Shown here: piece after piece, positions 1-64,000 of the stretch
How positions within the stretch are numbered: the stretch's first letter is position 1
How the letters are laid out: each line of letters starts with the position of its first letter
NCBI RefSeq assembly: GCF_900110025.1
Contig: NZ_FOCE01000006.1
Coordinates: 62,001 to 126,000 of the forward strand
Direction of reading: 5' to 3'
Length of the DNA: 64,000 nt
From: Gemmobacter aquatilis
GTDB taxonomy: Bacteria; Pseudomonadota; Alphaproteobacteria; Rhodobacterales; Rhodobacteraceae
Translations under genes and position numbers: made by a program
The notes under the pieces: generated by a model
Told to the model about the DNA's origin: nothing
Databases searched by the model: none
The model's input: only the letters and a program-made list of their open reading frames with translations

Positions 1-289
1 TGGCGGCGCCAACCGCCAGCGCATTCATCCGGGCCACCAGCGGTTCTTTCGCCATGCCGGGCAGCAGCGGCAAAAGATCATCGGCGATTTCCGGGGCGGT
101 GCAGCCGATCACAGGGCTTTCAGCGCCAAAATCGTCCCGGTCCAGATCGAAATGGATCGCCTCGGCCAGCATCCGTCGATGCGCTTCGTTCGTCGCCAGC
201 TCATCCAGCAAATGATGCACCCAGCGCGCCCAACTGCGTCGGAAATCGAACAGCGTGCCATCCTTGTCGAAAATCAGTCCCTGGATCAT
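1..289 (-). CDS. HAD-superfamily hydrolase (phosphoglycolate phosphatase-like), 3' part beyond the window
   Basis: The first 96 codons are present and the frame runs off the left edge. The protein opens MIQGLIFDKDGTLFDF, which is HAD motif I (DxDGT/L) with the nucleophile Asp8 and the acid/base Asp10. A helical cap-like segment follows. HAD enzymes of this type dephosphorylate small phosphometabolites in the cytoplasm; the substrate cannot be told from this fragment. The ATG at 289 was chosen because the two ATGs just upstream run into a TGA. It lies 68 bp downstream of the DUF3572 gene on the same strand and may be cotranscribed with it. The family is clear; the exact function is not. Confidence 0.8.
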   Translation of the reverse strand, partial: MIQGLIFDKDGTLFDFRRSWARWVHHLLDELATNEAHRRMLAEAIHFDLDRDDFGAESPVIGCTAPEIADDLLPLLPGMAKEPLVARMNALAVGAA

Positions 290-357
290 GCCATCATCCC
301 CTGTTCGCGCGGCGGGCAGGATAGGCCTTCACACGGGCTTGGCAAGGGGCGCCCGGT

Positions 358-639
358 TCAGGTCCAGTGTGGCCCGGCGCCGCCGGGCAGCAACAGGCGC
401 GCCTGCATCGGCACCTCGTAGCGCAGCCCCTGTGCATCGCAGAACCCCATCACCATACTGTCATCGGTCAATAGGAAATCGAGCACGGCCCCCAGAAATT
501 CCGCCTCGGCGGCAAGGGTCGGCAAATCCCCCGGCGCGGCCCCGGTCGCGCCGAGGAATTGCGGAAGCAACTCTTCTTGCCCCAGCAGCCAGCCCAAAGC
601 CTGCAAGGCCAAGGTTTCGGCGTTTTCCCGCTTATTCAT
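358..639 (-). CDS. DUF3572 family protein
   Basis: This 93-residue protein begins MNKRENAETLALQALGWLLG and matches my memory of the small alphaproteobacterial DUF3572 family, whose function is unknown. It is soluble and mostly helical, with an acidic middle and a short C-terminal stretch ending GAGPHWT. An in-frame upstream ATG at 717 would add 26 basic residues that run through the divergent promoter region, so the start at 639 is preferred. It is divergent from pleD, and my recollection is that the two are commonly neighbours in Rhodobacterales, which hints at a shared regulatory region rather than a known joint function. Confidence 0.75.
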   Translation of the reverse strand: MNKRENAETLALQALGWLLGQEELLPQFLGATGAAPGDLPTLAAEAEFLGAVLDFLLTDDSMVMGFCDAQGLRYEVPMQARLLLPGGAGPHWT

Positions 640-688
640 CTGTGCTGTCCCAATATCGCTGTATCTTCCGCACTTCCTGGCGGGAAGC

Positions 689-714
689 TTAACGGATGGA
701 AAGCATTTCTTAAC
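689..714. promoter_or_regulatory. Two TTAAC half-sites, 21 bp apart, between DUF3572 and pleD
   Basis: TTAAC occurs at 689-693 and again, in the same orientation, at 710-714, exactly two helical turns apart. CtrA of Alphaproteobacteria recognises TTAA-type half-sites, usually spaced TTAA-N7-TTAA. The canonical spacing is not met here, so CtrA control of pleD is only a suggestion. The pair sits 56 to 81 bp upstream of the pleD start. Confidence 0.25.
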
Positions 715-769
715 CAAATCGGGTCATGCTGCACAGGAACAGGAGAACACAACTCGGGCGGAAAAGGGT

Positions 770-2167
770 ATGGTCGGAAAGATCCTCATCGTGGATGATG
801 TGGCGACCAACCGCATCGTGCTCAAGGTCAAACTGGGTGAGGCCTGCTATCAGGCGCTGCTTGCGGCGGATGGGAAAAGCTGCCTTGCACTGGCGGCGGA
901 AGAGCGGCCTGACCTGATCCTGCTGGACCTCTCGCTGACAGGGCGCTTGCAGGGCCTGACCGCACTCGACACCCTGACCGCGCTGCGGGCCTCGCCACGG
1001 ACAGCGGATATTCCCGTTCTCGCCCTTGGCAGCGCCGACCAGTCGGGCCTCGGCCTCGCCGCTCTGCGGGGCGGTGCAGACGACGTTATGACGAAACCGC
1101 TGCCCGACGCCCTGCTGATGGCCCGCATCCGCAACCTGTTGCGCAGCCGGGAAACACGGGCCGAACTGGGCGAACGTGGGGCCACGCTGCGTGAGATCGG
1201 GCTGGCGGAGGCGGCAGCACCGTTCGTGACTCCCGGCACAGTAGCCTTGGTGGCCGATCGACCCGAAGTCGCGCTCAGGTGGCGCTCGCAACTCTGCCCC
1301 AGCCTGCAAGACCAACTCGTGCCACTGTCACGCAGCGAAGCACTGGCCGAGACCCGTTCGGGGCCGGGGCCAGATGTTTTCCTGATCGACTCAGGGCTGG
1401 GCGGCCCCGGCGGCGGGCTGCGGCTGATGTCGGAATTACGGTCACACCCGGCGACGCGCCATGCGGCAATCTTGTTGCTGCAAACAGCCCCCTCACCGCA
1501 GGAACAGGCCATGGCTTATGACATGGGCGCCAACGACGTTCAGCCTGCGGACGTAGACCCTCAGGCGCTTGGCCTGCGCCTGACCCGCCTGATGGCACAC
1601 AAGCGCGAGGCAGACCAACTGCGCAATGCGGTGCATGACGGCCTGCGCCTTGCGGTGATCGACCCGCTGACCGGCCTTTACAACCGACGCTATGCCCTGC
1701 CGCGGCTCAGCGCGATCGCCGAACGGACGTACGCCGGGGCCGGGTCTTTCGCGGTGATGGTCATAGACCTCGATCTGTTCAAAAACGTGAATGACCGCTG
1801 GGGCCATGCTGCAGGCGATGCCGTCCTTGTAGAAATCGCCCATCGGCTGACCGACAATCTGCGCGGTTCGGATCTGGTGGCACGGCTGGGCGGGGAAGAG
1901 TTTCTGGTGGCCTTGCCCGATGTAAGCCTGATCGAAGCGCGCGCCACAGCAGAGCGGCTGTGCCGGATGGTACAGGGCAAGCCGGTGCTGCTGCCGGATG
2001 GCACAAAGGTGCGGGTGACCGTCTCGATCGGTCTAACCGTGGGTCATCAGAGCGACATGGGCCATTTCGACGCCGTTGCCTCGTTGGTTGACCGGGCGGA
2101 TCAGGCGCTGCTGGCGGCCAAGGCGGGTGGACGCAATCAGGTAATCCTCAGCCGCAATGCGGCCTGA
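770..2167 (+). CDS. pleD: PleD-type response regulator / diguanylate cyclase
   Basis: This 465-residue protein makes cyclic di-GMP from two GTP and so feeds motility, adhesion and cell-cycle signalling. It has the PleD order REC-REC-GGDEF. REC1 (1-125) keeps the acidic pair Asp9/Asp10, the phospho-acceptor Asp53 and Lys109. REC2 (about 155-275) keeps Asp207 but has VAD in place of the usual acidic pair and no matching lysine, as expected of an adaptor receiver used for dimerisation. The GGDEF domain (about 295-460) has GGEEF at 374-378 and, five residues before it, the RxxD inhibitory site (Arg365-Asp368), so both catalysis and product inhibition should work. A purine-rich AAAAGGG precedes the ATG. 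Confidence 0.93.
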   Translation: MVGKILIVDDVATNRIVLKVKLGEACYQALLAADGKSCLALAAEERPDLILLDLSLTGRLQGLTALDTLTALRASPRTADIPVLALGSADQSGLGLAALRGGADDVMTKPLPDALLMARIRNLLRSRETRAELGERGATLREIGLAEAAAPFVTPGTVALVADRPEVALRWRSQLCPSLQDQLVPLSRSEALAETRSGPGPDVFLIDSGLGGPGGGLRLMSELRSHPATRHAAILLLQTAPSPQEQAMAYDMGANDVQPADVDPQALGLRLTRLMAHKREADQLRNAVHDGLRLAVIDPLTGLYNRRYALPRLSAIAERTYAGAGSFAVMVIDLDLFKNVNDRWGHAAGDAVLVEIAHRLTDNLRGSDLVARLGGEEFLVALPDVSLIEARATAERLCRMVQGKPVLLPDGTKVRVTVSIGLTVGHQSDMGHFDAVASLVDRADQALLAAKAGGRNQVILSRNAA

Positions 2168-2171
2168 CCTC

Positions 2172-2657
2172 TCAGCGGTCGTCGCGGTGGCGCAGCAGGC
2201 TACGCTCCAGCCGGTCGGCAAAGGCGGCACGGTCTTGCGGGCTCATCGCAACGAAACGATCACGCATTAGAGCCTGCCCCATGGCAATTCGGGCCTCGAT
2301 ACGTACACTTTGCCGGGCCATGGCGGCATCCAGGGCGGCGGGATCGAAGGGTGTGGCGCGCAATGCCGCCAGTACAAGATCCAGATCGCCGCGCATCTCG
2401 GCGCGTTTAGCCTGCAGATCCGGGGTGCGCCGCAGAAAATCGCTGCGCAGTGCCGCGCGATCCGCATCGCTCAGCGCTTCGGTAAAGGCGCCGAAACCCA
2501 GGTCGCGCACAAGATCATGGCGCGGCGGCGGCCCCTTGAGGATCATCCCCCCTACCCCGCCAAGCACCAAAAGATTGAGCGCGAGCGAGGCAACGAGAAG
2601 GATCCGCATCCCCCGCGGGAAGCGGGCTTTTGGCGTCTGAAAAGTGGTGTCATCCAT
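2172..2657 (-). CDS. Periplasmic heavy-metal sensor (CnrX / Metal_resist-like)
   Basis: This is a 161-residue membrane-anchored periplasmic protein. One transmembrane segment (about 17-41, rich in Leu/Val/Gly) is followed by an all-helical periplasmic domain of about 115 residues with many Arg/Asp/Ala, as in the CnrX/ZraP/Spy type of sensor. In the Cnr system the sensor binds metal and, with a small membrane partner, releases an ECF sigma factor. Here the sigma gene and a small membrane protein lie immediately upstream on the same strand, 3 bp from this gene, which supports that role. Histidines are few, so the ligand may not be nickel or cobalt. The product is a hypothesis supported by context. 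Confidence 0.75.
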   Translation of the reverse strand: MDDTTFQTPKARFPRGMRILLVASLALNLLVLGGVGGMILKGPPPRHDLVRDLGFGAFTEALSDADRAALRSDFLRRTPDLQAKRAEMRGDLDLVLAALRATPFDPAALDAAMARQSVRIEARIAMGQALMRDRFVAMSPQDRAAFADRLERSLLRHRDDR

Positions 2658-2660
2658 CGC

Positions 2661-3023
2661 TCAACCCTCTGACAGCCAGCCGTCGAGGCTGGGGATCAGT
2701 TCAACCGTTTCCAGCGTGGTGTCCGGCGACCAGAGCGCTCCGGTCACCTCTGACAGGATCGGCGGCTGGATCACCCCGATCATGAAGCCAGCGACGGCCG
2801 CCGATGCAAGCCCGGCCAAAGCTGTCGAACCACCAAGCAGCCCGCCCAGCCAGGCCCAGGGCCTGCGCGGCGCCGGGTGAAGGGCGCGGGAGGGCTGTAC
2901 AACAGCGCGATCATCCTGCGCGGCATAGGCATCCTCCAGCACCCGCGCGAGCAGAGCGGAGGAGGCAGAGGCTGTCCGCCCCCGTGCTTCGGCGAAAAGC
3001 TCATCCATGTCCTGCGGCGTCAT
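2661..3023 (-). CDS. Small membrane protein, likely anti-sigma factor of the adjacent ECF sigma
   Basis: This 120-residue protein has a soluble N-terminus of about 60 residues (MTPQDMDELFAEAR), one glycine/alanine-rich membrane segment (about 60-88) and a short periplasmic tail. The start at 3023 is fixed by a strong Shine-Dalgarno GGAGGTG just upstream; longer in-frame starts overlap the sigma gene. It lies between the ECF sigma gene (22 bp upstream) and the metal sensor gene (3 bp downstream), the position of CnrY in cnrYXH-type operons. I see no zinc anti-sigma HxxxCxxC motif. The anti-sigma role is inferred from layout only. Confidence 0.65.
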   Translation of the reverse strand: MTPQDMDELFAEARGRTASASSALLARVLEDAYAAQDDRAVVQPSRALHPAPRRPWAWLGGLLGGSTALAGLASAAVAGFMIGVIQPPILSEVTGALWSPDTTLETVELIPSLDGWLSEG

Positions 3024-3045
3024 TTCACACCTCCAGCGGGGCGGC

Positions 3046-3645
3046 TCATGGCTCTGCCCCCTCATCTTCATATCCCAGCGCGGCACGTTGTCCGGCCAAG
3101 GCTGCGGCAAGGGCCCGCTTGCCCCGCGCCGTCAAACTTTCCACCGCCTCGATCCCGATGCCCATAATGGCGGCGATCTCGGGGTTGGGTAGCCCTTCGA
3201 TATGGCGCAACACGACCGCCTGTCGCTGCCGATCCGGCAACTGTGCCAACCCGGCCTCCAGTGCCGCCATGCGATCCCGCTCCAGCATCCAGGCCAGAGC
3301 CCCGGGCGCCGTATCGGCCACCTCTGGCGCATCGTCCAGCGCCGCAGCGGGGCGCCGCATCCGGGCGCGCTGGCGGTCGGTCACGAGATTGGTGACCACG
3401 CGAAACAGCCAGGTGGTTACCTGCGCCTCGCCGCTGCGCCAGTCGGGCGCAATGCGCCAAAGCCGCAGCAACGCCTCTTGCGCCACATCCTCAGCCTCGC
3501 CCCTGTCGCCCAGCAACCGCGCCGCATAGCCCAGAACCCGCGGAGTCAGACGCAGCGTCAACGCACGCGCCGCCGCACGATCCCCGACAGCATAGCGCGC
3601 GAGGAGCGTTTCGTCTGACAGATCAGCAAGGTCATCAAGCGGCAT
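3046..3645 (-). CDS. ECF-type RNA polymerase sigma factor
   Basis: This 199-residue sigma-70 family protein has the two-domain ECF layout. Sigma region 2 (about 10-85) includes the GEAEDVAQEALLRLWR segment and basic TDRQRAR helix, and region 4 (about 130-185) includes LPDRQRQAVVLRHIEGL and a recognition helix near IGIEAVESLTARGKRAL. It should redirect RNA polymerase to a small stress regulon, in response to the membrane protein and sensor encoded downstream. The ATG at 3645 has AGGA five bases upstream; an in-frame ATG at 3651 abuts that same AGG and is less likely. The gene heads a three-gene operon ending at 2172. Confidence 0.88.
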   Translation of the reverse strand: MPLDDLADLSDETLLARYAVGDRAAARALTLRLTPRVLGYAARLLGDRGEAEDVAQEALLRLWRIAPDWRSGEAQVTTWLFRVVTNLVTDRQRARMRRPAAALDDAPEVADTAPGALAWMLERDRMAALEAGLAQLPDRQRQAVVLRHIEGLPNPEIAAIMGIGIEAVESLTARGKRALAAALAGQRAALGYEDEGAEP

Positions 3646-3734
3646 GGACATCCTGAAAGAGCATTATCCCCGATTGGCGCCCCCGGCAAATGCGCAATCC
3701 GCTGGGGACGGCTGCACGTTTGCCGGGGACTGCG

Positions 3735-3761
3735 GACGCCTTTGCAGGCACCCGCTGTTCC
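3735..3761 (-). promoter_or_regulatory. Possible ECF-type promoter upstream of the sigma operon
   Basis: On the minus strand GGAAC (3757-3761) is followed after 18 bases by CGTC (3735-3738). GGAAC and CGTC resemble the -35 and -10 elements of many autoregulated ECF sigma factors, though 16 or 17 bases is the usual spacer. It lies in the gap between the EF-hand gene and the sigma gene, about 90 bp before the sigma start. Short motifs of this kind arise by chance. Confidence 0.3.
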
Positions 3762-3769
3762 GGTCGGGA

Positions 3770-4411
3770 TCAGTTGTTGTCGCAACCGCCCTGCATCATG
3801 CCGGCGCCGTTGCCCATCTTCTGGCCCATGCCCTGACCCATCATGCCATGACCATCACCCATGCCGTGGCCCTTTTCAGACCCGCGGCCTTCGCCCTTAC
3901 CCATCATTTGCTGCCCCATCCGATTCTGCGCCGCATCGAATTCGGCCCGGCTGACAGCGCCATCCCCGTCGGCATCCATCCGCTCAATCCCCCGCATGTT
4001 GCCTGCTGGCATTGCGAGAAGTTCGGCGGCGCTCAGCGCCTTGTCGCCATCGGCATCCATGGCCGCGATCATGTGATCGGCCCGCGCCGTGGCGCGCGCC
4101 TCGGCACCCTTCATCTGCATGGCAACCAGTTCATCGGCGCTGATCTTGCCATCGGCATTGGAGTCCAGCCCTTCGATCCGGGCCTTGCGCTGTGCCCCGA
4201 ATTCCTCCGTGGTCACCTTGCCGTCCTTGTCGGCATCCAGCGCGTCGAAGTCAAAACCCGGTCCGGGGCCAACGCCGCCGCCCATCGGGCCACAATCCAT
4301 TCCCATCATGCCGGTGCCGTCGCGCATCCGGTCCGCCAAGGCAGCTGACCCCACAGCGCCCAGCGTCAGGGTTGAAAGAGCAAGCACATATACGAGGGTG
4401 CGTTTTTGCAT
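3770..4411 (-). CDS. Secreted EF-hand protein with Met/Gly/His-rich ends
   Basis: This 213-residue exported protein has a signal peptide (1-26, cleavage near ALA-D) and four EF-hand loops at 59-70, 83-94, 119-130 and 146-157. Loops 1, 2 and 4 keep the Asp/Gly/Glu pattern; loop 3 has Lys instead of Gly at position 6. Both flanks are unusual: residues 30-52 and 168-213 are rich in Met, Gly and His, with single cysteines at 40 and 210. It probably binds Ca2+ in the periplasm; the Met/His-rich ends could bind copper or another soft metal, which fits the ECF/metal-sensor operon downstream. The start at 4411 has GGAG seven bases upstream. The metal is not known. Confidence 0.82.
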   Translation of the reverse strand: MQKRTLVYVLALSTLTLGAVGSAALADRMRDGTGMMGMDCGPMGGGVGPGPGFDFDALDADKDGKVTTEEFGAQRKARIEGLDSNADGKISADELVAMQMKGAEARATARADHMIAAMDADGDKALSAAELLAMPAGNMRGIERMDADGDGAVSRAEFDAAQNRMGQQMMGKGEGRGSEKGHGMGDGHGMMGQGMGQKMGNGAGMMQGGCDNN

Positions 4412-4627
4412 TGTCAGTCTCCAGTGTTCCAACGGCACGCCTCTGCATGGCGCCGTTATCCTGAAAACGCCCGCTGACGAACATTCCGTCGGCGAATTGC
4501 CATTTGTCCGAGCAAACGCTATCACCTCCGCGTGAAATGCGACTTTCCGGCGCATGTTATCCGCAGCCCTTCCCTCGTGATCCGGCTTGCCCTATCTTGA
4601 TGCCCTTGCCGGAACGAGGAACCCGCG

Positions 4628-5017
4628 ATGACCCAGACCGGACCGCTTGAAGATGACCGCCCGCTTCGTCCCGCGCTGCTGCGCGGCTGGCGGCGTCGCT
4701 GCCCGAATTGCGGGTCCGGACCATTGCTGCGCGGGTATCTGAAGGTGCGTGAAAGCTGCCCCGTCTGCGGCGAGGCGCTGCATCATCAGCGCGCCGATGA
4801 CGGGCCGGCCTATATGACGATCCTGATCGTGGGCCATATCGTCGGGCCAATGGTGCTGTGGGCTTTCGTCAAATGGCGACCGGATCCTCTGGTGCTGACC
4901 GCCGTGTTTTCCGTGGCAACAGTGGCGCTGTCGCTCTGGTTGCTGCCCCGGCTGAAGGGGGCCTTTGTCGCCTTGCAATGGTCGCGCCGGATGCATGGGT
5001 TCGGCGCCGGTGAGTGA
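4628..5017 (+). CDS. DUF983 family membrane protein with zinc ribbon
   Basis: This 129-residue protein matches the alphaproteobacterial DUF983 family. A basic N-terminus carries two CPxC pairs (CPNC and CPVC, about residues 25-47) that look like a zinc ribbon, followed by two hydrophobic helices (about 63-83 and 87-107). The family has no assigned reaction. The stop codon overlaps the start of the NUDIX gene, so the two are translationally coupled. It is divergent from the EF-hand gene, with 216 bp of shared upstream sequence in which I recognise no clear operator. Confidence 0.82.
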   Translation: MTQTGPLEDDRPLRPALLRGWRRRCPNCGSGPLLRGYLKVRESCPVCGEALHHQRADDGPAYMTILIVGHIVGPMVLWAFVKWRPDPLVLTAVFSVATVALSLWLLPRLKGAFVALQWSRRMHGFGAGE

Positions 5018-5675
5018 CCTGCCCATCCGCCACGCCGCAACGGTGATCCTGACTCGCACAGGTGACAGCGGGCCTGAGGTCTTGATGGGCCAGCGCGGCG
5101 CCAGCGCCGCCTTCATGCCCTCGAAATACGTCTTTCCCGGTGGGGCGGTGGATACAACCGATGCCGATGTGCCGCTGGCCACCCCGCTGGACCCACTCGC
5201 AGCACGCATGTTGCAGGCCGCACCCGGCCCCCACGCCCTTGCCATCGCCGCCATCCGCGAGTTGTGGGAGGAAACCGGCCTCGCCCTTGGCCAGCCAGGC
5301 CCATGGCCCAGCCCTGTTCCCGAAGGCTGGGAAGGCTTTGCCGCCCGAGGATTATGCCCCAGCGCCGAAGGGTTGCGCTTCGTGTTCCGCGCCATCACCC
5401 CGCCTGGTCGCCCCCGCCGCTTTGATGCGCGGTTCTTTCTGGCCGATGCAGCGCAGGTGGCGGGCGACGCCGCCGATTTCTCGGCCGCCTGTGACGAGCT
5501 TTCGCACCTGCACTGGATCGCGCTGACCGAAGTGCGCCGCCTCGATCTGCCGTTCATCACCGAAGTCGTGCTGTCGGAAGTCTCGCTGCTTCTTGGTGGG
5601 GGCGATCAGCCGGGTGTGCCGTTTTTCGACAATTCCGGCACCACCCCCACCTTCCGCCGCATCACCGACGTTTGA
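4995..5675 (+). CDS. NUDIX hydrolase
   Basis: This cytoplasmic hydrolase of about 226 residues should cleave a nucleoside diphosphate linked to another moiety; the substrate is unknown. The NUDIX box is visible as a Gly-rich start (FPGGAV) and REL-EETG (near residues 85-100), with an insertion in the usual G-x5-E spacing as in the CoA-pyrophosphatase/mitochondrial NUDT8-19 group. Start choice is open: ATG at 4995 overlaps the DUF983 gene by 23 bases, while GTG at 5010 overlaps by eight; neither has a strong ribosome site. Its 3' end overlaps the convergent desaturase gene by 14 bp. Confidence 0.83.
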   Translation: MGSAPVSDLPIRHAATVILTRTGDSGPEVLMGQRGASAAFMPSKYVFPGGAVDTTDADVPLATPLDPLAARMLQAAPGPHALAIAAIRELWEETGLALGQPGPWPSPVPEGWEGFAARGLCPSAEGLRFVFRAITPPGRPRRFDARFFLADAAQVAGDAADFSAACDELSHLHWIALTEVRRLDLPFITEVVLSEVSLLLGGGDQPGVPFFDNSGTTPTFRRITDV

Positions 5676-6564
5676 CCGGCCAGACCGGATGCGGCACCGG
5701 ATCTTTTGCGCGCAACAGGTGGCGCCGAAAGATCTCGGCATAACTGCGATAGACGTAATGGTCATTTCGGCGCTGAAACTCGGCCCGATGCGCGCGGTAG
5801 AGCGCGGGCAGATCATACCACGGCACTTTCGGATGCGCATGATGCACGACATGCAGGTTGTTGTGCAGAAACAGCAGCGCCAGCGGCCCGCGATCCTCGA
5901 CAATCGCGGTGCGCGCGCGCGGGGCCAGATGGGCGCGGTGTTCCAGATAGGTACGGATCTTCAGCACCGCATGTGCCAGATAGCTGGCCGCCAGATATTC
6001 CCCCCCCGACATCGGCGCCCACCAAAGCCAGCCGATCACCAGCGCCAGCCCCACCCCATGCAGCAGCCAGTCCCGGATCACCGCCCGATTGCCCTGCGCG
6101 ATCAGCCCCGCCTCGGTCTTCAGCCACAGCACATTCCCCAGGATCGGCCCGATCACCATGCGCCCCAACAAGGTATTGTTGGCCATCAGCAGCCGCTGAA
6201 ACCAGCGCGGCTGCCGCGCCCAGACCGCCGGGTCCATGTAATTCGACTCGGGGTCGTCATAGGGGTCCGTCAGGATCGGGTCGTGGTGATGGGCCAGATG
6301 GGTGTCTCGAAAGCGGCGATAGGGCACCGTCAGGCACAGCGCCGGAAACACCGCCGCCTCGTTCAGCCATGCCTTGCGGAACGGGTGGCCGTGCAAGGCT
6401 TCGTGCTGCAGCGAAGAAAACTGCACGATGGCCAGCGCAGTCAGTATGATGCCCAGCACTGGCGACACATGTAGTGCCGCTGTCGTGCCCAAGGCCCAGA
6501 TCCCATAGGTTGCGATCAGAAGGCAGAGTGTGATCCATTCGATGGCGGGCAAGGGGCGGCGCAT
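5662..6564 (-). CDS. Membrane fatty acid desaturase / hydroxylase family protein
   Basis: This 300-residue integral membrane di-iron enzyme carries all three histidine boxes of the fatty acid desaturase superfamily: HEALHGH at 54-60, HLAHHHD at 89-95 and HNNLHVVHHAHP from 234. Hydrophobic helices lie near 8-30, 32-52, 130-145 and 168-184. It likely inserts a double bond or hydroxyl into a lipid or carotenoid acyl chain at the inner membrane, using an electron donor not encoded here. The ATG at 6564 has GGAAG upstream; a longer frame to 6600 is basic and lacks support. It is divergent from an XRE regulator that may control it. Confidence 0.85.
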   Translation of the reverse strand: MRRPLPAIEWITLCLLIATYGIWALGTTAALHVSPVLGIILTALAIVQFSSLQHEALHGHPFRKAWLNEAAVFPALCLTVPYRRFRDTHLAHHHDPILTDPYDDPESNYMDPAVWARQPRWFQRLLMANNTLLGRMVIGPILGNVLWLKTEAGLIAQGNRAVIRDWLLHGVGLALVIGWLWWAPMSGGEYLAASYLAHAVLKIRTYLEHRAHLAPRARTAIVEDRGPLALLFLHNNLHVVHHAHPKVPWYDLPALYRAHRAEFQRRNDHYVYRSYAEIFRRHLLRAKDPVPHPVWPVKRR

Positions 6565-6673
6565 TGTGATCTTCCGAAGTTTTTTCCTCGATAGCACCAA
6601 GCCGCATCAGTTAGAATTCCCAGAATACGCATCGGAAAATCACTTTTGATGCGCTTTATCACAAGGCGTGACA

Positions 6674-7528
6674 ATGATCGACAAACGTGCCCGCGCCAAC
6701 CTGTTCCGCAGCCGCCTGGCCGAGGCCATGACCCAACGCCACATGACACAAAGCGCGTTGGCCCGTGCCACGGGGGCGGATCGCTCCACCATCTCGCAAT
6801 TGTTGGCCGAGGGCACGCGGTTGCCCAATGCGCAACTGGCGGCGGATTGTGCGCAGGCGCTGGGGATCAGTGCCGACTGGCTGCTGGGCCTGACCGGGCG
6901 CCCCGAGCCGGTGGCCGATTTGCTGGCCACACAACTGACGATGACTGAAGCCCCGCGCGCGCTGTTCGACGAGGCGATCTTCGGCTGGCATCAGGAGGCG
7001 GCGGGGTACAAGATCCGCCATGTTCCGGCCAGCCTGCCCGACATGTTGAAAACCCGCGCGATGGTCGAATGGGAGTATCGCCCGCAACTGGGCCGCACTG
7101 CCGAACAGGCCTTTGGCGCGTTCGAGGATCAGCTGGACTGGATGCGCGGCGCCCGTTCGGATTATGAAATCGCCCTGCCCCTGCACGAGTTGGAGGCCTT
7201 CGCCACCGCTACCGGCTATTATGCGGGCCTGCCTGCCGAAACCCGGCTGGGCCAGATTGCCCGGCTGGAGGGGCTGGCTGACCAGCTTTACCCCGCGCTG
7301 CGCATCTATTTGTTCGACGCGCGCCGCGTGTTTTCTGCCCCGGTCACCGTGTTCGGCCCGCTGCTGGCGGTGGTATATCTGGGCCGCCATTACATCGCCT
7401 TCCGCGACAGCGCACGGGTAGAGGCAATCACCGCCCATTTCGACTGGCTGGTGCGCGAGGCAGCACTTGGCGCGCGGGAGTTCGGCAGCCATCTTCGCGG
7501 CTTGCGCGACAGGATTCAGAACAGCTGA
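6674..7528 (+). CDS. XRE-family transcriptional regulator with C-terminal ligand domain
   Basis: This 284-residue protein has an N-terminal lambda-repressor-type helix-turn-helix (about 8-72, with TQSALARATGADRSTISQLL as the core helices) and a long C-terminal domain of about 200 residues, containing a segment near RVFSAPVTVFGPLLAVVYLGRHYIAF cut here to its pattern of a buried strand pair typical of ligand-sensing domains. It probably represses or activates in response to a small molecule. It is divergent from the desaturase gene with a 109 bp gap, so that gene is the first candidate target. The ATG at 6674 has AAGG seven bases upstream; a GTG at 6668 is the alternative. The 3' end overlaps the next gene by 13 bp. 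Confidence 0.82.
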   Translation: MIDKRARANLFRSRLAEAMTQRHMTQSALARATGADRSTISQLLAEGTRLPNAQLAADCAQALGISADWLLGLTGRPEPVADLLATQLTMTEAPRALFDEAIFGWHQEAAGYKIRHVPASLPDMLKTRAMVEWEYRPQLGRTAEQAFGAFEDQLDWMRGARSDYEIALPLHELEAFATATGYYAGLPAETRLGQIARLEGLADQLYPALRIYLFDARRVFSAPVTVFGPLLAVVYLGRHYIAFRDSARVEAITAHFDWLVREAALGAREFGSHLRGLRDRIQNS

Positions 7529-8034
7529 AGCCGGCTCAGATCATAGCCGTTCCAATCGAGGATCGCGCGCGCGGCGCGCAGCCGGTCAGGCGGCAGGGCG
7601 CCACCCCGGTTGAGGATGAAACCCATCTCGCCCGTCGGTGTGCCAATGACCAGCGTGCGGTCATCCACATCGGCCCACAACACCCACCACGGCTGACCGA
7701 TGCCATTGGCCTCGGCGCCCATCGGCACCATGCGGCCCGGCCCGGCCAGTTGTGCATGCCCCCGGAAGCGCTGCGGGGCGCCATTCAGACACAGCGCAGC
7801 CTCCAACGGGATCGTGCCAGCCGAAGGTGCGCCGAACTGCACCTGCCCCGACGCACAACCGCCTGGCTCGGCGGCGAAGGCTGCAACCTGCTGCCACCCT
7901 CCGGTCAGCCGGGCCGGATCCAGCACGGCATTGGAGTAAATCTGTGCGGATCGGTCGCGAAAGCTGGTGCGGCGGTCAGGTTCTTTCGCGCAGGCGGCCA
8001 GCAGGACAAGCGCCAGAACAATCAGTCGATACAT
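7516..8034 (-). CDS. Lipocalin-like outer-membrane lipoprotein
   Basis: This 172-residue lipoprotein has a short signal peptide and lipobox L12-A-A-C15; the residue after Cys is Ala, not Asp, which favours transport to the outer membrane. A TGGW sequence near 44-47 and later hydrophobic strands (WWVLWADVD, TLVIGTPTG) fit a Blc/lipocalin barrel for lipid-like ligands. It starts 13 bases inside the end of the upstream lipoprotein gene, so the two are coupled. The ligand is unknown. Confidence 0.75.
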   Translation of the reverse strand: MYRLIVLALVLLAACAKEPDRRTSFRDRSAQIYSNAVLDPARLTGGWQQVAAFAAEPGGCASGQVQFGAPSAGTIPLEAALCLNGAPQRFRGHAQLAGPGRMVPMGAEANGIGQPWWVLWADVDDRTLVIGTPTGEMGFILNRGGALPPDRLRAARAILDWNGYDLSRLQLF

Positions 8035-8558
8035 AGGGTCACCTGCCGTCCATCGGCCTGAAGGATGTCATTGCAGCCAAACAGCGGGCGCACCGGCGCG
8101 CAACTGCGGGACCGGGCGAGGCAAAGCCCCTCGCAATCGCTTTGCTTGCGACAGGATTTCCCGGCGTCGCGGGTGCGGAACACGCAAGTCCGTGCCTGCC
8201 CCCCCCCCGCCGAGGCCCAAGAGCCGCCTTTGGCCTCACAGGCCAGTTGCGAGTCGGATTTGGGGGCCACAGGCGGCACGGAGGGGGCGAGTTGTGCCGG
8301 TGCGGCGCCCGGTTTGGCGGGTGGCGGCGTTTCCGCCTTGGGCTTTTCAGGGTTGGCTGTCTGTGCGACAACCGGGGCTCCGGTGAGCGGCGTGGTTTTA
8401 CCCGGTGTGATCGGCGTCACTGTGATCGCCCCGCCCGAAATCGCGCCCTGCGCAGCGGTTAGCCCCGTATGAGGTGCGCTTTGCCCATCCGCCCAAGGCA
8501 GCGCCAGTTCGCAGCCCGCCAATCCCAACAACATCAGCAGTGCAATCGCCTTGCGCAT
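8022..8558 (-). CDS. Cysteine-rich lipoprotein of unknown function
   Basis: This 178-residue protein has a lipobox L13-A-G-C16, a low-complexity linker rich in Pro, Ala, Thr and Lys (about 30-95), and a C-terminal domain with eight cysteines in about 75 residues (CEAKGGSW, TCVF, SCRKQSDCEGLC, SCAP, GCND, LCID). The even number suggests four disulfides in the periplasm. I do not recognise the domain beyond the frequent CexxGGxW start. It is the upstream partner of the lipocalin-like gene, with overlapping reading frames, so the two proteins may work together in the envelope. Confidence 0.7.
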   Translation of the reverse strand: MRKAIALLMLLGLAGCELALPWADGQSAPHTGLTAAQGAISGGAITVTPITPGKTTPLTGAPVVAQTANPEKPKAETPPPAKPGAAPAQLAPSVPPVAPKSDSQLACEAKGGSWASAGGGQARTCVFRTRDAGKSCRKQSDCEGLCLARSRSCAPVRPLFGCNDILQADGRQVTLCID

Positions 8559-8633
8559 CCGGCCCTGTCTCCGCCCTGTCCTGATCCTTCGCTGTCAGAT
8601 GCCATCATCCGGCCCCCCGGCGCAAGTCACGCT

Positions 8634-9668
8634 TCAGAATGGCGCCGGATGGGCCCGGTGCAGCGCGTCGATCCGGGCCAGAACCTCGTCCGGCAGGGCA
8701 AGCTCTGCCGCCGCGATATTGGTCTTCAATTGCGCCATGGTGGTGGCGCCGATGATCGGGATCACCGGGAAAGGCCGCGCCCGCGTAAAAGCCAGCGCCA
8801 TCTGGCAGGGGTCCAGCCCATATTCCAGTGCCAGCCCGATATAGGCTGATACGGCCGGAAAAACCCCGGCCGTCACCCGCCCGCCCAGTTCGGGGTTGCG
8901 CGCGCGCCGCGTGCCTTCGGGCACCACATCGCCCGCGTATTTTCCCGAAATCAGCCCCGTCGCCAGTGGCGAATAAGCCAGCAGCGGCATGTCCTCCATG
9001 GCTGAAAACTCGGCCCAGTCGGTATCAAACCAACGGCAGAGCAGCGAATATTCGTTCTGCACCGTGGCCATGCGCGGCAGCAGGTGCTCGTCCGCCAGCT
9101 GCAGCCATTGCGCCGCGCCCCAGACGGTTTCGTTCGACAGGCCGATGGCGCGGATCTTGCCCGCCTGCAGCGCCACCTCGGCGGCGCGGAGGATCTCCTC
9201 CATGCTGGCTAGTGCCTCGGCCCGGCCGGACGACGGCTTGTAGCCCCAGTTCTGGCGGAAATGATACGAGCCACGATTGGGCCAGTGGATCTGATACAGG
9301 TCGATGTAATCCGTCTTCAGCCGTGCCAGCGACGCATCCAGCGCCACCGTAAAACTCTCGGCCGTGATCGGCGCGCCGGGGCGGATGATCTGGCCCTTGC
9401 CGGCCACCTTGGACGCCAGCACCACCCGGTCGCGCCCGCCCTTGGCAAACCAGCTGCCGATGATCGCCTCGGTATCGCCCACCGTTTCGGCACTGACCGG
9501 GTTCACCGGATACATTTCTGCCGTGTCCCAGAACGTCACACCGTGATCGAGCGCATAGTCCATCTGCTCATGAGCCTCGGCTTCGGTGTTCTGGGTGCCC
9601 CAGGTCATCGTGCCAAGGCAATATTCGGAAACGGTCAGGCCCGAACGGCCCAGCGGAAGCTGTTTCAT
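8634..9668 (-). CDS. Aldo/keto reductase (Tas-like)
   Basis: This 344-residue NADPH-dependent oxidoreductase has the TIM-barrel AKR layout: LPLGRSGLTVSEYCLGTMTW near the start, the catalytic Asp and Tyr in DTAEMYP, Lys in ASKVAG and His in QIHWP, and the C-terminal cofactor region IPIIGATT. Overall it resembles E. coli Tas and related reductases of small carbonyls; the substrate is not evident. The ATG at 9668 follows AGGAG. It is divergent from an SDR gene across 147 bp. Confidence 0.88.
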   Translation of the reverse strand: MKQLPLGRSGLTVSEYCLGTMTWGTQNTEAEAHEQMDYALDHGVTFWDTAEMYPVNPVSAETVGDTEAIIGSWFAKGGRDRVVLASKVAGKGQIIRPGAPITAESFTVALDASLARLKTDYIDLYQIHWPNRGSYHFRQNWGYKPSSGRAEALASMEEILRAAEVALQAGKIRAIGLSNETVWGAAQWLQLADEHLLPRMATVQNEYSLLCRWFDTDWAEFSAMEDMPLLAYSPLATGLISGKYAGDVVPEGTRRARNPELGGRVTAGVFPAVSAYIGLALEYGLDPCQMALAFTRARPFPVIPIIGATTMAQLKTNIAAAELALPDEVLARIDALHRAHPAPF

Positions 9669-9815
9669 GCGAAAACTCCTGTTTGACCCAGAGCCTAGCG
9701 ACCAGACGGGCGATGACAAGGGCTGACACTTGCGCCGCCCGTGCTTGATACAGGTCATGGCAGGCGCCGCCCCGCACTGCCAAATTTCAGGTGCAAACGG
9801 GAACAGGAGGCGGAT

Positions 9816-10568
9816 ATGCAAATTTCATTCGCAGGGAAGACCGCGCTGGTCACTGGCGCAGGGTCCGGGATTGGCGAGGCGATCGCCCTTGCCCTTGGAC
9901 ACGCGGGCGCCTTGGTTATCGTGGCAGATATCGACGTGCACAAGGCGGTCGAAGTGGCCGACCGGATCGTGGCTGCCAACGGGCAGGCGCAGCCCGGTGC
10001 AGGCGATGTATCGGACCCGGAGGTGGTGCAGCGCTTGGTGGCAGAGGCCTTGGCCGCAGGCGGCAAGCTGGATCTTCTGGTGAACAACGCCGGTATCAGC
10101 GGGCCACTGGTGCCGCTGGGCGAATACCCGCTGGACGGCTGGCGTCATGTGATGGGCGTAAATCTTGACGCGGTGTTTTACGGCCTGCGTTTTGCCATCC
10201 CCGAGATGCTGAAGACCGGCGGTGGCGCCATCGTCAACATGGCCTCGATCCTCGGCTCGGTCGGCCTTGCCAATGCCGGGGCTTATGTTGCGGCGAAACA
10301 CGCCCTGCTGGGGCTGACCAAAACCGCCGCGCTGGAATATGCCGGCCGGAACATCCGGGTGAATGCCATCGGCCCCGGCTTCATCGACACCCCGTTGCTG
10401 GACAATCTGCCCCCTGGCGCGAAAGAGGCGCTGATTGCCGCGCATCCCGTAGGGCGGCTGGGTGTGGCAGAGGATGTCGCGGCACTGACGCTGTTCCTGC
10501 TGTCGGATCAGGCGCGGTTCATCAATGGCTCTTACCACCTCACCGATGGCGGCTACTGCGCGCAGTAG
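9816..10568 (+). CDS. SDR-family NAD(P)-dependent oxidoreductase
   Basis: This 250-residue short-chain dehydrogenase has the Rossmann signature TGAGSGIG at 13-20, the NNAG motif near 92, a catalytic serine in MASILGS and the YVAAK catalytic pair near 155-160. The Asp after the second strand (VADID) favours NAD over NADP. Such enzymes act on alcohols or ketones of many types, and the substrate cannot be assigned. AGGAGG six bases before the ATG supports the start. The aldo/keto reductase gene is transcribed away from it. Confidence 0.88.
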   Translation: MQISFAGKTALVTGAGSGIGEAIALALGHAGALVIVADIDVHKAVEVADRIVAANGQAQPGAGDVSDPEVVQRLVAEALAAGGKLDLLVNNAGISGPLVPLGEYPLDGWRHVMGVNLDAVFYGLRFAIPEMLKTGGGAIVNMASILGSVGLANAGAYVAAKHALLGLTKTAALEYAGRNIRVNAIGPGFIDTPLLDNLPPGAKEALIAAHPVGRLGVAEDVAALTLFLLSDQARFINGSYHLTDGGYCAQ

Positions 10569-10635
10569 ACCAAAGCCTCTTTCACCTGCCCCTCTCCGGC
10601 GCTAAACAGCCACGGCACGGCAGAGGGACAGGCGC

Positions 10636-12354
10636 ATGGCACGGATTCTTATCACTTCGGCGATCCCCTATATCAACGGGATCAAGCATCTCGGAAACCT
10701 TGTCGGCTCTCAGCTTCCGGCTGATCTGTTTGCCCGTTACAACCGTGCCCGCGGCAACGAGGTGATGTTCATCTGCGCCACCGACGAACACGGCACCCCC
10801 GCCGAACTGGCCGCCGCCAAGGCGGGCAAGCAGGTGGAGCAATACTGCGCCGAAATGCACGAGGTTCAGGCCGAAATCGCGCGCGGCTTCCGGCTGTCCT
10901 TCGATCATTTCGGCCGGTCGTCCAGCCAGCGCAACCATCGGCTGACCCAGCATTTCGCGGGCAAACTGGCGGAAAACGGGCTGATCGCGGAAGTGTCGGA
11001 AAAGCAGGTCTATTCCATCGACGATGGCCGCTTTCTGCCCGACCGTTACATCACCGGCACCTGCCCGAATTGCGGCTACGAGGCCGCGCGTGGTGACCAG
11101 TGCGAAAACTGCACCAAGCAGCTTGACCCGACCGACCTGATCAACCCGCGCTCGTCGATCTCCGGCTCCACCAACCTTGAGGTGCGGGAGACCAAGCACC
11201 TGTATCTGAAGCAGCGCGCCTTGCGCGACAAGCTGGAGGCCTGGATCGACAGCAAGACCGACTGGCCGATCCTGACCACCTCGATCGCCAAGAAATGGCT
11301 GAACGATGGCGACGGCTTGCAGGATCGCGGCATCACCCGCGATCTGTATTGGGGCATCCCGGTGAAGAAGGGCGATGCGCCCTGGCCGGGGATGGAAGGA
11401 AAGGTCTTCTACGTCTGGTTCGATGCGCCCATCGAATATATCGCGGGCACCGCCGAATGGGCCGATGCCCATGGCAAACAGGATGCCGACTGGGAACGCT
11501 GGTGGCGCACCGACAAGGGTGCGGAGGATGTGACCTATTACCAGTTCATGGGCAAGGACAACGTGCCCTTCCACACCCTGTCCTTCCCCGCCACCATCCT
11601 AGGGTCGGGCGAGCCGTGGAAGATGGTCGATTACCTCAAGTCCTTCAACTACCTGAATTATGACGGCGGCCAGTTCTCCACCAGCCAGGGCCGTGGCGTG
11701 TTCATGGATCAGGCGTTGAGCATCCTGCCCGCCGATTACTGGCGCTGGTGGTTGCTGAGCCATGCGCCAGAAAGCGCCGATAGCGAATTCACCTGGGAGA
11801 ATTTTCAGGCTTCGGTGAACAAGGATCTGGCCGATGTGCTGGGCAATCTTGTGAGCCGGGTGACCAAGTTCGCCAAGTCGAAATTCGGCGATGTGATTCC
11901 GGCAGGCGGCACTTTCGGCCCGCAGGAAACCGCGCTGATCGCCGATCTGGCCGCGCGCATCCGCGATTACGAAGGCTACATGGCCGCGATGGAGGTGCGC
12001 AAGGCGGCCTCGGAATTGCGGGCGATCTGGGTGATCGGCAACGAATATCTGCAATCTGCGGCGCCGTGGTCGGTGGTGAAGACCGACCCGGAACAGGCGC
12101 AGGCGATGATCCGGCTCAGCCTCAACTTGATCCGCGTCTATGCGATCCTGTCGCAGCCCTTCATCCCCGATGCCGCGCAGGCGATGATGGCCGCCATGGG
12201 CTCCAACGACTGGGGCTGGCCCGAGGATGTCAGCGCCGCGATGCGCACCCTGCCTGCAGGCCATGCCTTCACCGTGCCGGAAAACCTGTTCCGCAAAATC
12301 ACCGATGAAGAGCGTGCCGACTGGCAGCAGAAATTCTCGGGTGTGCGGGCTTAA
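10636..12354 (+). CDS. metG: Methionyl-tRNA synthetase
   Basis: This 572-residue class I synthetase charges tRNA-Met. The HIGH box is HLGN at 18-21, the zinc knuckle is CPNC/CENC (about 146-163) and the anticodon-binding helical domain fills residues 400-540. The KMSKS loop reads QFSTS at 346-350: the usual first lysine is glutamine here and the fourth residue is threonine. Alphaproteobacterial MetG often has K/QFSTS, so activity is expected. There is no C-terminal tRNA-binding dimer domain, consistent with the short form. It lies 67 bp after the SDR gene. Confidence 0.96.
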
Positions 12355-12715
12355 CCGGCAAACCCAAACATGCCCGGATCGCCGCCCACCGCGGCGATCA
12401 GCGCCATCACATGCGCAAAACCTGCGTGAAGGCCCAAGCGGTGACAAGCGCGATCCAACGCGACGTAACAGCTACCCGGCCCGCCAGATATTTCTCTTGA
12501 CTTTGCAGGTAAAAGCCCCCATTTGCCCCTCAACCGACGTCCCGTGCCGCGTGAGCACCATATGAGGGCGCGGGGACAGGTTCCCACCATCACGCAGGGG
12601 TTCCGCGGTGCCGACGGCACTCGGGAATCCGTTCCGAGGGCGAGGCGTCACCGCCCCCTCCTTCCGCCACAACGGCGGTTGCAGGCAGGCCGTTGGCCTG
12701 TCGGAAAGTTATGCT
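12355..12715 (+). promoter_or_regulatory. Gene-free 361 bp stretch with hairpins before the DEAD-box helicase gene
   Basis: No coding sequence is convincing here. The last 60 bases hold two hairpins: CCGCC/GGCGG at 12664-12678 and GGCAGGCC/GGCCTGTC at 12684-12702 with a GTT loop. The second ends just before the ribosome-binding purines (about 12703-12709). A structured leader is common before cold-induced helicases and could limit translation. I see no riboswitch consensus. The first half, after the metG stop, shows nothing I can name. Confidence 0.4.
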
Positions 12716-14113
12716 ATGACGACCTTCGCTGACCTCGGCCTTTCGCCGAAAATCCTTTCCGCGCTGGAAAAAACCAATTTCACCGCGCCCACCCCGATTC
12801 AGGTTCAGGCCATTCCGCATGTGATGGAAGGGCGCGACCTGATGGGCCTCGCCCAGACCGGCACCGGCAAGACTGCCGCCTTTGGCCTGCCGCTGCTGCA
12901 CCGCCTGCTGGACATCGGTCATCCGCCGGGACCGCGCAACGTGCGTGCGCTGGTTCTGGCGCCGACGCGCGAACTGGTGACGCAGATCCACGACAACTTC
13001 ATGGTGTTCACCAAGGGCACCGCCGTCAAGCTGACCATGGTTGTCGGCGGTGCCTCGATCCACAAACAGTCGGAACGGCTGGCGAAAGGCACCGATGTGC
13101 TGATCGCCACGCCGGGCCGGTTGATCGACCTGCTGGAACGCGGCGATGTGAGCCTTGAGAAATGCGGCTATCTGGTGCTGGACGAGGCTGACCACATGCT
13201 GGACATGGGCTTCATCCATGCCCTGCGTCGCATCGCCAAACATATCCCGCTGAAGCGCCAGACCCTGCTGTTCTCGGCCACCATGCCGAAGGACATTGAG
13301 GAAATCGCCGACGCCTATCTGCGCAACCCGGTGCGCGTGCAGGTCGCCCCGCCCGGCAAGCCGGTCGAAAAGATCGTGCAGGGCGTGCATTACATCCCGC
13401 AGGGCGACAAGGCCCGCCTGCTGGAAACCTACATGAAAAAGCACCCGGGCGAGCCTGCCATCGTGTTCGGCCGCACCAAGCACGGGTCGGAAAAGCTGAT
13501 GAAGCTGCTGGTCAGCTGGGGCTTCAACGCAGGCTCGATCCACGGCAACAAAAGCCAGAGCCAGCGGGATCGCACCCTGACCGAGTTCCGCACTGGCGCG
13601 CTGGATGTGCTGGTGGCCACTGACGTTGCCGCGCGCGGCATCGACATTCCGGGCGTGAAGCACATCTACAACTATGACATGCCGAACGTGCCGGAAAACT
13701 ATGTCCACCGCATCGGCCGCACCGCGCGCGCCGGGGCCGAGGGCACGGCGGTCGCCTTCTGCGCCCCTGCCGAGATGGACGAACTGCAAGCGGTTGAGAA
13801 ACTGCTGAAAAAGCCGATCCCGGTTCTGGGCGGTGCGCCTTGGGCCATGGATGTCGTCAAAGCGGCGGCGAAACCCGGCCAGAACCGCGGTCGCCCGCAG
13901 GGGGCCCGCCCGCAAGGCGCCAAGCCGGCGAGCGCCAAACCTGCCAGCGCAAAACCCTTCGCAGCCAAGCCGCAAGGCGCAAAGCCGCAGGGGGGCAAGC
14001 CGCAAGGCGCCGCCGCGCAGGCCGCGCGTGGCAATGCCGGAACTGGTGGCTTTGGTGCACCGAAAAAGCCGCAGGCCAACCGTCGACCGATGGCACGCAC
14101 GGCCCAAGCCTGA
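12716..14113 (+). CDS. DEAD-box RNA helicase (RhlE-like)
   Basis: This 465-residue ATP-dependent RNA helicase shows the full motif set: Q motif (PTPIQVQAIP), motif I AQTGTGKT, Ia PTRELVTQ, II DEAD, III SAT, V ARGIDIPG and VI HRIGRTAR. After about residue 375 the protein becomes a basic low-complexity tail made of repeats such as KPQGAKPQG and SAKPASAKP, typical of RNA-binding tails in alphaproteobacterial RhlE. It likely acts in ribosome assembly or mRNA decay, especially in the cold. The ATG at 12716 has GGAAAG upstream; a longer frame starting at 12608 runs through the hairpin leader and is rejected. Confidence 0.93.
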   Translation: MTTFADLGLSPKILSALEKTNFTAPTPIQVQAIPHVMEGRDLMGLAQTGTGKTAAFGLPLLHRLLDIGHPPGPRNVRALVLAPTRELVTQIHDNFMVFTKGTAVKLTMVVGGASIHKQSERLAKGTDVLIATPGRLIDLLERGDVSLEKCGYLVLDEADHMLDMGFIHALRRIAKHIPLKRQTLLFSATMPKDIEEIADAYLRNPVRVQVAPPGKPVEKIVQGVHYIPQGDKARLLETYMKKHPGEPAIVFGRTKHGSEKLMKLLVSWGFNAGSIHGNKSQSQRDRTLTEFRTGALDVLVATDVAARGIDIPGVKHIYNYDMPNVPENYVHRIGRTARAGAEGTAVAFCAPAEMDELQAVEKLLKKPIPVLGGAPWAMDVVKAAAKPGQNRGRPQGARPQGAKPASAKPASAKPFAAKPQGAKPQGGKPQGAAAQAARGNAGTGGFGAPKKPQANRRPMARTAQA

Positions 14114-14122
14114 ACGAATGCC

Positions 14123-14152
14123 GGTATCCGCCCCGCGAGCAGGGCGGATACC
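14123..14152. terminator. Perfect 11-bp hairpin after the helicase gene
   Basis: GGTATCCGCCC (14123-14133) pairs perfectly with GGGCGGATACC (14142-14152) around an eight-base loop. It sits 9 bp after the helicase stop, between convergent genes. There is no U-tract, so it may protect the mRNA 3' end or work with the next hairpin rather than act as a simple terminator. Confidence 0.6.
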
Positions 14153-14157
14153 ATGGT

Positions 14158-14186
14158 CCCCGCCCTGCGCCCGGCGCAGGGCGGGG
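14158..14186. terminator. Perfect 14-bp inverted repeat between convergent genes
   Basis: CCCCGCCCTGCGCC (14158-14171) and GGCGCAGGGCGGGG (14173-14186) are exact complements separated by one base. The repeat abuts the stop codon of the minus-strand gene. Being symmetric, it can fold in transcripts from either side and probably ends both. Confidence 0.6.
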
Positions 14187-14642
14187 TCAGCCCTCCGCCT
14201 CTTCTTCGAGGTTAAGCTTCATGTCCAGCAACACCTGCTGGATTGCCAGCGTCTCTCGCAGCAGGCGCTTGGCTTCGTTGACCGAGATCTTTCCGTCACC
14301 GATTGCCTGATTGTATTCCGCCATCAACATGCCAAAGCGCTGCGCCAGCGTCACCACATCGGCGTTGATGCCGCCAGACTGCGCGTTGCGCCGCTCACCG
14401 TCATAGCTCAGCGTGATGCCGCGTAGATCTGCCAGTGCCGCCGTAATATGCGGAAACCGCGCCGCCGCTTCCAGCTCGGCCACCACATCAATTGGCATGA
14501 AGCGGTCACCATGCTCGTCCTGATCCGAATAGTAGCGACCAATGGTCGCCTTGGATTTTCCCGTCAAGGCGCAAGCGGCCTCGATCCCGACATCCTTGAC
14601 CAGCGTTTCAGTGTGTTTCTTCAGATAAGTGGCAATGGACAT
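14187..14642 (-). CDS. Putative DNA-binding regulator, resembling phage CII-type regulatory proteins
   Basis: This 151-residue soluble protein starts MSIATYLKKHTETLV. Residues 15-45 (DVGIEAACALTGKSKATIGRYY, shown by its CALTGKSKATIGR core) look like a helix-turn-helix; the C-terminal third is a long acidic/basic helix, NEAKRLLRETLAIQQVLLD, likely for oligomerisation. I associate this layout with the chromosomal relatives of phage CII-like regulators found across Rhodobacterales, but I cannot confirm it. No phage genes are nearby, so it looks resident. The start at 14642 is the second in-frame ATG; the first at 14672 adds 10 residues without better ribosome-binding support. Confidence 0.6.
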   Translation of the reverse strand: MSIATYLKKHTETLVKDVGIEAACALTGKSKATIGRYYSDQDEHGDRFMPIDVVAELEAAARFPHITAALADLRGITLSYDGERRNAQSGGINADVVTLAQRFGMLMAEYNQAIGDGKISVNEAKRLLRETLAIQQVLLDMKLNLEEEAEG

Positions 14643-14735
14643 CCCGCAACCCTGCACATCCCAGCCCTGCACCGGGGGAAAACCGTCTTTATTTTCCCAT
14701 TAATAGCCTGTCAGGACTTTGTCATTCATAATCCA

Positions 14736-14990
14736 GTTCCGGGCAACCGGGACCTTAACGAGTGGTCGGCGCCCCAAGCGCCGGATCTGGGTGGGGGGTC
14801 CGCCGTATCTTGGCCAAACTGCGGTACCAACCGTGGGAACAGTGCTGCGGTGGGCCCGTCACCCGCAAACGGGCATGGCCAGCTGTGCCTCGCGTCCGAA
14901 GGGGCAAAACGGTAATGAGTAGTGACGCGTAAATTCTGTGCCGATATGTACGAGTCTGCGCAGCCCCGCTTGTGAAAAGCGGGGCTTTTG
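14736..14990 (+). ncRNA. Candidate structured non-coding RNA ending at an intrinsic terminator
   Basis: This gene-free stretch holds ordered stems on the plus strand. Hairpin 1, GTTCCGG/CCGGGAC at 14736-14753, is closed by a GCAA tetraloop. Hairpin 2, CGGCGC/GCGCCG, lies at 14767-14783. A long stem joins 14796-14805 with 14848-14857 (10 bp, two wobbles) and extends to GGGTG/CACCC (14789-14793/14860-14864); it encloses a small hairpin CGGT-ACCA-ACCG at 14822-14833. A terminator follows at 14962. A CATAAT at 14727-14732 could be a -10 element. GGGAACAG and CTGCGG (14835-14850) recall a conserved strand of 6S RNA, but the enclosed region is far too short for a normal 6S. It may instead be the leader of tdk. 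Confidence 0.35.
14962..14990 (+). terminator. Rho-independent terminator upstream of tdk
   Basis: AGCCCCGCTT (14962-14971) pairs perfectly with AAGCGGGGCT (14977-14986) around GTGAA and is followed by TTT. It lies 18 bp before the tdk start, so it ends a transcript that begins upstream in the gene-free region, or acts as an attenuator for tdk. Confidence 0.8.
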
Positions 14991-15007
14991 CGTTATCGCG
15001 GGGCATC

Positions 15008-15586
15008 ATGGCCAAGCTCTATTTCCACTACTCGACAATGAACGCGGGCAAATCGACAGCCCTGCTGCAAGCTTCGCACAATTACCGCGAAGGCGGGATG
15101 CAGACCTTTCTGATCACCGCCCAGCTTGACACGCGCGCAGGCGAAGGACGCATCGCCAGCCGGATCGGTATCGGCGATGCTGCGGATACTTTCGCACCCG
15201 ATGAAGACCTGTTCGCAAAGTTGCAGGCGCGGATAGCAAAAGGGCCGGTGGCCTGTGTCTTCATCGACGAGGCGCAATTCCTGACCAAAGCGCAGGTGTG
15301 GCAACTGGCCCGCGCGGTGGATGATCTGGGCGTGCCGGTGATGTGTTACGGGCTGCGCGTGGATTTTCAGGGCAACCTGTTCCCCGGCTCCGCCGCCCTT
15401 CTGGCTTGGGCCGACGAGATGCGCGAGGTGCGCACGATCTGTAACTGCGGGCGCAAGGCGACCATGGTCATCCGGCGCGGCCCCGACGGGCGCGCCTTGC
15501 GCGAAGGCGAACAGTTGCAGATCGGCGGGAACGAAACCTATGTCAGTCTGTGCCGCCGCCACTGGCGCGCGGCGGTCGGTGATTGA
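15008..15586 (+). CDS. tdk: Thymidine kinase (type II)
   Basis: This 192-residue enzyme phosphorylates thymidine with ATP in pyrimidine salvage. It has the P-loop MNAGKST (about 11-17), the Walker B-like VFIDEAQF (about 86-93) and a C-terminal zinc lasso formed by CNC and CRRH. Length and layout fit the tetrameric TK1-like family. The ATG at 15008 is preferred to an upstream in-frame start at 14972 that lies inside the terminator stem. With deoA, deoB and cdd elsewhere in this window it forms part of a deoxynucleoside salvage set. Confidence 0.95.
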   Translation: MAKLYFHYSTMNAGKSTALLQASHNYREGGMQTFLITAQLDTRAGEGRIASRIGIGDAADTFAPDEDLFAKLQARIAKGPVACVFIDEAQFLTKAQVWQLARAVDDLGVPVMCYGLRVDFQGNLFPGSAALLAWADEMREVRTICNCGRKATMVIRRGPDGRALREGEQLQIGGNETYVSLCRRHWRAAVGD

Positions 15587-15687
15587 TCCCCCGCCACGCG
15601 CCCCGCAGGGCGGCAGTCAGACTGCGCGTATTTTGGCCAGGATAAGAGTCTGGCCGTTCGCGGGGGCGTCCAAACGGCGCGTCGGGG

Positions 15688-16608
15688 TCAGCCCTGCTGC
15701 CGCGCGCGCAGCGCGATCATCGTGCCCGCAGCGGCGATCAGTAGCATGCCGAATGCCGCGACCGGGGTCAGATGTTCACCCCACAGCAACCAGCCCCACA
15801 GCGCCGAAGCGGGTAGAATCACATATTCAAAGACCGAAACGCGGCTGGCATCTGCCAGTTGGTAAGCCTTGATCATCATCCCCACCCCCAGCAACGAACC
15901 TGCCGCCTGCACGAAAGTCCAGAAATAGAAGCGGCTGGAGGCCAAGACCGGGCCGCGCTCCACAAAGCCTGCAGCCCCCTCAACCGCGTCTTGCGGGACA
16001 AGGCTGAACAAAAGCATCCCGATCACGCCAAGAATGCCAAGCGCGGCGAAAAAGCCGCCCAGAAGGGTTTCGGCGCTTTCCTCGGGGCACCATTCGCGGG
16101 TGGCAATATTACCCAGCGCGTAAAGCGCCCCGGCCAGCACCGGCAGCACGGCGGCAATGCTGGCCGCCCCCATCGCCTCGGGGCCGAGCACCAGCACCAC
16201 GCCGACGAACCCCACCGCAACCGCCGCAATGCGCACCGGGCCGATGGGGTGGCCATAGGCGAAGCGCGAGATCAGCAGCACGAAGATCGGCGCAGTGAAC
16301 AGCCCTGCCGCGACCTGTGCCACCGGCAGAAAGGCCAGTGCCCCGAAATAGATCAGCATCGCAACGCCATGGATGGCCGAACGCGCGACCACAGCCCGCA
16401 GATTGACCGGGCGCAACCGCAGCCGGAACGGCCGCATCAGCACCAGCAGGACGCCCCAGGCCATGACCGATCGCGTGGCGTGAAACTGCCAAAGCCCGCC
16501 CTCTGCCGCGATCACCCGCACAAAATTGTCGGTGAAGCCGATCACCATGGCATAGACCATCACCATCGCGGCGGCGGTGAGGGTGCGGTCCTGTGTCATC
16601 GGGGTCAT
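15688..16608 (-). CDS. DMT-family (EamA) transporter
   Basis: This 306-residue inner-membrane protein has ten predicted hydrophobic segments arranged as two EamA halves (about 12-145 and 158-300), each ending in a helix of the type VAVGFVGVVLVLGP or LLIAAAGTMIAL. EamA transporters export amino acids or other small metabolites; the cargo is unknown. The ATG at 16608 follows AAAGGAAA by eight bases; the frame can be read six bases longer from a TTG. It is divergent from the acyl-CoA ligase gene with a 99 bp gap. Confidence 0.87.
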   Translation of the reverse strand: MTPMTQDRTLTAAAMVMVYAMVIGFTDNFVRVIAAEGGLWQFHATRSVMAWGVLLVLMRPFRLRLRPVNLRAVVARSAIHGVAMLIYFGALAFLPVAQVAAGLFTAPIFVLLISRFAYGHPIGPVRIAAVAVGFVGVVLVLGPEAMGAASIAAVLPVLAGALYALGNIATREWCPEESAETLLGGFFAALGILGVIGMLLFSLVPQDAVEGAAGFVERGPVLASSRFYFWTFVQAAGSLLGVGMMIKAYQLADASRVSVFEYVILPASALWGWLLWGEHLTPVAAFGMLLIAAAGTMIALRARQQG

Positions 16609-16707
16609 GCGCAATTTCCTTTCGCGTGGCCCTTTTCAATCACCCGATCCCGCCGCAAACTGCGCGCCGGAAAGCGACATGTTTCGCTGCAATTCGGAGG
16701 GGATGGG

Positions 16708-18345
16708 ATGGGGTGGCTTGTTGACGAAACCGGACTTGAGAAGAACAGGGCGAATTTTGAACCCCTGTCACCACTGTCGCATCTAAGGCGCGCCGCCGAT
16801 ATCCATGCCGACCGGACAGCGCTGGTGTGGAAGGGCATACGGCGCAGCTATGCCGATTATGCGCAGCGGGTCAGCCAGTTGGCCTCGGCGCTGGTGGGGC
16901 GCGGTATTGCACCCGGCGATGTGGTGGCGACGCTGCTGCCCAATATCCCGCAACAGGCCGAGGCGCATTTCGGCGTGCCCGCCTGTGGCGCGGTGATCAA
17001 CACCATCAACACCCGTCTGGATGCCGATACGGTCGGCTATATCTTCGGCCATGCCGGGGCGAAGATCGTGCTGGTCGATACAGCCCTGATCTCGTTGGCA
17101 GAGGCGGCGATCAAAAAGATGCAGGGCCCGGCGCCGCAAATCGTCGAGGTGGCCGACCGCGAAGCGGGTTTCAGCCCGACTGGTCACTATCTGGAATATG
17201 AAGAACTGATGGCCGAGGGCGACCCGTCTTTCGACTGGATCCTGCCGCAGGACGAATGGGAAAGCCTGGCGATCAACTACACTTCGGGCACGACGGGGCG
17301 GCCCAAGGGTGTCGTCTCGCATCATCGTGGTGCCTATCTGGCAACGATGGCCAATGTGATCGCCTGGCGGATGCAGTTGTTCCCGGTCTATCTGACCATC
17401 GTGCCAATGTTCCACTGCAACGCCTGGTGCCACCCCTGGATGATTCCGATGATGGGCGGCACTGTGGTCTGCTGTCGCGACATCACGGCCAAGGCGATTT
17501 ATGAGTCCATAGCCGACGAAGGGGTGACGCATTTCGGCGGCGCACCCATCGTGCTCAACACCCTGATCAACGCGAAAGACGAAGATCGCCGCAGCTTTGA
17601 CCATGTGGTCGAGGTGTTCACCGCAGGCGCCCCGCCGCCCGCCGCCACGCTTGCCGCGATCGAGCCGTTGGGTTTCAACGTCACACAGGTTTACGGCCTG
17701 ACCGAAACCTACGGCCCGTCCACCGAATGCCTGTGGAAACCCGAATGGGAGGGCAAGACCGGCGAGGATCGTGCGGCCTACAAGGCCCGCACCGGCGTGG
17801 CCATGGTCGCGCTGGAGGGGGCAGAGGTGCATGACACCCATGGTCAGCCCGTCGCCCGCGACGCGGCGCATCTGGGCGAAATCTCTTTGCGCGGCAATAT
17901 GGTGATGAAGGGCTACTACAAGAACCCCGAAGCCACCGCCGAAGCGTTCAAGGGCGGCTGGTTCCGGTCCGGTGACATCGCGTTCCAGCACCCGGATGGC
18001 TATATCAAGATCACCGACCGCGCGAAGGACATCATCATTTCGGGCGGCGAGAATGTGTCCTCGGTCGAGGTGGAGGGCGCGTTGATGCACCATCCCGCCG
18101 TCAGCCTCTGTGCTGTGGTAGCCAAGCCGGACGAGAAATGGGGCGAAGTGCCCTGCGCCTTTGTCGAGCTGAAACCCGGTGCCGAGGCGACGGAGGATGA
18201 GCTGATCAAGTTCTGCCGTGCCCGTCTGGCAGGTTTCGCCACGCCCAAGGCAGTGGTGTTCTGCGATCTGCCCAAGACCTCGACCGGCAAGATCCAGAAA
18301 TTCGAGCTGCGCGCCGTGGCCAAGCTGATGGCGCAGCAAGGATGA
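16708..18345 (+). CDS. AMP-forming acyl-CoA synthetase (DmdB / medium-chain ligase type)
   Basis: This 545-residue ANL-superfamily enzyme activates a carboxylic acid with ATP and CoA. It shows YTSGTTGRPKG (near 190-200), the YGLTETYGPS loop, the GWFRSGDIA hinge region and the C-terminal catalytic lysine in KTSTGKIQK. Similar proteins in Rhodobacterales are annotated as 3-methylmercaptopropionyl-CoA ligase or as fatty acyl-CoA ligase; the sequence alone does not decide. The ATG at 16708 is chosen because GGAGG lies seven bases upstream. A much longer open frame upstream is antisense to the transporter gene and is not coding. The stop overlaps the next start (ATGA). Confidence 0.9.
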   Translation: MGWLVDETGLEKNRANFEPLSPLSHLRRAADIHADRTALVWKGIRRSYADYAQRVSQLASALVGRGIAPGDVVATLLPNIPQQAEAHFGVPACGAVINTINTRLDADTVGYIFGHAGAKIVLVDTALISLAEAAIKKMQGPAPQIVEVADREAGFSPTGHYLEYEELMAEGDPSFDWILPQDEWESLAINYTSGTTGRPKGVVSHHRGAYLATMANVIAWRMQLFPVYLTIVPMFHCNAWCHPWMIPMMGGTVVCCRDITAKAIYESIADEGVTHFGGAPIVLNTLINAKDEDRRSFDHVVEVFTAGAPPPAATLAAIEPLGFNVTQVYGLTETYGPSTECLWKPEWEGKTGEDRAAYKARTGVAMVALEGAEVHDTHGQPVARDAAHLGEISLRGNMVMKGYYKNPEATAEAFKGGWFRSGDIAFQHPDGYIKITDRAKDIIISGGENVSSVEVEGALMHHPAVSLCAVVAKPDEKWGEVPCAFVELKPGAEATEDELIKFCRARLAGFATPKAVVFCDLPKTSTGKIQKFELRAVAKLMAQQG

Positions 18346-18836
18346 CCCTGCGCGCAGAAACGCCGCAGGACGCGGCGGAAATCTCGGCGCTGACCAGCGC
18401 CGCCTTTGCCACGGAGGCCCATGCCAGCGGCACCGAGGCACAGATTGTGGAGCGGCTGCGCAAGGCTGATGCGCTGCTGCTGTCCATCGTCTGCGAGGAG
18501 GGCGGGCGGCTGGTCGGCCATATCGCCGCCTCGCCAGTGCTTGTCGGCGGGCAGCCGGGCTGGGCCGGGATCGGCCCGCTTTCCGTCTTGCCCGATCTGC
18601 AACGCAGCGGGATCGGCTCTGCCCTGATGACAGAGGCGCTGCGCCAGTTGCGAGCGCTGGGACAGGGCGGCGTCGTGCTGGTGGGCGATCCGGGCTATTA
18701 CACTCGCTTCGGTTTTGTGGCCGATCCGGCGTTGCATGTGCGCGGCATACCAGCGGAATATGTGCTGTCACAACCCTTTGCCTCCCGGCGTTCCGGTGGG
18801 ATCCGTTTTCATCCCGCCTTCGGTCTGGAAGGATAA
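18342..18836 (+). CDS. GNAT-family N-acetyltransferase
   Basis: This 164-residue protein has the GNAT fold: IGPLSVLPDLQRSGIGSALM is the acetyl-CoA pyrophosphate loop (Q/RxxGxG/A), preceded by strand GRLVGHIAASPV and followed by VVLVGDPGYYTRFGFV, a pattern typical of the YhbS-like subgroup that acts on small molecules or proteins. Its start overlaps the acyl-CoA ligase stop by four bases, so the two are cotranslated. GNATs next to acyl-CoA ligases sometimes acylate and silence the ligase lysine; that is a possibility here, not shown. Confidence 0.85.
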   Translation: MTLRAETPQDAAEISALTSAAFATEAHASGTEAQIVERLRKADALLLSIVCEEGGRLVGHIAASPVLVGGQPGWAGIGPLSVLPDLQRSGIGSALMTEALRQLRALGQGGVVLVGDPGYYTRFGFVADPALHVRGIPAEYVLSQPFASRRSGGIRFHPAFGLEG

Positions 18837-18916
18837 GGGCCTTCCGGCGCGGGATGCGGTTGTGACCCCGATTCAGACAGGCTAAGCTTTCTGAAACGTG
18901 GCAAAAAAGGCCCTCA

Positions 18917-19942
18917 ATGCGCAGCACGGCGCTGAAGAAATATCAGAAGCTGGAAAGCTCGGGTCTCTGGCGAGAGGCACCGGAACTGCAGCGCCGTGAG
19001 GTGGTTGTGGCCTTTGGCGAAGCATCGCTGACACTGTCTGATCCGCGCACCGAAACCGCACTGTCCCACTGGTCGCTTCCCGCCGTGGAACGGATCAATC
19101 CGGGTGAATTGCCCGCACTTTACGCCCCCGGACGCCAGGCGCTGGAAACGCTGGAACTGGAAGACCCCACGATGATCGCCGCGCTGGAAACCGTGCGCAG
19201 CGCCGTGGCGTCAGAGCGGCCTAAGCCGGGACGGCTGCGCGGGCAGTTGCTGTTGGGGGGCACTTTGCTGGTGGTGTTGCTGGCGGCGGCCTTCCTGCCA
19301 GGGGCACTGATCGAACATACGGCGACCATGGTACCCGCGGCAATGCGTCAGAACATCGGTCAGGTGGCGCTGAACGATCTGTCACGCGTGACAGGCGCCC
19401 CCTGCGCCGATCCCTCCGGGCAGGCGGCGTTGGACCGGCTGGCGATACGGCTGTTCGGCGAAGATCCGCCACAATTGCGCGTGCTGCCAGATGGCGCGGC
19501 GCTGGCCATGCATCTGCCCGGGCGCATCATCACGCTCAACCGCAGCCTGATCGAGCAAGAGAATGGGCCAGAGGTCGCCTCGGGCTTCGCACTGGCCGAG
19601 GCGGCGCGCGCGGCGGCCAGTGATCCGCTGGTGCCCCTATTGCGCCACGCCGGATTGCGGGCAACCTTCACCCTGCTGACCACCGGCCAACTGGACCCTG
19701 CGGCGATCGAAGGCTACGGCGCAGAATTGCTGTTGCAGCGCCCACTGACCCTTGCCGCCGAACCGCTGCTGGACCAGTTCGAGGCTGCAGGCGTGCCCGC
19801 GACCCCTTACGCCCGTGCGCTGGACCCGACAGGCGAAGCAACTCTGGCCCTGATCGAGGCGGATCCTTTCGCCAAAGGAACCCCTGGCCCCATTCTCGCA
19901 GATGGTGACTGGATCAGCCTTCAGGCAATCTGCGCGGAGTAA
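18917..19942 (+). CDS. Membrane protein with a C-terminal domain resembling an inactive M48 peptidase
   Basis: This 341-residue protein has a cytoplasmic N-terminus of about 108 residues, one transmembrane helix (about 109-128) and an exported C-terminal domain. In that domain RIITLNRSLIEQENGPEVA is laid out like the strand and helix that precede the HExxH helix of M48 peptidases, but the next residues read SGFALAEAARA, so the zinc-binding histidines are missing. If the likeness is real, it is a pseudo-peptidase. I know no function for this group in Rhodobacteraceae. It stands alone, 80 bp after the GNAT gene. Confidence 0.6.
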   Translation: MRSTALKKYQKLESSGLWREAPELQRREVVVAFGEASLTLSDPRTETALSHWSLPAVERINPGELPALYAPGRQALETLELEDPTMIAALETVRSAVASERPKPGRLRGQLLLGGTLLVVLLAAAFLPGALIEHTATMVPAAMRQNIGQVALNDLSRVTGAPCADPSGQAALDRLAIRLFGEDPPQLRVLPDGAALAMHLPGRIITLNRSLIEQENGPEVASGFALAEAARAAASDPLVPLLRHAGLRATFTLLTTGQLDPAAIEGYGAELLLQRPLTLAAEPLLDQFEAAGVPATPYARALDPTGEATLALIEADPFAKGTPGPILADGDWISLQAICAE

Positions 19943-20015
19943 AGCCCCCCGGCAGGCAAGCTACCGGAGAATCAAGGTCCAGACTGCTCTGTGCGACCTG
20001 AAATTGGCTCGGGGC

Positions 20016-21332
20016 TTAACGCAGGAAGGCATCCCCGAACCCGGCAGAACGGGCAGCGCGCAGCGCAGCCTGAGCCTGTGAAGCATCCGCAAACGGGCCT
20101 GCCAGCACGATCTGTACCGGCTTTCCGCCCTGCTTCGCGCGCGCCGTTCCGGTCGGCAGACCTGCGGCGCGCAAACGTGCCCGCGCGCCATCTGCATTGG
20201 CGGGAACACCAAAGCTGCCAACCTGCACATAAATCTTGCCGCCCACTGCTGCGGCGGCCGCCTTGGGTTCGGAATGGGTTGAGATTTGCACCATCGGGCG
20301 CGGGGTCTTGGTGGAAATGACGACACGCTGGCCCGGCACAACCTGCTGCACCACCAGTTGAGCCGGAACTTCACGCGTCCAGACACGATCCTGCTCGCCC
20401 TGCCCTGTCACGGTGCCCTGCCCGCGATACGGATTCAGCCGGTCATCCTTCCAGGCAAGCTTGTAGCCTTTGGGCACGACAACCTCGGTCAGTTGCGCCT
20501 CGGGGGCGGGGGCGTAGGTGACAGCCGCCCCGCCCGCCACGCGCACAGGGGCAGCCCGCACAACAGCAGGTGCAGGCACAGAGGGCGCCTCTGCGCTGCG
20601 CCGCACAGCCTGCCCAGCCGGAGGATAAAGACCCGCACCGACGCGGGCACCTTCGCCCATTGCAACCGTTCCGTAGATCGGCGCGCGCACACCGTTCAGC
20701 GTGCCGTCGCCGCGCGTACACAAAACCGCAGTGCCCCCGTTCGACAGCGCCACCACTTTCGGCACCGGCGCGCTTTTGAAACAGCCGATCTTGCCGGCAC
20801 CGATCTGCATCGGAACGAACACCGGATCGACGGGGCGCGGCGCAGCCGTATTCATCACCACCGCACGAGGTTGCGCCTGTGGCTGCACAACAGGGGCAGG
20901 CAAGGCGCGGGTAGAATAGCTGCTGTCGGCCGACATCACGGCCGCAGGAGGAGCCACGCGAATCTTTGGCGGGGTTTTCAGGCTGGCAACCGTGTCGATG
21001 GGTTTGCCCACCGCAGGGCTCGGGGCGGGTTGCGGGGCTTGGGCAACCACAGCAGGTGGGGCAACCTGCACCGGCTTGGCCATGGCCTGAAGGGTCGGCG
21101 GATAGCCGCACAGCGCCTTGCGGTTCGAGCTGACGCGCGGCACCCATGTCGTGCGCCCGCTCAGCCCCGCGCGCAGGAAAACACAGCCGCGGCTATCCAC
21201 ATACATTTGCCCCTTGAAGCCGGCGGGGGGAAGCTCGGCAGGACCACCGATCTGCGCCACCGTTTGCGCTTGCGCAACAGTTACCCCAGCGACGGCCGCG
21301 AAAACGGCAGCAGTGACAATCCTGCGAAACAT
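20016..21332 (-). CDS. Periplasmic SPOR-domain protein
   Basis: This 438-residue protein has a signal peptide (1-22, ending AQA), a region with four cysteines, long Pro/Ala/Val-rich linkers, and a C-terminal SPOR domain (about 360-438, GKIYVQVGSFGVPANA to the end). SPOR domains bind denuded peptidoglycan glycans at the septum, so a role in division or envelope maintenance is likely. The start at 21332 places the signal peptide correctly; an upstream ATG at 21362 would add ten polar residues. It lies 65 bp after upp on the same strand and may be transcribed with it or alone. Confidence 0.85.
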   Translation of the reverse strand: MFRRIVTAAVFAAVAGVTVAQAQTVAQIGGPAELPPAGFKGQMYVDSRGCVFLRAGLSGRTTWVPRVSSNRKALCGYPPTLQAMAKPVQVAPPAVVAQAPQPAPSPAVGKPIDTVASLKTPPKIRVAPPAAVMSADSSYSTRALPAPVVQPQAQPRAVVMNTAAPRPVDPVFVPMQIGAGKIGCFKSAPVPKVVALSNGGTAVLCTRGDGTLNGVRAPIYGTVAMGEGARVGAGLYPPAGQAVRRSAEAPSVPAPAVVRAAPVRVAGGAAVTYAPAPEAQLTEVVVPKGYKLAWKDDRLNPYRGQGTVTGQGEQDRVWTREVPAQLVVQQVVPGQRVVISTKTPRPMVQISTHSEPKAAAAAVGGKIYVQVGSFGVPANADGARARLRAAGLPTGTARAKQGGKPVQIVLAGPFADASQAQAALRAARSAGFGDAFLR

Positions 21333-21397
21333 ATCTTCACCCCAAGTGCTTGAGCGAATCATGCGGCAGGATTGTCGCTGAGTAAAGAGGTAATCCC

Positions 21398-22042
21398 TTA
21401 TTTAGTGCCGAACATGCGGTCCCCCGCATCTCCTAGCCCGGGGACAATATATCCATGGTCATTGAGGTGCGAATCCAACGAGGCCGTGACAATCGGCACG
21501 TCGGGATGCGCCTCTTTCATGCGCTGCACCCCTTCCGGTGCCGCCAGAAGGCACAGGAAGCGGATATTCTTTGCCCCCGATTGTTTCAACAGATCAATCG
21601 CCGCCGCACTGGAATTGCCGGTGGCCAGCATCGGGTCCACCACGATGCACATCCGCTCTTCAAGCTGATCCGGCACCTTGTAATAGTATTGGACCGGCTG
21701 CAGCGTTTCCGGGTCGCGATACAATCCGACAAAGCCCACCCGTGCTGCCGGGATCAGTTCCAGAATACCATCGAGCAGCCCGTTGCCCGCCCGCAGGATC
21801 GAGATCAGCGCCAGTTTCTTGCCGTCGATGCAGGGGGCATCCATCGGCTCCAGCGGCGTGTCGATCCGCGTGGTGGTCATCGGCAATTCGCGCGTCACCT
21901 CATAGGCCAGCAGCAGGCTGATTTCGCGCAGCAGCCGCCGGAACCCTGCGGTCGAGGTTTCCTTGTCGCGCATGATCGACAGCTTGTGCTGCACCAGCGG
22001 ATGATTGACGATAGTCAGATGCGGCAGCGGTGCAGCGGTCAT
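21398..22042 (-). CDS. upp: Uracil phosphoribosyltransferase
   Basis: This 214-residue enzyme makes UMP from uracil and PRPP. The PRPP-binding loop is [14 protein letters not shown] (about 131-144), and the uracil site appears as [13 protein letters not shown] near the C-terminus. Length fits bacterial Upp. It is the last gene of the cdd-deoA-deoB-add-upp operon and its ATG overlaps the add stop (ATGA), so free uracil produced by nucleoside breakdown can be recaptured. Confidence 0.96.
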
Positions 22043-23028
22043 TGGGCAGTCTCCAGTTTCTTGGCAAGGGCTTGGCGGGTGTCAGCATCGCAAAAGGCGG
22101 CCTCCAGCGCGGTCCGGTTGAGCGTGGCGAACACGCCATCATCCCACTCGAACGCGTCGTGCAGCCGGTCCCATTCGCGGGCCATGGTGGTGTGGAAGAA
22201 CGGCGGGTCATCGGTTGAAACCGTCACCTTCACGCCGCGATCATACAACTGGCCGATCGGGTGGCTGCGCCAGTCCGGGTAAAGGCCAAGTGCGATGTTG
22301 GAGCCGGGGCAAACCTCCAGCACGGTGCCGCGTTCCGCCAGTTCATCGACCAGCGCCAGGTCTTCGATGGCGCGCACCCCGTGCCCGATGCGCGTAGGGT
22401 TCAGCGCCTTGAGCGTGGCGCGAATATGCTCCGGCCCGCGCCATTCACCTGCATGGGCGGTGATGCCCAGCCCCGCCTCGCGGGCACAATCGAAGGCCCA
22501 CAGAAAATCCTCGGGCTCGCAAACCTTCTCGTCGCCCGCAATGCCAAAGCCGGTGACGAAACGCCCGGCGGTTTCCGCCGCACAGCGCGCGGCCTCTTTC
22601 GCCTTGTCCGGGCCGAAATGGCGGATCGGGGTGACGATGGCGCGCAGGGTAATGCCAAGTTCAGCCTCGGCCTGTGCCGCCGCATCCTCGATGGCGGCCA
22701 GATAATCGCGCCATGCCACCAGATCGCGCCCGCCGCAAAAATCGGGGCTAAGGAAAGTTTCCGCATAGATCACGCCACTTGCGGCGCATTCTTCCAGCAC
22801 GGCCAGCGTCAGGCGATGGTAATCCATCGGGCTTTGCAGCACCGAGGTCGCCGCCTCGTACACCTTCAGGAAATGCCAGAAGTCACGATAGGTGTAATGC
22901 CCCCGCTCGTCGAAAATGCCCGAGATGTCGACTTTCCTTTCCTGCGACAGCCCGCGAATGAAGGCGGGCGGCGCGGCCCCTTCCAGATGCAGATGCAGTT
23001 CCAGTTTCGGATGGGATTTCAGGCTCAT
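22039..23028 (-). CDS. add: Adenosine deaminase
   Basis: This 329-residue zinc enzyme deaminates (deoxy)adenosine to (deoxy)inosine. It shows the N-terminal metal motif HLHLEG (12-17), the HAGEWRGP segment with the third histidine and catalytic Glu region, and STDDPPF near 270 for the remaining ligand. The ATG at 23028 is preceded by GGAG and overlaps the deoB stop; a longer frame upstream lies inside deoB. A close homologue could be adenine deaminase, but the HAGE and DDPP context and the operon favour the nucleoside. Confidence 0.9.
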
Positions 23029-24221
23029 AGGAAGCTCCGCCCCGGGCCTTGCGCCGGAATGTCCAGATGCGCGGCCAGACTGGTGGCCACATCGGTGAAG
23101 GCGCAAAGCCCGATCTCTCCCGCGCCCTTTCCTGCAATCAACACCGGCACCCGTTCGCGCGTGTGTTCGGTGCCGGGGAAGGTGGGATCGTTGCCATGAT
23201 CGGCTGTAAACAGCGCCAGATCGCCCGGTTGCAGCCGCGCCAGAAACGCCCCGGCGCGCGCATCGAACCGTTCCAGCGCGCGGGCATAGCCCGACACGTC
23301 GCGCCGGTGGCCATACAGGCTGTCAAACTCGACGAAGTTCGCAAAGGTCAAGGAACCGGGCTCTGCCTCAGCCACAAGCCGGTCCAGATGATCGAAAAGT
23401 GCAGCGTCATCCTTGCCCTTGTGCAGACGAGAGATCCCCCGATGCGAGAAGATGTCACCGATCTTGCCAATGGCATGGGTCACACGCCCCGCCCCGGCGG
23501 CCCAATCCAGCAGGGTCGGCGCCGGGGGGGCGATGGCAAAATCGCGTCGGTTGGCGGTGCGGGCAAAACTGCCCGGCGCCCCCACGAAGGGCCGCGCGAT
23601 CACCCGCCCGACCTTCATCGCATGAAGGCTGGGCGCCAGCGCCTGACACAGCGCAATCAACCGCTCCAGCCCGAAGGCCTCTTCATGCGCGGCGATCTGA
23701 AACACGCTGTCGGCCGAGGTGTAGCAGATCGGCCAGCCCGTGCGCAGATGCTCCGCCCCGAGCCGGTCGATGATCGCCGTGCCGCTGGCATGGCAATTGC
23801 CCAGAATGCCATCCGTCCCCGCAAGGGCGCAGACCCGCGCGACCAGATCGGGCGGGAAAGCAGGCTGCGTATCGGGGAAATAGGTCCAGTCCCATGGCAC
23901 CGGCACGCCCGCCAGTTCCCAATGCCCAGATGGCGTATCCTTGCCCGGCGACACCTCGCTCGCCGCCCCCCAAAATCCGCGCGGTACCGCCGTCAGCCCC
24001 GGCACCTCGGCACCGCTGGCCAGACGGCACGCCGCCCCCAGCCCCAGCGCATCCAGATGCGGCAGCCGCAACGGGCCGCTGCGCCCGACCTCGGCCCGCC
24101 CCGCCGCACATGCGGCGGCGATATGGCCAAGCGTATTCGACCCCGCATCGCCAAAAGCGGCCGCATCCGGCGCACCGCCGATACCCACACTATCCATCAC
24201 GATCAGAAAGGCGCGCGCCAT
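23025..24221 (-). CDS. deoB: Phosphopentomutase
   Basis: This 398-residue alkaline-phosphatase-superfamily enzyme interconverts (deoxy)ribose 1-phosphate and 5-phosphate. Metal ligands are visible in [10 protein letters not shown] near the N-terminus and in TADHGNDP and GTEHTRE near 330-345; the phospho-acceptor threonine lies in [12 protein letters not shown] (about 90-101). Length is normal. It overlaps deoA by one base and add by four. No deoC is present in this window, so deoxyribose 5-phosphate must be used elsewhere. Confidence 0.96.
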
Positions 24222-25531
24222 CAGCCGATCCTTTTCCAGACCAGAGGCGGCTCTTCCGGGCAGATCTCGGCCAGTTCATAGGCCGCCACAACCGCCTGCG
24301 CGGCGGCATCGGCATCGGCTTCGCTGGCGGCATGGATGATGGCCAGCGGCACGCCCCGGTGCATTTCCTCGCCCAGCCCCGCCAGATCGGACAGGCCAAC
24401 GGACGGGTTTACCCGGTCTCCGTCGCGCAACCGCCCGCCCCCCAGATGCACCACCGCCTGCCCCAGCGCAAAGCCGTCAATGGCAGAGACAAAGCCGTCC
24501 CGCGGCGCCAGCACTTCGCGCATCACCGGGGCCGAGGGCAGCCGGTCCGGCCAACGATCCACGAAATCCGCAGGCCCGCCCTGCGCGGCGACCATCCGCC
24601 CGAAATATTCGGCAGCCGCCCCGCTTTCCAGCGCCCGCTCGATCCGCGCCACCCCATCCAGCGCATCATCGGCCAGCCCACCCAGCGCCAAAGCCTCGCC
24701 ACCCAGCGCCGCCGTCAGATCCCACAGCGCCGCATTGACCGACGTGCCGGTCAACGTCTCCATCACCTCGATCACCTCCAGCGCATTGCCCGCCGCCGTG
24801 GCCAGCGGCTGCGACATGTCGGTGATCAGCGCCGCCGTCATGCAGCCCGCCCCCTGCGCCGTCTTGACCAGCGCGCGCGCCAGGGCCTCGGCCTGATCCA
24901 TCGTGCGCATGAAGGCGCCCGAGCCCATCTTCACATCCAGCACCAGCGCCTCCAGCCCCGCCGCCAGCTTTTTCGACAGAATGGAGGCGGTGATCAGGTC
25001 AATGCTTTCCACCGTCGAAGTCACATCGCGGATCGCGTAAAGCCGCCGATCGGCTGGGGCGATTTCGGCACTGGCGGCCACGATGGCGCAGCGGATATCC
25101 GTGATCTGCTGGCGCAACTGGTCTTCGCTCAGCGCGGTGTGAAAGCCGGGAATGGCCTCCAGCTTGTCGAGCGTGCCGCCGGTATGGCCCAGCCCCCGCC
25201 CCGAGATCATCGGCACATAGGCACCGCAGGCCGCCAGCGCCGGGGCCAGCATCAACGAGATGCAGTCGCCGATCCCCCCGGTGGAGTGTTTGTCCAGCAC
25301 CGGGCCAGGCATGTCCCATTCCAGCACCTTGCCGGAATCGCGCATCCCCTCGGTCAACGCCACGCGCCCGGCTTCGCCGAGGCCCTTCAACACGACAGCC
25401 ATGGCAAAGGCCCCGGCCTGCGCATCGGTCACAGCGCCAGAGGCCAGACCAGCCGCGAACCAGCGCAGTTCCTCCACCGACGGGCGGCCCCCATCGCGCA
25501 GCTTGGCGATGATTGTGCGAGCGTCGGTCAT
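24221..25531 (-). CDS. deoA: Thymidine phosphorylase
   Basis: This 436-residue enzyme cleaves thymidine and deoxyuridine with phosphate to the base and deoxyribose 1-phosphate. The phosphate-site signature KHSTGGIGD lies at about 81-89, with the [13 protein letters not shown] segment at about 116-128 and a C-terminal domain with VHLGGGR. Length fits the bacterial family. The ATG at 25531 overlaps the cdd stop (ATGA). The frame is open further upstream but that part is inside cdd. Confidence 0.96.
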
Positions 25532-25920
25532 GTGCGTTCCATGTGGGCCGCCGAGAAGACACCGGGTAACAGCTCTGCCACCGTCATGGTCAGCGCCTTG
25601 CCATCCGTGGTGCAAAGCGTGACCTGCACGTCCTGCGCCGCGAATTCAGCAAGTTTCTGGCGGCAGCCACCACAGGGCGGCACCGGCGACGGGCTGTCGG
25701 CGATCACGCAAACCTCTGCGATCCGCGTTTCGCCCGCTGCAACCATGGCGGCAATGGCACCGGCTTCGGCGCAGGTGCCTTCGGGATAGGCGACGTTTTC
25801 GACATTGCAGCCGGAATAGACGGCGCCCGAGGCCGTACGGATCGCCGCCCCGACCTTGAAACGCGAATAGGGCGCGTAAGCGTTCTCACGAACCTTGGTA
25901 GCAGCGTCAAGCAAGGGCAT
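25528..25920 (-). CDS. cdd: Cytidine deaminase
   Basis: This 130-residue tetrameric-type enzyme deaminates (deoxy)cytidine. Zinc and catalytic residues are in CAEAGAI (Cys and Glu) and PCGGCRQ, the all-cysteine form, and the substrate segment is NVEN. The ATG at 25920 has GGAG eight bases upstream; a GTG nine bases earlier is the alternative. It is the first gene of the operon, divergent from maeB, with 250 bp between them. I see no clear DeoR- or CytR-like operator there. Confidence 0.94.
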   Translation of the reverse strand: MPLLDAATKVRENAYAPYSRFKVGAAIRTASGAVYSGCNVENVAYPEGTCAEAGAIAAMVAAGETRIAEVCVIADSPSPVPPCGGCRQKLAEFAAQDVQVTLCTTDGKALTMTVAELLPGVFSAAHMERT

Positions 25921-26170
25921 CGGCAACACTCCGGGGATTTGACCAGTCAGTCGGGATTGTGCGGCAGGCCAAGGCGATCTGCAAGCGCCGCCCTTGCAAC
26001 CAGAGCATCCCCGCCCTGCGCAACGTATCCGCCATTGTGTGCGAGGCCGCGTTGGCGCTAACTGTCACGGGGCGGAGGATCAGCAGCCTGTTGAAACAGC
26101 CGTTGGCGCAATCAGTCTTGCGTCAATCAAAAAGTAGTTTAAGGGTAAACCAAATTTCCCGGAGGGCCCG

Positions 26171-28450
26171 ATGGAAGAGGCACGGCACGACAACGCGCGC
26201 CAGGCGGCGCTGGACTATCACCAGTTTCCCAAGCCCGGGAAGCTTGAAATCCGCGCGACCAAGCCGCTGGCCAACGGCCGCGACCTGAGCCGCGCCTACA
26301 GCCCTGGCGTGGCCGAGGCCTGCCTGGAGATCAAGGCGGATCCGGCCACGGCAAGCCTTTACACCGCACGCGCGAACCTCGTCGCGGTCGTCACCAACGG
26401 TACGGCGGTTCTGGGGCTGGGCAATATCGGCGCGCTGGCCTCCAAGCCGGTGATGGAGGGCAAGGCGGTTCTGTTCAAGAAATTCGCCAATATCGACTGT
26501 TTCGACATCGAGCTGAACGAGCCAGACCCCTACAAACTGGCCGACATCGTCTGCGCGCTGGAGCCGACCTTTGGGGCGATCAACCTTGAAGACATCAAGG
26601 CGCCGGATTGCTTTATCGTGGAAAAGCTGTGCCGCGAGCGGATGAACATCCCGGTCTTCCACGATGACCAGCACGGCACCGCCATCGTGGTGGGCGCTGC
26701 GGCGACCAATGCGCTGCATGTAGCCGGCAAGCGGTTCGACGAGATCAAGATCGTGTCCACCGGCGGTGGTGCTGCAGGCATCGCCTGCCTGAACATGCTG
26801 CTGAAACTGGGCGTGAAGCGCGAGAATGTCTGGCTCTGCGACATCCACGGTCTGGTTTACGAAGGCCGTGAACAGGATATGAACCCGCAGAAGGCCGCCT
26901 ATGCCCAGCCTTCTGACAAGCGCATGCTGGCCGAGGTGATTGACGGCGCCGATCTGTTCCTTGGCCTGTCCGGCCCGGGTGTGCTGACGCCCGAAATGGT
27001 GGCCCGCATGGCGCCCAACCCCATCGTCTTTGCGCTGGCCAACCCGACGCCAGAAATCCTGCCCGACGAGGTGCGCAGGGTGGCGCCCGGCGCGATCATC
27101 GCCACAGGCCGCAGCGATTTTCCCAATCAGGTCAACAACGTCCTGTGTTTTCCCTTCATCTTCCGGGGCGCGCTGGATGTGGGGGCAACCCAGATCAATG
27201 ACGAGATGCAGATCGCCTGCATCGACGGCATTGCGGCCTTGGCCCGCGCCACCACCAGCGCCGAGGCCGCCGCCGCCTATCGTGGCGAAACGCTCAGCTT
27301 CGGGCCCGATTACCTGATCCCCAAGCCCTTCGACCCGCGCCTGATCGGCGTTGTCGCCTCTGCCGTGGCCAAGGCCGCGATGGAAACCGGCGTCGCCACC
27401 CGCCCGATCAGCGATCTGGACGCCTACCGCGAACGGCTCAACGGCTCGGTGTTCAAATCGGCACTGATCATGCGCCCGGTGTTCGAAGCTGCACGCAAGG
27501 CCACACGCCGCATCATCTTTGCCGAGGGCGAAGATGAACGGGTGCTGCGCGCCGCGAATGCAATGCTGGAAGAAACCACCGACAAGCCGATCCTGATCGG
27601 GCGCCCCGATGTCATCGCCACACGCTGCGAACGCGCTGGCCTGCCGATCCGCCCCGAACGGGATTTCGAGATCGTGAACCCGGCAAGCGACGCCCGCTAT
27701 CGCGATTACTGGGGCAGCTACCACGAGTTGATGGCCCGCCGTGGCGTGACACCCGATATTGCCCGCGCGATCCTGCGCACCAACAGCACCGCGATTGCGG
27801 CCATTGCCGTGCATCGCGGCGATGCCGACAGCATGATCTGCGGCGCCTTCGGGCAGTATCTGTGGCACCTGAACTATGTGACGCAGGTTCTGGCGCGGGA
27901 CGGGCTCAGCCCCCATGGCGCGCTGAGCCTGATGATCATGGAAGACGGGCCGCTGTTCATCGCCGACACGCAGGTCAACCCGGTGCCCACCCCCGAACAG
28001 ATCGCGGCCACCACGCTGGGCGCGGTGCGGCACGCCCGCCGCTTTGGCGTGGTGCCAAAGGTCGCGCTGTGTTCGCATTCCAACTTTGGCAATCTGGAAT
28101 CCGACTCCGGGCGCCGGATGCGCGCCGCGATGGACCTGCTGGATGCCGAGACGCGCAGCTTCGTCTACGAAGGCGAAATGAGCATCGACGCCGCGCTCGA
28201 CCCCGAGTTGCGCGCCCGCATCTTCCCCGGCTCACGGCTCGACAAACCCGCCAACATCCTGATCTTCGCCTATTCCGATGCGGCCAATGCGGCGCGCAAC
28301 ATGTTGCGGATGAAGGCGGGCGGGCTGGAGGTTGGGCCGATCCTGATGGGCATGGGCAACAAGGCCCATATCGTCACGCCCTCGATCACCTCGCGCGGAC
28401 TGCTGAACATCTCGGCCCTCGCCGGGACACCGGTCGCACATTACGGCTGA
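26171..28450 (+). CDS. maeB: NADP-dependent malic enzyme fused to a phosphotransacetylase-like domain
   Basis: This 759-residue protein decarboxylates malate to pyruvate and provides NADPH. The malic enzyme part (about 1-430) shows [36 protein letters not shown] and the nucleotide site STGGGAAG. The C-terminal part (about 440-759) is the Pta-like domain common to bacterial MaeB, usually regulatory (acetyl-CoA sensing) and not catalytic. GGAGG seven bases before the ATG supports the start. It ends in a strong terminator and is followed by prpE, so the two lie together in three-carbon metabolism but are probably transcribed separately. Confidence 0.96.
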
Positions 28451-28470
28451 ACGCGCCCGAGAATCACCTG

Positions 28471-28497
28471 AAAGGCACCGCTGCGGCGGTGCCTTTT
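28471..28497 (+). terminator. Intrinsic terminator after maeB
   Basis: AAAGGCACCGC (28471-28481) pairs with GCGGTGCCTTT (28486-28496) around TGCG and runs into a short T tract. It lies 20 bp after the maeB stop and separates maeB from the prpE control region. Confidence 0.85.
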
Positions 28498-28548
28498 GCA
28501 TTGCGGTGGAATCATTCCTGCCATGTGGCCCCTGCAAAGCAGGTCATC

Positions 28549-28637
28549 TTTGCAAACCCCGCCTTGCCGCAAGTATTTTATGGCATTTCCGTACAGTTTG
28601 CAAAAATTTGCGGGCAGACTTCCGCCAAATCTGCAAA
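28549..28637. promoter_or_regulatory. Cluster of TTTGCAAA elements upstream of prpE (ScfR-type sites)
   Basis: Exact TTTGCAAA occurs at 28549-28556 and 28597-28604; the second is part of TTTGCAAAAATTTGCGGG (28597-28614), two half-elements in tandem. TCTGCAAA follows at 28630-28637, and a weaker CCTGCAAA precedes at 28531. TTTGCAAA repeats are the known sites of short-chain acyl-CoA regulators (RamB, MccR, PccR) that control propionate and acetate genes. The next gene is the propionyl-CoA synthetase, 96 bp away, so such control is likely. No ScfR gene lies in this window. Confidence 0.7.
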
Positions 28638-28733
28638 TATTTTCCTGCCCATCCGCTCCGCTATCGGTAACAGCGTTGCGCGAAGCCCCCCCGCTCGCGT
28701 AACAAATGCGCAATACCGAGGAGGAGGCATACA

Positions 28734-30638
28734 ATGGCATACCGTGGCGCCTATGCAGAGATCTATGACGGCTGGAAGGCCGATCCCGAAGGTTTCTGGC
28801 TGAAAGCGGCAGGCGGGATCGACTGGGTGAAACCCCCGACCCGCGCGCTGAACGCCGACAACGCACCGCTTTACGAATGGTTCACCGATGCCGAGGTCAA
28901 TGCCTGCTGGAACGCGGTAGACCGCCATGTTCTGGCCGGGCGCGGCGATCAACTGGCCATCATCCATGACAGCCCGGTTACCCATACCAAGCATGGCATC
29001 ACATACAAGGAACTGCTGGACCGCGTTTCCAGCCTTGCCGGGGCGCTGAAAGCCAAGGGGATCGAAAAGGGCGACCGCGTCATCATCTACATGCCGATGG
29101 TCCCCGAGGCACTGGAGGCGATGCTGGCCTGTGCCCGTCTTGGCGCCATCCACTCGGTGGTGTTCGGCGGTTTTGCCGCGAACGAACTGGCAGTGCGGAT
29201 CGACGACTGCAAGCCCAAGGCGATCATCGCCGCCTCCTGCGGGATCGAGCCGAACCGCGTCGTCCATTACAAGCCACTGCTGGATGGGGCTATCGAACTG
29301 TCTGCGCACAAGCCCGATTTCTGCGTGATCTTCCAGCGCGAACAAGAGGTTGCCAAGCTGATCGAAGGGCGCGATGTCGCCTGGCACACCTTCCAGTTCG
29401 GCGTTGAACCTGCGGATTGCGTGCCGGTTTCGGGCGATCACCCTGCCTATATCCTGTATACATCGGGCACCACCGGCGCCCCCAAAGGCGTGGTGCGCCC
29501 GACGGCAGGCCATCTGGTGGCACTGAACTGGTCCATGCGGGCAATTTACAACGTCGGTGTGGGCGACGTGTTCTGGGCTGCCTCGGATGTGGGTTGGGTC
29601 GTGGGCCACAGCTACATCACCTATGGGCCGCTGATCGCGGGCTGCACCACCATCGTGTTCGAGGGCAAGCCGGTGGGCACCCCCGATGCCGGCACCTTCT
29701 GGCGGGTGATTGCCGAGCATAAGGTGAAAAGCTTCTTCACCGCGCCGACTGCCCTGCGCGCCATCAAGCGCGACGACCCGGAAGGCAAACTGATCGAGGA
29801 TTACAATCTGAAGGGTCTGCAGGCGCTGTATCTCGCCGGTGAACGTGCCGACCCCGACACCATCCAATGGGCACAGCGCCATCTGCAAGTGCCCGTGATC
29901 GACCACTGGTGGCAGACCGAAACCGGCTGGGCCATCGCGGCCAACCCGCTGGGGATCGAGGAACTGCCGGTGAAGATCGGCTCTCCCTCGGTCGCCATGC
30001 CGGGCTATGACGTGCAGGTGCTGGACGAAGGCGGTCACCCGGTTTCCGCCGGTACACTGGGGGCCATTGCGATCAAGCTGCCGCTGCCCCCCGGCACGCT
30101 GCCGACCCTGTGGAACGCCGATGAGCGGTTCAAGAAAAGCTATCTCACGCATTTCCCCGGCTATTACGAGACGGGCGACGCGGGCTATATGGACGAAGAT
30201 GGCTATCTCTACATCATGGCACGCACCGATGACGTGATCAACGTCGCCGGTCACAGGCTCAGCACCGGCGCGATGGAAGAGGTTCTGGCGGGCCACAAGG
30301 ACGTCGCCGAATGTGCCGTGATCGGCGTTTCGGATACGCTCAAGGGTCAGTCGCCCCTCGGTTTCCTCTGCCTTAACAAAGGCGCGGATCGCGATCCCGC
30401 CGATGTGGTGAAGGAATGTGTCACCCTGATGCGCGAAAAGATCGGCCCTGTGGCGGATTTCAAGCGCGCCATCGTGGTAGATCGCCTGCCGAAAACCCGT
30501 TCAGGCAAGATCCTGCGTGGCACCATGGTCAAGATCGCTGATGGCGAAGACTACAAGATGCCCGCCACGATCGACGATCCGGCGATCCTCGACGAGATCC
30601 GCGTGGCGCTGCAAAGCCTCGGCCTCGCCAAAGCCTGA
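28734..30638 (+). CDS. prpE: Propionyl-CoA synthetase
   Basis: This 634-residue AMP-forming ligase is of the Acs/PrpE branch. It has the ACAS N-terminal segment (YAEIYDGWKADPEGFW), YTSGTTGAPKG near 241-251, WWQTETGW near 388, the hinge RTDDVINVAGHRLSTG and the catalytic Lys592 in KTRSGK. Gly/Trp context and similarity to R. sphaeroides-type PrpE favour propionate over acetate; the paralogue at 53.9-55.9 kb has the typical Acs sequence. It activates propionate for carboxylation through propionyl-CoA. Upstream TTTGCAAA elements suggest induction by acyl-CoA-sensing regulators. AGGAGG precedes the ATG. Confidence 0.92.
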   Translation: MAYRGAYAEIYDGWKADPEGFWLKAAGGIDWVKPPTRALNADNAPLYEWFTDAEVNACWNAVDRHVLAGRGDQLAIIHDSPVTHTKHGITYKELLDRVSSLAGALKAKGIEKGDRVIIYMPMVPEALEAMLACARLGAIHSVVFGGFAANELAVRIDDCKPKAIIAASCGIEPNRVVHYKPLLDGAIELSAHKPDFCVIFQREQEVAKLIEGRDVAWHTFQFGVEPADCVPVSGDHPAYILYTSGTTGAPKGVVRPTAGHLVALNWSMRAIYNVGVGDVFWAASDVGWVVGHSYITYGPLIAGCTTIVFEGKPVGTPDAGTFWRVIAEHKVKSFFTAPTALRAIKRDDPEGKLIEDYNLKGLQALYLAGERADPDTIQWAQRHLQVPVIDHWWQTETGWAIAANPLGIEELPVKIGSPSVAMPGYDVQVLDEGGHPVSAGTLGAIAIKLPLPPGTLPTLWNADERFKKSYLTHFPGYYETGDAGYMDEDGYLYIMARTDDVINVAGHRLSTGAMEEVLAGHKDVAECAVIGVSDTLKGQSPLGFLCLNKGADRDPADVVKECVTLMREKIGPVADFKRAIVVDRLPKTRSGKILRGTMVKIADGEDYKMPATIDDPAILDEIRVALQSLGLAKA

Positions 30639-30673
30639 CAAGTTTAGATGCGCGTCCCCAGCGCGCATCCCTG

Positions 30674-30708
30674 CGCCTCCGTCGGTTTGACCGACGGGGG
30701 CGTTTTTT
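30674..30708 (+). terminator. Intrinsic terminator after prpE
   Basis: CGCCTCCGTCGGT (30674-30686) and ACCGACGGGGGCG (30690-30702) form a 13-bp stem with one wobble, a TTG loop and a TTTTTT tail. It ends prpE transcription before the convergent nadK gene. Confidence 0.92.
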
Positions 30709-30728
30709 CATCCGCGCCCCGCCCGGAT

Positions 30729-31484
30729 TTACATGAATTGCTCATGCGTCAGCCGTTCTTCCAGCCCATGGCCGGGATCGAACAGGATACGATGACGCAC
30801 CGCAGGCTCTGACCGGATTTCAACGCTCAGCACATCGCGGAACGACCGGCTGTCGGCATCGGCCATGACCGGGCGCTTCGCCGCCTCCAGCACTTCGAAC
30901 CGCACCACCGCCCCCATCGGCAACAAGGCCCCCCGCCAGCGGCGCGGGCGAAAGGCCGCCATCGCCGTCAAGGCCAGAACCTGCGAGCCGATCGGCAGAA
31001 TCGGCCCATGCGCCGAATAGTTGTAAGCCGTCGATCCCGCAGGGGTGCAGAGCAACGCGCCATCGCAGACCAGTTCGGGCATCCGCTCGCGCCCATCCAC
31101 CAGAATGCGCAGCTTCGCGGCCTGCGGCCCGGCGCGCAGCAGGCTGACCTCGTTGATCGCCAACGCGCGATATTCCCGCCCCGAGGCGGTGACGGCATGC
31201 ATGGCCAGCGGGTTGATCACCTCTTCCTCGGCGACAGCAAGGCGGGCCACCAGCCCCTCTTCAGCATAGGAATTCATCAGAAAGCCGATGGTGCCGCAAT
31301 TCATGCCGTAAACCGGCAGCCCCAGGCTCTGCGTCTCGTGCAGCGTCTGCAGCATGAACCCGTCGCCGCCCAAAGCCACGATCACATCCGCCTTGGCCAG
31401 CGGGGCATCGCCATAGCGTTCGGTGAGTGCGGCATAGGCGGCCTGTGCCGCGGGGGCATTGCTGGCCCGGAAGCCGATGCGCAT
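30729..31484 (-). CDS. nadK: NAD kinase
   Basis: This 251-residue enzyme phosphorylates NAD to NADP. The signature GGDG ([10 protein letters not shown], about 37-46) and the later [18 protein letters not shown] segment are diagnostic. Length matches alphaproteobacterial NadK. The start at 31484 gives the expected N-terminus [11 protein letters not shown]; the frame is open another 285 bases but that part lies in the glyA control region. It is divergent from glyA. Confidence 0.94.
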
Positions 31485-31692
31485 GGGCCCTGTCCTTCGC
31501 TGTTCTTCGGCGTCAGTCTTGCGGCCCGAACCGGGCAAACTCAACCCCCAGCCCCGGCGGAACGTGAAAAAGTTTCCGATAGGCGACGCGGGTTTCGCGC
31601 AAATCGGGCCTTGCGTCGTTTTCTGCCCTTCCCTGTCGCAAGACGCATGGTCTAAAAGGCCGCGAACCCGCCCTTCCCTTCTGGAGACGCCC

Positions 31693-32985
31693 ATGAGTGC
31701 CAGCCGCGACCCCGGTTTCTTCACCGAAACCCTCGCCACCCGTGACCCCGAACTGTTCGGCTCGATCACCTCGGAACTTGGCCGTCAACGCCACGAGATC
31801 GAACTGATCGCTTCGGAAAACATCGTCTCGCGCGCCGTGATGGAAGCGCAGGGGTCGGTGATGACCAACAAGTACGCCGAAGGCTATCCGGGCAAGCGCT
31901 ACTATGGTGGCTGCGAGTTCGTGGACGTGGCGGAAAACCTTGCCATTTCGCGCGCCTGCCAGATGTTCGGCTGCTCTTTTGCCAACGTCCAGCCCAACTC
32001 CGGGTCGCAGGCCAACCAGGGCGTGTTCCAGGCGCTGATCAAGCCCGGCGACACCATTCTGGGCATGAACCTCGCCTCGGGCGGTCACCTGACCCATGGC
32101 GCAGCTCCGAACCAGTCGGGCAAATGGTTCAACGCCATCCAGTATGGCGTGCGCCAGCAGGATAACCTGATCGACTATGATCAGGTCGAAGCCCTTGCCA
32201 TCGAACACCAGCCCAAGCTGATCATCGCGGGCGGTTCGGCGATTCCGCGCCAGATCGACTTTGCCAAGTTCCGCGCGATTGCCGACAAGGTGGGCGCTTA
32301 CCTGATGGTGGACATGGCGCATTTCGCAGGCCTCGTGGCTGGCGGGCAGCATCCCTCGCCCTTCCCCTATGCCGATGTGGCGACCACCACGACGCATAAA
32401 ACCCTGCGCGGCCCGCGTGGTGGCATGATCCTGACCAACAACGAAGAGATCGCCAAGAAGGTCAACTCGGCCATCTTCCCGGGCATCCAGGGCGGGCCGC
32501 TGATGCATGTGATCGCCGCCAAGGCCGTGGCCTTCGGCGAGGCGCTGCGCCCCGAATTCAAGGCCTACGCCGCGCAAGTGGTGGCCAATGCCCAGGCGCT
32601 GGCAGATCAGCTGATGAAGGGCGGGCTGGACATCGTGACCGGCGGCACCGACACCCATGTCATGCTGGTGGACCTGCGCCCGAAAAACGTGAAGGGCAAT
32701 GCCACCGAAAAGGCTCTGGGCCGCGCCAACATCACCTGCAACAAGAACGGCATCCCGTTCGACCCGGAAAAGCCCACCGTCACCTCGGGCGTCCGTCTGG
32801 GCACCCCGGCAGGCACCACCCGCGGCTTCGGTGAGGCAGAGTTCCGCCAGATCGCCGACTGGATCGTCGAAGTGGTGGACGGTCTGGCCGCCAATGGCGA
32901 AGAGGGCAATGGCGAGGTTGAAGCCGCCGTCCGTGCCAAGGTCGAGGCGCTGTGCGAAAAGTTCCCGATCTACCCGACGCTGTGA
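31693..32985 (+). CDS. glyA: Serine hydroxymethyltransferase
   Basis: This 430-residue PLP enzyme converts serine and tetrahydrofolate to glycine and methylene-tetrahydrofolate, the main one-carbon source. It shows the N-terminal ELIASEN, the [15 protein letters not shown] segment, [11 protein letters not shown] with the PLP Asp, and the Schiff-base Lys236 in [21 protein letters not shown] precedes the ATG at 31693; the frame extends upstream but has no support. A 208 bp gap separates it from the divergent nadK, with no recognisable riboswitch. Confidence 0.97.
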
Positions 32986-33003
32986 GCCGGGCATTCTGAC
33001 GAC

Positions 33004-33031
33004 AAAGGCCCCGGAACAACCGGGGCCTTTT
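33004..33031 (+). terminator. Intrinsic terminator after glyA
   Basis: AAAGGCCCCGG (33004-33014) pairs perfectly with CCGGGGCCTTT (33020-33030) around AACAA. The symmetric A and T flanks allow it to work in both directions; a convergent gene ends at 33087. Confidence 0.9.
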
Positions 33032-33086
33032 GCTTTGGCGGGCAGAGTTTTCTGCGAAAACTCTGCTCCCACCCCAGACGGAACGC

Positions 33087-33458
33087 TCAGATCAACCCGC
33101 GCCAGCGCATCACCAGAAACGCCCCGCCGGCCACCACGATCAGGGCAAAGGCGATCCGCGCGAGGGTGGATTGCACCAGCAGCAAACGGCGGCTGCCAGA
33201 CCCGAGCGGGCCGAGATAGCGCAGACAAACGTCATAGGCCTCGGCCACCCGCGACTCGTCGATCTGCAGCAGCAACTTCGGATTCTGCGACATATGCGCC
33301 GCCTCGGCCAAAGCCTGCGCCGCAGCGCGCACCTTGCGCGGCAGTTTGCCACCGCCGCGTTTCAGCTTGTCGGCCAGCCCGGTGCCGCGCACGCGCAGGC
33401 GTTCTTCCATCAGGCCCGCAACGCGGTCTGCCATCTGTTGTATGGTGATTGCACCCAT
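33087..33458 (-). CDS. Conserved small membrane-anchored protein of unknown function
   Basis: This 123-residue protein has a basic soluble part (MADRVAGLMEERLRVRG and a KLKRGGGKLPRKVR stretch) and one C-terminal transmembrane helix (about 97-117) ending MRWRGLI. I do not recognise a domain. The layout, a helical cytoplasmic part held by a tail anchor, suggests a scaffold or regulator. It is convergent with glyA and divergent from the hydrolase gene. The length and codon use look like those of the neighbours, so it is probably a real gene. Confidence 0.7.
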   Translation of the reverse strand: MGAITIQQMADRVAGLMEERLRVRGTGLADKLKRGGGKLPRKVRAAAQALAEAAHMSQNPKLLLQIDESRVAEAYDVCLRYLGPLGSGSRRLLLVQSTLARIAFALIVVAGGAFLVMRWRGLI

Positions 33459-33554
33459 TGCCTGCCCGCCCGTTATTTTCCGGCAGACTACGCGTGCCCC
33501 CGGCCACGTTCAACACCTCTGGCGATTGCGGCGCCGGGCGTTTACATCTTTGCC

Positions 33555-34328
33555 ATGCTGACCACGATCCGCCACCCCGCCCTCACCGCCTCTGCCCTGC
33601 CGCCCTTGCTGATCGTGCACGGGCTGTATGGGTCGGCGCGCAACTGGAACGTGATCGCCAAGCGCATGTCGGAACAGCGGGATGTGCTGGCCGTGGATAT
33701 GCGCAACCATGGCGAAAGCCCGTGGTTTCCGACCCATTCCTACCCCGACATGGCCGCCGATCTCGCCGAGGTGATCCGCGCCCATGGCGGGCTGGCGGAT
33801 GTCATGGGGCATTCGATGGGGGGCAAGGCGTCGATGATGCTGGCGCTGACCGAGCCTGCGCTGCTGCGCCGCCTTGTCGTGGCCGATATCGCGCCGGTGG
33901 CCTATGACCACGACCAGACGCAATATATCACCGCGATGCGGGCGATGGACCTGACCCACCTGTCCACCCGCGCCGAGGCGGATCGCAGGCTGGCCGCAAC
34001 TGTGCCCGAGGCACCGTTACGCGCCTTTTTTCTACAATCGCTGGATCTGAAAGCCGAAGGCGGGCCGCGCTGGCGGCTGAACCTCGATGTGTTGCAGGCG
34101 GAAATGCCGAAGATCGTCGGCTGGCCCGCCCCCCAAGGGCAGTTTAACGGGCCGACCCTGTTTCTGGCTGGCAGCGAAAGCACTTATATCCGCCCGGAAT
34201 ACCGCGCGCGGATCCGACCGCTGTTTCCCAACGCCCGCTTTGCCAAACTGCCGGGCGCAGGGCATTGGCTACATGCCGACAAACCCCGCGAGTTTGAGCA
34301 GACGCTGCGGATCTTCCTCGACACCTGA
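33555..34328 (+). CDS. Alpha/beta hydrolase (YbfF-like esterase)
   Basis: This 257-residue hydrolase has the oxyanion segment HGLYGSARNW (about 22-31), DMRNHGES, the nucleophile elbow GHSMGG (about 87-92) and the catalytic histidine in GAGHWLH near the C-terminus, as in E. coli YbfF, an esterase with weak activity on acyl-CoA and short esters. The natural substrate is unknown. No clear Shine-Dalgarno precedes the ATG, so it may be translated from a leaderless or short-leader mRNA. Confidence 0.87.
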   Translation: MLTTIRHPALTASALPPLLIVHGLYGSARNWNVIAKRMSEQRDVLAVDMRNHGESPWFPTHSYPDMAADLAEVIRAHGGLADVMGHSMGGKASMMLALTEPALLRRLVVADIAPVAYDHDQTQYITAMRAMDLTHLSTRAEADRRLAATVPEAPLRAFFLQSLDLKAEGGPRWRLNLDVLQAEMPKIVGWPAPQGQFNGPTLFLAGSESTYIRPEYRARIRPLFPNARFAKLPGAGHWLHADKPREFEQTLRIFLDT

Positions 34329-34331
34329 CCT

Positions 34332-34820
34332 TCAGTCGAGCGGGCGCTTCATCCGCATCAACAGGCCGTCCTTCAGCCAGATCTGATGATACAGCGCCGC
34401 CGCGACATGCAGGCCCACAAGAACCAGCAACAGGGTCGTCAGCACCTCGTGCACCTCGGCCATTGCCTCGATGCCACCAAACCACGCAACCCCACCAGTG
34501 ATCGGCAGGACCACCATCAGCGCGTAAAGCCCGATATGCGTAAGATTTGCCACCAAACGCTGCAACGGCGGGTCGCCTACGGGCAGATCGGGCACACCCC
34601 GACCGAAGCGCAGAGCCAACCGCCATGCGGCCATAAGCAGCACGGCAACACCGCCCACCACATGCGCCAGAATCAGCGGATCAAAGGCAAAAGCCTCACC
34701 CCCCTCGACGGCGCGCCACGCCGCGCTGATCCCGTCTTCCAGCAAGAACTGGGCGGCAATCACCCCTGCCGCCAACCAATGCAGCGCGATCTGACCACGC
34801 GAATAGCCTTTCGGGGACAT
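34332..34820 (-). CDS. Cytochrome b561 family protein
   Basis: This 162-residue protein has four membrane helices and the heme-ligand histidines of the bacterial cytochrome b561 family (YodB/CybB): His in IALHWLAAG, ILAHVVGG, NLTHIGLY and GLHVAAALYHQ. Such proteins oxidise quinol or pass electrons from superoxide or organic hydroperoxides; direction is not known here. It lies 8 bp after a 58-residue membrane-protein gene on the same strand, and an FNR box lies before that gene, which points to control by oxygen. The ATG at 34820 is favoured over longer in-frame starts that overlap the small gene. Confidence 0.88.
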   Translation of the reverse strand: MSPKGYSRGQIALHWLAAGVIAAQFLLEDGISAAWRAVEGGEAFAFDPLILAHVVGGVAVLLMAAWRLALRFGRGVPDLPVGDPPLQRLVANLTHIGLYALMVVLPITGGVAWFGGIEAMAEVHEVLTTLLLVLVGLHVAAALYHQIWLKDGLLMRMKRPLD

Positions 34821-34828
34821 TCCGCGCC

Positions 34829-35005
34829 TCACTCGATCTGCTTCGCGACGAACCAGCTGACAGGTACTGCCGCAACGAACCCGATTGCGGCGGCGATCAG
34901 GATCGGTTGAAGCGTGTCTTGCCCCATGGTCAGCGCGGCGACGATCCCGACCCCCATCAAGCTGGTGGAAGCCATCGAGAAGATAATCAGCATCAGGCGG
35001 GTCAT
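34829..35005 (-). CDS. 58-residue two-helix membrane protein
   Basis: This short gene is open from ATG 35005 to TGA 34829-34831 and encodes MTRLMLIIFSMASTSLMG and onward to the end VAKQIE. It has two hydrophobic segments (about 4-24 and 33-53) joined by TMGQDTLQP, so it is a small inner-membrane hairpin. Similar short proteins in Rhodobacteraceae have been labelled CTP synthetase, which cannot be right for a 58-residue membrane peptide. It precedes cytochrome b561 by 8 bp and the FNR box lies 66 bp before its start. It could assist the cytochrome. Function is unknown. Confidence 0.72.
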   Translation of the reverse strand: MTRLMLIIFSMASTSLMGVGIVAALTMGQDTLQPILIAAAIGFVAAVPVSWFVAKQIE

Positions 35006-35070
35006 TATGCAACCTCATGGGGATATGCGCGTCCCTCTTGTGCACATTATCAACAGCACACAGCCCCGCA

Positions 35071-35084
35071 TTGATCCGGATCAA
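35071..35084. promoter_or_regulatory. FNR/FnrL binding site
   Basis: TTGATCCGGATCAA is a perfect match to the FnrL consensus TTGAT-N4-ATCAA and is a full palindrome. Its centre is 72 bp before the 58-residue gene, so with a 5' leader of about 30 bases it would sit at the usual -41.5 activating position for the small-protein/cytochrome b561 operon. The racemase gene starts 132 bp to the other side. Confidence 0.85.
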
Positions 35085-35216
35085 ACCGGCATCGAAAATG
35101 CGACTTCTCGCTGAACGCTGGCGATCTGCCTGATGAAGCGGCCATTCCGCCATCCGCACTTGACCGGATGCCGCGCCTCTCCGACAGTCCGCCGCACCCA
35201 AATGCACAGGATTGCC

Positions 35217-36326
35217 ATGCCCCTACGGATTGACAGCGCCGAGCTTCGCCTTGTCCGGCTACCGCTCGTCACGCCCTTCACCATTTCCACCGGCACGATG
35301 ACCGAAAAGCTGTTCCCGCTGCTGACGCTGCGCGCCGAAGGGCTGGAAGGCCATGCCGAAGGGGTGATGGACCCGCTGCCCGATTATCTGGGGGAATCGC
35401 TGCCCGGGTCGCTGGCCCTGCTGCGCGAGGTGTTGATCCCGGCGGTTCTGGGCAAACCGCTGGCCAACCCACAGGCGCTGGCGCCGGTTCTGGCGCCGTG
35501 GCGCGGGCATCGCATGGCGCTGGCCACGCTGGAAATGGCAGTCTGGGATCTGTGGGCCAAATCGCTGGGCCTGCCGCTGTGGTCGGTGCTGGGCGGCAAC
35601 GGGCAGGCGGTGGAGGTGGGGGTGTCACTGGGCATCACCCCGCTGGACGAAACGCTGCGCCGGGTGGAAAGCCATCTCGCGCAGGGCTATCGCCGCATCA
35701 AGCTGAAGGTGAAACCGGGCCATGATCTGGCCATCGTGGCCGCGGTCCGGCAGGCCTTTCCACAGGCGCATCTGACGGTCGATGCAAATTCCTGCTATTC
35801 GCTGGCCGATACGGCGCTGTTGAAGCGGATGGATGCCTTTGATCTTGACTATATCGAACAACCGCTAGCCTGGAACGATATTCACGACCATGCAACGTTG
35901 CAAACCCGCATCGCCACGCCGATCTGTCTGGATGAAAGCATCCAGACAGCACAGGATTGCCGCAAGGCGCTACAGACCGATGCGGCGCGGGTGATCAACA
36001 TCAAGGTCGGGCGCTCTGGCGGGTATATGGAAAGCCTGCGCATCCATGACCTGTGCGCCACGTTCAACGTGCCGGTCTGGTGCGGCGGGATGCTGGAAAG
36101 CGGGGTGGGCCGGGCGCATAACATCCACCTCTCCACCCTGCCGAACTTCACCAAACCGGGCGATGTCTCCTCGGCCAGCCGCTACTTCACCCGCGACATC
36201 ACGGAACAGCAGTTGGAAACCGCCGCAGGTCGGATGCCAGTGCCCGAAGGTGAAGGGATCGGTGTCACGCTGGATCGCGGCTTCCTCGCCACCGTCTCCG
36301 ACGTGCCCGAGGTGTTCCGGGCATGA
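35217..36326 (+). CDS. Enolase-superfamily racemase (o-succinylbenzoate synthase / N-succinylamino acid racemase type)
   Basis: This 369-residue TIM-barrel enzyme has the NSAR/OSBS motif set: KLKVK (about 162-166) for the catalytic lysines, Asp in VDANSCY, Glu in IEQPLA, Asp in CLDESI, and the second catalytic lysine in INIKVGRSGG. A menaquinone role is unlikely because no men genes are near and these bacteria use ubiquinone; instead the GNAT gene overlapping its end points to racemisation of N-succinylated amino acids. The ATG at 35217 has AGGA five bases upstream; an ATG 15 bases earlier is possible. Confidence 0.85.
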   Translation: MPLRIDSAELRLVRLPLVTPFTISTGTMTEKLFPLLTLRAEGLEGHAEGVMDPLPDYLGESLPGSLALLREVLIPAVLGKPLANPQALAPVLAPWRGHRMALATLEMAVWDLWAKSLGLPLWSVLGGNGQAVEVGVSLGITPLDETLRRVESHLAQGYRRIKLKVKPGHDLAIVAAVRQAFPQAHLTVDANSCYSLADTALLKRMDAFDLDYIEQPLAWNDIHDHATLQTRIATPICLDESIQTAQDCRKALQTDAARVINIKVGRSGGYMESLRIHDLCATFNVPVWCGGMLESGVGRAHNIHLSTLPNFTKPGDVSSASRYFTRDITEQQLETAAGRMPVPEGEGIGVTLDRGFLATVSDVPEVFRA

Positions 36327-37039
36327 GAGACATCCTGTTCCGTGACCTGTCCGGCATGGCAGAGTTTTCCGAGGCAGAGGCGCTGCAGCGTGCCGTCTGG
36401 GGCGAAGGCGACAAGGAAGACCCCGCCGACCTGATGATGGTGGTTCAGCATGAAGGCGGGCTGGCGGCAGGCGCGTTTCGCAACGGGCAGATGCTGGGCT
36501 ATGTCTTCGCCTTCCCGACCGCCACACCGGGCGTGCAACATTCACACCGGCTGGCCGTGCGGGCCGAAGCGCGCGGGCTGGGGCTGGGGCTGCGGCTGAA
36601 ATGGTATCAGCGCGACTGGTGCCTTGCGCGCGGTATTTCGCATGTTCGCTGGACCTATGATCCGCTGCGTCTGGCCAATGCCAGCCTGAACATCCACCGC
36701 CTTGGTGCCGAGGCGAACCACTATCTGCCCGATTACTATGGCGCGATGGAAGGGATCAACAAGGGTGCCCCTTCGGATCGGCTGATGGCGGACTGGTGGC
36801 TGAACAGCCCGCGCGTCGCGGCCTGCGCCGCCGGAAACACGCTTCCGGCTGATCCGGTGGAAACGCTTGAAATTCCAGAGGACTTCGGCGCCCTGCTGCA
36901 AGACGACCCGCATCTGGCCCATGCCTTGCGTCTGCACAGCCGTGCGGTGCTGCAGGCCGCCTTTGCGCGCGGGCTGAAGATTGCGGGCTTCGATCCGACA
37001 AAGCGCAGCTATCTGCTCTGCCCCGCCGACCCTGCATGA
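36323..37039 (+). CDS. GNAT-family acyltransferase (COG3375-like), partner of the racemase
   Basis: This 238-residue protein begins MRDILFRDLSGMAEF and contains a GNAT core, with HRLAVRAEARGLGLGLRLKWYQR as the acyl-CoA loop and helix (shown by its ARGLGLGLRLK part). The family I associate with it occurs beside N-succinylamino acid racemases, where it succinylates D-amino acids so that the racemase and a desuccinylase can return the L-form. Start and stop overlap both neighbours by four bases (ATGA), so all three genes are coupled. The succinyl donor and amino acid range are unproved. Confidence 0.82.
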   Translation: MRDILFRDLSGMAEFSEAEALQRAVWGEGDKEDPADLMMVVQHEGGLAAGAFRNGQMLGYVFAFPTATPGVQHSHRLAVRAEARGLGLGLRLKWYQRDWCLARGISHVRWTYDPLRLANASLNIHRLGAEANHYLPDYYGAMEGINKGAPSDRLMADWWLNSPRVAACAAGNTLPADPVETLEIPEDFGALLQDDPHLAHALRLHSRAVLQAAFARGLKIAGFDPTKRSYLLCPADPA

Positions 37040-38313
37040 TGCCGCAGGATAACGCACAGCCCCTGCTGCGTCGGCTGTTCCACCAGGCTGTGGCGGCGGC
37101 CGATCCGATGCGGATCGTGGCCGCCCATCTTCCGCCACGGCCTGCGGGGCGGGTGCTGGTGGTGGGCGCAGGTAAGGCCAGCGCCCGCATGGCCGAGGCG
37201 GTCGAGGCCGCATGGGGCCCCTGCGAAGGTCTTGTGATCACACGCTACGGCCATGCCCGCCCCTGCCGGGGGATCGCGATCGTCGAGGCTGCGCATCCGG
37301 TGCCCGATACGGCGGGCGAGGTTGCCACCCGGCGCCTGCTGGGCCTGCTGGCAGGCCTGAAGGCCGAGGATTTCGTGCTGGTGCTGATCTCGGGCGGGGC
37401 CTCTGCGTTGCTGGTTGCCCCCGTCGAAGGGGTGACGCTGGCCGAAAAACAGGCGGTCAATGCCGCGCTGCTGGCCTCTGGCGCGCCGATCGACCGGATG
37501 AACACCCTGCGCAAGCATCTGAGCCGGGTGAAGGGCGGGCAACTGGCTGCGGCAGCCTTCCCGGCCCGGGTGTTGTGCCTGATGATTTCAGATGTGCCGG
37601 GCGACGATCCGGCCTTCATCGGGTCCGGCCCAACGGTGGCCGATGCCTCTACCCCGGCCGAGGCGCAAGACGTGCTGGCCCATTGGAATCTGCAGGTGCC
37701 CGCCTCGGTTCACGCCGCGCTGGCGCGCCCGTCCGGTGTGATCGCCCCCGGCGACCCACGGCTGGCGCGGGTGGAAAACCGCATCATCGCCGCCCCCGCA
37801 CAATCGCTGGCCGCCGCGGCCGAAGTGGCGCGCGCTGCGGGCTGCACAGTGCATCTGCTGGGCGACGCGCTGGAGGGCGAGGCGCGCGAAGTGGCCGCCG
37901 CGCAGGCCGCCGAGGCGCAACGGATCGCCGCGAGCCTGCGGCCACAGGAGGCCCCGGTGCTGCTGCTGTCCGGCGGGGAACTGACGGTCACGCGGCGCGG
38001 CACCGGCATTGGTGGGCCGAACGCAGAATTCTGCCTTGCCCTTGCGATGGCCCTGCAAGGCGCGCCGGGCATCCATGCGCTGGCCTGCGACACCGACGGC
38101 GTGGACGGCGCAGCCGAGGTGGCAGGGGCAGTGATCGGCCCCGACACCCTGCCCCGCGCCAAAGCACAAGGCCTTGATCCTGCAGCAACTCTTGCCGCAA
38201 ACGATGCCCACAGTTTTTTCGCGGCGCTGGGGGATCAGGTGATCACTGGGCCGACGCTGACCAATGTGAACGACTTTCGCGCGATCCTGATCCTGCCCCC
38301 TGCCAAGCCCTGA
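37036..38313 (+). CDS. Glycerate 2-kinase (TtuD / MOFRL family)
   Basis: This 425-residue protein is of the type II glycerate kinase family, often mislabelled hydroxypyruvate reductase. It has the N-terminal VLVVGAGKASARMAEA nucleotide region, ISGGASALL (about 118-126) and the C-terminal MOFRL domain with DTDGVDG (about 353-359) and NDAHSFF. It would make 2-phosphoglycerate from glycerate. Its coupling to the racemase and GNAT genes (ATGA) is odd, since the pathways do not obviously meet; D-serine or glycine breakdown through hydroxypyruvate and glycerate would be a link. Confidence 0.9.
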   Translation: MMPQDNAQPLLRRLFHQAVAAADPMRIVAAHLPPRPAGRVLVVGAGKASARMAEAVEAAWGPCEGLVITRYGHARPCRGIAIVEAAHPVPDTAGEVATRRLLGLLAGLKAEDFVLVLISGGASALLVAPVEGVTLAEKQAVNAALLASGAPIDRMNTLRKHLSRVKGGQLAAAAFPARVLCLMISDVPGDDPAFIGSGPTVADASTPAEAQDVLAHWNLQVPASVHAALARPSGVIAPGDPRLARVENRIIAAPAQSLAAAAEVARAAGCTVHLLGDALEGEAREVAAAQAAEAQRIAASLRPQEAPVLLLSGGELTVTRRGTGIGGPNAEFCLALAMALQGAPGIHALACDTDGVDGAAEVAGAVIGPDTLPRAKAQGLDPAATLAANDAHSFFAALGDQVITGPTLTNVNDFRAILILPPAKP

Positions 38314-38320
38314 CCCACGC

Positions 38321-39310
38321 TTAGGCCGGGGCGGCATCTCGGAAGGCACCGGGGCTTTGCCCGGTCCATTTGCGAAAGGCCCGGTGAAAGGCGCTTGGCT
38401 CGCTGAAGCCCAGAGCGCCCGCAATATCGGCCACGCTGCGCGTCGTGCCGCGCAACATCTCTTGCGCCAGCCCGCTGCGGATCTCGTCGCGGATCGCGGC
38501 GAAACTTTGCCCCTCGGCGCGCAGACGCCGCCGCAGCGTGGCGGGGGACAGGCGCATCTGCACCGCCAGACTGTCGAAACCCGGCCAATCCGCCGGGGGC
38601 AGCGCCCTGAGCTGCGCATGAAGCCGCGCCGACAGGCCCTGATCGTGACGATAGCGCACCAGAATATTGGCGGGCGCCCCGCGCAGGAACTGCCGCAGCG
38701 CCGGTTCCGAACGGATCGTCGGCAAAGCAAGATAGCGCGCATCGAAAGCCAGACGGCTTTGCGGTTGGCTGAAATGCACCGGCGCCCCGAAGAACTGGTG
38801 ATAATCGGCGCGGTGTTCAGGTGCCGGGCAGGAAAAATCAATCCGCCGCAACGGGATACGCCGCCCGACCAGCCAGCAGGCCAGCCCCATCAGGATCAGC
38901 CAATAAGTGCGATAGGCAAAGGCGCTGCGCGGGGTGCCCCGGTCGGTCAGCACGATCTCGGCCAGTCCCTCGCGCAGTTCCAGCGCGCCGGACGGATCGT
39001 CCAGCACGACACGCAGAAAGCGCAGCGCCCGGCGCAAGGCGCGCTCCAGCGTGCCTGCGTGCAGCACGGCGTGGCAGAGCAGGGTAAAGCTGCCCGGACG
39101 CATCGGGCGGGCGCCAAGGCCGAAGAATTCATCCTGCGCCGCCCGCGCCATGGCATGCCACAACTGCCCATATTGCGCGCTGGTGACGGGTTCCGTTGGC
39201 ACGCCCGCCAGTCCCGCCTCGGCCAGCAGGGGGGCCGCGGCAATGCCCTGTTCGCGCATGCAGGCCAGCGCATCCGCGACAAAGCCGGGCGAGATCATCC
39301 GCCGTTCCAT
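38321..39310 (-). CDS. AraC-family transcriptional regulator
   Basis: This 329-residue protein has an N-terminal sensor of the arabinose-binding-like OruR/ArgR type (about 1-210) and a C-terminal pair of helix-turn-helix motifs (about 225-325), with MRLSPATLRRRLRAEG and VADIAGALGFSEPSAFHRAFRKW, the latter abbreviated by its GFSEPSAFHRAFR core. It is divergent from the beta-oxidation cluster at 39440-43713 and is the natural candidate for its regulator; the inducer is probably an acyl compound. It could start at 39298 instead, four residues later. Confidence 0.88.
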   Translation of the reverse strand: MERRMISPGFVADALACMREQGIAAAPLLAEAGLAGVPTEPVTSAQYGQLWHAMARAAQDEFFGLGARPMRPGSFTLLCHAVLHAGTLERALRRALRFLRVVLDDPSGALELREGLAEIVLTDRGTPRSAFAYRTYWLILMGLACWLVGRRIPLRRIDFSCPAPEHRADYHQFFGAPVHFSQPQSRLAFDARYLALPTIRSEPALRQFLRGAPANILVRYRHDQGLSARLHAQLRALPPADWPGFDSLAVQMRLSPATLRRRLRAEGQSFAAIRDEIRSGLAQEMLRGTTRSVADIAGALGFSEPSAFHRAFRKWTGQSPGAFRDAAPA

Positions 39311-39439
39311 CCCCCGCCCCGCTTATGGTAAAACCGATCACGCAATTAGACCTGCAATGTCATTGTTTGCAACACGCGCCCCGCTACAGTCGCCGCAAAT
39401 CCGCCGGGGGGGAGCCCGGCGGAACAGGAGGATCAGCGA

Positions 39440-40207
39440 ATGGACATCAAGGACCGGGTGTTTCTTGTCACCGGGGCGGGCTCGGGGCTGGGCGCCGCTG
39501 TCGCGCGGATGGTGGTGGATCAGGGTGGCAAGGTGGTGCTGCTGGATGTGAACACTGCGGCGGGCGATGCGGTGGCACAAGATCTGGGGGAAGCGGCGCG
39601 TTTCATCACCACAGATGTGACCAGCGCCACCGAGGCCGAGGCGGCCATCGACACGGCGCTGGATCATTTTGGGCGGATCGACGGGTTGGTGAATTGTGCG
39701 GGGGTGGCGCCGGGGGAGAAGATCGTGGGGCGCGAGGGGCCGCATCGGTTGGACACATTCGCGCGGACGGTCTCGATCAACCTGATCGGCACCTTCAACA
39801 TGCTGCGTCTGGCCGCCGATGCCATGTCGCGGCAAGAGGCCGGGCCGGGGGGCGAGCGGGGCGTGATTGTCAACACTGCGTCCATCGCGGCGTTTGACGG
39901 GCAGATCGGGCAGGCCGCCTATGCCGCCTCGAAAGGCGGGGTCGCGGCGCTGACCCTGCCCGCCGCGCGCGAGCTTTCTCGCTTTGGAATCAGGGTGGTA
40001 ACCATCGCACCGGGGATCTTCGAGACGCCGATGATGAAGGGCCTGCCGCAAGAGGTGCAGGACAGTCTGGGCGCCGGGGTGCCGTTTCCGCCGCGGTTGG
40101 GCCAGCCCGCCGAATATGCGGCGCTGGTGCGCCATATCGTGGAAAACCAGATGTTGAACGGCGAAGTGATCCGGCTGGACGGCGCGCTGCGCATGGCCCC
40201 GCGCTGA
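39440..40207 (+). CDS. SDR-type 3-hydroxyacyl-CoA dehydrogenase (HSD10-like)
   Basis: This 255-residue SDR has TGAGSGLG at 11-18, an Asp after strand 2 (LLDVN) for NAD, the NCAGVAP motif, catalytic Ser in [10 protein letters not shown] and YAASK near 162-166, and a C-terminus like HSD17B10 ([10 protein letters not shown]). This group oxidises (2-methyl-)3-hydroxyacyl-CoA. It is followed by thiolase, acyl-CoA dehydrogenase and CoA-transferase-like genes, which supports a role in fatty or branched-chain acid breakdown. AGGAGG precedes the ATG. Confidence 0.88.
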
Positions 40208-40224
40208 GATCAGGGAGAGCAGAT

Positions 40225-41424
40225 ATGACCGAAGATTCCGCCAAAGATCCGATTGTCATCACCGGCACCGCCCGTACACCGATGGGCGGCTTTCAAGGCA
40301 CCCTTTGTGCCGCGAATTCCAGCGCTTTGGGCGCTGCCGCCATCCGCGCCGCCGTGGCAGGGGCCGGGTTGGCGCCCGAGGCGGTGGAGGAGATTCTGAT
40401 GGGTTGCGTGCTGCCTGCCGGTCAGGGGCAGGCCCCGGCGCGGCAGGCGGCGCTTGGCGCCGGGTTGCCGCTGGGCGCCGGGGCCACGACGATCAACAAG
40501 ATGTGCGGATCGGGGATGAAGGCCGCGATGCTGGCGCATGACCTGATCCTTGCGGGCAGCGCCGGAATCGTTGTGGCGGGCGGGATGGAGAGCATGTCGA
40601 ACGCCCCCTATCTGCTGCCCAAGGCGCGGGGCGGCTATCGGATGGGGCATGGGCAGGTGCTGGACCACATGTTCCTCGACGGGCTGGAAGACGCCTATGA
40701 CAAGGGCCGCCTGATGGGCACCTTTGCCGAAGATTGTGCCGAAGCCTATCAGTTCAGCCGCGATGCGCAGGATGCCTATGCGATGACCTCGCTCAGCCGG
40801 GCGCAGGCGGCGATTGCCGGGGGGCGGTTTGTGGCAGAGATCGCGCCGGTCACCGTGGCGGCGGGTCGGGGCACCACGGTTGTCAGCATTGACGAACAGC
40901 CCGGCAATGCCCGGCCCGACAAGATCCCCACCCTGCGCCCGGCCTTCCGCGAAGGCGGCACGGTGACGGCGGCCAATTCATCGTCCATCTCGGACGGGGC
41001 GGCGGCGCTGGTGCTGATGCGCCGGTCCGAGGCAGAGCGGCGCGGGCTGACGCCGCGCGCGGTGCTGGTGGCCCATGCCACCCATGCCGACAAGCCCAAC
41101 CTGTTCCCCACCGCCCCCATCGGCGCGATGCGCAAGCTGGCGGCGAAAACCGGCTGGGCGCTGGCCGATGTGGATCTGTTCGAGGTGAACGAAGCCTTTG
41201 CCGTGGTGGCCATGGCGGCGATGCGCGATCTGGATCTGCCGCATGACAAGGTGAACGTCCATGGCGGCGCTTGCGCGTTGGGCCACCCCATCGGCGCCTC
41301 GGGGGCGCGGGTGCTGGTGACGCTGCTGGCGGCGCTGGAAACCTATGGGCTGCGGCGCGGCATGGCCTCGCTGTGCATCGGCGGCGGCGAGGCGACCGCC
41401 GTTGCCATTGAAAGGATCGCATGA
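40225..41424 (+). CDS. Acetyl-CoA acetyltransferase (thiolase)
   Basis: This 399-residue thiolase cleaves 3-ketoacyl-CoA with CoA. It has the nucleophile Cys in [10 protein letters not shown] (about 90), the acid/base residues in EVNEAFAV and [16 protein letters not shown], and the C-terminal Cys in CIGGGEATA. It is in the same operon as the SDR (17 bp) and the acyl-CoA dehydrogenase (overlap of four bases). It probably completes beta-oxidation; acetoacetyl-CoA synthesis is the alternative. Confidence 0.93.
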
Positions 41425-42551
41425 TGCTGCTGACCGAAACGCAGGACCAGATCCGCGACATGGCCCGCGCCTTTGCCCGCGACCGGCTGGCGCCGGGGGC
41501 GGCGCAGCGGGATGCCGATCACGCCTTTCCCCGCGCCGAACTGGCGGAGATGGGGGCGCTTGGCCTGATGGGGATGCTGGTGCCCGAAGCCTATGGCGGG
41601 GCCGATACCGGCACCGTAGCCTATGCGCTGGCGCTGGAGGAGATCGCGGCGGCGGATGGGGCCTGTTCGACCATCCTGTCCGTCCATTCCTCGGTCGGCT
41701 GTGTGCCGATCCTGCGCTTTGGCAGCGAGGAGCAGAAGCAGCGCTTTCTGCCGCGCATGGCGGCGGGGGAATGGATCGGCGGCTTTGCCCTGACCGAACC
41801 GCAGGCCGGATCGGACGCCTCGGCGCTGAAAACCCGGGCGCGGCGGGATGGGGATGATTATGTGATTGACGGGGCGAAGCAATTCATCACCTCGGGTCAG
41901 AATGGCAATGTGGTGATCCTGTTTGCCGTCACCGATCCTGCAGCGGGCAAGAAGGGCATTTCGGCCTTCATCGTGCCGACCGATACGCCGGGTTACGAAG
42001 TGGTTTCGGTGGAGCGCAAGCTGGGCCAGCACAGTTCGGACACCTGCGCGCTGGCCTTCAACGGGATGCGGGTGCCCGCAGCCAACCGGCTGGGCGCCGA
42101 GGGCGACGGCTATCGCATCGCGCTGGCCAATCTGGAGGGCGGGCGCATCGGCATCGCGGCGCAGGCCATCGGCATGGCGCGCGCCGCCTACGAGGCCGCA
42201 CTGGCCTATGCGCGCGAACGCGTCACCTTTGGCAAGCCGATCATCGAGCATCAGGCGGTGGCGTTCCGGCTGGCGGATATGGCGACGCAGATCGCGGTGG
42301 CCCGGCAGATGATGCTGCACGCCGCCACCCTGCGCGAGGCGGGCCAGCCCTGCCTGACCGAAGCCTCGATGGCGAAACTGTTCGCGTCGGAAATGGCCGA
42401 GGCGGTGTGTTCGGCGGCGATCCAGATCCATGGCGGCTATGGCTATCTGGCCGATTACCCGGTGGAGCGGATTTACCGCGACGTGCGGGTCTGCCAGATC
42501 TACGAGGGCACCAGCGATGTGCAGCGCCTTGTCATCGCGCGCAATCTGTGA
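41421..42551 (+). CDS. Acyl-CoA dehydrogenase
   Basis: This 376-residue flavoenzyme introduces the 2,3 double bond in acyl-CoA. FAD-binding and family signatures include [24 protein letters not shown] and, near the end, [21 protein letters not shown], abbreviated to its HGGYGY core; the catalytic Glu is in the YEGTSDVQ segment. Electrons go to ETF. Start ATG overlaps the thiolase stop. Sequence resembles short/branched-chain members, but chain length is not certain. Confidence 0.93.
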
Positions 42552-42561
42552 GGGGCCAAAG

Positions 42562-43713
42562 ATGACCGGCGCCCTTGCAGGCTTGCGCTTTGTCGAACTG
42601 GCCGGGCTTGGCCCTGCCCCTTTCGCCGCGATGATGCTGGCCGACCATGGGGCCGAGGTGATCCGCATCCATCCGCTGCGCCCCCGGCGCGGGATCCCGT
42701 CGATCGACACCGCCGCCGATGTGCTGGCGCGGGGGCGGGCGTCGATTGCCGTCGATCTGAAATCGACCGAGGGCAAGGCGCTGGTGCTGGATCTGGTGGC
42801 GGGGGCGGATGGGCTGATCGAAGGGTTTCGGCCGGGGGTGACCGAGCGGCTGGGGCTGGGCCCGCAGGACTGTCTGGCGCGCAACCCGCGGCTGGCTTAC
42901 GGGCGGATGACCGGCTGGGGGCAGGACGGGCCGCTGGCTGACCGGGCCGGGCATGACCTGAACTATATCGCGCTGACCGGGGTGTTGCTGGCCACCGGGC
43001 CGGTGGATCGGCCGGTGCCGCCGCTGAACCTGCTGGGCGATTTCGGCGGGGGTGGCATGGTGCTGGCCTTCGGGATGCTGGCCGCCGTGCTGTCGGCCAA
43101 GGCGACCGGGCGGGGCCAGATCGTCGATGCGGCGATGACCGACGGGGCGGCGCTGCTGAGCACGATGATCCACGGGTTTCGGGCGGCGGGGGCGTGGAAG
43201 ACGGCGCGCGAGCGCAATCTGCTGGATGGCGGGGCGTATTTCTATGGGCTGTACCGCTGTGCCGACGGGCGCTTTGTGGCGGTGGGGGCGATCGAGCCGC
43301 AGTTCCATGCGCTGCTGCTGCAGGGGCTGGGGCTGGACGCGGCAGGGTTCGATCAGGCGGACGAGCTGCGCTGGCTGGATGCCCGCAAGCGGATTGCGGC
43401 GGTGTTTGCCAGCCAGCCGCGCGCGCATTGGCAGTGGGTGTTCGAGGGCACGGATGCCTGCGTGACCCCGGTGCTGGATTGGGACGAGGCGCCGGACCAT
43501 ACGCATAACCGCGCCCGCGGCACGTTCATCGAGGTGGCGGGCGTGGTGCAGCCCGCCCCTGCCCCGCGGTTCAGCCAGACCCCCGCAGCGCCGCCCGGCC
43601 CGCCGCACCTGCCGCTGGCGGGGGCCGAGGCCTGTCTGGCGCGCTGGTCCATCGCGGCGGAGCGGATTGCGGATTTGCAGCAAAGGGGCGTGGTGCAGCA
43701 TTGGGCGGAGTGA
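42562..43713 (+). CDS. CaiB/BaiF family CoA transferase (alpha-methylacyl-CoA racemase-like)
   Basis: This 383-residue family III protein resembles AMACR. It has LRFVELAGLGPAPFA at the N-terminus, the catalytic region RAGHDLNYIALTG (the His/Asp pair), LLGDFGGGGM and DAAMTDGAALL. AMACR flips the 2-methyl centre so that branched acyl-CoA can enter beta-oxidation. Together with the HSD10-like enzyme this suggests 2-methyl branched acids as substrates. The ATG at 42562 has AGGGG upstream. It ends the operon. Confidence 0.87.
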   Translation: MTGALAGLRFVELAGLGPAPFAAMMLADHGAEVIRIHPLRPRRGIPSIDTAADVLARGRASIAVDLKSTEGKALVLDLVAGADGLIEGFRPGVTERLGLGPQDCLARNPRLAYGRMTGWGQDGPLADRAGHDLNYIALTGVLLATGPVDRPVPPLNLLGDFGGGGMVLAFGMLAAVLSAKATGRGQIVDAAMTDGAALLSTMIHGFRAAGAWKTARERNLLDGGAYFYGLYRCADGRFVAVGAIEPQFHALLLQGLGLDAAGFDQADELRWLDARKRIAAVFASQPRAHWQWVFEGTDACVTPVLDWDEAPDHTHNRARGTFIEVAGVVQPAPAPRFSQTPAAPPGPPHLPLAGAEACLARWSIAAERIADLQQRGVVQHWAE

Positions 43714-43789
43714 GGGGGCGCGACACTCGGCCCGCTTGCAAATACCGTGCGACAGGCCGATCAAGCAGGCCTTGCACCCGGAGCCTGCC

Positions 43790-44197
43790 ATGACCGCCTT
43801 CCCGCCGCGCTTTTTCGTTACGCCCGACCAGATCGACGCCCAGGTGGCCGCCTTTTATGCGGCGGTGCGGGGGCATCCGGTGCTGGGGCCGGTGTTTGCC
43901 GGGCATGTGACGGATTGGCCCGCACATGAGGCGAAAATCGGCCGCTTCTGGCGCAATGCGATCCTGCGCGAAGGGGTTTATGACGGCTCGCCCATGTTGG
44001 CGCATCGGCAGGCGGGGGATGTGCGGGCCGAGCATTTTCCGATCTGGCTCGATCTGTTCGACGAGACGCTGCGCCGCACCCTGCCCGAGGATGCTGCGAG
44101 CGCCTGGTCGCATATGGCGCATCGCATCGGGCGGGCGCTGCGCATGGGGGTGGAGGAGGCGCGCCGCCCGTCAGGTGCCGCCCCCGCGCTGTTCTGA
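43790..44197 (+). CDS. Group III truncated hemoglobin
   Basis: This 135-residue protein has the TrHb fold: the FYAAVRGHPVLGPVF helices, HVTDWPAHEAKIGRFWRNAIL with the CD/E region (core WPAHEAKIGRFW), and the proximal histidine region RAEHFPIWLDLFDETL. Group III globins are proposed to handle NO or electron transfer under low oxygen. The gene overlaps the convergent DUF2339 gene by 27 bp. It stands 76 bp after the AMACR-like gene, so it may be read through from that operon or have its own promoter. Confidence 0.85.
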   Translation: MTAFPPRFFVTPDQIDAQVAAFYAAVRGHPVLGPVFAGHVTDWPAHEAKIGRFWRNAILREGVYDGSPMLAHRQAGDVRAEHFPIWLDLFDETLRRTLPEDAASAWSHMAHRIGRALRMGVEEARRPSGAAPALF

Positions 44198-46909
44198 CAC
44201 CGCGCCTTTTGCCCAGCGGTTCAGCCAGGCCAGCGCCGCCAGCGACAGGCCCAACCCGGCAAAGCTGAGCACGCGGGTCAGCCCGGTCAGCCCCGAGGCA
44301 TCCCACAGGAACACCTTTGCAACGGTCAGTGCGATCACCGCCATGGCGATGCGCTGCAACCCGTGCGACCGCCGCGCCAAGGCCTGCCACAGCAGGGCCG
44401 CGCCGGTGACCAGCAGCGCGAGGGTGTAGCTATACAGCTCGCCCTGCAGCACATCGGGCGCGCCCAGCCACGGCCCCCACCAGATATGGCGGATCGCCAG
44501 TGCGGCATAGAGCACAACCAGCGCCGTGCCGAGGCCAAGGAAGAGGCGGGCCAGCAGCCGGGGCAGCGCCAGTTTCCACGCCGCCGCGATCAGCACCAGC
44601 CCCGGCAGCCCATAGGCCAGCGCCAGCGAGTTCAGCAGCACCGGCCCCAGCACCAGATCGGTGGTGCTTTCCGGCCCCCAGGCGAACAGCGGGTTCATCG
44701 GCCCGACGGCCAGCGCGAAGGCCCCCGCCGCCAGCAGCCCGGCAAATCCGGCCAGCACCAGCCGGAACCGGCGCAGCACACCGCCAAGGCTGGCGCGGTG
44801 CAGTTGCGTCAACATCAGAATCAGCCAGGGCAAGGCGTTCAGCACGATGCCCCAGTGGCTCAGGCTCCAATCCGGGTCGGTGGAGGTGTTTTCGGGGATC
44901 AGCAGCCGTGACAGCAAGGCATTGGCGGTCAGCGCGGCAAAGGCAAAGCCCGCGCTTTCGGCCACGCCGTTCGCCACCACCCGCCCCGGTGGCAGCAGGC
45001 GCCGCGCGGCGAAGGCGGCCAGCGTGCTGCCGCCATAGGCCAGAACCACCGGCGCCAGCGGTGCCTGCAACGCCCAGTCCAGGCCGGGATCGGCGATCAG
45101 CCGGTAAGAGATCACCGCCATGCCCGCCTGCAGGAACCAGCCCATTTCCTGCAGGTTGAAGCGCCGGTCCAGCCCTGCCGCCACCAGCACCAGCACCGCC
45201 AGCGCCAGTGTCAGCGCGGCGGCCGAGGTCAGCAGGAACAGCGCCAGCGCGATCAGCGACAGGGCCGACAGCGTGGCCCAGGCGCTGCGCCGCCCCGGCG
45301 CGCCGTCGGCGCGGGCAAAGGCCAGCGCCAGCCCGACCATCAGCGCCGCCAGCGCAAGGACGTGCAGCGCCCAAGGATAGAGACCCAGCACCAGCGCGGG
45401 TTGCCAGATCAGCTCCAGCTCCAGCACCGCCAGCGGGGCGACAAGGATCGCGCCCAAGGCCAGCGGCAGCGCGAAGGCGCCGCCTTTCAGCGACCGCAGC
45501 GCGGCGGCGCCGGTCAGCAGCGTGGCCAGCCCCAGCAGGAGCGTCACGGTCAAGGGCGGCGCGGTTTCCGGCGGGCGCAGCAGGATGGCGGCATCGCGGA
45601 ACTGCCAGACCAGATCTTCGGCCAGTGCCAGCTTGGCGAGGAAACCCAGCGCGGGCAGCAGGGCCAGATCGGCCAGCCCTTCGGCCTTTGACGCCCAGAT
45701 CAGCAGCGCCAGCCCCAGACCGGCCAGCAGGGCAAAGCCCAGCATCGCCTCGCCCGTGGCGACGGGGGCCAGCGCCAGACCCACCACGCCCGCCAGCATC
45801 GTGCCCCCCGCCAGACGCACCGGGAAAACGGGCCAGATGCCAGACCGCTGCCACAGGGCCAGCAGGGTGCACGGCCCCTCGTGCTCCGGGATCAGGCGCA
45901 GCGGCGGCAGGACAATCGCCAACAGCGGCAGCGCCGCCAGTGTCAGCAGCCACCCCGCCTCAGATGCGCCCAGCGGCACCATCAGGGCGGGACCGACAAA
46001 GCCCAGCAGCAGCGCCAGAACCGAGACCCAGGCCCAGCGGCGGATCGCATCCACCGCCAGCCCGGCGGCGGCGACCAGCAGGTAATAGCCGTGCAGCCAA
46101 TCGGGGGCGCTGCTGTCGCCCCCCACCAGAAACGGCGTCAGCCCGGCGCCGACAAGGCCGATCGCCACCAGAAACGGCCCATGCCGCCAGCCCAGCAATA
46201 CCGCGCCCGCCGCCGTGGCCAGCAGCCCGGCAAAGGTCAGCCCCGGCCCATAGAGCGCATACATCAGCCGCCCGGCCACGATGCCCGCAAAGATCGCCAC
46301 GATCCCGGCCCCGCTGAACACCGAGGGCAGATAGGCCGTCGCCTTGTCGGGCGTATCGCCCCAGCGTCGCCGCACCCATTCGCCAAAGGCGATGAGCGCC
46401 GCGCCGAACAGGATCGCCAGCGCGACCCGCGCCGGGGGCGGCAGCAAGCCGCGTTCCACCCCGTATTGCACGAAGAACACCCCGGCCAGCGCCAGCGACA
46501 GGGCCGAGACGACATAGACCCAGTTGTCGCGCAGCCAGCCCAGCAAGGCAACGATGCGGTCGCCGCGCAGCACCAGCGGCTGGTTCTGATCGGGGATGGG
46601 TGGGGGCTGGGGCGTCTCGGCGGGGGTGGGTGCTTCGCGCAGCGCCCGGTCCCAGGGGGAGGCGGCGGGGGTGGATTCCGGAAGGACGGGCGGGGCAGTT
46701 TCGACGGTGGCAGGCGCCCCGGTGGGCAGGGGGGCGGCGGGCAGGATTGTGGTGGGCAAGGTTGCGGCTGGCGCCGTGGCCAGCGCGGCGAGTTGCGTCT
46801 CCAACAGCGCGACCCGCGCGCGGAGGCGGTTGTGCCCGACCCAGAGCAGCACCACACCAATCGGTGCCACGATGACAACCAGACCCAGCAGAATCAGCAG
46901 TGCTTCCAT
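44171..46909 (-). CDS. DUF2339 polytopic membrane protein
   Basis: This 912-residue inner-membrane protein has an N-terminal helix, a Pro/Ala-rich cytoplasmic linker (about 42-115) and then more than 20 hydrophobic helices, many of the form LALAGVFFVQYGVERGLL or LLGLATLLTGAAAL. It belongs to the DUF2339 family found widely in Proteobacteria, with no assigned activity; similarity to large membrane transferases or channels has been suggested by others but not shown here. AGGGG precedes the ATG. It is a single gene, 86 bp after ycjF. Confidence 0.85.
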   Translation of the reverse strand: MEALLILLGLVVIVAPIGVVLLWVGHNRLRARVALLETQLAALATAPAATLPTTILPAAPLPTGAPATVETAPPVLPESTPAASPWDRALREAPTPAETPQPPPIPDQNQPLVLRGDRIVALLGWLRDNWVYVVSALSLALAGVFFVQYGVERGLLPPPARVALAILFGAALIAFGEWVRRRWGDTPDKATAYLPSVFSGAGIVAIFAGIVAGRLMYALYGPGLTFAGLLATAAGAVLLGWRHGPFLVAIGLVGAGLTPFLVGGDSSAPDWLHGYYLLVAAAGLAVDAIRRWAWVSVLALLLGFVGPALMVPLGASEAGWLLTLAALPLLAIVLPPLRLIPEHEGPCTLLALWQRSGIWPVFPVRLAGGTMLAGVVGLALAPVATGEAMLGFALLAGLGLALLIWASKAEGLADLALLPALGFLAKLALAEDLVWQFRDAAILLRPPETAPPLTVTLLLGLATLLTGAAALRSLKGGAFALPLALGAILVAPLAVLELELIWQPALVLGLYPWALHVLALAALMVGLALAFARADGAPGRRSAWATLSALSLIALALFLLTSAAALTLALAVLVLVAAGLDRRFNLQEMGWFLQAGMAVISYRLIADPGLDWALQAPLAPVVLAYGGSTLAAFAARRLLPPGRVVANGVAESAGFAFAALTANALLSRLLIPENTSTDPDWSLSHWGIVLNALPWLILMLTQLHRASLGGVLRRFRLVLAGFAGLLAAGAFALAVGPMNPLFAWGPESTTDLVLGPVLLNSLALAYGLPGLVLIAAAWKLALPRLLARLFLGLGTALVVLYAALAIRHIWWGPWLGAPDVLQGELYSYTLALLVTGAALLWQALARRSHGLQRIAMAVIALTVAKVFLWDASGLTGLTRVLSFAGLGLSLAALAWLNRWAKGAVSEQRGGGT

Positions 46910-46995
46910 GGCCTATGCCCCTGAAATTCCTGCCCCGATCTTGCCCGAGAAGGCCACCCCTGAACAGCCGGGACGTGTGGTTCAGGACGTGGGGC

Positions 46996-48006
46996 TCAGG
47001 ATTGGGGGCTGCGATCCACCAGCCCGGCCAGCGCGCGGCTGACGAGGTTGGTGACCTTGGGGCGCGGCAAAGCCTCGAACGGCAGGGGGCGGCACAGTTC
47101 CATCGCGGCCAGCCCGACCCGGGCGGTCAGGGCGCCGTTCACCACGCCCTCGCCAAAGCGGCGGGACAGTTTCGACAGCACGCCGCCACCGGCAACCGAA
47201 TGGATCAGGTCATCGGTCAGCGCCACGGCGCCGGTGGCCACCAGATAGGTGAACACCCGCCGCAACAGCCCCCAACTGGCAAAGCCGCCAGACCGCCCGC
47301 CATAGATTTCGGCGATGCGGCGGATCATGCGCAGATTGGCGAACAGCGCTGTCGCCACATCGGCCAGCGCCAGCGGCACCAGCGCCGTCACCACCGCCAC
47401 CTGCCGCGCAGCCGCCTCGATCTCGCGCCGGGCGCGGGTGTCGAGATCGGCCAGCACTTCGCGTTCGGTCAGATCCAGCAGCGCATCGGCGTCGAACAGC
47501 TCGGCCCGTCGCGCGGCAAGCACGCGCAGGCCCGGGGCCGCCTCGGGGCGCGGGGCGTAGACGGCGGCGACGCCTTCGGAAATCCGCCGCGCCTCAGCCA
47601 GATCGGCGCTGGCGCGGGCGGTGATGGCGCGGTGGCGCAGCGTATCCAGCCGGGCCAGCCGCAGATAAGCGCCCCATTCGCGCAAGGCGAGGATCAGCGC
47701 CAGCCCGACGGCGACCACGGTCAGCGCCAGCGCGATACTGCCCAGCAGCGGGTTGCGGGTGAACAGCCCGGCCACGAAATCATAGGCCACCACCGACAGG
47801 GTGAAGGTGAACAGCGCACCAAAGGCCCAAAGCGCCGCCCGCAGCAGGGGCGAGGGTTTGGCCCGCGCCACCCGCGCCGCAGCGATCATCGCGCGGCCCT
47901 CGGGAGTTTCATCCGGCACGGGTGGGGCGGCGGCGGGATCGGCGCCCGCCTCTTCGCCCAGTTCGATCAGCAGCGGCGCGCGCAGGGGGGTTGGGTCATC
48001 GGTCAC
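46996..48006 (-). CDS. YcjF / TIGR01620 family membrane protein (DUF697)
   Basis: This 336-residue protein has a soluble N-terminus, two adjacent transmembrane helices (about 62-82 and 88-108) and a long C-terminal DUF697 region ending in Gly-rich segments (TDDLIHSVAGGGVLSKL). It is the usual partner of YcjX in Proteobacteria, possibly linked to envelope stress. The start is GTG at 48006, whose GTGA overlaps the ycjX stop. No psp genes are seen near. Confidence 0.85.
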   Translation of the reverse strand: MTDDPTPLRAPLLIELGEEAGADPAAAPPVPDETPEGRAMIAAARVARAKPSPLLRAALWAFGALFTFTLSVVAYDFVAGLFTRNPLLGSIALALTVVAVGLALILALREWGAYLRLARLDTLRHRAITARASADLAEARRISEGVAAVYAPRPEAAPGLRVLAARRAELFDADALLDLTEREVLADLDTRARREIEAAARQVAVVTALVPLALADVATALFANLRMIRRIAEIYGGRSGGFASWGLLRRVFTYLVATGAVALTDDLIHSVAGGGVLSKLSRRFGEGVVNGALTARVGLAAMELCRPLPFEALPRPKVTNLVSRALAGLVDRSPQS

Positions 48007-49412
48007 AGCCGGTCTCCGATCAGGAATTCGGCGGCGCGGTCCAGCCTGATATGCGGCGGCCCTTCGCCGGGTTTCAGCGCCATGCGGGCCGGGGCAAAGC
48101 TCATCAGTGCGAAATCGGCATCCAGCCAGCGCGCCGCCCCCTGCCGGGCGGGCGACAGCAGCCGTGACGGATCGGCGGGCAATTCACCCGGATACATCGC
48201 CGCCTGCTTGCCGGTGGACAGCAGGCGACCGCGCACGACATCCAGCATCTGCCCGTCACGCTCTACCCGGTCTTCCACCGTGGCGCGCAGGCCCGCGAGC
48301 GACAGCGCCGCCACCTCAGCGCCCGAAAACGCGGCGCGGTCGCGCGCCTCGCGGACCAGCGCCTCGGTGATCGCGGTCAGGGCGGCGTGCTGGCTGTGGT
48401 GCAGGTGATCGGCCTTGGTGGCGGCGAACAGCACCTTTTCCACCCGCTTGCCCAGCAGGATTTCGGTGAGGAAGCCATTGCGCCCGGGGCGGAAGGCCAT
48501 GAGGATTTCGGCCATGGTCTGGCGCAGATCCTCCAGCGCCTGCGGCCCGGCATGGATGGCGCCCAGCACATCGACCAGCACCACCTGCCGGTCGATCCGG
48601 GCGAAATGGTCGCGGAAGAACGGCTTCACCACCTTGGCCTTATAGGCCTCGTAGCGCCGTTCCATCTCGTGCCAGAGGCTGTTGCGCGGGGTGCTGGCGG
48701 GCATTGGCAGAGGGGCGAAGGTCAAGACCGGGCTGCCCGCAAGCTCGCCCGGCAGCAGAAACCGGCCCGGCGTGCAATCGGACCAGCCTGCCGCGCGGGC
48801 CGCGTGCAGATAGGCGGTGAACGCCCCGGCCAGCATCTGCGCGCGCGGCTCGTCCAGCCGCAGCGAGCCGTCCTCGGCGCGGGCGATGGCCAGAAACTCG
48901 GCGCCTTCCGGCCGTTTGGCCATACGGGCCAAGCTGTCTTCGGCCCAGTCCGCATAGGATTTATCCAGCAGTGCCAGATCGAGCAGCCATTCGCCGGGGT
49001 AATCGACAATATCCAGATGCACGGTCTGCGTGCCCATCAGCCCGGACAACAGGCCGGTGGGCCGGACCCGGAACGACAGCCGCAGTTCCGACACGGCGCG
49101 CGTGCTGTCGGGCCAATGCGGCGCGTCGCCGGTCAGCGCGGCCAGATGGCCTTCGACATCGAAACGCGGCACGGTGTCATCGGGCTGGGGTTGCAGATAG
49201 GCGGCCTCGATCCGGCCTGCAGCGGAAAGCTGCGGCATCCGCCCGCGATCCAGCAGATTGGCGACCAGCCCGGTGATGAACACGGTCTTGCCCGCCCGCG
49301 ACAGGCCGGTGACGCCAAGGCGCACCACCGTATCGGCAAAAGGCGCGCTGGCGGTGGATACCAGCCCTTCGAGACTGCGGCCCAGCCTGTCGGTGAAATC
49401 GCTGATCGCCAA
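48003..49412 (-). CDS. YcjX-family P-loop protein
   Basis: This 469-residue stress-associated ATPase/GTPase has the P-loop GLSRAGKT (about 36-43) followed by VFITGLVANLLD, the DIVDYPGEWLLDLALL region acting as Walker B/switch, and FAATKADHLH, a G4-like TKAD motif. In E. coli the pair ycjX-ycjF is part of the psp regulon. The frame begins with TTG at 49412, five bases after AAAGGAAA; no ATG is near. It is divergent from truA. Confidence 0.86.
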   Translation of the reverse strand: MAISDFTDRLGRSLEGLVSTASAPFADTVVRLGVTGLSRAGKTVFITGLVANLLDRGRMPQLSAAGRIEAAYLQPQPDDTVPRFDVEGHLAALTGDAPHWPDSTRAVSELRLSFRVRPTGLLSGLMGTQTVHLDIVDYPGEWLLDLALLDKSYADWAEDSLARMAKRPEGAEFLAIARAEDGSLRLDEPRAQMLAGAFTAYLHAARAAGWSDCTPGRFLLPGELAGSPVLTFAPLPMPASTPRNSLWHEMERRYEAYKAKVVKPFFRDHFARIDRQVVLVDVLGAIHAGPQALEDLRQTMAEILMAFRPGRNGFLTEILLGKRVEKVLFAATKADHLHHSQHAALTAITEALVREARDRAAFSGAEVAALSLAGLRATVEDRVERDGQMLDVVRGRLLSTGKQAAMYPGELPADPSRLLSPARQGAARWLDADFALMSFAPARMALKPGEGPPHIRLDRAAEFLIGDRL

Positions 49413-49527
49413 GGCGTTTCCTTTCGTTACAGGCCCAAGATAGGCAGGGCGGCCCGCAGTTTACAGGGGGAGTTTGCGGGGTTCTGCAGCGGTGGACAGG
49501 GCGCTTCGGCTGCGCTAACCGAAGGGG

Positions 49528-50295
49528 ATGCCCAGATATGCTTTGAAAATCGAATATGACGGCGGCCCGTTTGCGGGTTGGCAGCGGCAGGCGCAGGGTC
49601 AGGCCTCGGTGCAGGGCGCGGTGGAGGCGGCGCTGGCCAAGCTGGAGCCGGGGGCACATACCATCGCGGCGGCGGGGCGCACCGATGCCGGGGTGCATGC
49701 CACCGGGCAGGTGGCGACCTGCGATCTGGCGCGGGACTGGGAACCGTTCCGCCTGTCGGAGGCGTTGAATTTTCACCTTAAGCCCGCCCCGGTGGCGATC
49801 TTGCAGGCGGTGCGGGTGGCCGATGACTTTCACGCCCGGTTTTCGGCGGTGGAGCGGCGCTATACCTTCCGGCTGGTGCAGCGGCGGGCGCCGGTGACGC
49901 ATGACAAGGGGCTGGTCTGGCAGGTGCTGAACCCGCTGGACGGGGCAGCGATGCGCGCCGGGGCGGCGCATCTGGTGGGGCATCACGATTTCACCACCTT
50001 CCGATCCTCGATCTGTCAGGCGGCCTCGCCGGTGAAGACGCTGGACGAGATCACGGTGGAGGAGATGCGCTACCCCGGAGGGACGGAGTTCCGCTTTCAT
50101 CTGCGGGCGCGCAGTTTCCTGCACAATCAGGTCCGCTCCATCGTTGGCACGCTGGAGCGGGTGGGGGCAGGATCCTGGGCGCCCGAAGCGGTGAAGGACG
50201 CACTGGAGGCGCGGGCGCGGGCGGCCTGCGGCCCGGTCTGCCCGCCGCAGGGGCTTTACCTGACCGGGGTCGGCTATCCGGCGGACCCTTTCTGA
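49528..50295 (+). CDS. truA: tRNA pseudouridine(38-40) synthase
   Basis: This 255-residue enzyme modifies uridines 38-40 of the anticodon arm. The catalytic Asp is in [12 protein letters not shown] (about 51-62), and the family motifs [12 protein letters not shown] and RSFLHNQVR are present. Length is normal. It is followed 68 bp later by a small membrane-protein gene and is divergent from ycjX. Confidence 0.96.
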
Positions 50296-50363
50296 TCCCG
50301 CCCGGACTGGACCGGGGCGCCGCGACCGCGTAAGACAAAGCTGCACCGGAGGAGGAGCCCGCC

Positions 50364-50654
50364 ATGACGATGACAGACCTTGCGCCCGTGGTCGCAGCCC
50401 AGCTGATGGACCCGTTTCGCATCGCGCTGATCCTCGGGCTGATCTACACCGCACAACGCAATGCCGCGGTGACCGGCTGGATTGTGCCTTTGCTGGCGGG
50501 GGTGGTGTTCGTGGCGGTGATCGCGCCGGCCACGGCGGTGAAAGTGGCGGGCACGCCCTTCATGGTGCAGGTGGCCACCGGGCTGGTGGCCAATACCATC
50601 ATTCTGGGGATCGCGCTGGGGCTTTGGGCGATTTACCGGCGCGTGAAGGGCTGA
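50364..50654 (+). CDS. Small three-helix membrane protein of unknown function
   Basis: This 96-residue protein has three hydrophobic helices (about 17-31, 37-55 and 66-90) and a short basic tail YRRVKG. I do not recognise the family. GGAGGAGGAG before the ATG is a strong ribosome site, so it should be well expressed. It is convergent with the response regulator gene, 31 bp apart. Confidence 0.7.
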   Translation: MTMTDLAPVVAAQLMDPFRIALILGLIYTAQRNAAVTGWIVPLLAGVVFVAVIAPATAVKVAGTPFMVQVATGLVANTIILGIALGLWAIYRRVKG

Positions 50655-50685
50655 GCAGGCCTTCACGCCTCGGGGCCGTTTCGCG

Positions 50686-51075
50686 TCAGGCCCGAGGCTC
50701 CAGCAGGCGGCGCACCTCGTTGCGCAACTCGCGCAGCTCAAACGGTTTGGTGATGAAACCGTCGGCCCCCACAGCCATGCCTCTTTGCCGTTCATTCGCG
50801 GCGCCGCGGGCGGTCATCATCAGGATTTTCACATCCGACAGCCCCGGATCGCGCCGCACATCGGCGCAGATGTCGTAGCCTGACACTTCGGGCAGCATCA
50901 CATCCAGCAGCACCAGATCGGGATGGGTCGCGCGGATGCGCCCCAGCGCCTCTCCGCCATTGGCGATCCGGTCTGGCTCGTAGCCTTCGCGCATCATCAG
51001 GTAGTTCAGGGCGGTCGCGATATTGTCCTCGTCTTCCACCACGAGTACGCGGTGCCTGCGGGTCAGCAAGGTCAT
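50686..51075 (-). CDS. Single-domain response regulator
   Basis: This 129-residue protein is a receiver domain only: VVEDED with the acidic pair (about 14-16), LVLLDVMLP with the phospho-Asp (about 57), the Thr in MMTARG and the Lys in ITKPFE. It has no output domain, so it acts by protein contact or as a phosphate relay. GAGGGGAGG precedes the ATG at 51075. It lies 137 bp after the MHS transporter gene on the same strand; in related bacteria the acetate permease and acs genes often sit with a histidine kinase and such a regulator, but no kinase is present here. Confidence 0.85.
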   Translation of the reverse strand: MTLLTRRHRVLVVEDEDNIATALNYLMMREGYEPDRIANGGEALGRIRATHPDLVLLDVMLPEVSGYDICADVRRDPGLSDVKILMMTARGAANERQRGMAVGADGFITKPFELRELRNEVRRLLEPRA

Positions 51076-51212
51076 GCGGGCCTCCCCTCCAGCAATCCTC
51101 TGCGGTCGAAGAAGGCGGCGGCGCGCGTCGCCTCGTTCCACGGCAGTCGGCAGGCAGGTCGAGAGGGTGGCACGGCCGGGGCAAGATACCCCGGCCGGTC
51201 CGTCTGCGCGGA

Positions 51213-53003
51213 TCAGTTATCCGCGAAGATGTCTTTCTTGTGGGTGCCGCCGGGCACGAGGATCGCACCGATCACCACGGTCGCACCGGCGATCACGATC
51301 GCATACCACAGGCCCGCATAGATGTTGCCGGACTGGGCCGAGATGGCGAAGGCGGTTGCGGGCAGCAGGCCACCGAACCAGCCGTTGCCGATGTGGTAAG
51401 GCAGAGACAGGCCGGAGTAGCGGATCCGGGTCGGGAACAGTTCGACCAGCATCGCGGCGATCGGGCCGTAAACCATCGTCACCAGCAGGATGAGGTAGGT
51501 CAGCGTCAGCACGACTTTGATCTTCTGCGCGGTGAAGATGTCGAAGAAGTTCGCGGCCTTGGCCACCGTCGGGTTGTTGTCGGCCACCAGCGGGTAGTTG
51601 GCCGCCAGAAGCGCGTCGTTCACGGCTTTCTCGAAGGTCGCCTTGGCCGCTTTCACTTCGTCCGCCGACAGCGTGCCCGCATCATAGGACGGGATCACGG
51701 TGTCACCGATCTTGACTTCGGCGATGGTGCCAGCCGGGGCCGGGATCGTTTCATAGTTCACCGAGGACTTGGCAAGCAGGGCCTTGGTGATGTCGCAGGA
51801 CGAGGTGAACTTGGCAACACCGGTCGGGTTGAACTGGAACGAGCAGGTTTCCGGGTCGGCGGTCACAGAGACCTTGATCTGGTGTGCGGCATGCAGGGCC
51901 GGGTTGGCGGTGGCGGTCAGGAACTGGAACACCGGCTGGAAGGTCAGCGCGCCGATGAGGCAGCCCGCCAGGATGATCGGCTTGCGGCCGATCTTGTCGG
52001 ACAGCGACCCGAAGAACAGGAAGCCGCCGGTGCCGAGGATCAGCGACCATGCCACGAAGACGTTGGCCGAGAAGCTGTCCACCTTCACGATGTTCTGGAT
52101 GAAGAACAGCGCGTAGAACTGGCCCGAGTACCACACCACGGCTTGACCGGCGACGAGACCGAACAGGGCGATCAGCGCGATCTTGGCGTTTTTCCACTGG
52201 CCGAAAGCTTCTTTCAGCGGAGCTTTCGAGGTGGAGCCTTCTTCCTTCATCTTCTTGAAGGCCGGCGATTCATGCATCTGCAGACGGATATAGAGCGAGG
52301 TCAGCAGCAGGAACAGCGAGCCGAGGAACGGGATGCGCCAGCCCCACAGGTCGAAGGCCTTGATCATCTTGGGCGTGCCGTCGGCGTTCATCACCGCAGC
52401 GCCAGCCGCGTCGAGCACGGCGGTCGGTTCCCAGTTGCCGTTCACATAGCCCTGCACCATCAGGATCACGACGAGCGACAGCAGAAGGCCGAGCGTTGCC
52501 GTGGTCTGGATGAAGGCGGTGAAGTAGCCGCGCTGGTTGGCCGGCGCGTGTTCGGCCACATAGACCGCAGCACCACCATATTCGCCGCCGAGCGCCAGGC
52601 CCTGTGCCATGCGCAGCGCGATCAGGATGATCGGCGCGGCCACGCCCCAGGAGTTGTAGGAGGGCAGCAGACCCACGAGGAAGGTCGAGGCGCCCATGAT
52701 CAGGATGGTGGCCAGGAAGGTGTACTTCCGGCCGATCAGGTCGCCCATGGCGCCGAACACCAGAGCGCCGAACGGGCGCACGATGAAACCGGCCGCGAAG
52801 GCGAGCAGGGCGAACACGTTGCGCGTTGCTTCCGGGAAGGCCGTGAAGAACTGCGCGCCGATGATCGTGGCGAGCGAGCCGTAGAGGTAGAAGTCATACC
52901 ACTCGAAGATCGTCCCTGCGGAAGAAGCAAGAATAACCTTCTTCTCCTCCGAGGTCATGGGACGTGAGCGAACCGCTTTCACGTCCGTTGTGTTCATTGC
53001 CAT
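51213..53003 (-). CDS. MHS-family MFS transporter with a large periplasmic insert
   Basis: This 596-residue metabolite:H+ symporter has 12 predicted helices. The MHS signatures GTIFEWYDFYLYG (30-42) and GGEYGGAAVYVAEHAP (139-154) and the loop motif GDLIGRKY are present. The usual family length is about 430-450; the excess lies mainly between TM9 and TM10 (about 365-490), a polar domain that should face the periplasm and has two cysteines (387, 403). A smaller insert is at 186-215. Being next to acs and adk, it may import acetate or a related acid. The ATG at 53003 follows GGAGGA. Confidence 0.85.
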   Translation of the reverse strand: MAMNTTDVKAVRSRPMTSEEKKVILASSAGTIFEWYDFYLYGSLATIIGAQFFTAFPEATRNVFALLAFAAGFIVRPFGALVFGAMGDLIGRKYTFLATILIMGASTFLVGLLPSYNSWGVAAPIILIALRMAQGLALGGEYGGAAVYVAEHAPANQRGYFTAFIQTTATLGLLLSLVVILMVQGYVNGNWEPTAVLDAAGAAVMNADGTPKMIKAFDLWGWRIPFLGSLFLLLTSLYIRLQMHESPAFKKMKEEGSTSKAPLKEAFGQWKNAKIALIALFGLVAGQAVVWYSGQFYALFFIQNIVKVDSFSANVFVAWSLILGTGGFLFFGSLSDKIGRKPIILAGCLIGALTFQPVFQFLTATANPALHAAHQIKVSVTADPETCSFQFNPTGVAKFTSSCDITKALLAKSSVNYETIPAPAGTIAEVKIGDTVIPSYDAGTLSADEVKAAKATFEKAVNDALLAANYPLVADNNPTVAKAANFFDIFTAQKIKVVLTLTYLILLVTMVYGPIAAMLVELFPTRIRYSGLSLPYHIGNGWFGGLLPATAFAISAQSGNIYAGLWYAIVIAGATVVIGAILVPGGTHKKDIFADN

Positions 53004-53198
53004 CTGGCGTCCTCCATGTTTGTTCCGGCGCTGCGTCCGGTCCCCGATTTGAGCACACAATCCCCAGCCCCTACCGAGGCAAGCCCTCGGGGAGTCGTTC
53101 GGAGGGAAACCCTCTGTGTGGATCGTCTGCGCGCCACGCTGTCACGCGGCGCCTCCCCTTCACCCCGCCCGAACCTCTCCCCCGGGCGGGGACTCCCC

Positions 53199-53885
53199 TC
53201 AAGCCGATACGCGCTTGACGATACGGGCCAGTGTCTGACGGATGTCGGCAATCGCCCCCATCGCGTCGATCTTCTCCAGCACGCCCTTGCCATCGTAATA
53301 AGCGATCAGCGGCGCCGTCTGGGCGTGATAGGCATTCAGCCGCTCGCGCACCGTCTCGGCATTGTCGTCAGCCCGGCGCTTGAACTCCGTGCCGCCACAT
53401 TTGTCGCAAGTGCCCGCGTGGGCGGGCCGCTTGAATTCGTCGTGATAGCCTTCGCCGCATTTGGCGCAGGTGTAACGGCCCGACACGCGGCCCACCATCG
53501 CCTCGTCATCCACTTCAAGGCTGATCGCGGCGGTTACCTTCTGGCCGTTTCCGGCCAGAAGCGTATCAAGTGCGGCAGCCTGCCCCGCCGTGCGGGGGAA
53601 ACCGTCGAGGATGATGCCTTTGGCAACATCCGGCTCGGCCATGCGGTCCTTCAGGATCGCCAGCACGATGTCATCCGACACGAGCTGCCCGGCCTCCATC
53701 ACCGCTTTGGCCTTCTTTCCGGCCTCGGTGCCCGCAGCCACGGCTGCGCGCAGCAGATCGCCGGTGGAAAGCTGAACCAGCCCAAAGTCTTCTTCCAGCA
53801 TCCGGGCCTGTGTGCCCTTCCCGGCGCCCGGAGGCCCGAGAAGGATCAGAACGGCGGGGGTGGTGAGAGTGGTCGCGTCGGTCAT
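53199..53885 (-). CDS. adk: Adenylate kinase, zinc-containing long form
   Basis: This 228-residue enzyme equilibrates AMP and ATP with ADP. It has the P-loop GPPGAGKG (about 17-24), DGFPRT and a LID with four cysteines (CAKC and CDKC, about 139-163) for zinc. Its start is 5 bp after the acs stop, so the two are one operon; Acs releases AMP, which Adk recycles. A ribosomal-operon copy of adk is usual in bacteria, so this may be a second adk, but that cannot be seen from this window. Confidence 0.95.
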   Translation of the reverse strand: MTDATTLTTPAVLILLGPPGAGKGTQARMLEEDFGLVQLSTGDLLRAAVAAGTEAGKKAKAVMEAGQLVSDDIVLAILKDRMAEPDVAKGIILDGFPRTAGQAAALDTLLAGNGQKVTAAISLEVDDEAMVGRVSGRYTCAKCGEGYHDEFKRPAHAGTCDKCGGTEFKRRADDNAETVRERLNAYHAQTAPLIAYYDGKGVLEKIDAMGAIADIRQTLARIVKRVSA

Positions 53886-53890
53886 CAGGC

Positions 53891-55858
53891 TCAGCCCCGG
53901 TTCATGCGGTTTTCGATAAGCTCGTCAACCACGCTCGGGTCAGCCAGCGTCGAGATGTCGCCCAGCGCGCCAAAGTCGTTCTCGGCGATCTTGCGCAGGA
54001 TGCGGCGCATGATCTTGCCCGAACGGGTTTTCGGCAGACCCGGCGCCCATTGGATCAGATCGGGCGATGCAATCGGGCCGATCTCGGTGCGGACCCATTT
54101 CACCAGATCCTTGCGCAGATCCTCTGACGGCTCTTCGCCGTTCATCAGGGTAACATAGGCGTAGATGCCCTGCCCCTTGATGTCATGCGGATAGCCGACC
54201 ACGGCAGCCTCGGCCACTTTGGCATGGGCGACGAGCGCTGATTCAACTTCGGCGGTGCCCATGCGGTGACCCGAGACGTTGATCACGTCATCGACGCGGC
54301 CGGTGATCCAGTAATAGCCGTCACGGTCGCGGCGGCAGCCGTCGCCGGTGAAGTAGTAGCCACGATACTGGGCGAAATAGGCTTCCTGGAAGCGGTCATG
54401 GTCGCCCCAGAGCGTGCGCATCTGCCCCGGCCAGCTGTCCGAGATGCACAGCACGCCTTCCGCCTCGGTTTCGTCCTGACGCTTGGCATTCGCCGGGTCC
54501 AGAATGACCGGCTTGACCCCGAAGAACGGCGTGGTGGCCGAGCCCGGCTTGGTGGGCGTGGCGCCCGGCAGCGGGGTGATCATGTGGCCGCCGGTTTCGG
54601 TCTGCCAGAAGGTATCGACGATCGGGCAGCGGCTTTTGCCGACATGCTTGTCATACCAGACCCAGGCTTCGGGGTTGATGGGTTCGCCCACCGAGCCCAG
54701 AACGCGCAGTTTGGACAGATCGTATTTCTCGACCCATTCCGCGCCCATGCCCATCAGGGACCGGATCGCGGTGGGGGCGGTGTAGAACTGCGTCACGCCA
54801 TGCTTTTCGCAGACTTCCCAGAACCGGCCCGCATCCGGGTAGGTCGGCACGCCTTCGAACATGATGGTGGTCGCGCCATTGGCCAGCGGGCCATAGACGA
54901 TATAGCTGTGCCCGGTGACCCAACCCACATCCGCGGTGCACCAGAACACGTCGCCATCCTGATAGTCGAACGTGTATTGATGCGTCATCGCGGCGTAGAC
55001 GAGATAGCCGCCGGTGGTATGCACCACGCCCTTCGGCTTGCCGGTGGAGCCGGAGGTGTACAGGATGAACAGCGGATCTTCGGCATTCATCGGGCGCGGC
55101 GGGCATTCCGGCGACACCATGTCCATCATGGCCAGAACGTCCACATCGCGGCCCTGCACCCAGCTGATCTGGTCGCCGGTGTGCTTGACCACAAGGCAGC
55201 GCACCTTGTCGGAGCAGTGCAGCAGGGCAGCGTCGGTATTCGCCTTCAGCGGCGTGCGGCGGCCACCGCGCGGCGCGGTGTCGGCGGTGATCACCAGCTT
55301 GGCGCCGCAATCATTGATCCGGTTGGCCAGCGCGTCGGGCGAGAAACCGGCGAAAACGATGGAATGGATGGCACCGATCCGGGCGCAGGCCAGCATGGCA
55401 TAGGCGGCTTCCGGGATCATCGGCAGATAGATCACCACGCGGTCACCGCGCATCACGCCCTGCGACAGCAGGACGTTGGCCATGCGGTTCACTTTTTCGG
55501 ACAGCGTCTTGTAGGTGATGTGCAGCGCGGGGGTTTTCGGATCATCGGGTTCGAAGATGATCGCGGTCTGCAGCGCCCGGTCCTTCAGGTGGCGGTCGAT
55601 GCAGTTCACCGAGGCGTTCAGCACGCCGTCTTCGAACCACTTGATCGAGACCTTGCCGAAGGTGAAATCGGTGTTTTTCACCTTGGTATAGGGCTTGATC
55701 CAGTCAAGGCGCTGGCCTTCGCGGCCCCAGAAGGCATCGGGGTCATTGATCGATTCCGAATACATGGCGCGGTATTTGGCCATGTCGGCATGGGTTTTGC
55801 CAAAATCGGCAGGCACCTCACGCACATCGGGCGCAAGTTCGGTGGATTGCTGGTTCAT
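53891..55858 (-). CDS. acs: Acetyl-CoA synthetase
   Basis: This 655-residue AMP-forming ligase activates acetate. It has the ACAS N-terminal domain, [15 protein letters not shown] (about 266-280), the acetate-pocket region with [13 protein letters not shown], the hinge [18 protein letters not shown] and catalytic Lys615 in [11 protein letters not shown], the site of regulatory acetylation. The ATG at 55858 has GGGGAGA upstream. The frame extends upstream into the AT-rich control region, but that part is not coding. It heads the acs-adk unit. Confidence 0.97.
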
Positions 55859-56181
55859 AGGTCTCTCCCCCTCAGCGAATTCTGAGCGCCCCGCATCTGA
55901 TATGCGCGGCAGTCCGTCCCTGCCATCACTGTAAACGAAGTACACAAAAAAGCGTAACCCTTTTTTCTTATTGATTTTTTCTGTAAATAGTTGACCGATA
56001 TTGCGACCGTTATGTAAATTTTCCGCGTGATCGCGTAAATTTGACATGGATTTTCAAGGTGGTAGGTCTTCACATTGCGCACAAGATCCCGGCACCGCGC
56101 CCACGCCGCGCTTTCTTTGCAGTCGCAGCATGATTTCACGCAGCGTCACCTCACCCCGGAAACCCGCCGCAGGCGATTCGT
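55859..56181. promoter_or_regulatory. Gene-free AT-rich acs control region with four spaced GTAAA repeats
   Basis: This 323 bp stretch between acs and the SulP gene has no convincing gene. Positions 55920-56050 are strikingly AT-rich for this genome. GTAAA occurs at 55931, 55983, 56014 and 56035, spaced 52, 31 and 21 bp, all close to whole helical turns (about 10.5 bp). The last two are embedded in AAATTTAC on the acs strand. The element CGCG-TGAT-CGCG lies between them. This looks like binding sites for one protein on one face of the DNA. The rest of the stretch (56050-56181) shows nothing recognisable. Confidence 0.55.
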
Positions 56182-57846
56182 TCAGGACTGATTCGCCGCC
56201 CTGGACACGGAGGTGGCGAGCATCTCGCGTACGGCCTCCACATCCGGCAGATAGTGCACCCGAGGCTCGCGCAACCCCTGCGCCAACAGGACGCGGCGCA
56301 GCTCTGCCGTGGTGCCGGTGAACCAGAGCTGCCCCCCCATCCGCGCCACCTTGCGCGCCAGCAGATCGAAGCTGTGCGCACCAGAACTGTCGATCAGCGG
56401 CACGGCGGTAAAATCGACGACAAAGGCGCGCGGGCGGTCGGCGATGCGTTCCAGCGCGCCGCCAAGCTGGGCCGCGGCGCCAAAGAAGAACGGGCCGGAC
56501 AGCCGGTAGACCACCAGATCGCCCTGATGCGGATCGGTCGGGTGTTCTTCTGCCGGGCGCACCATCGCGGCATCGGACATGCGCTTGATGAACACGATCC
56601 CGCCCAGCGCGAAGCCCACCACGATGCCTTCGGACAGATCGCGGAACACCACAAGCAGGAAGGTGGCCAGCACCACCACCGCATCCGCGCGCGAACTGCG
56701 GATCAGCGCCCAAAGCTCGTGCCGTTCGGCCATGTTCCAGGCGACGGCGGCCAGCAGCCCGGCCAGTGCCGCCAGCGGGATATAGGCGGCCAGCGGGGCG
56801 GCGATCAGCAAGAACAGCAGCAGGAACAGCGCGTGCAGCATCCCCGACACCGGCCCATGCGAGCCTGCGCGCACATTGGTTGCCGTGCGCGCGATGGTGC
56901 CGGTGACGCAGAACCCGCCGAACAGCCCCGCGCCGATATTGGCGATGCCCTGCGCCACCAGTTCGGCGTTGGAGCGGTGCTGCCGCCCGCTCATCCCATC
57001 CGCCACCACGGCGGACAGCAGCGACTCGATGGCGCCCAGCAGGGTAAAGCTGGCGGCCCAGGGCAGCGCGTCCAGCAGCGCCTGCGCATCCAGCGGCGGC
57101 AGGGCGGGCAGCGGCAGCACGCGCGGCAGCGCCCCGAAGCGGGTGCCGATGGTTTCAACCGGCAGGCCAAGGGCGGCAATCAGGCTCATCGCCGCCACCG
57201 CGATCAGCATCCCCGGCCAGCGGGGTGCGAAACGCTTCACCGCCTCGATCACCGCAATGGTGCCAAGGCTGATCGCCACCGCCGCTGGCGTGATGGTATC
57301 CGCCGCCGCCGCCAGCGCGCGCAGCTTTTCAACCAGCGGGCCGGGTTCGGGCGCGGCAAGGGTCAGGCCCAGCAGATCCTTGATCTGGCTGGCGAAAATG
57401 ATCACCGCGATGCCCGAGGTAAAGGCAACTGTGACCGGATAGGGGATGTAACGGATATAGCTGCCCAGCCGCAGCGCACCGACCGCGATCAGCATCAGAC
57501 CCGACAGAAGAGTGGCCAGAATCAGCCCCTCGATGCCGATCTGGGCGACACAGGCCGAGACAAGAACGATGAAGGCACCCGCTGGCCCCCCGATCTGATA
57601 GCGCGAGCCGCCCAGCATCGACACCAGAAACCCGCCGACGATCGCGGTGAACAGGCCACGCTCTGGCCCGACACCCGAGGCGATGGCAATAGCCATCGAC
57701 AACGGCAGCGCCACGATGGCCACCGTCAGCCCCGCAATCGCGTCCTGTTGCAGGGCACGCGGGCCATAGCCTTCGCGCAGAACCGTCACGAGTTTCGGCA
57801 GAAACGGGCTTGCAGCTGCGTCGTCGCGGGGGGTTGTATGAGACAT
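56182..57846 (-). CDS. SulP-family anion transporter with STAS domain
   Basis: This 554-residue protein has 10-14 membrane helices with the SulP segments AGLTVAIVALPLSMAIAIASGVGP (core ALPLSMAIAIASG) and GGFCVTGTIARTATNVRAG (core GTIARTATN), then a C-terminal cytoplasmic STAS domain (about 440-550) with VDFTAVPLIDSSGAHS. SulP proteins carry sulfate, bicarbonate or dicarboxylates; the substrate is unknown. The ATG at 57846 is chosen because residues upstream do not match the family. It is divergent from a small oxidase-like gene, 77 bp apart. Confidence 0.9.
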   Translation of the reverse strand: MSHTTPRDDAAASPFLPKLVTVLREGYGPRALQQDAIAGLTVAIVALPLSMAIAIASGVGPERGLFTAIVGGFLVSMLGGSRYQIGGPAGAFIVLVSACVAQIGIEGLILATLLSGLMLIAVGALRLGSYIRYIPYPVTVAFTSGIAVIIFASQIKDLLGLTLAAPEPGPLVEKLRALAAAADTITPAAVAISLGTIAVIEAVKRFAPRWPGMLIAVAAMSLIAALGLPVETIGTRFGALPRVLPLPALPPLDAQALLDALPWAASFTLLGAIESLLSAVVADGMSGRQHRSNAELVAQGIANIGAGLFGGFCVTGTIARTATNVRAGSHGPVSGMLHALFLLLFLLIAAPLAAYIPLAALAGLLAAVAWNMAERHELWALIRSSRADAVVVLATFLLVVFRDLSEGIVVGFALGGIVFIKRMSDAAMVRPAEEHPTDPHQGDLVVYRLSGPFFFGAAAQLGGALERIADRPRAFVVDFTAVPLIDSSGAHSFDLLARKVARMGGQLWFTGTTAELRRVLLAQGLREPRVHYLPDVEAVREMLATSVSRAANQS

Positions 57847-57923
57847 GCGGCGCCTGTAGCGATTATTGTTATTGCCGCCAGCAAACGCCTGCGCCCCTGC
57901 CCTGTCAACCGCCGCGAGGCCGC

Positions 57924-58424
57924 ATGACCACCCGCCCAGACCCCGTTCAACCCGCCGATGCCGAAGCGCTGACCCTGGCGCGCGATCTGCTGCAGTCCGC
58001 GCGCCATGCTGCATTGGCGGTGATCGACCCCGAAACCGGCACGCCCGGCATCAGCCGCATCGCCTTTGGCCTTGATCCGCAGGGCTGCCCGCTGACGCTT
58101 GTATCCGCGCTGGCCGCACATCGCGCCGCCTTGGCCGCGCAGCCCGCTGCGGCGGTGATGGTGGGCGAGCCGGGGGAAAAGGGCGATCCGCTGACCCATC
58201 CGCGCCTGATGATCCGCGTCATGGCTGAATTTGTGGACCGCAGCGCGCCGGATCATGCGGCGATCCGCGACCATTGGCTGACCGATCATCCGAAGGCCAA
58301 GCTTTACGTCGATTTCGCCGATTTCAGCTTTGTGCGGCTGCGCCCGGTTTCGGCGCTGCTGAATGGCGGCTTTGCCCGGGCTTACCGGCTGTCGCCCGAA
58401 GATCTGGTCCCTGCGCCAAACTGA
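57924..58424 (+). CDS. Pyridoxamine 5'-phosphate oxidase-like flavin-binding split-barrel protein (HugZ-like)
   Basis: This 166-residue protein has the split-barrel pattern ARDLLQSARHAALAVIDPETGTPGISRIAF followed by LVSALAAHRAALAAQPAAAVMVGEPGEKGDPLTHPRLMIR, seen in full in the frame and typical of the small PNPOx-like proteins related to HugZ (heme-degradation) and DUF2470-free forms. It probably binds FMN or heme and acts on a small redox substrate. The start at 57924 avoids a basic N-terminal extension in an upstream frame. It ends in a terminator shared with the convergent beta-helix gene. Confidence 0.75.
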   Translation: MTTRPDPVQPADAEALTLARDLLQSARHAALAVIDPETGTPGISRIAFGLDPQGCPLTLVSALAAHRAALAAQPAAAVMVGEPGEKGDPLTHPRLMIRVMAEFVDRSAPDHAAIRDHWLTDHPKAKLYVDFADFSFVRLRPVSALLNGGFARAYRLSPEDLVPAPN

Positions 58425-58450
58425 AACGGGCGCCTTTGGGGGCGCCCGTT
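58425..58450. terminator. Bidirectional terminator between convergent genes
   Basis: AACGGGCGCC (58425-58434) pairs perfectly with GGCGCCCGTT (58441-58450) around TTTGGG. It occupies most of the 34 bp gap between two convergent genes and should serve both. Confidence 0.75.
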
Positions 58451-58458
58451 CCAGCCAC

Positions 58459-60744
58459 TTACGCCGGGGTATCGGATCGCAGGGTTACCTGCACCTTGCC
58501 CTTCAGCGGCTCTGGCCATTTCAGGGAGATTTTGTCCTCACCAGCGCCCTGCGCCACCTCGGCATAGGGCGTGGCATAGGTCACCGCATTGCCATTGTTG
58601 CGCAGCGGCCCCTCGGCCACGACCGAGGCCACCGTCAGCGCCTGCCCGCCGAAGGGCAGATAGGCGCCGCCATCCACCGTCCAGGTTGCCGCCGTGCTAC
58701 TTTGGTTGTGCTCCAGCGTCAGCGGATTCATGGTGATCTGGGTGACACCGTTGAACGTGTTGCCGTCAAACACCACGTTGCGCGCGCGGCTGTGATCCAG
58801 ACCCGCCTGCGAGGTATCCACCTTCTCCACCCGATCAATCGAGGTGTTGACGGTGCGGAACACATTGCCGGTGACCGACAACCCGTTAATGAAATGCCCC
58901 GGCCCGCGCGGCTTGATCACCAGCCAGCGGAAGGCGGGCGCCACATCGTTGACTGTGAAGATGCCGCCCGTCACCGTCAGAGCGCCGAAGCTGAATTCGC
59001 CATCGAATCCCGGCTCGGGGTCATGTTCATTCGTCCATTCGATCCAGCAATTGTCGATGTAATTGCCGGTGAAGATGGTTTTGCAGTTGGTGTTGGTGAT
59101 CACCACCCCCGCCTGCCGCAACCCGTCGGTCTGATCATCGCCCTGAAAGAAGTGGTTGCCGATGAACATGTTGCCATTGCCCCCCATCACTGCGAAATGC
59201 GCGAAACGCACCACACGGTTGTCGCGCAGCTTCAGGTCGTTGGCGTTGGAATTCATGGCGATGGTCGTGCGGTTCTGCGCGGGCAGCTCCTGCTCGTTCG
59301 ACAGGAACTGACACTGATCAACGATCATCCCCTGACAGCCAGAGCCTATCGAGGTGATGCCGCGATCCTTCGGCCCCGAGAAGACGCAATCTGCGATGCG
59401 GAAGGTCAACCCCGAGGTCGGCAGCAGGATCGCGCTGGCCCGGCCCGCGCAGTTGAAGTCGAGATCGGTCAGCTCGAACCGCGCCAGATAGTCGAAGCCC
59501 GAGAAGTCGAGCATGTATTTGTAGCGCCGGAACGTGAAGGTGCGCGTGCCCGCCGCCGCCCAGAGCGGCGCGCTCAACGTTACGGTGCCTGCACCGACAT
59601 TCTTGGCGCGCACATAAACCTCGCGCCCGACCCCGGTGCCGCTGACCCGCGACCCGACCGGGATATTGGCGACATTGGCGACATTGGTGAGCGTGGTCGC
59701 GTTGTTGGTGCTGTAGGAGGCAATCGAGGTCACCTCGATGGTGTCCCAGGCCGCCGAATTGCCGGCATTGATCTGACCATTGGTCAGCACCCGGCGGCTT
59801 GACAGGCTGGTCAGACCAGACAGCGCGGCCACGTCAATCGGTGCCGAAAGCTGCACACTGCGGCCCGACAGGTCGAACACCACATGATCGGTGAAATAGA
59901 ACAGCGTCTGCAGGCCGCGACGGAACCCCTCCAGCTCGCCACCAAAAGCGGCGGCATAGGTGTTCAGGTCATAGTTGCGCGTGCAGGTCAGCCGGGCGCC
60001 TGCGGGCATCGACACAGTGCCTTCAAACCGCACCGCATTGTCGAAGGTGAAACTGGAGGCGAGCCGATAGGTGCCATCCGACACCAGCACCGTGCGCCCG
60101 TTGGCCGCATCGTCCGCCGCCGCAAAAGCCGCACTGTCATCGGTCGAGCCATTGCCCAAGGCGCCATAGTCACGCACATCGACCACATCCAGCATCTTGC
60201 GGTGAAAAACCTCGGTCACATCCTCGATCACCAGATCGTCGATGCGCACCACCCCGCCATTCGCCCCGGTCAGATCCAGCCCGAAATGGCCATAGACCGG
60301 CTCGATCCCCCAGACCATATCCACACCCTGCCGGTTGCCCGACCCGATGATCGCGCTCACCGTCACCACCTGCCCATAGCTGGTCAGCGGGGTGGATGGC
60401 CCGGTCAGCGGCACGCTGACCGCCGCGCCATTGGCGCGCGCCGCGTAGGCGGCGATGCGCACAGACGGCAGGCTGCCCGCCACCGCCTTGATCCGCGCGG
60501 TGACCCGCAGATACAGGCCCGGCCGGATCGGCGTTTGCCCCATGTAACGCAGCCGCTGGGTGCTGTCGGTCTTCTGCAGTTCCAGACAGCCGCCGAAATC
60601 CTGATCGGCGGGCACCAGCGCCGCATTGGGCTGGCCCGCATAGGTGGCCGATCCCGGTGTGCCATCTGCGCGCGACCATTGCCCCAACCCCGCCGAAAAC
60701 GGCGGCGGCATCAGCACCAGACCATCGGTAATCGCCATGTTCAT
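58459..60744 (-). CDS. Large right-handed beta-helix protein (pectate-lyase-3 / tail-spike-like)
   Basis: This 761-residue protein has an N-terminal carbohydrate-binding-like beta-sandwich (about 1-175), then VRDYGALGNGSTDDSAAF (about 190-207), the signature of the pectate lyase 3 superfamily, and a long parallel beta-helix with repeated N-x-F/I turns (GNYIDN, DGNTFNG, GNVFRT). There is no signal peptide, so it is not secreted by Sec. It resembles phage tail spikes and the head spikes of gene transfer agents. No phage genes are near. The start at 60744 follows AGGAA. Divergent from the CHAD gene. Confidence 0.72.
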   Translation of the reverse strand: MNMAITDGLVLMPPPFSAGLGQWSRADGTPGSATYAGQPNAALVPADQDFGGCLELQKTDSTQRLRYMGQTPIRPGLYLRVTARIKAVAGSLPSVRIAAYAARANGAAVSVPLTGPSTPLTSYGQVVTVSAIIGSGNRQGVDMVWGIEPVYGHFGLDLTGANGGVVRIDDLVIEDVTEVFHRKMLDVVDVRDYGALGNGSTDDSAAFAAADDAANGRTVLVSDGTYRLASSFTFDNAVRFEGTVSMPAGARLTCTRNYDLNTYAAAFGGELEGFRRGLQTLFYFTDHVVFDLSGRSVQLSAPIDVAALSGLTSLSSRRVLTNGQINAGNSAAWDTIEVTSIASYSTNNATTLTNVANVANIPVGSRVSGTGVGREVYVRAKNVGAGTVTLSAPLWAAAGTRTFTFRRYKYMLDFSGFDYLARFELTDLDFNCAGRASAILLPTSGLTFRIADCVFSGPKDRGITSIGSGCQGMIVDQCQFLSNEQELPAQNRTTIAMNSNANDLKLRDNRVVRFAHFAVMGGNGNMFIGNHFFQGDDQTDGLRQAGVVITNTNCKTIFTGNYIDNCWIEWTNEHDPEPGFDGEFSFGALTVTGGIFTVNDVAPAFRWLVIKPRGPGHFINGLSVTGNVFRTVNTSIDRVEKVDTSQAGLDHSRARNVVFDGNTFNGVTQITMNPLTLEHNQSSTAATWTVDGGAYLPFGGQALTVASVVAEGPLRNNGNAVTYATPYAEVAQGAGEDKISLKWPEPLKGKVQVTLRSDTPA

Positions 60745-60966
60745 CTGTGGGTTCCTCGCCTCGTTGCACCGTCGGCGCATCACGCGCCTTGTGCCCAGAC
60801 GAGTAGCAACGCAAGATTAAGGCCTTCCCGGCCCGGCGCGCGCTGCCTTGCCCCGCCGCGCAACACCTTACGCGGGGGGCATGTGTCACATCGGCGTCAT
60901 GGAACCGTTACGCATAAGGTATAGTGGGTCACGCGATCCCGGCAAGCCCGCCACACCGGAGCCCCC

Positions 60967-61842
60967 ATGTCCTACCGTTTCGAGCTGCGCGATGTCTCCC
61001 TTACCGAGTCGCTGCGCCGCATCGCCCGCGCCGAACTCGCGCCCATCACCACCCATCTTGGCCAGCCCGATCTGGCGCCCGCCACGGTGCATGACATCCG
61101 CAAACGGGTAAAGAAAACCCGGGCACTGCTGCGGCTGGTGCGGCAGGGGATGCGGGATGTGCAGGCGGGCGAAAATGTGATCCTGCGCGATGCGGCGCGG
61201 GCGCTGGCCGGTCAGCGCGACGGCGCCGTGCGGCTGGCCACCTTCGACCGGCTGATGGCGGGTGAATCCGGCGCGGCCACCCTTGCGCTGCGCGCCCATC
61301 TTGCGGCCGAGGCGGCGATGCCCGCCCCGCCGCCGCCCGATCTGCACGCCGTCTTTGCCGATCTGGCGCTGCGGCTGGAAAGCTGGCAGGTCGAAGGCGG
61401 TGAGCGGCGCATCCTTGCCGCAGGCCTTGCCGAAACCCGCGCCCGTGCGCGCGAGGCGATGCGCACCGCCCGCGATGCCCCCACCGACGAGGCGCTGCAT
61501 GACTGGCGCAAACGCGCCAAGGATCACTGGTATCAGGCCCGCCTGTTCGCCCCGGTCTGGCCCGAGATGATGCGCCCCGTGGTGACCGAGGCCGACCGTC
61601 TGGGCGAGGCGCTTGGCGATCACCATGATCTGGCGGTGCTGCTGGCCCATGTGGCCGCCCTGCCCGAGGATGTCGCCCGCCCCGAGGCGCGCGAGCTTCT
61701 GGCCGCTGCCGTGCGTGACGCCCAGACCGCCATCGAATCCTCGGCCTTCGCGCTTGGCGCCCGGCTGTTCGCGGGCAACCCCGAGGAAATGGCCGATCTC
61801 TGGCTCAAATGGTGGAAGATCTGGCGCGCCCAGATCGGCTGA
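60967..61842 (+). CDS. CHAD-domain protein
   Basis: This 291-residue, all-helical protein has the conserved histidines and basic residues of the CHAD domain: VHDIRKRVKKTRALLRLVR (core HDIRKRVKKTR, about 42-52) in the first half and LHDWRKRAKDHWYQARLF (core HDWRKRAKDHWY, about 178-189) in the second. CHAD domains bind inorganic polyphosphate and are often associated with granules. No polyphosphate kinase is nearby. It is divergent from the beta-helix gene. Confidence 0.88.
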   Translation: MSYRFELRDVSLTESLRRIARAELAPITTHLGQPDLAPATVHDIRKRVKKTRALLRLVRQGMRDVQAGENVILRDAARALAGQRDGAVRLATFDRLMAGESGAATLALRAHLAAEAAMPAPPPPDLHAVFADLALRLESWQVEGGERRILAAGLAETRARAREAMRTARDAPTDEALHDWRKRAKDHWYQARLFAPVWPEMMRPVVTEADRLGEALGDHHDLAVLLAHVAALPEDVARPEARELLAAAVRDAQTAIESSAFALGARLFAGNPEEMADLWLKWWKIWRAQIG

Positions 61843-61867
61843 CGTTGCCAACCCGGCGCAACGCCTC

Positions 61868-61889
61868 CCCTCCCCCTGCAGGGGGAGGG
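61868..61889. repeat. GC-rich palindrome (dispersed-repeat-like) between convergent genes
   Basis: CCCTCCCCCTG and CAGGGGGAGGG form a perfect 22-bp palindrome, followed by a GGGGG-TTTTG-CCCCC hairpin up to 61913. Such CCCTCCCC/GGGGAGGG units are common intergenic repeats in Rhodobacteraceae and here lie between the CHAD gene and lysS. It likely doubles as terminator; only one copy is seen in this window. Confidence 0.55.
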
Positions 61890-61917
61890 TCAGAGAGGGG
61901 GTTTTGCCCCCTGAACG

Positions 61918-63510
61918 TCAGGAGACCAGTTCGCCCGCCAGCGCCCGGTCGATCAGCGCAATGGTTTCCGTCGCGCCATAAAGGGCGATGAACCCGCCGA
62001 AGCGCGGGCCGTCAGACGCGCCCAGCAGTACCTCATACAGGGCCTTGAACCAGTCGCGCAGCGGCTCGAACCCGTGATCCTTGCCGACGGCGAAGACCAT
62101 GGATTGCAGCGCCTCGTCGTCCAGCCCGCCATCCCAGACCGCCAGCCGCGCCCGCAGATCCTCGATCGCCGCGCGCTCCATGTCGGAGGGCAGGCGGAAG
62201 CTGCGGGTCGGCGCGATTCTGTCGGCGAAATAGCGCACTGCAAAGCCCGCCGCCGCGTCCAGATCCGGGTTCGCCTCGGGCGAGGCATCGGGTGCATAGC
62301 GCTTGATGAAGCCCCACAGCCCCTTGGCATCCTTGGCCCCGGCCACCGAAGCAAGGTTGAGCAGCATCGAGAACGGCACCACCATATGGCTGGCCGGCGG
62401 GTTGCCGCCATGGATGTGCCAGACCGGGTTGTTCACCTGCTGATCCACATCCTGCGTCGGATAGGCGCGCAATTGCTGGTGATATTCATCCACCGCGCGC
62501 GGGATCACGTCGAAATGCATCCGCTTGGCCGTTTTCGGCTTCTGATACATGAAATAGCTCAGGCTTTCGGCGGAGGCATAGGTCAGCCATTCGTCGATGG
62601 TCAGCCCGTTGCCCTTGGATTTGGAGATTTTCTGGCCAGTTTCATCCAGGAACAGCTCGTAGGTCATATGCTCCGGCTTCCGCCCGCCCAGCACTTCGCA
62701 GATCCCGTCATAGATCGGCGTGTTGGTCGAATGGTCCTTGCCATACATCTCGAAATCGACACCCAGCGCGGCCCAGCGCGCGCCGAAATCAGGCTTCCAT
62801 TGCAGCTTCACATGGCCGCCCGTCACCGGCAGCGTCCATTCCCGCCCGTCTTCGTCGTCAAAGGTGATGGTGTGGTTCACCGGATCGACGTTCTTCATCG
62901 GCACATACAGCACCCGCCCGGTTTCCGGGTGGATCGGCAGGAAGCAGCTATAGGTCTGCTGGCGCTCCTCGCGCAGCGATTTCAGCATGATCGCCATGAT
63001 CGCGTCATAACGCTCGGTCGCCAGTTTCAGCGTGTCGTCGAACTGGCCGGAACGATAGAACTCGGTCGCCGAGATGAATTCGTATTCAAAGCCGAACGTA
63101 TCCAGAAACCGGCGCAGCATGGCGTTGTTGTGGTGGCCGAAGCTGGCATATTCGCCAAACGGATCCGGCACCGAGGTCAGCGGCTTCTGGATATTGGCGT
63201 GCAGCATGTCCTGGTTCGGCACGTTTTCCGGCACCTTGCGCATGCCGTCCACATCATCCGAGAAACAGATCAGCCGCGTCGGAATGTCGCTGATCACCTC
63301 GAACGCGCGGCGGATCATCGTGGTGCGCGCCACTTCGCCGAAGGTGCCGATATGCGGCAACCCGCTGGGGCCATAGCCGGTTTCAAACAGCACATAGCCC
63401 TTTTCCGGCGCCTTCTTTTCATAGCGTTTGAGGATGCGGCGGGCCTCTTCGAAGGGCCAGGCTTTCGATTTCATTGCGGCGTCACGGAGCGAAGGGCTCG
63501 GGGCAGACAT
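61918..63510 (-). CDS. lysK: Lysyl-tRNA synthetase, class I
   Basis: This 530-residue enzyme charges tRNA-Lys and is of the class I (archaeal) type, typical for most Alphaproteobacteria. It has the HIGH box HIGT (in [15 protein letters not shown], abbreviated to PHIGTF) and the KMSKS loop KISKSKG (about 295-301). The start at 63510 ([10 protein letters not shown]) is chosen because GAGGA lies seven bases before it; other in-frame ATGs are at 63543, 63531 and 63528. It is convergent with the CHAD gene and divergent from the TerB-like gene. Confidence 0.94.
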
Positions 63511-63648
63511 CGGCGCATCCTCAGGCATCATCGCGGGCCCCATGCCCGCCGAACCTCCGTCTCCTATTGCCGCCCCCTGCCCGCGTCAATATTCTAAGGG
63601 ACCGCAGACCGCGTGACACCCGCCCTGCAATACCAAAGGAATGGACCC

Positions 63649-64000
63649 GTGCCCGACAGTCTCCCCTCTCTGACCCCGCAAGACGCGCTGGTGGCCGTGA
63701 TGATCGCCGTCTCCGCCTCGGACGAGAACATGCGCACGGCAGAACTGGTCGCCATTCAGCGCACCGTCAACCATATGCCGATCTTCGCCGCCTATGATCT
63801 GGACCGCATGCGCCAGATCGCCCAGACGATCTTCGACCTGTTCGAGGAAGAAGACGGGCTGGATGCGCTGTTCGGCCTGATCCGCGACGGGCTGCCGGAG
63901 CGGCTGTATGAAACCGCCTATGCGCTGGCCTGCGATGTCGCCGCCGCCGATGGCACGCTACGCGAGATCGAGCTGCGCATGCTGGAGGAAATCCGCGACG
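63649..64000 (+). CDS. TerB-like (tellurite-resistance family) protein, 3' end beyond the window
   Basis: The first 117 codons are present. The N-terminus MPDSLPSLTPQDALVAVMIA and the helical repeats VSASDENMRTAELVAI and ACDVAAADGTLREIELRM, each with an Asp/Glu-rich DENMRTAEL- or ADGTLREIE-type loop, match the TerB/DUF533 helical family that binds metals. The start is GTG at 63649 with AAAGGA eight bases upstream; the ATG at 63641 is out of frame. The role is unknown; TerB relatives take part in stress and metal-ion responses. Cut by the right edge. Confidence 0.75.
   Translation, partial: MPDSLPSLTPQDALVAVMIAVSASDENMRTAELVAIQRTVNHMPIFAAYDLDRMRQIAQTIFDLFEEEDGLDALFGLIRDGLPERLYETAYALACDVAAADGTLREIELRMLEEIRD

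Follow-up and report, generated by a model that had tools for sequence, protein, structure and literature searches.

Protein-sequestering RNAs of the CsrB/RsmZ type carry a short unpaired motif repeated between hairpins and present GGA in loops for CsrA/RsmA. The RNA described here is similar in that a short unpaired motif recurs between hairpins, but the repeated motif is GUAAYGAGUG rather than a loop GGA. CsrA (PF02599) was not found in the Gemmobacter aquatilis genome, which argues against a CsrA sponge, although the same logic with another protein stays compatible. UpsM of R. sphaeroides is a small RNA derived from the mraZ leader; mraZ has no promoter of its own there and is fed by read-through of the UpsM terminator (PMC5089854). 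Our locus resembles that system in family (Rhodobacteraceae), in having several hairpins and in the placing of a terminator-bearing structured RNA a short way upstream of a gene, but UpsM precedes the promoterless mraZ whereas here a promoter-like element precedes tdk. StsR is 72 nt long, and neither identity fits, UpsM being a mraZ leader and StsR an RNA of that length. Brewer et al. (2021) described intergenic structured motifs of Rhodobacterales, as the present RNA also is; two of theirs belong to cco/hvrB and cysS, unlike ours, the comparison being with the available article text without its supplementary motif list (PMC8632094). No description of the RNA was found in the accessible parts of the literature, a comparison to which the supplements of PMC8632094 and PMC5107571 (167 Paracoccus sRNAs) did not belong.

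The window is the whole stretch of 64,000 nucleotides of the G. aquatilis genome that was analysed. Its gene order at the locus is DEAD-box helicase, CII-like gene (opposite strand), RNA and tdk, with 14736-14990 forming the gap between the divergent gene at 14187-14642 (minus strand) and tdk at 15008-15586. A search with Rfam models, as the preliminary description had proposed, gave no family at threshold: there were no matches at gathering score in the window with Rfam 15, five matches only at chance level (E 0.15 to 5.9) in 14400-15300, and sub-threshold matches only, none of them on the RNA core, at the loci of 15 relatives. That description had also seen a likeness to 6S RNA in GGGAACAG/CTGCGG within the window. 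This likeness did not hold up, as RF00013 had no match up to E 10 in 14400-15300 and the 6S-like match of this genome lies on another contig (G000:C25:617539-617695, 40.4 bits against a gathering score of 46.4); together these rule out 6S RNA as the identity of the element. Of the 6S matches in 23 family genomes, 4 reach the gathering score. Our preferred reading, held with moderate confidence and built on sequence comparison, is that the locus would be a standalone small RNA gene of a family missing from Rfam 15 and conserved in part of the Rhodobacteraceae.

Structure and conservation of the RNA core

Positions 14736-14857 form the core of a structured RNA that is conserved across some of the Rhodobacteraceae. 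In order, its elements are the P1 hairpin, an unpaired box (GUAAYGAGUG), the P2 hairpin, a linker rich in G and the long P3 arm. The features of the locus are as follows.

14187-14642, minus strand: CII-like regulator, divergent, the usual companion of the RNA; ATG at 14642; PHROG 101 'CII-like transcriptional activator', E 1.2e-13
14675-14704, no strand assigned: inverted repeat GGGGAAAA-N9-TTTTCCC followed by ATTAAT; putative operator/promoter of the CII-like gene, outside the RNA
14718-14725, no strand assigned: TTTGTCAT, putative −35 of the CII-like gene, ATGACA on the minus strand; TTGTCA present in 39 of the 46 upstream DNA rows, which were aligned on it
14727-14732, plus strand: CATAAT, 4 nt ahead of P1 and a candidate −10 of the RNA; conserved as A.AAA in the alignment
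14736-14753, plus strand: hairpin P1, probable 5' end of the RNA; 7 bp with a GCAA loop
14755-14764, plus strand: box copy 1, unpaired, UUAACGAGUG, in the P1-P2 linker
14766-14784, plus strand: hairpin P2 with a C-rich loop, from the minimum-energy fold and covariation
14785-14795, plus strand: G-rich linker from P2 to P3; GGGTGGGG-like in many rows, absent in for example L106, L089 and L074
14796-14857, plus strand: arm P3, 14796-14807 with 14846-14857 and a variable inner part, from the fold and covariation
14912-14921, plus strand: box copy 2, GUAAUGAGUA; score 13.8 with the matrix trained on copy 1
14947-14956, plus strand: box copy 3, degenerate, UGUACGAGUC; found by eye, below the matrix listing threshold of 4.5
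14962-14989, plus strand: intrinsic terminator, probable 3' end in this genus; stem 14962-14986
14970-14996, plus strand: tdk promoter-like element TTGTGA ... GTTAT, overlapping the terminator (inside and after its hairpin)
15008-15586, plus strand: tdk, thymidine kinase; PF00265, E 3.9e-49

The plus strand of 14736-14992 folds with −125.4 kcal/mol (z −3.81, equalled by none of 200 shuffles) and the minus strand of the same interval has a z of 0.13, so that the plus strand alone folds better than chance. All elements of the ordered stem series that had been described before tdk are present in the sequence and in this minimum-energy fold. The GGGTG/CACCC extension named among them does lengthen P3 in the G. 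aquatilis genome (14789-14793 with 14860-14864, the inner hairpin also being present) but lies outside the modelled conserved structure.

Homologous loci were collected with a Tdk protein search, which gave 567 relatives, the best 80 loci of which were kept. Single-sequence nhmmer on the regions upstream of tdk matched 33 of the 80 (weakest E 0.49), and a profile made from 29 of the 34 nhmmer rows (window included) matched 45 of the 80 plus the window (weakest E 0.53). A MAFFT alignment (A1) was made of 31 of the 33 prepared sequences, L106 and L112 being omitted, and P1, P2 and P3 were placed on this alignment with a script and by eye, once single folds had been inspected. Over these 31 loci 95.0% of 839 cells are paired, both-side changes occur in 17 of 28 pairs (6.1 when shuffled) and the covariation score of 0.290 compares with 0.193 after shuffling and no more than 0.103 after sliding. 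RNAalifold, run unguided, returned the same three helices with both-side changes in 14 of 25 pairs. A model-fitted alignment (A3; 79 sources, mostly earlier matches of model R1, of which 75 matched) shows both-side changes in 27 of 28 pairs; it is biased towards the structure by construction, its rows having been chosen by model match, whereas the MAFFT alignment is free of that. The 75 rows include the same or close organisms from two sources and identical rows were counted once, leaving 74 distinct ones, in which P1 is paired in 90.5% of cells with both-side changes at 8 of 8 pairs (5 of 8 on the MAFFT alignment), P2 in 96.0% with 7 of 8, and P3 in 94.7% with 12 of 12 (7 of 12 on the MAFFT alignment). 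Thus the check for covarying pairs upstream of tdk in relatives that had been suggested for this locus revealed compensatory changes in all three helices. A pseudoknot between the P2 loop, whose region holds CCCC in 55 of 75 sequences, and the G-rich linker looked feasible by eye in many rows and was rejected, the loop being nearly invariant and L089, L074 and L106 having no G run.

The P1-P2 linker is the best-conserved unpaired part of the RNA, with one G in 75 of 75 sequences and GAGT in 66 of 75, and this linker box is kept while the P2 stems undergo compensatory changes of sequence. With a matrix whose training set was limited to copy-1 sites (30 of 31 linkers), 21 sites were found downstream of P3 in 36 loci. 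The reverse strand gave 1, and shuffles averaged 1.9 ± 1.2 and never exceeded 7 over 200 runs; with the most stringent threshold the figures become 12, 0 and 0.5. These post-P3 sites fall in 14 of the 36 loci, the other 22 lacking a scored second copy, and 10 of the 21 come from three of four same-genus relatives; they are not independent because the loci are related. L195 and L196 have five matrix-scored copies each, copy 1 included, and the window has two scored copies and a degenerate third. Elsewhere in the genome the box is not enriched (GTAAYNAGTR has 10 matches, the reversed pattern 66), for which reason no multi-target pairing is visible, and a genome-wide antisense seed was rejected as its function.

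Model R1 matched 37 of 198 family genomes and the refined model R2, built partly from R1 matches, 41 of 197, in each case with one match per genome. Within the genus of the window 8 of 11 genomes have the RNA (8 of the 9 with a completeness of 90% or more and a contamination of 5% or less). The label of undescribed structured RNA given in the preliminary description therefore stands as far as it was tested, on covariation, on its presence in these 8 of 11 genomes and on the lack of an Rfam match at gathering score. A sample of the class gave matches in 5 of 190 genomes, namely the genome of the window, one other family member and three weak ones (E 1.1e-4 to 0.009); none of these three lies beside a CII-like gene, tdk or a helicase, and because they have no shared neighbours they were treated as chance and spread beyond the family was rejected. 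The large genome searches used strict filters that miss diverged copies, and several unmatched loci still show the upstream box described below together with box-like linkers (by eye). Four diverged loci (L119, L142, L156 and L161) keep the upstream box with a weak or no model match and have a C-rich CATCCCCAG stretch, a pattern found in 10 of 74 regions against 0.7 in shuffles; L093, L148 and L156 carry GTAACCAGT linkers.

Terminator, tdk and the leader alternative

The stem of the strong terminator previously reported at 14962-14990 is in the minimum-energy fold, and a similar hairpin with a T run lies before tdk in 6 of 8 same-genus members (the window and L195-L199, L198 being weaker; judged by eye), but the scan alone is not significant, because it found one terminator-like site in 14600-15100 where shuffles average 0.8. 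Beyond the genus a shared terminator was not found: out of 94 region entries a permissive scan picked 22, of which 14 turned out to be P2 and 3 to be the window locus, entered under three different names. Within 14962-14996 the terminator hairpin and the tdk promoter-like element share bases, with the −35-like TTGTGA inside the hairpin, and by eye the arrangement is similar in the same-genus loci L195-L199.

The preliminary description had left the choice between a new sRNA and an attenuator for tdk. According to the latter the RNA would form a long leader at the 5' end of the tdk mRNA, and the level of thymidine kinase would be set by read-through at the terminator, much as with UpsM. A terminator just before tdk in the window is what this would predict, and tdk is in the flank of 27 of the 30 RNA loci that were fetched (out of 37 matches). 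An attenuator or riboswitch would, however, be expected always to lie directly upstream of the gene it regulates, and three of the 30 loci (L170, L186 and L191, the last a weak match of 31.6 bits) have the RNA with no tdk in the fetched flanks of about 1.5 kb; the distance from RNA to tdk, moreover, varies from 77 to 292 nt (34 near-complete profile matches). The tdk promoter-like pattern (TTG, 19-22 nt, NNTAN; picked after viewing the sequences and compared with mononucleotide shuffles) occurs in 36 of 48 loci with the RNA (1.4 when shuffled), which speaks for separate transcription of tdk, but in only 6 of 33 without it (0.7 when shuffled), which favours the attenuator; given this lower share, a tdk promoter of that form is not established as general. 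In part of the loci an alternative pairing, such as an attenuator might require, can join the right arm of P3 to a further copy of the left arm that follows it; the mean z is −1.16 for 32 loci (4 of the 36 were left out as too short), with 9 loci below −2. This pairing is absent from the window (z 0.03) and, being confined to a subset of loci, was rejected as a general feature, and there is likewise no general terminator. Taking both sides together we consider the attenuator unlikely, and of the two earlier proposals the sRNA fits better in view of the tdk-less loci, the variable distance and the promoter-like element.

The divergent CII-like gene and its upstream repeat

The CII-like gene (PHROG 101) is a phage-type regulator kept next to the RNA, although absent from some RNA loci or present there as a remnant. 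It scored 28.9 bits against NCBIfam YmfL (cut-off 90) and 18.4 bits against Pfam CP76 (cut-off 26), both under the cut-off, and was matched in 64 of 120 family genomes, one match being a fragment with stops. The DNA between this gene and the RNA contains GGGGAAA-N10-TTTTCCCATTAAT, whose conservation across 39 sequences is strong, most positions carrying 1.4-2.0 bits, and TTTTCCCATTAA has a single exact match in the genome. The repeat at 14675-14704 and TTGTCA may be the operator and promoter of the CII-like gene on the minus strand (ATGACA, 15 nt, ATTAAT); the promoter scan did not flag this putative promoter. MraZ boxes were considered for the repeat and rejected, as the mraZ locus L131 has no GGGGAAA or CCCATTAA on either strand; its positions 2273-2303, near the MraZ-domain match, hold four TGGG at 10-bp spacing that resemble MraZ boxes. 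The MraZ-domain match of the G. aquatilis genome lies elsewhere (C22:36291) and has neither sequence on either strand.

A different explanation would make the RNA part of a module with the CII-like gene, the regulator controlling the RNA or the RNA serving the regulator. The gene is present at 27 of the 30 fetched RNA loci (the helicase at 13 or more, a lower bound because the flanks are only about 1.5 kb) and a conserved inverted repeat lies between gene and RNA. Moreover, the 80 tdk loci comprise 42 with gene and RNA, 10 with the gene and no RNA match, 5 with the RNA and no gene, and 23 with neither, so that loci having the gene show the RNA in 42 of 52 cases and those lacking it in 5 of 28. 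When the 33 tdk loci without RNA were retested with R2 only L117, which has a CII-like gene, came up, and weakly (E 0.017); the 23 with neither, tried with nhmmer and later with R2, gave none, L094 being uninformative with only 75 nt upstream. Against the module, the RNA was matched with no CII-like gene found in L176, L191, L081, L083, L097 and L099 and with only a remnant in L066/L183 (matches in L081, L099 and L191 are weak, 20 to 32 bits). The strict upstream box pattern is present in 40 of the 52 tdk loci that have the gene and in none of the 28 that lack it, and hence absent from all 5 gene-less RNA loci of this set, which fits a box that serves the gene and not the RNA; L097 and L066, with no intact CII-like gene, retain degraded upstream boxes and TTGTCA. 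Such a module strikes us as improbable. Neither neighbour is absolutely tied to the RNA, which among the tdk loci accompanies the CII-like gene.

That the stems are conserved DNA or chance pairing in GC-rich sequence with no RNA is very improbable despite the high G+C, given both-side changes far above shuffled and slid controls, strand-asymmetric folding and box sites numbering 21 on one strand versus 1 on the other.

Transcription and possible role of the RNA

Transcription probably starts at P1, at about 14736. The candidate −10 has counterparts in L081, L191 and L176, which also show CATAAT or CATAAA. TTTGTCAT had been considered as the −35 of the RNA and was dropped, though kept in L066 and L097, because it is missing from several loci without a CII-like gene (TTGTCA was not seen in L176, L191, L081 and L099). 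In this genus the predicted transcript would run from P1 to the terminator near 14989, about 255 nt. A standalone small RNA is what we favour: the element is a conserved structured intergenic gene that is not tied to one mRNA, as would be expected of a trans-acting sRNA. Several observations weigh against it, however. The promoter scan gave no sigma-70 match before P1 and CATAAT has no recognisable −35; 10 of the 52 tdk loci with a CII-like gene gave no RNA match (counting L117, weak); tdk is still the neighbour at 27 of 30 fetched loci; and the lack of a common terminator outside the genus, the lack of box enrichment elsewhere in the genome and the confinement of post-P3 boxes to 14 of 36 loci, with nearly half of the sites (10 of 21) in three same-genus relatives, all count on the same side.

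If the standalone reading is right, P1, P2 and P3 may serve to keep the unpaired linkers between them open, and the GUAAYGAGUG linker may be a recognition element, since it is kept while the hairpins change and recurs after P3 in part of the family. The box would then bind either an RNA-binding protein, in several copies and sponge-like, or target mRNAs, and we lean slightly to a protein because the copies are repeated. By analogy with the logic of CsrB, we tentatively suggest that the RNA could be a multi-site sponge for an RNA-binding protein of the Rhodobacteraceae that recognizes unpaired GUAAYGAGUG, while regarding this more specific proposal as doubtful.

The locus shows a terminator and the promoter-like element of the next gene on the same bases. 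It adds to a well-studied bacterial family an RNA family backed by covariation, whose core is defined and for which a covariance model and a candidate recognition element are given, and the box offers a concrete bait for the partner of the RNA.
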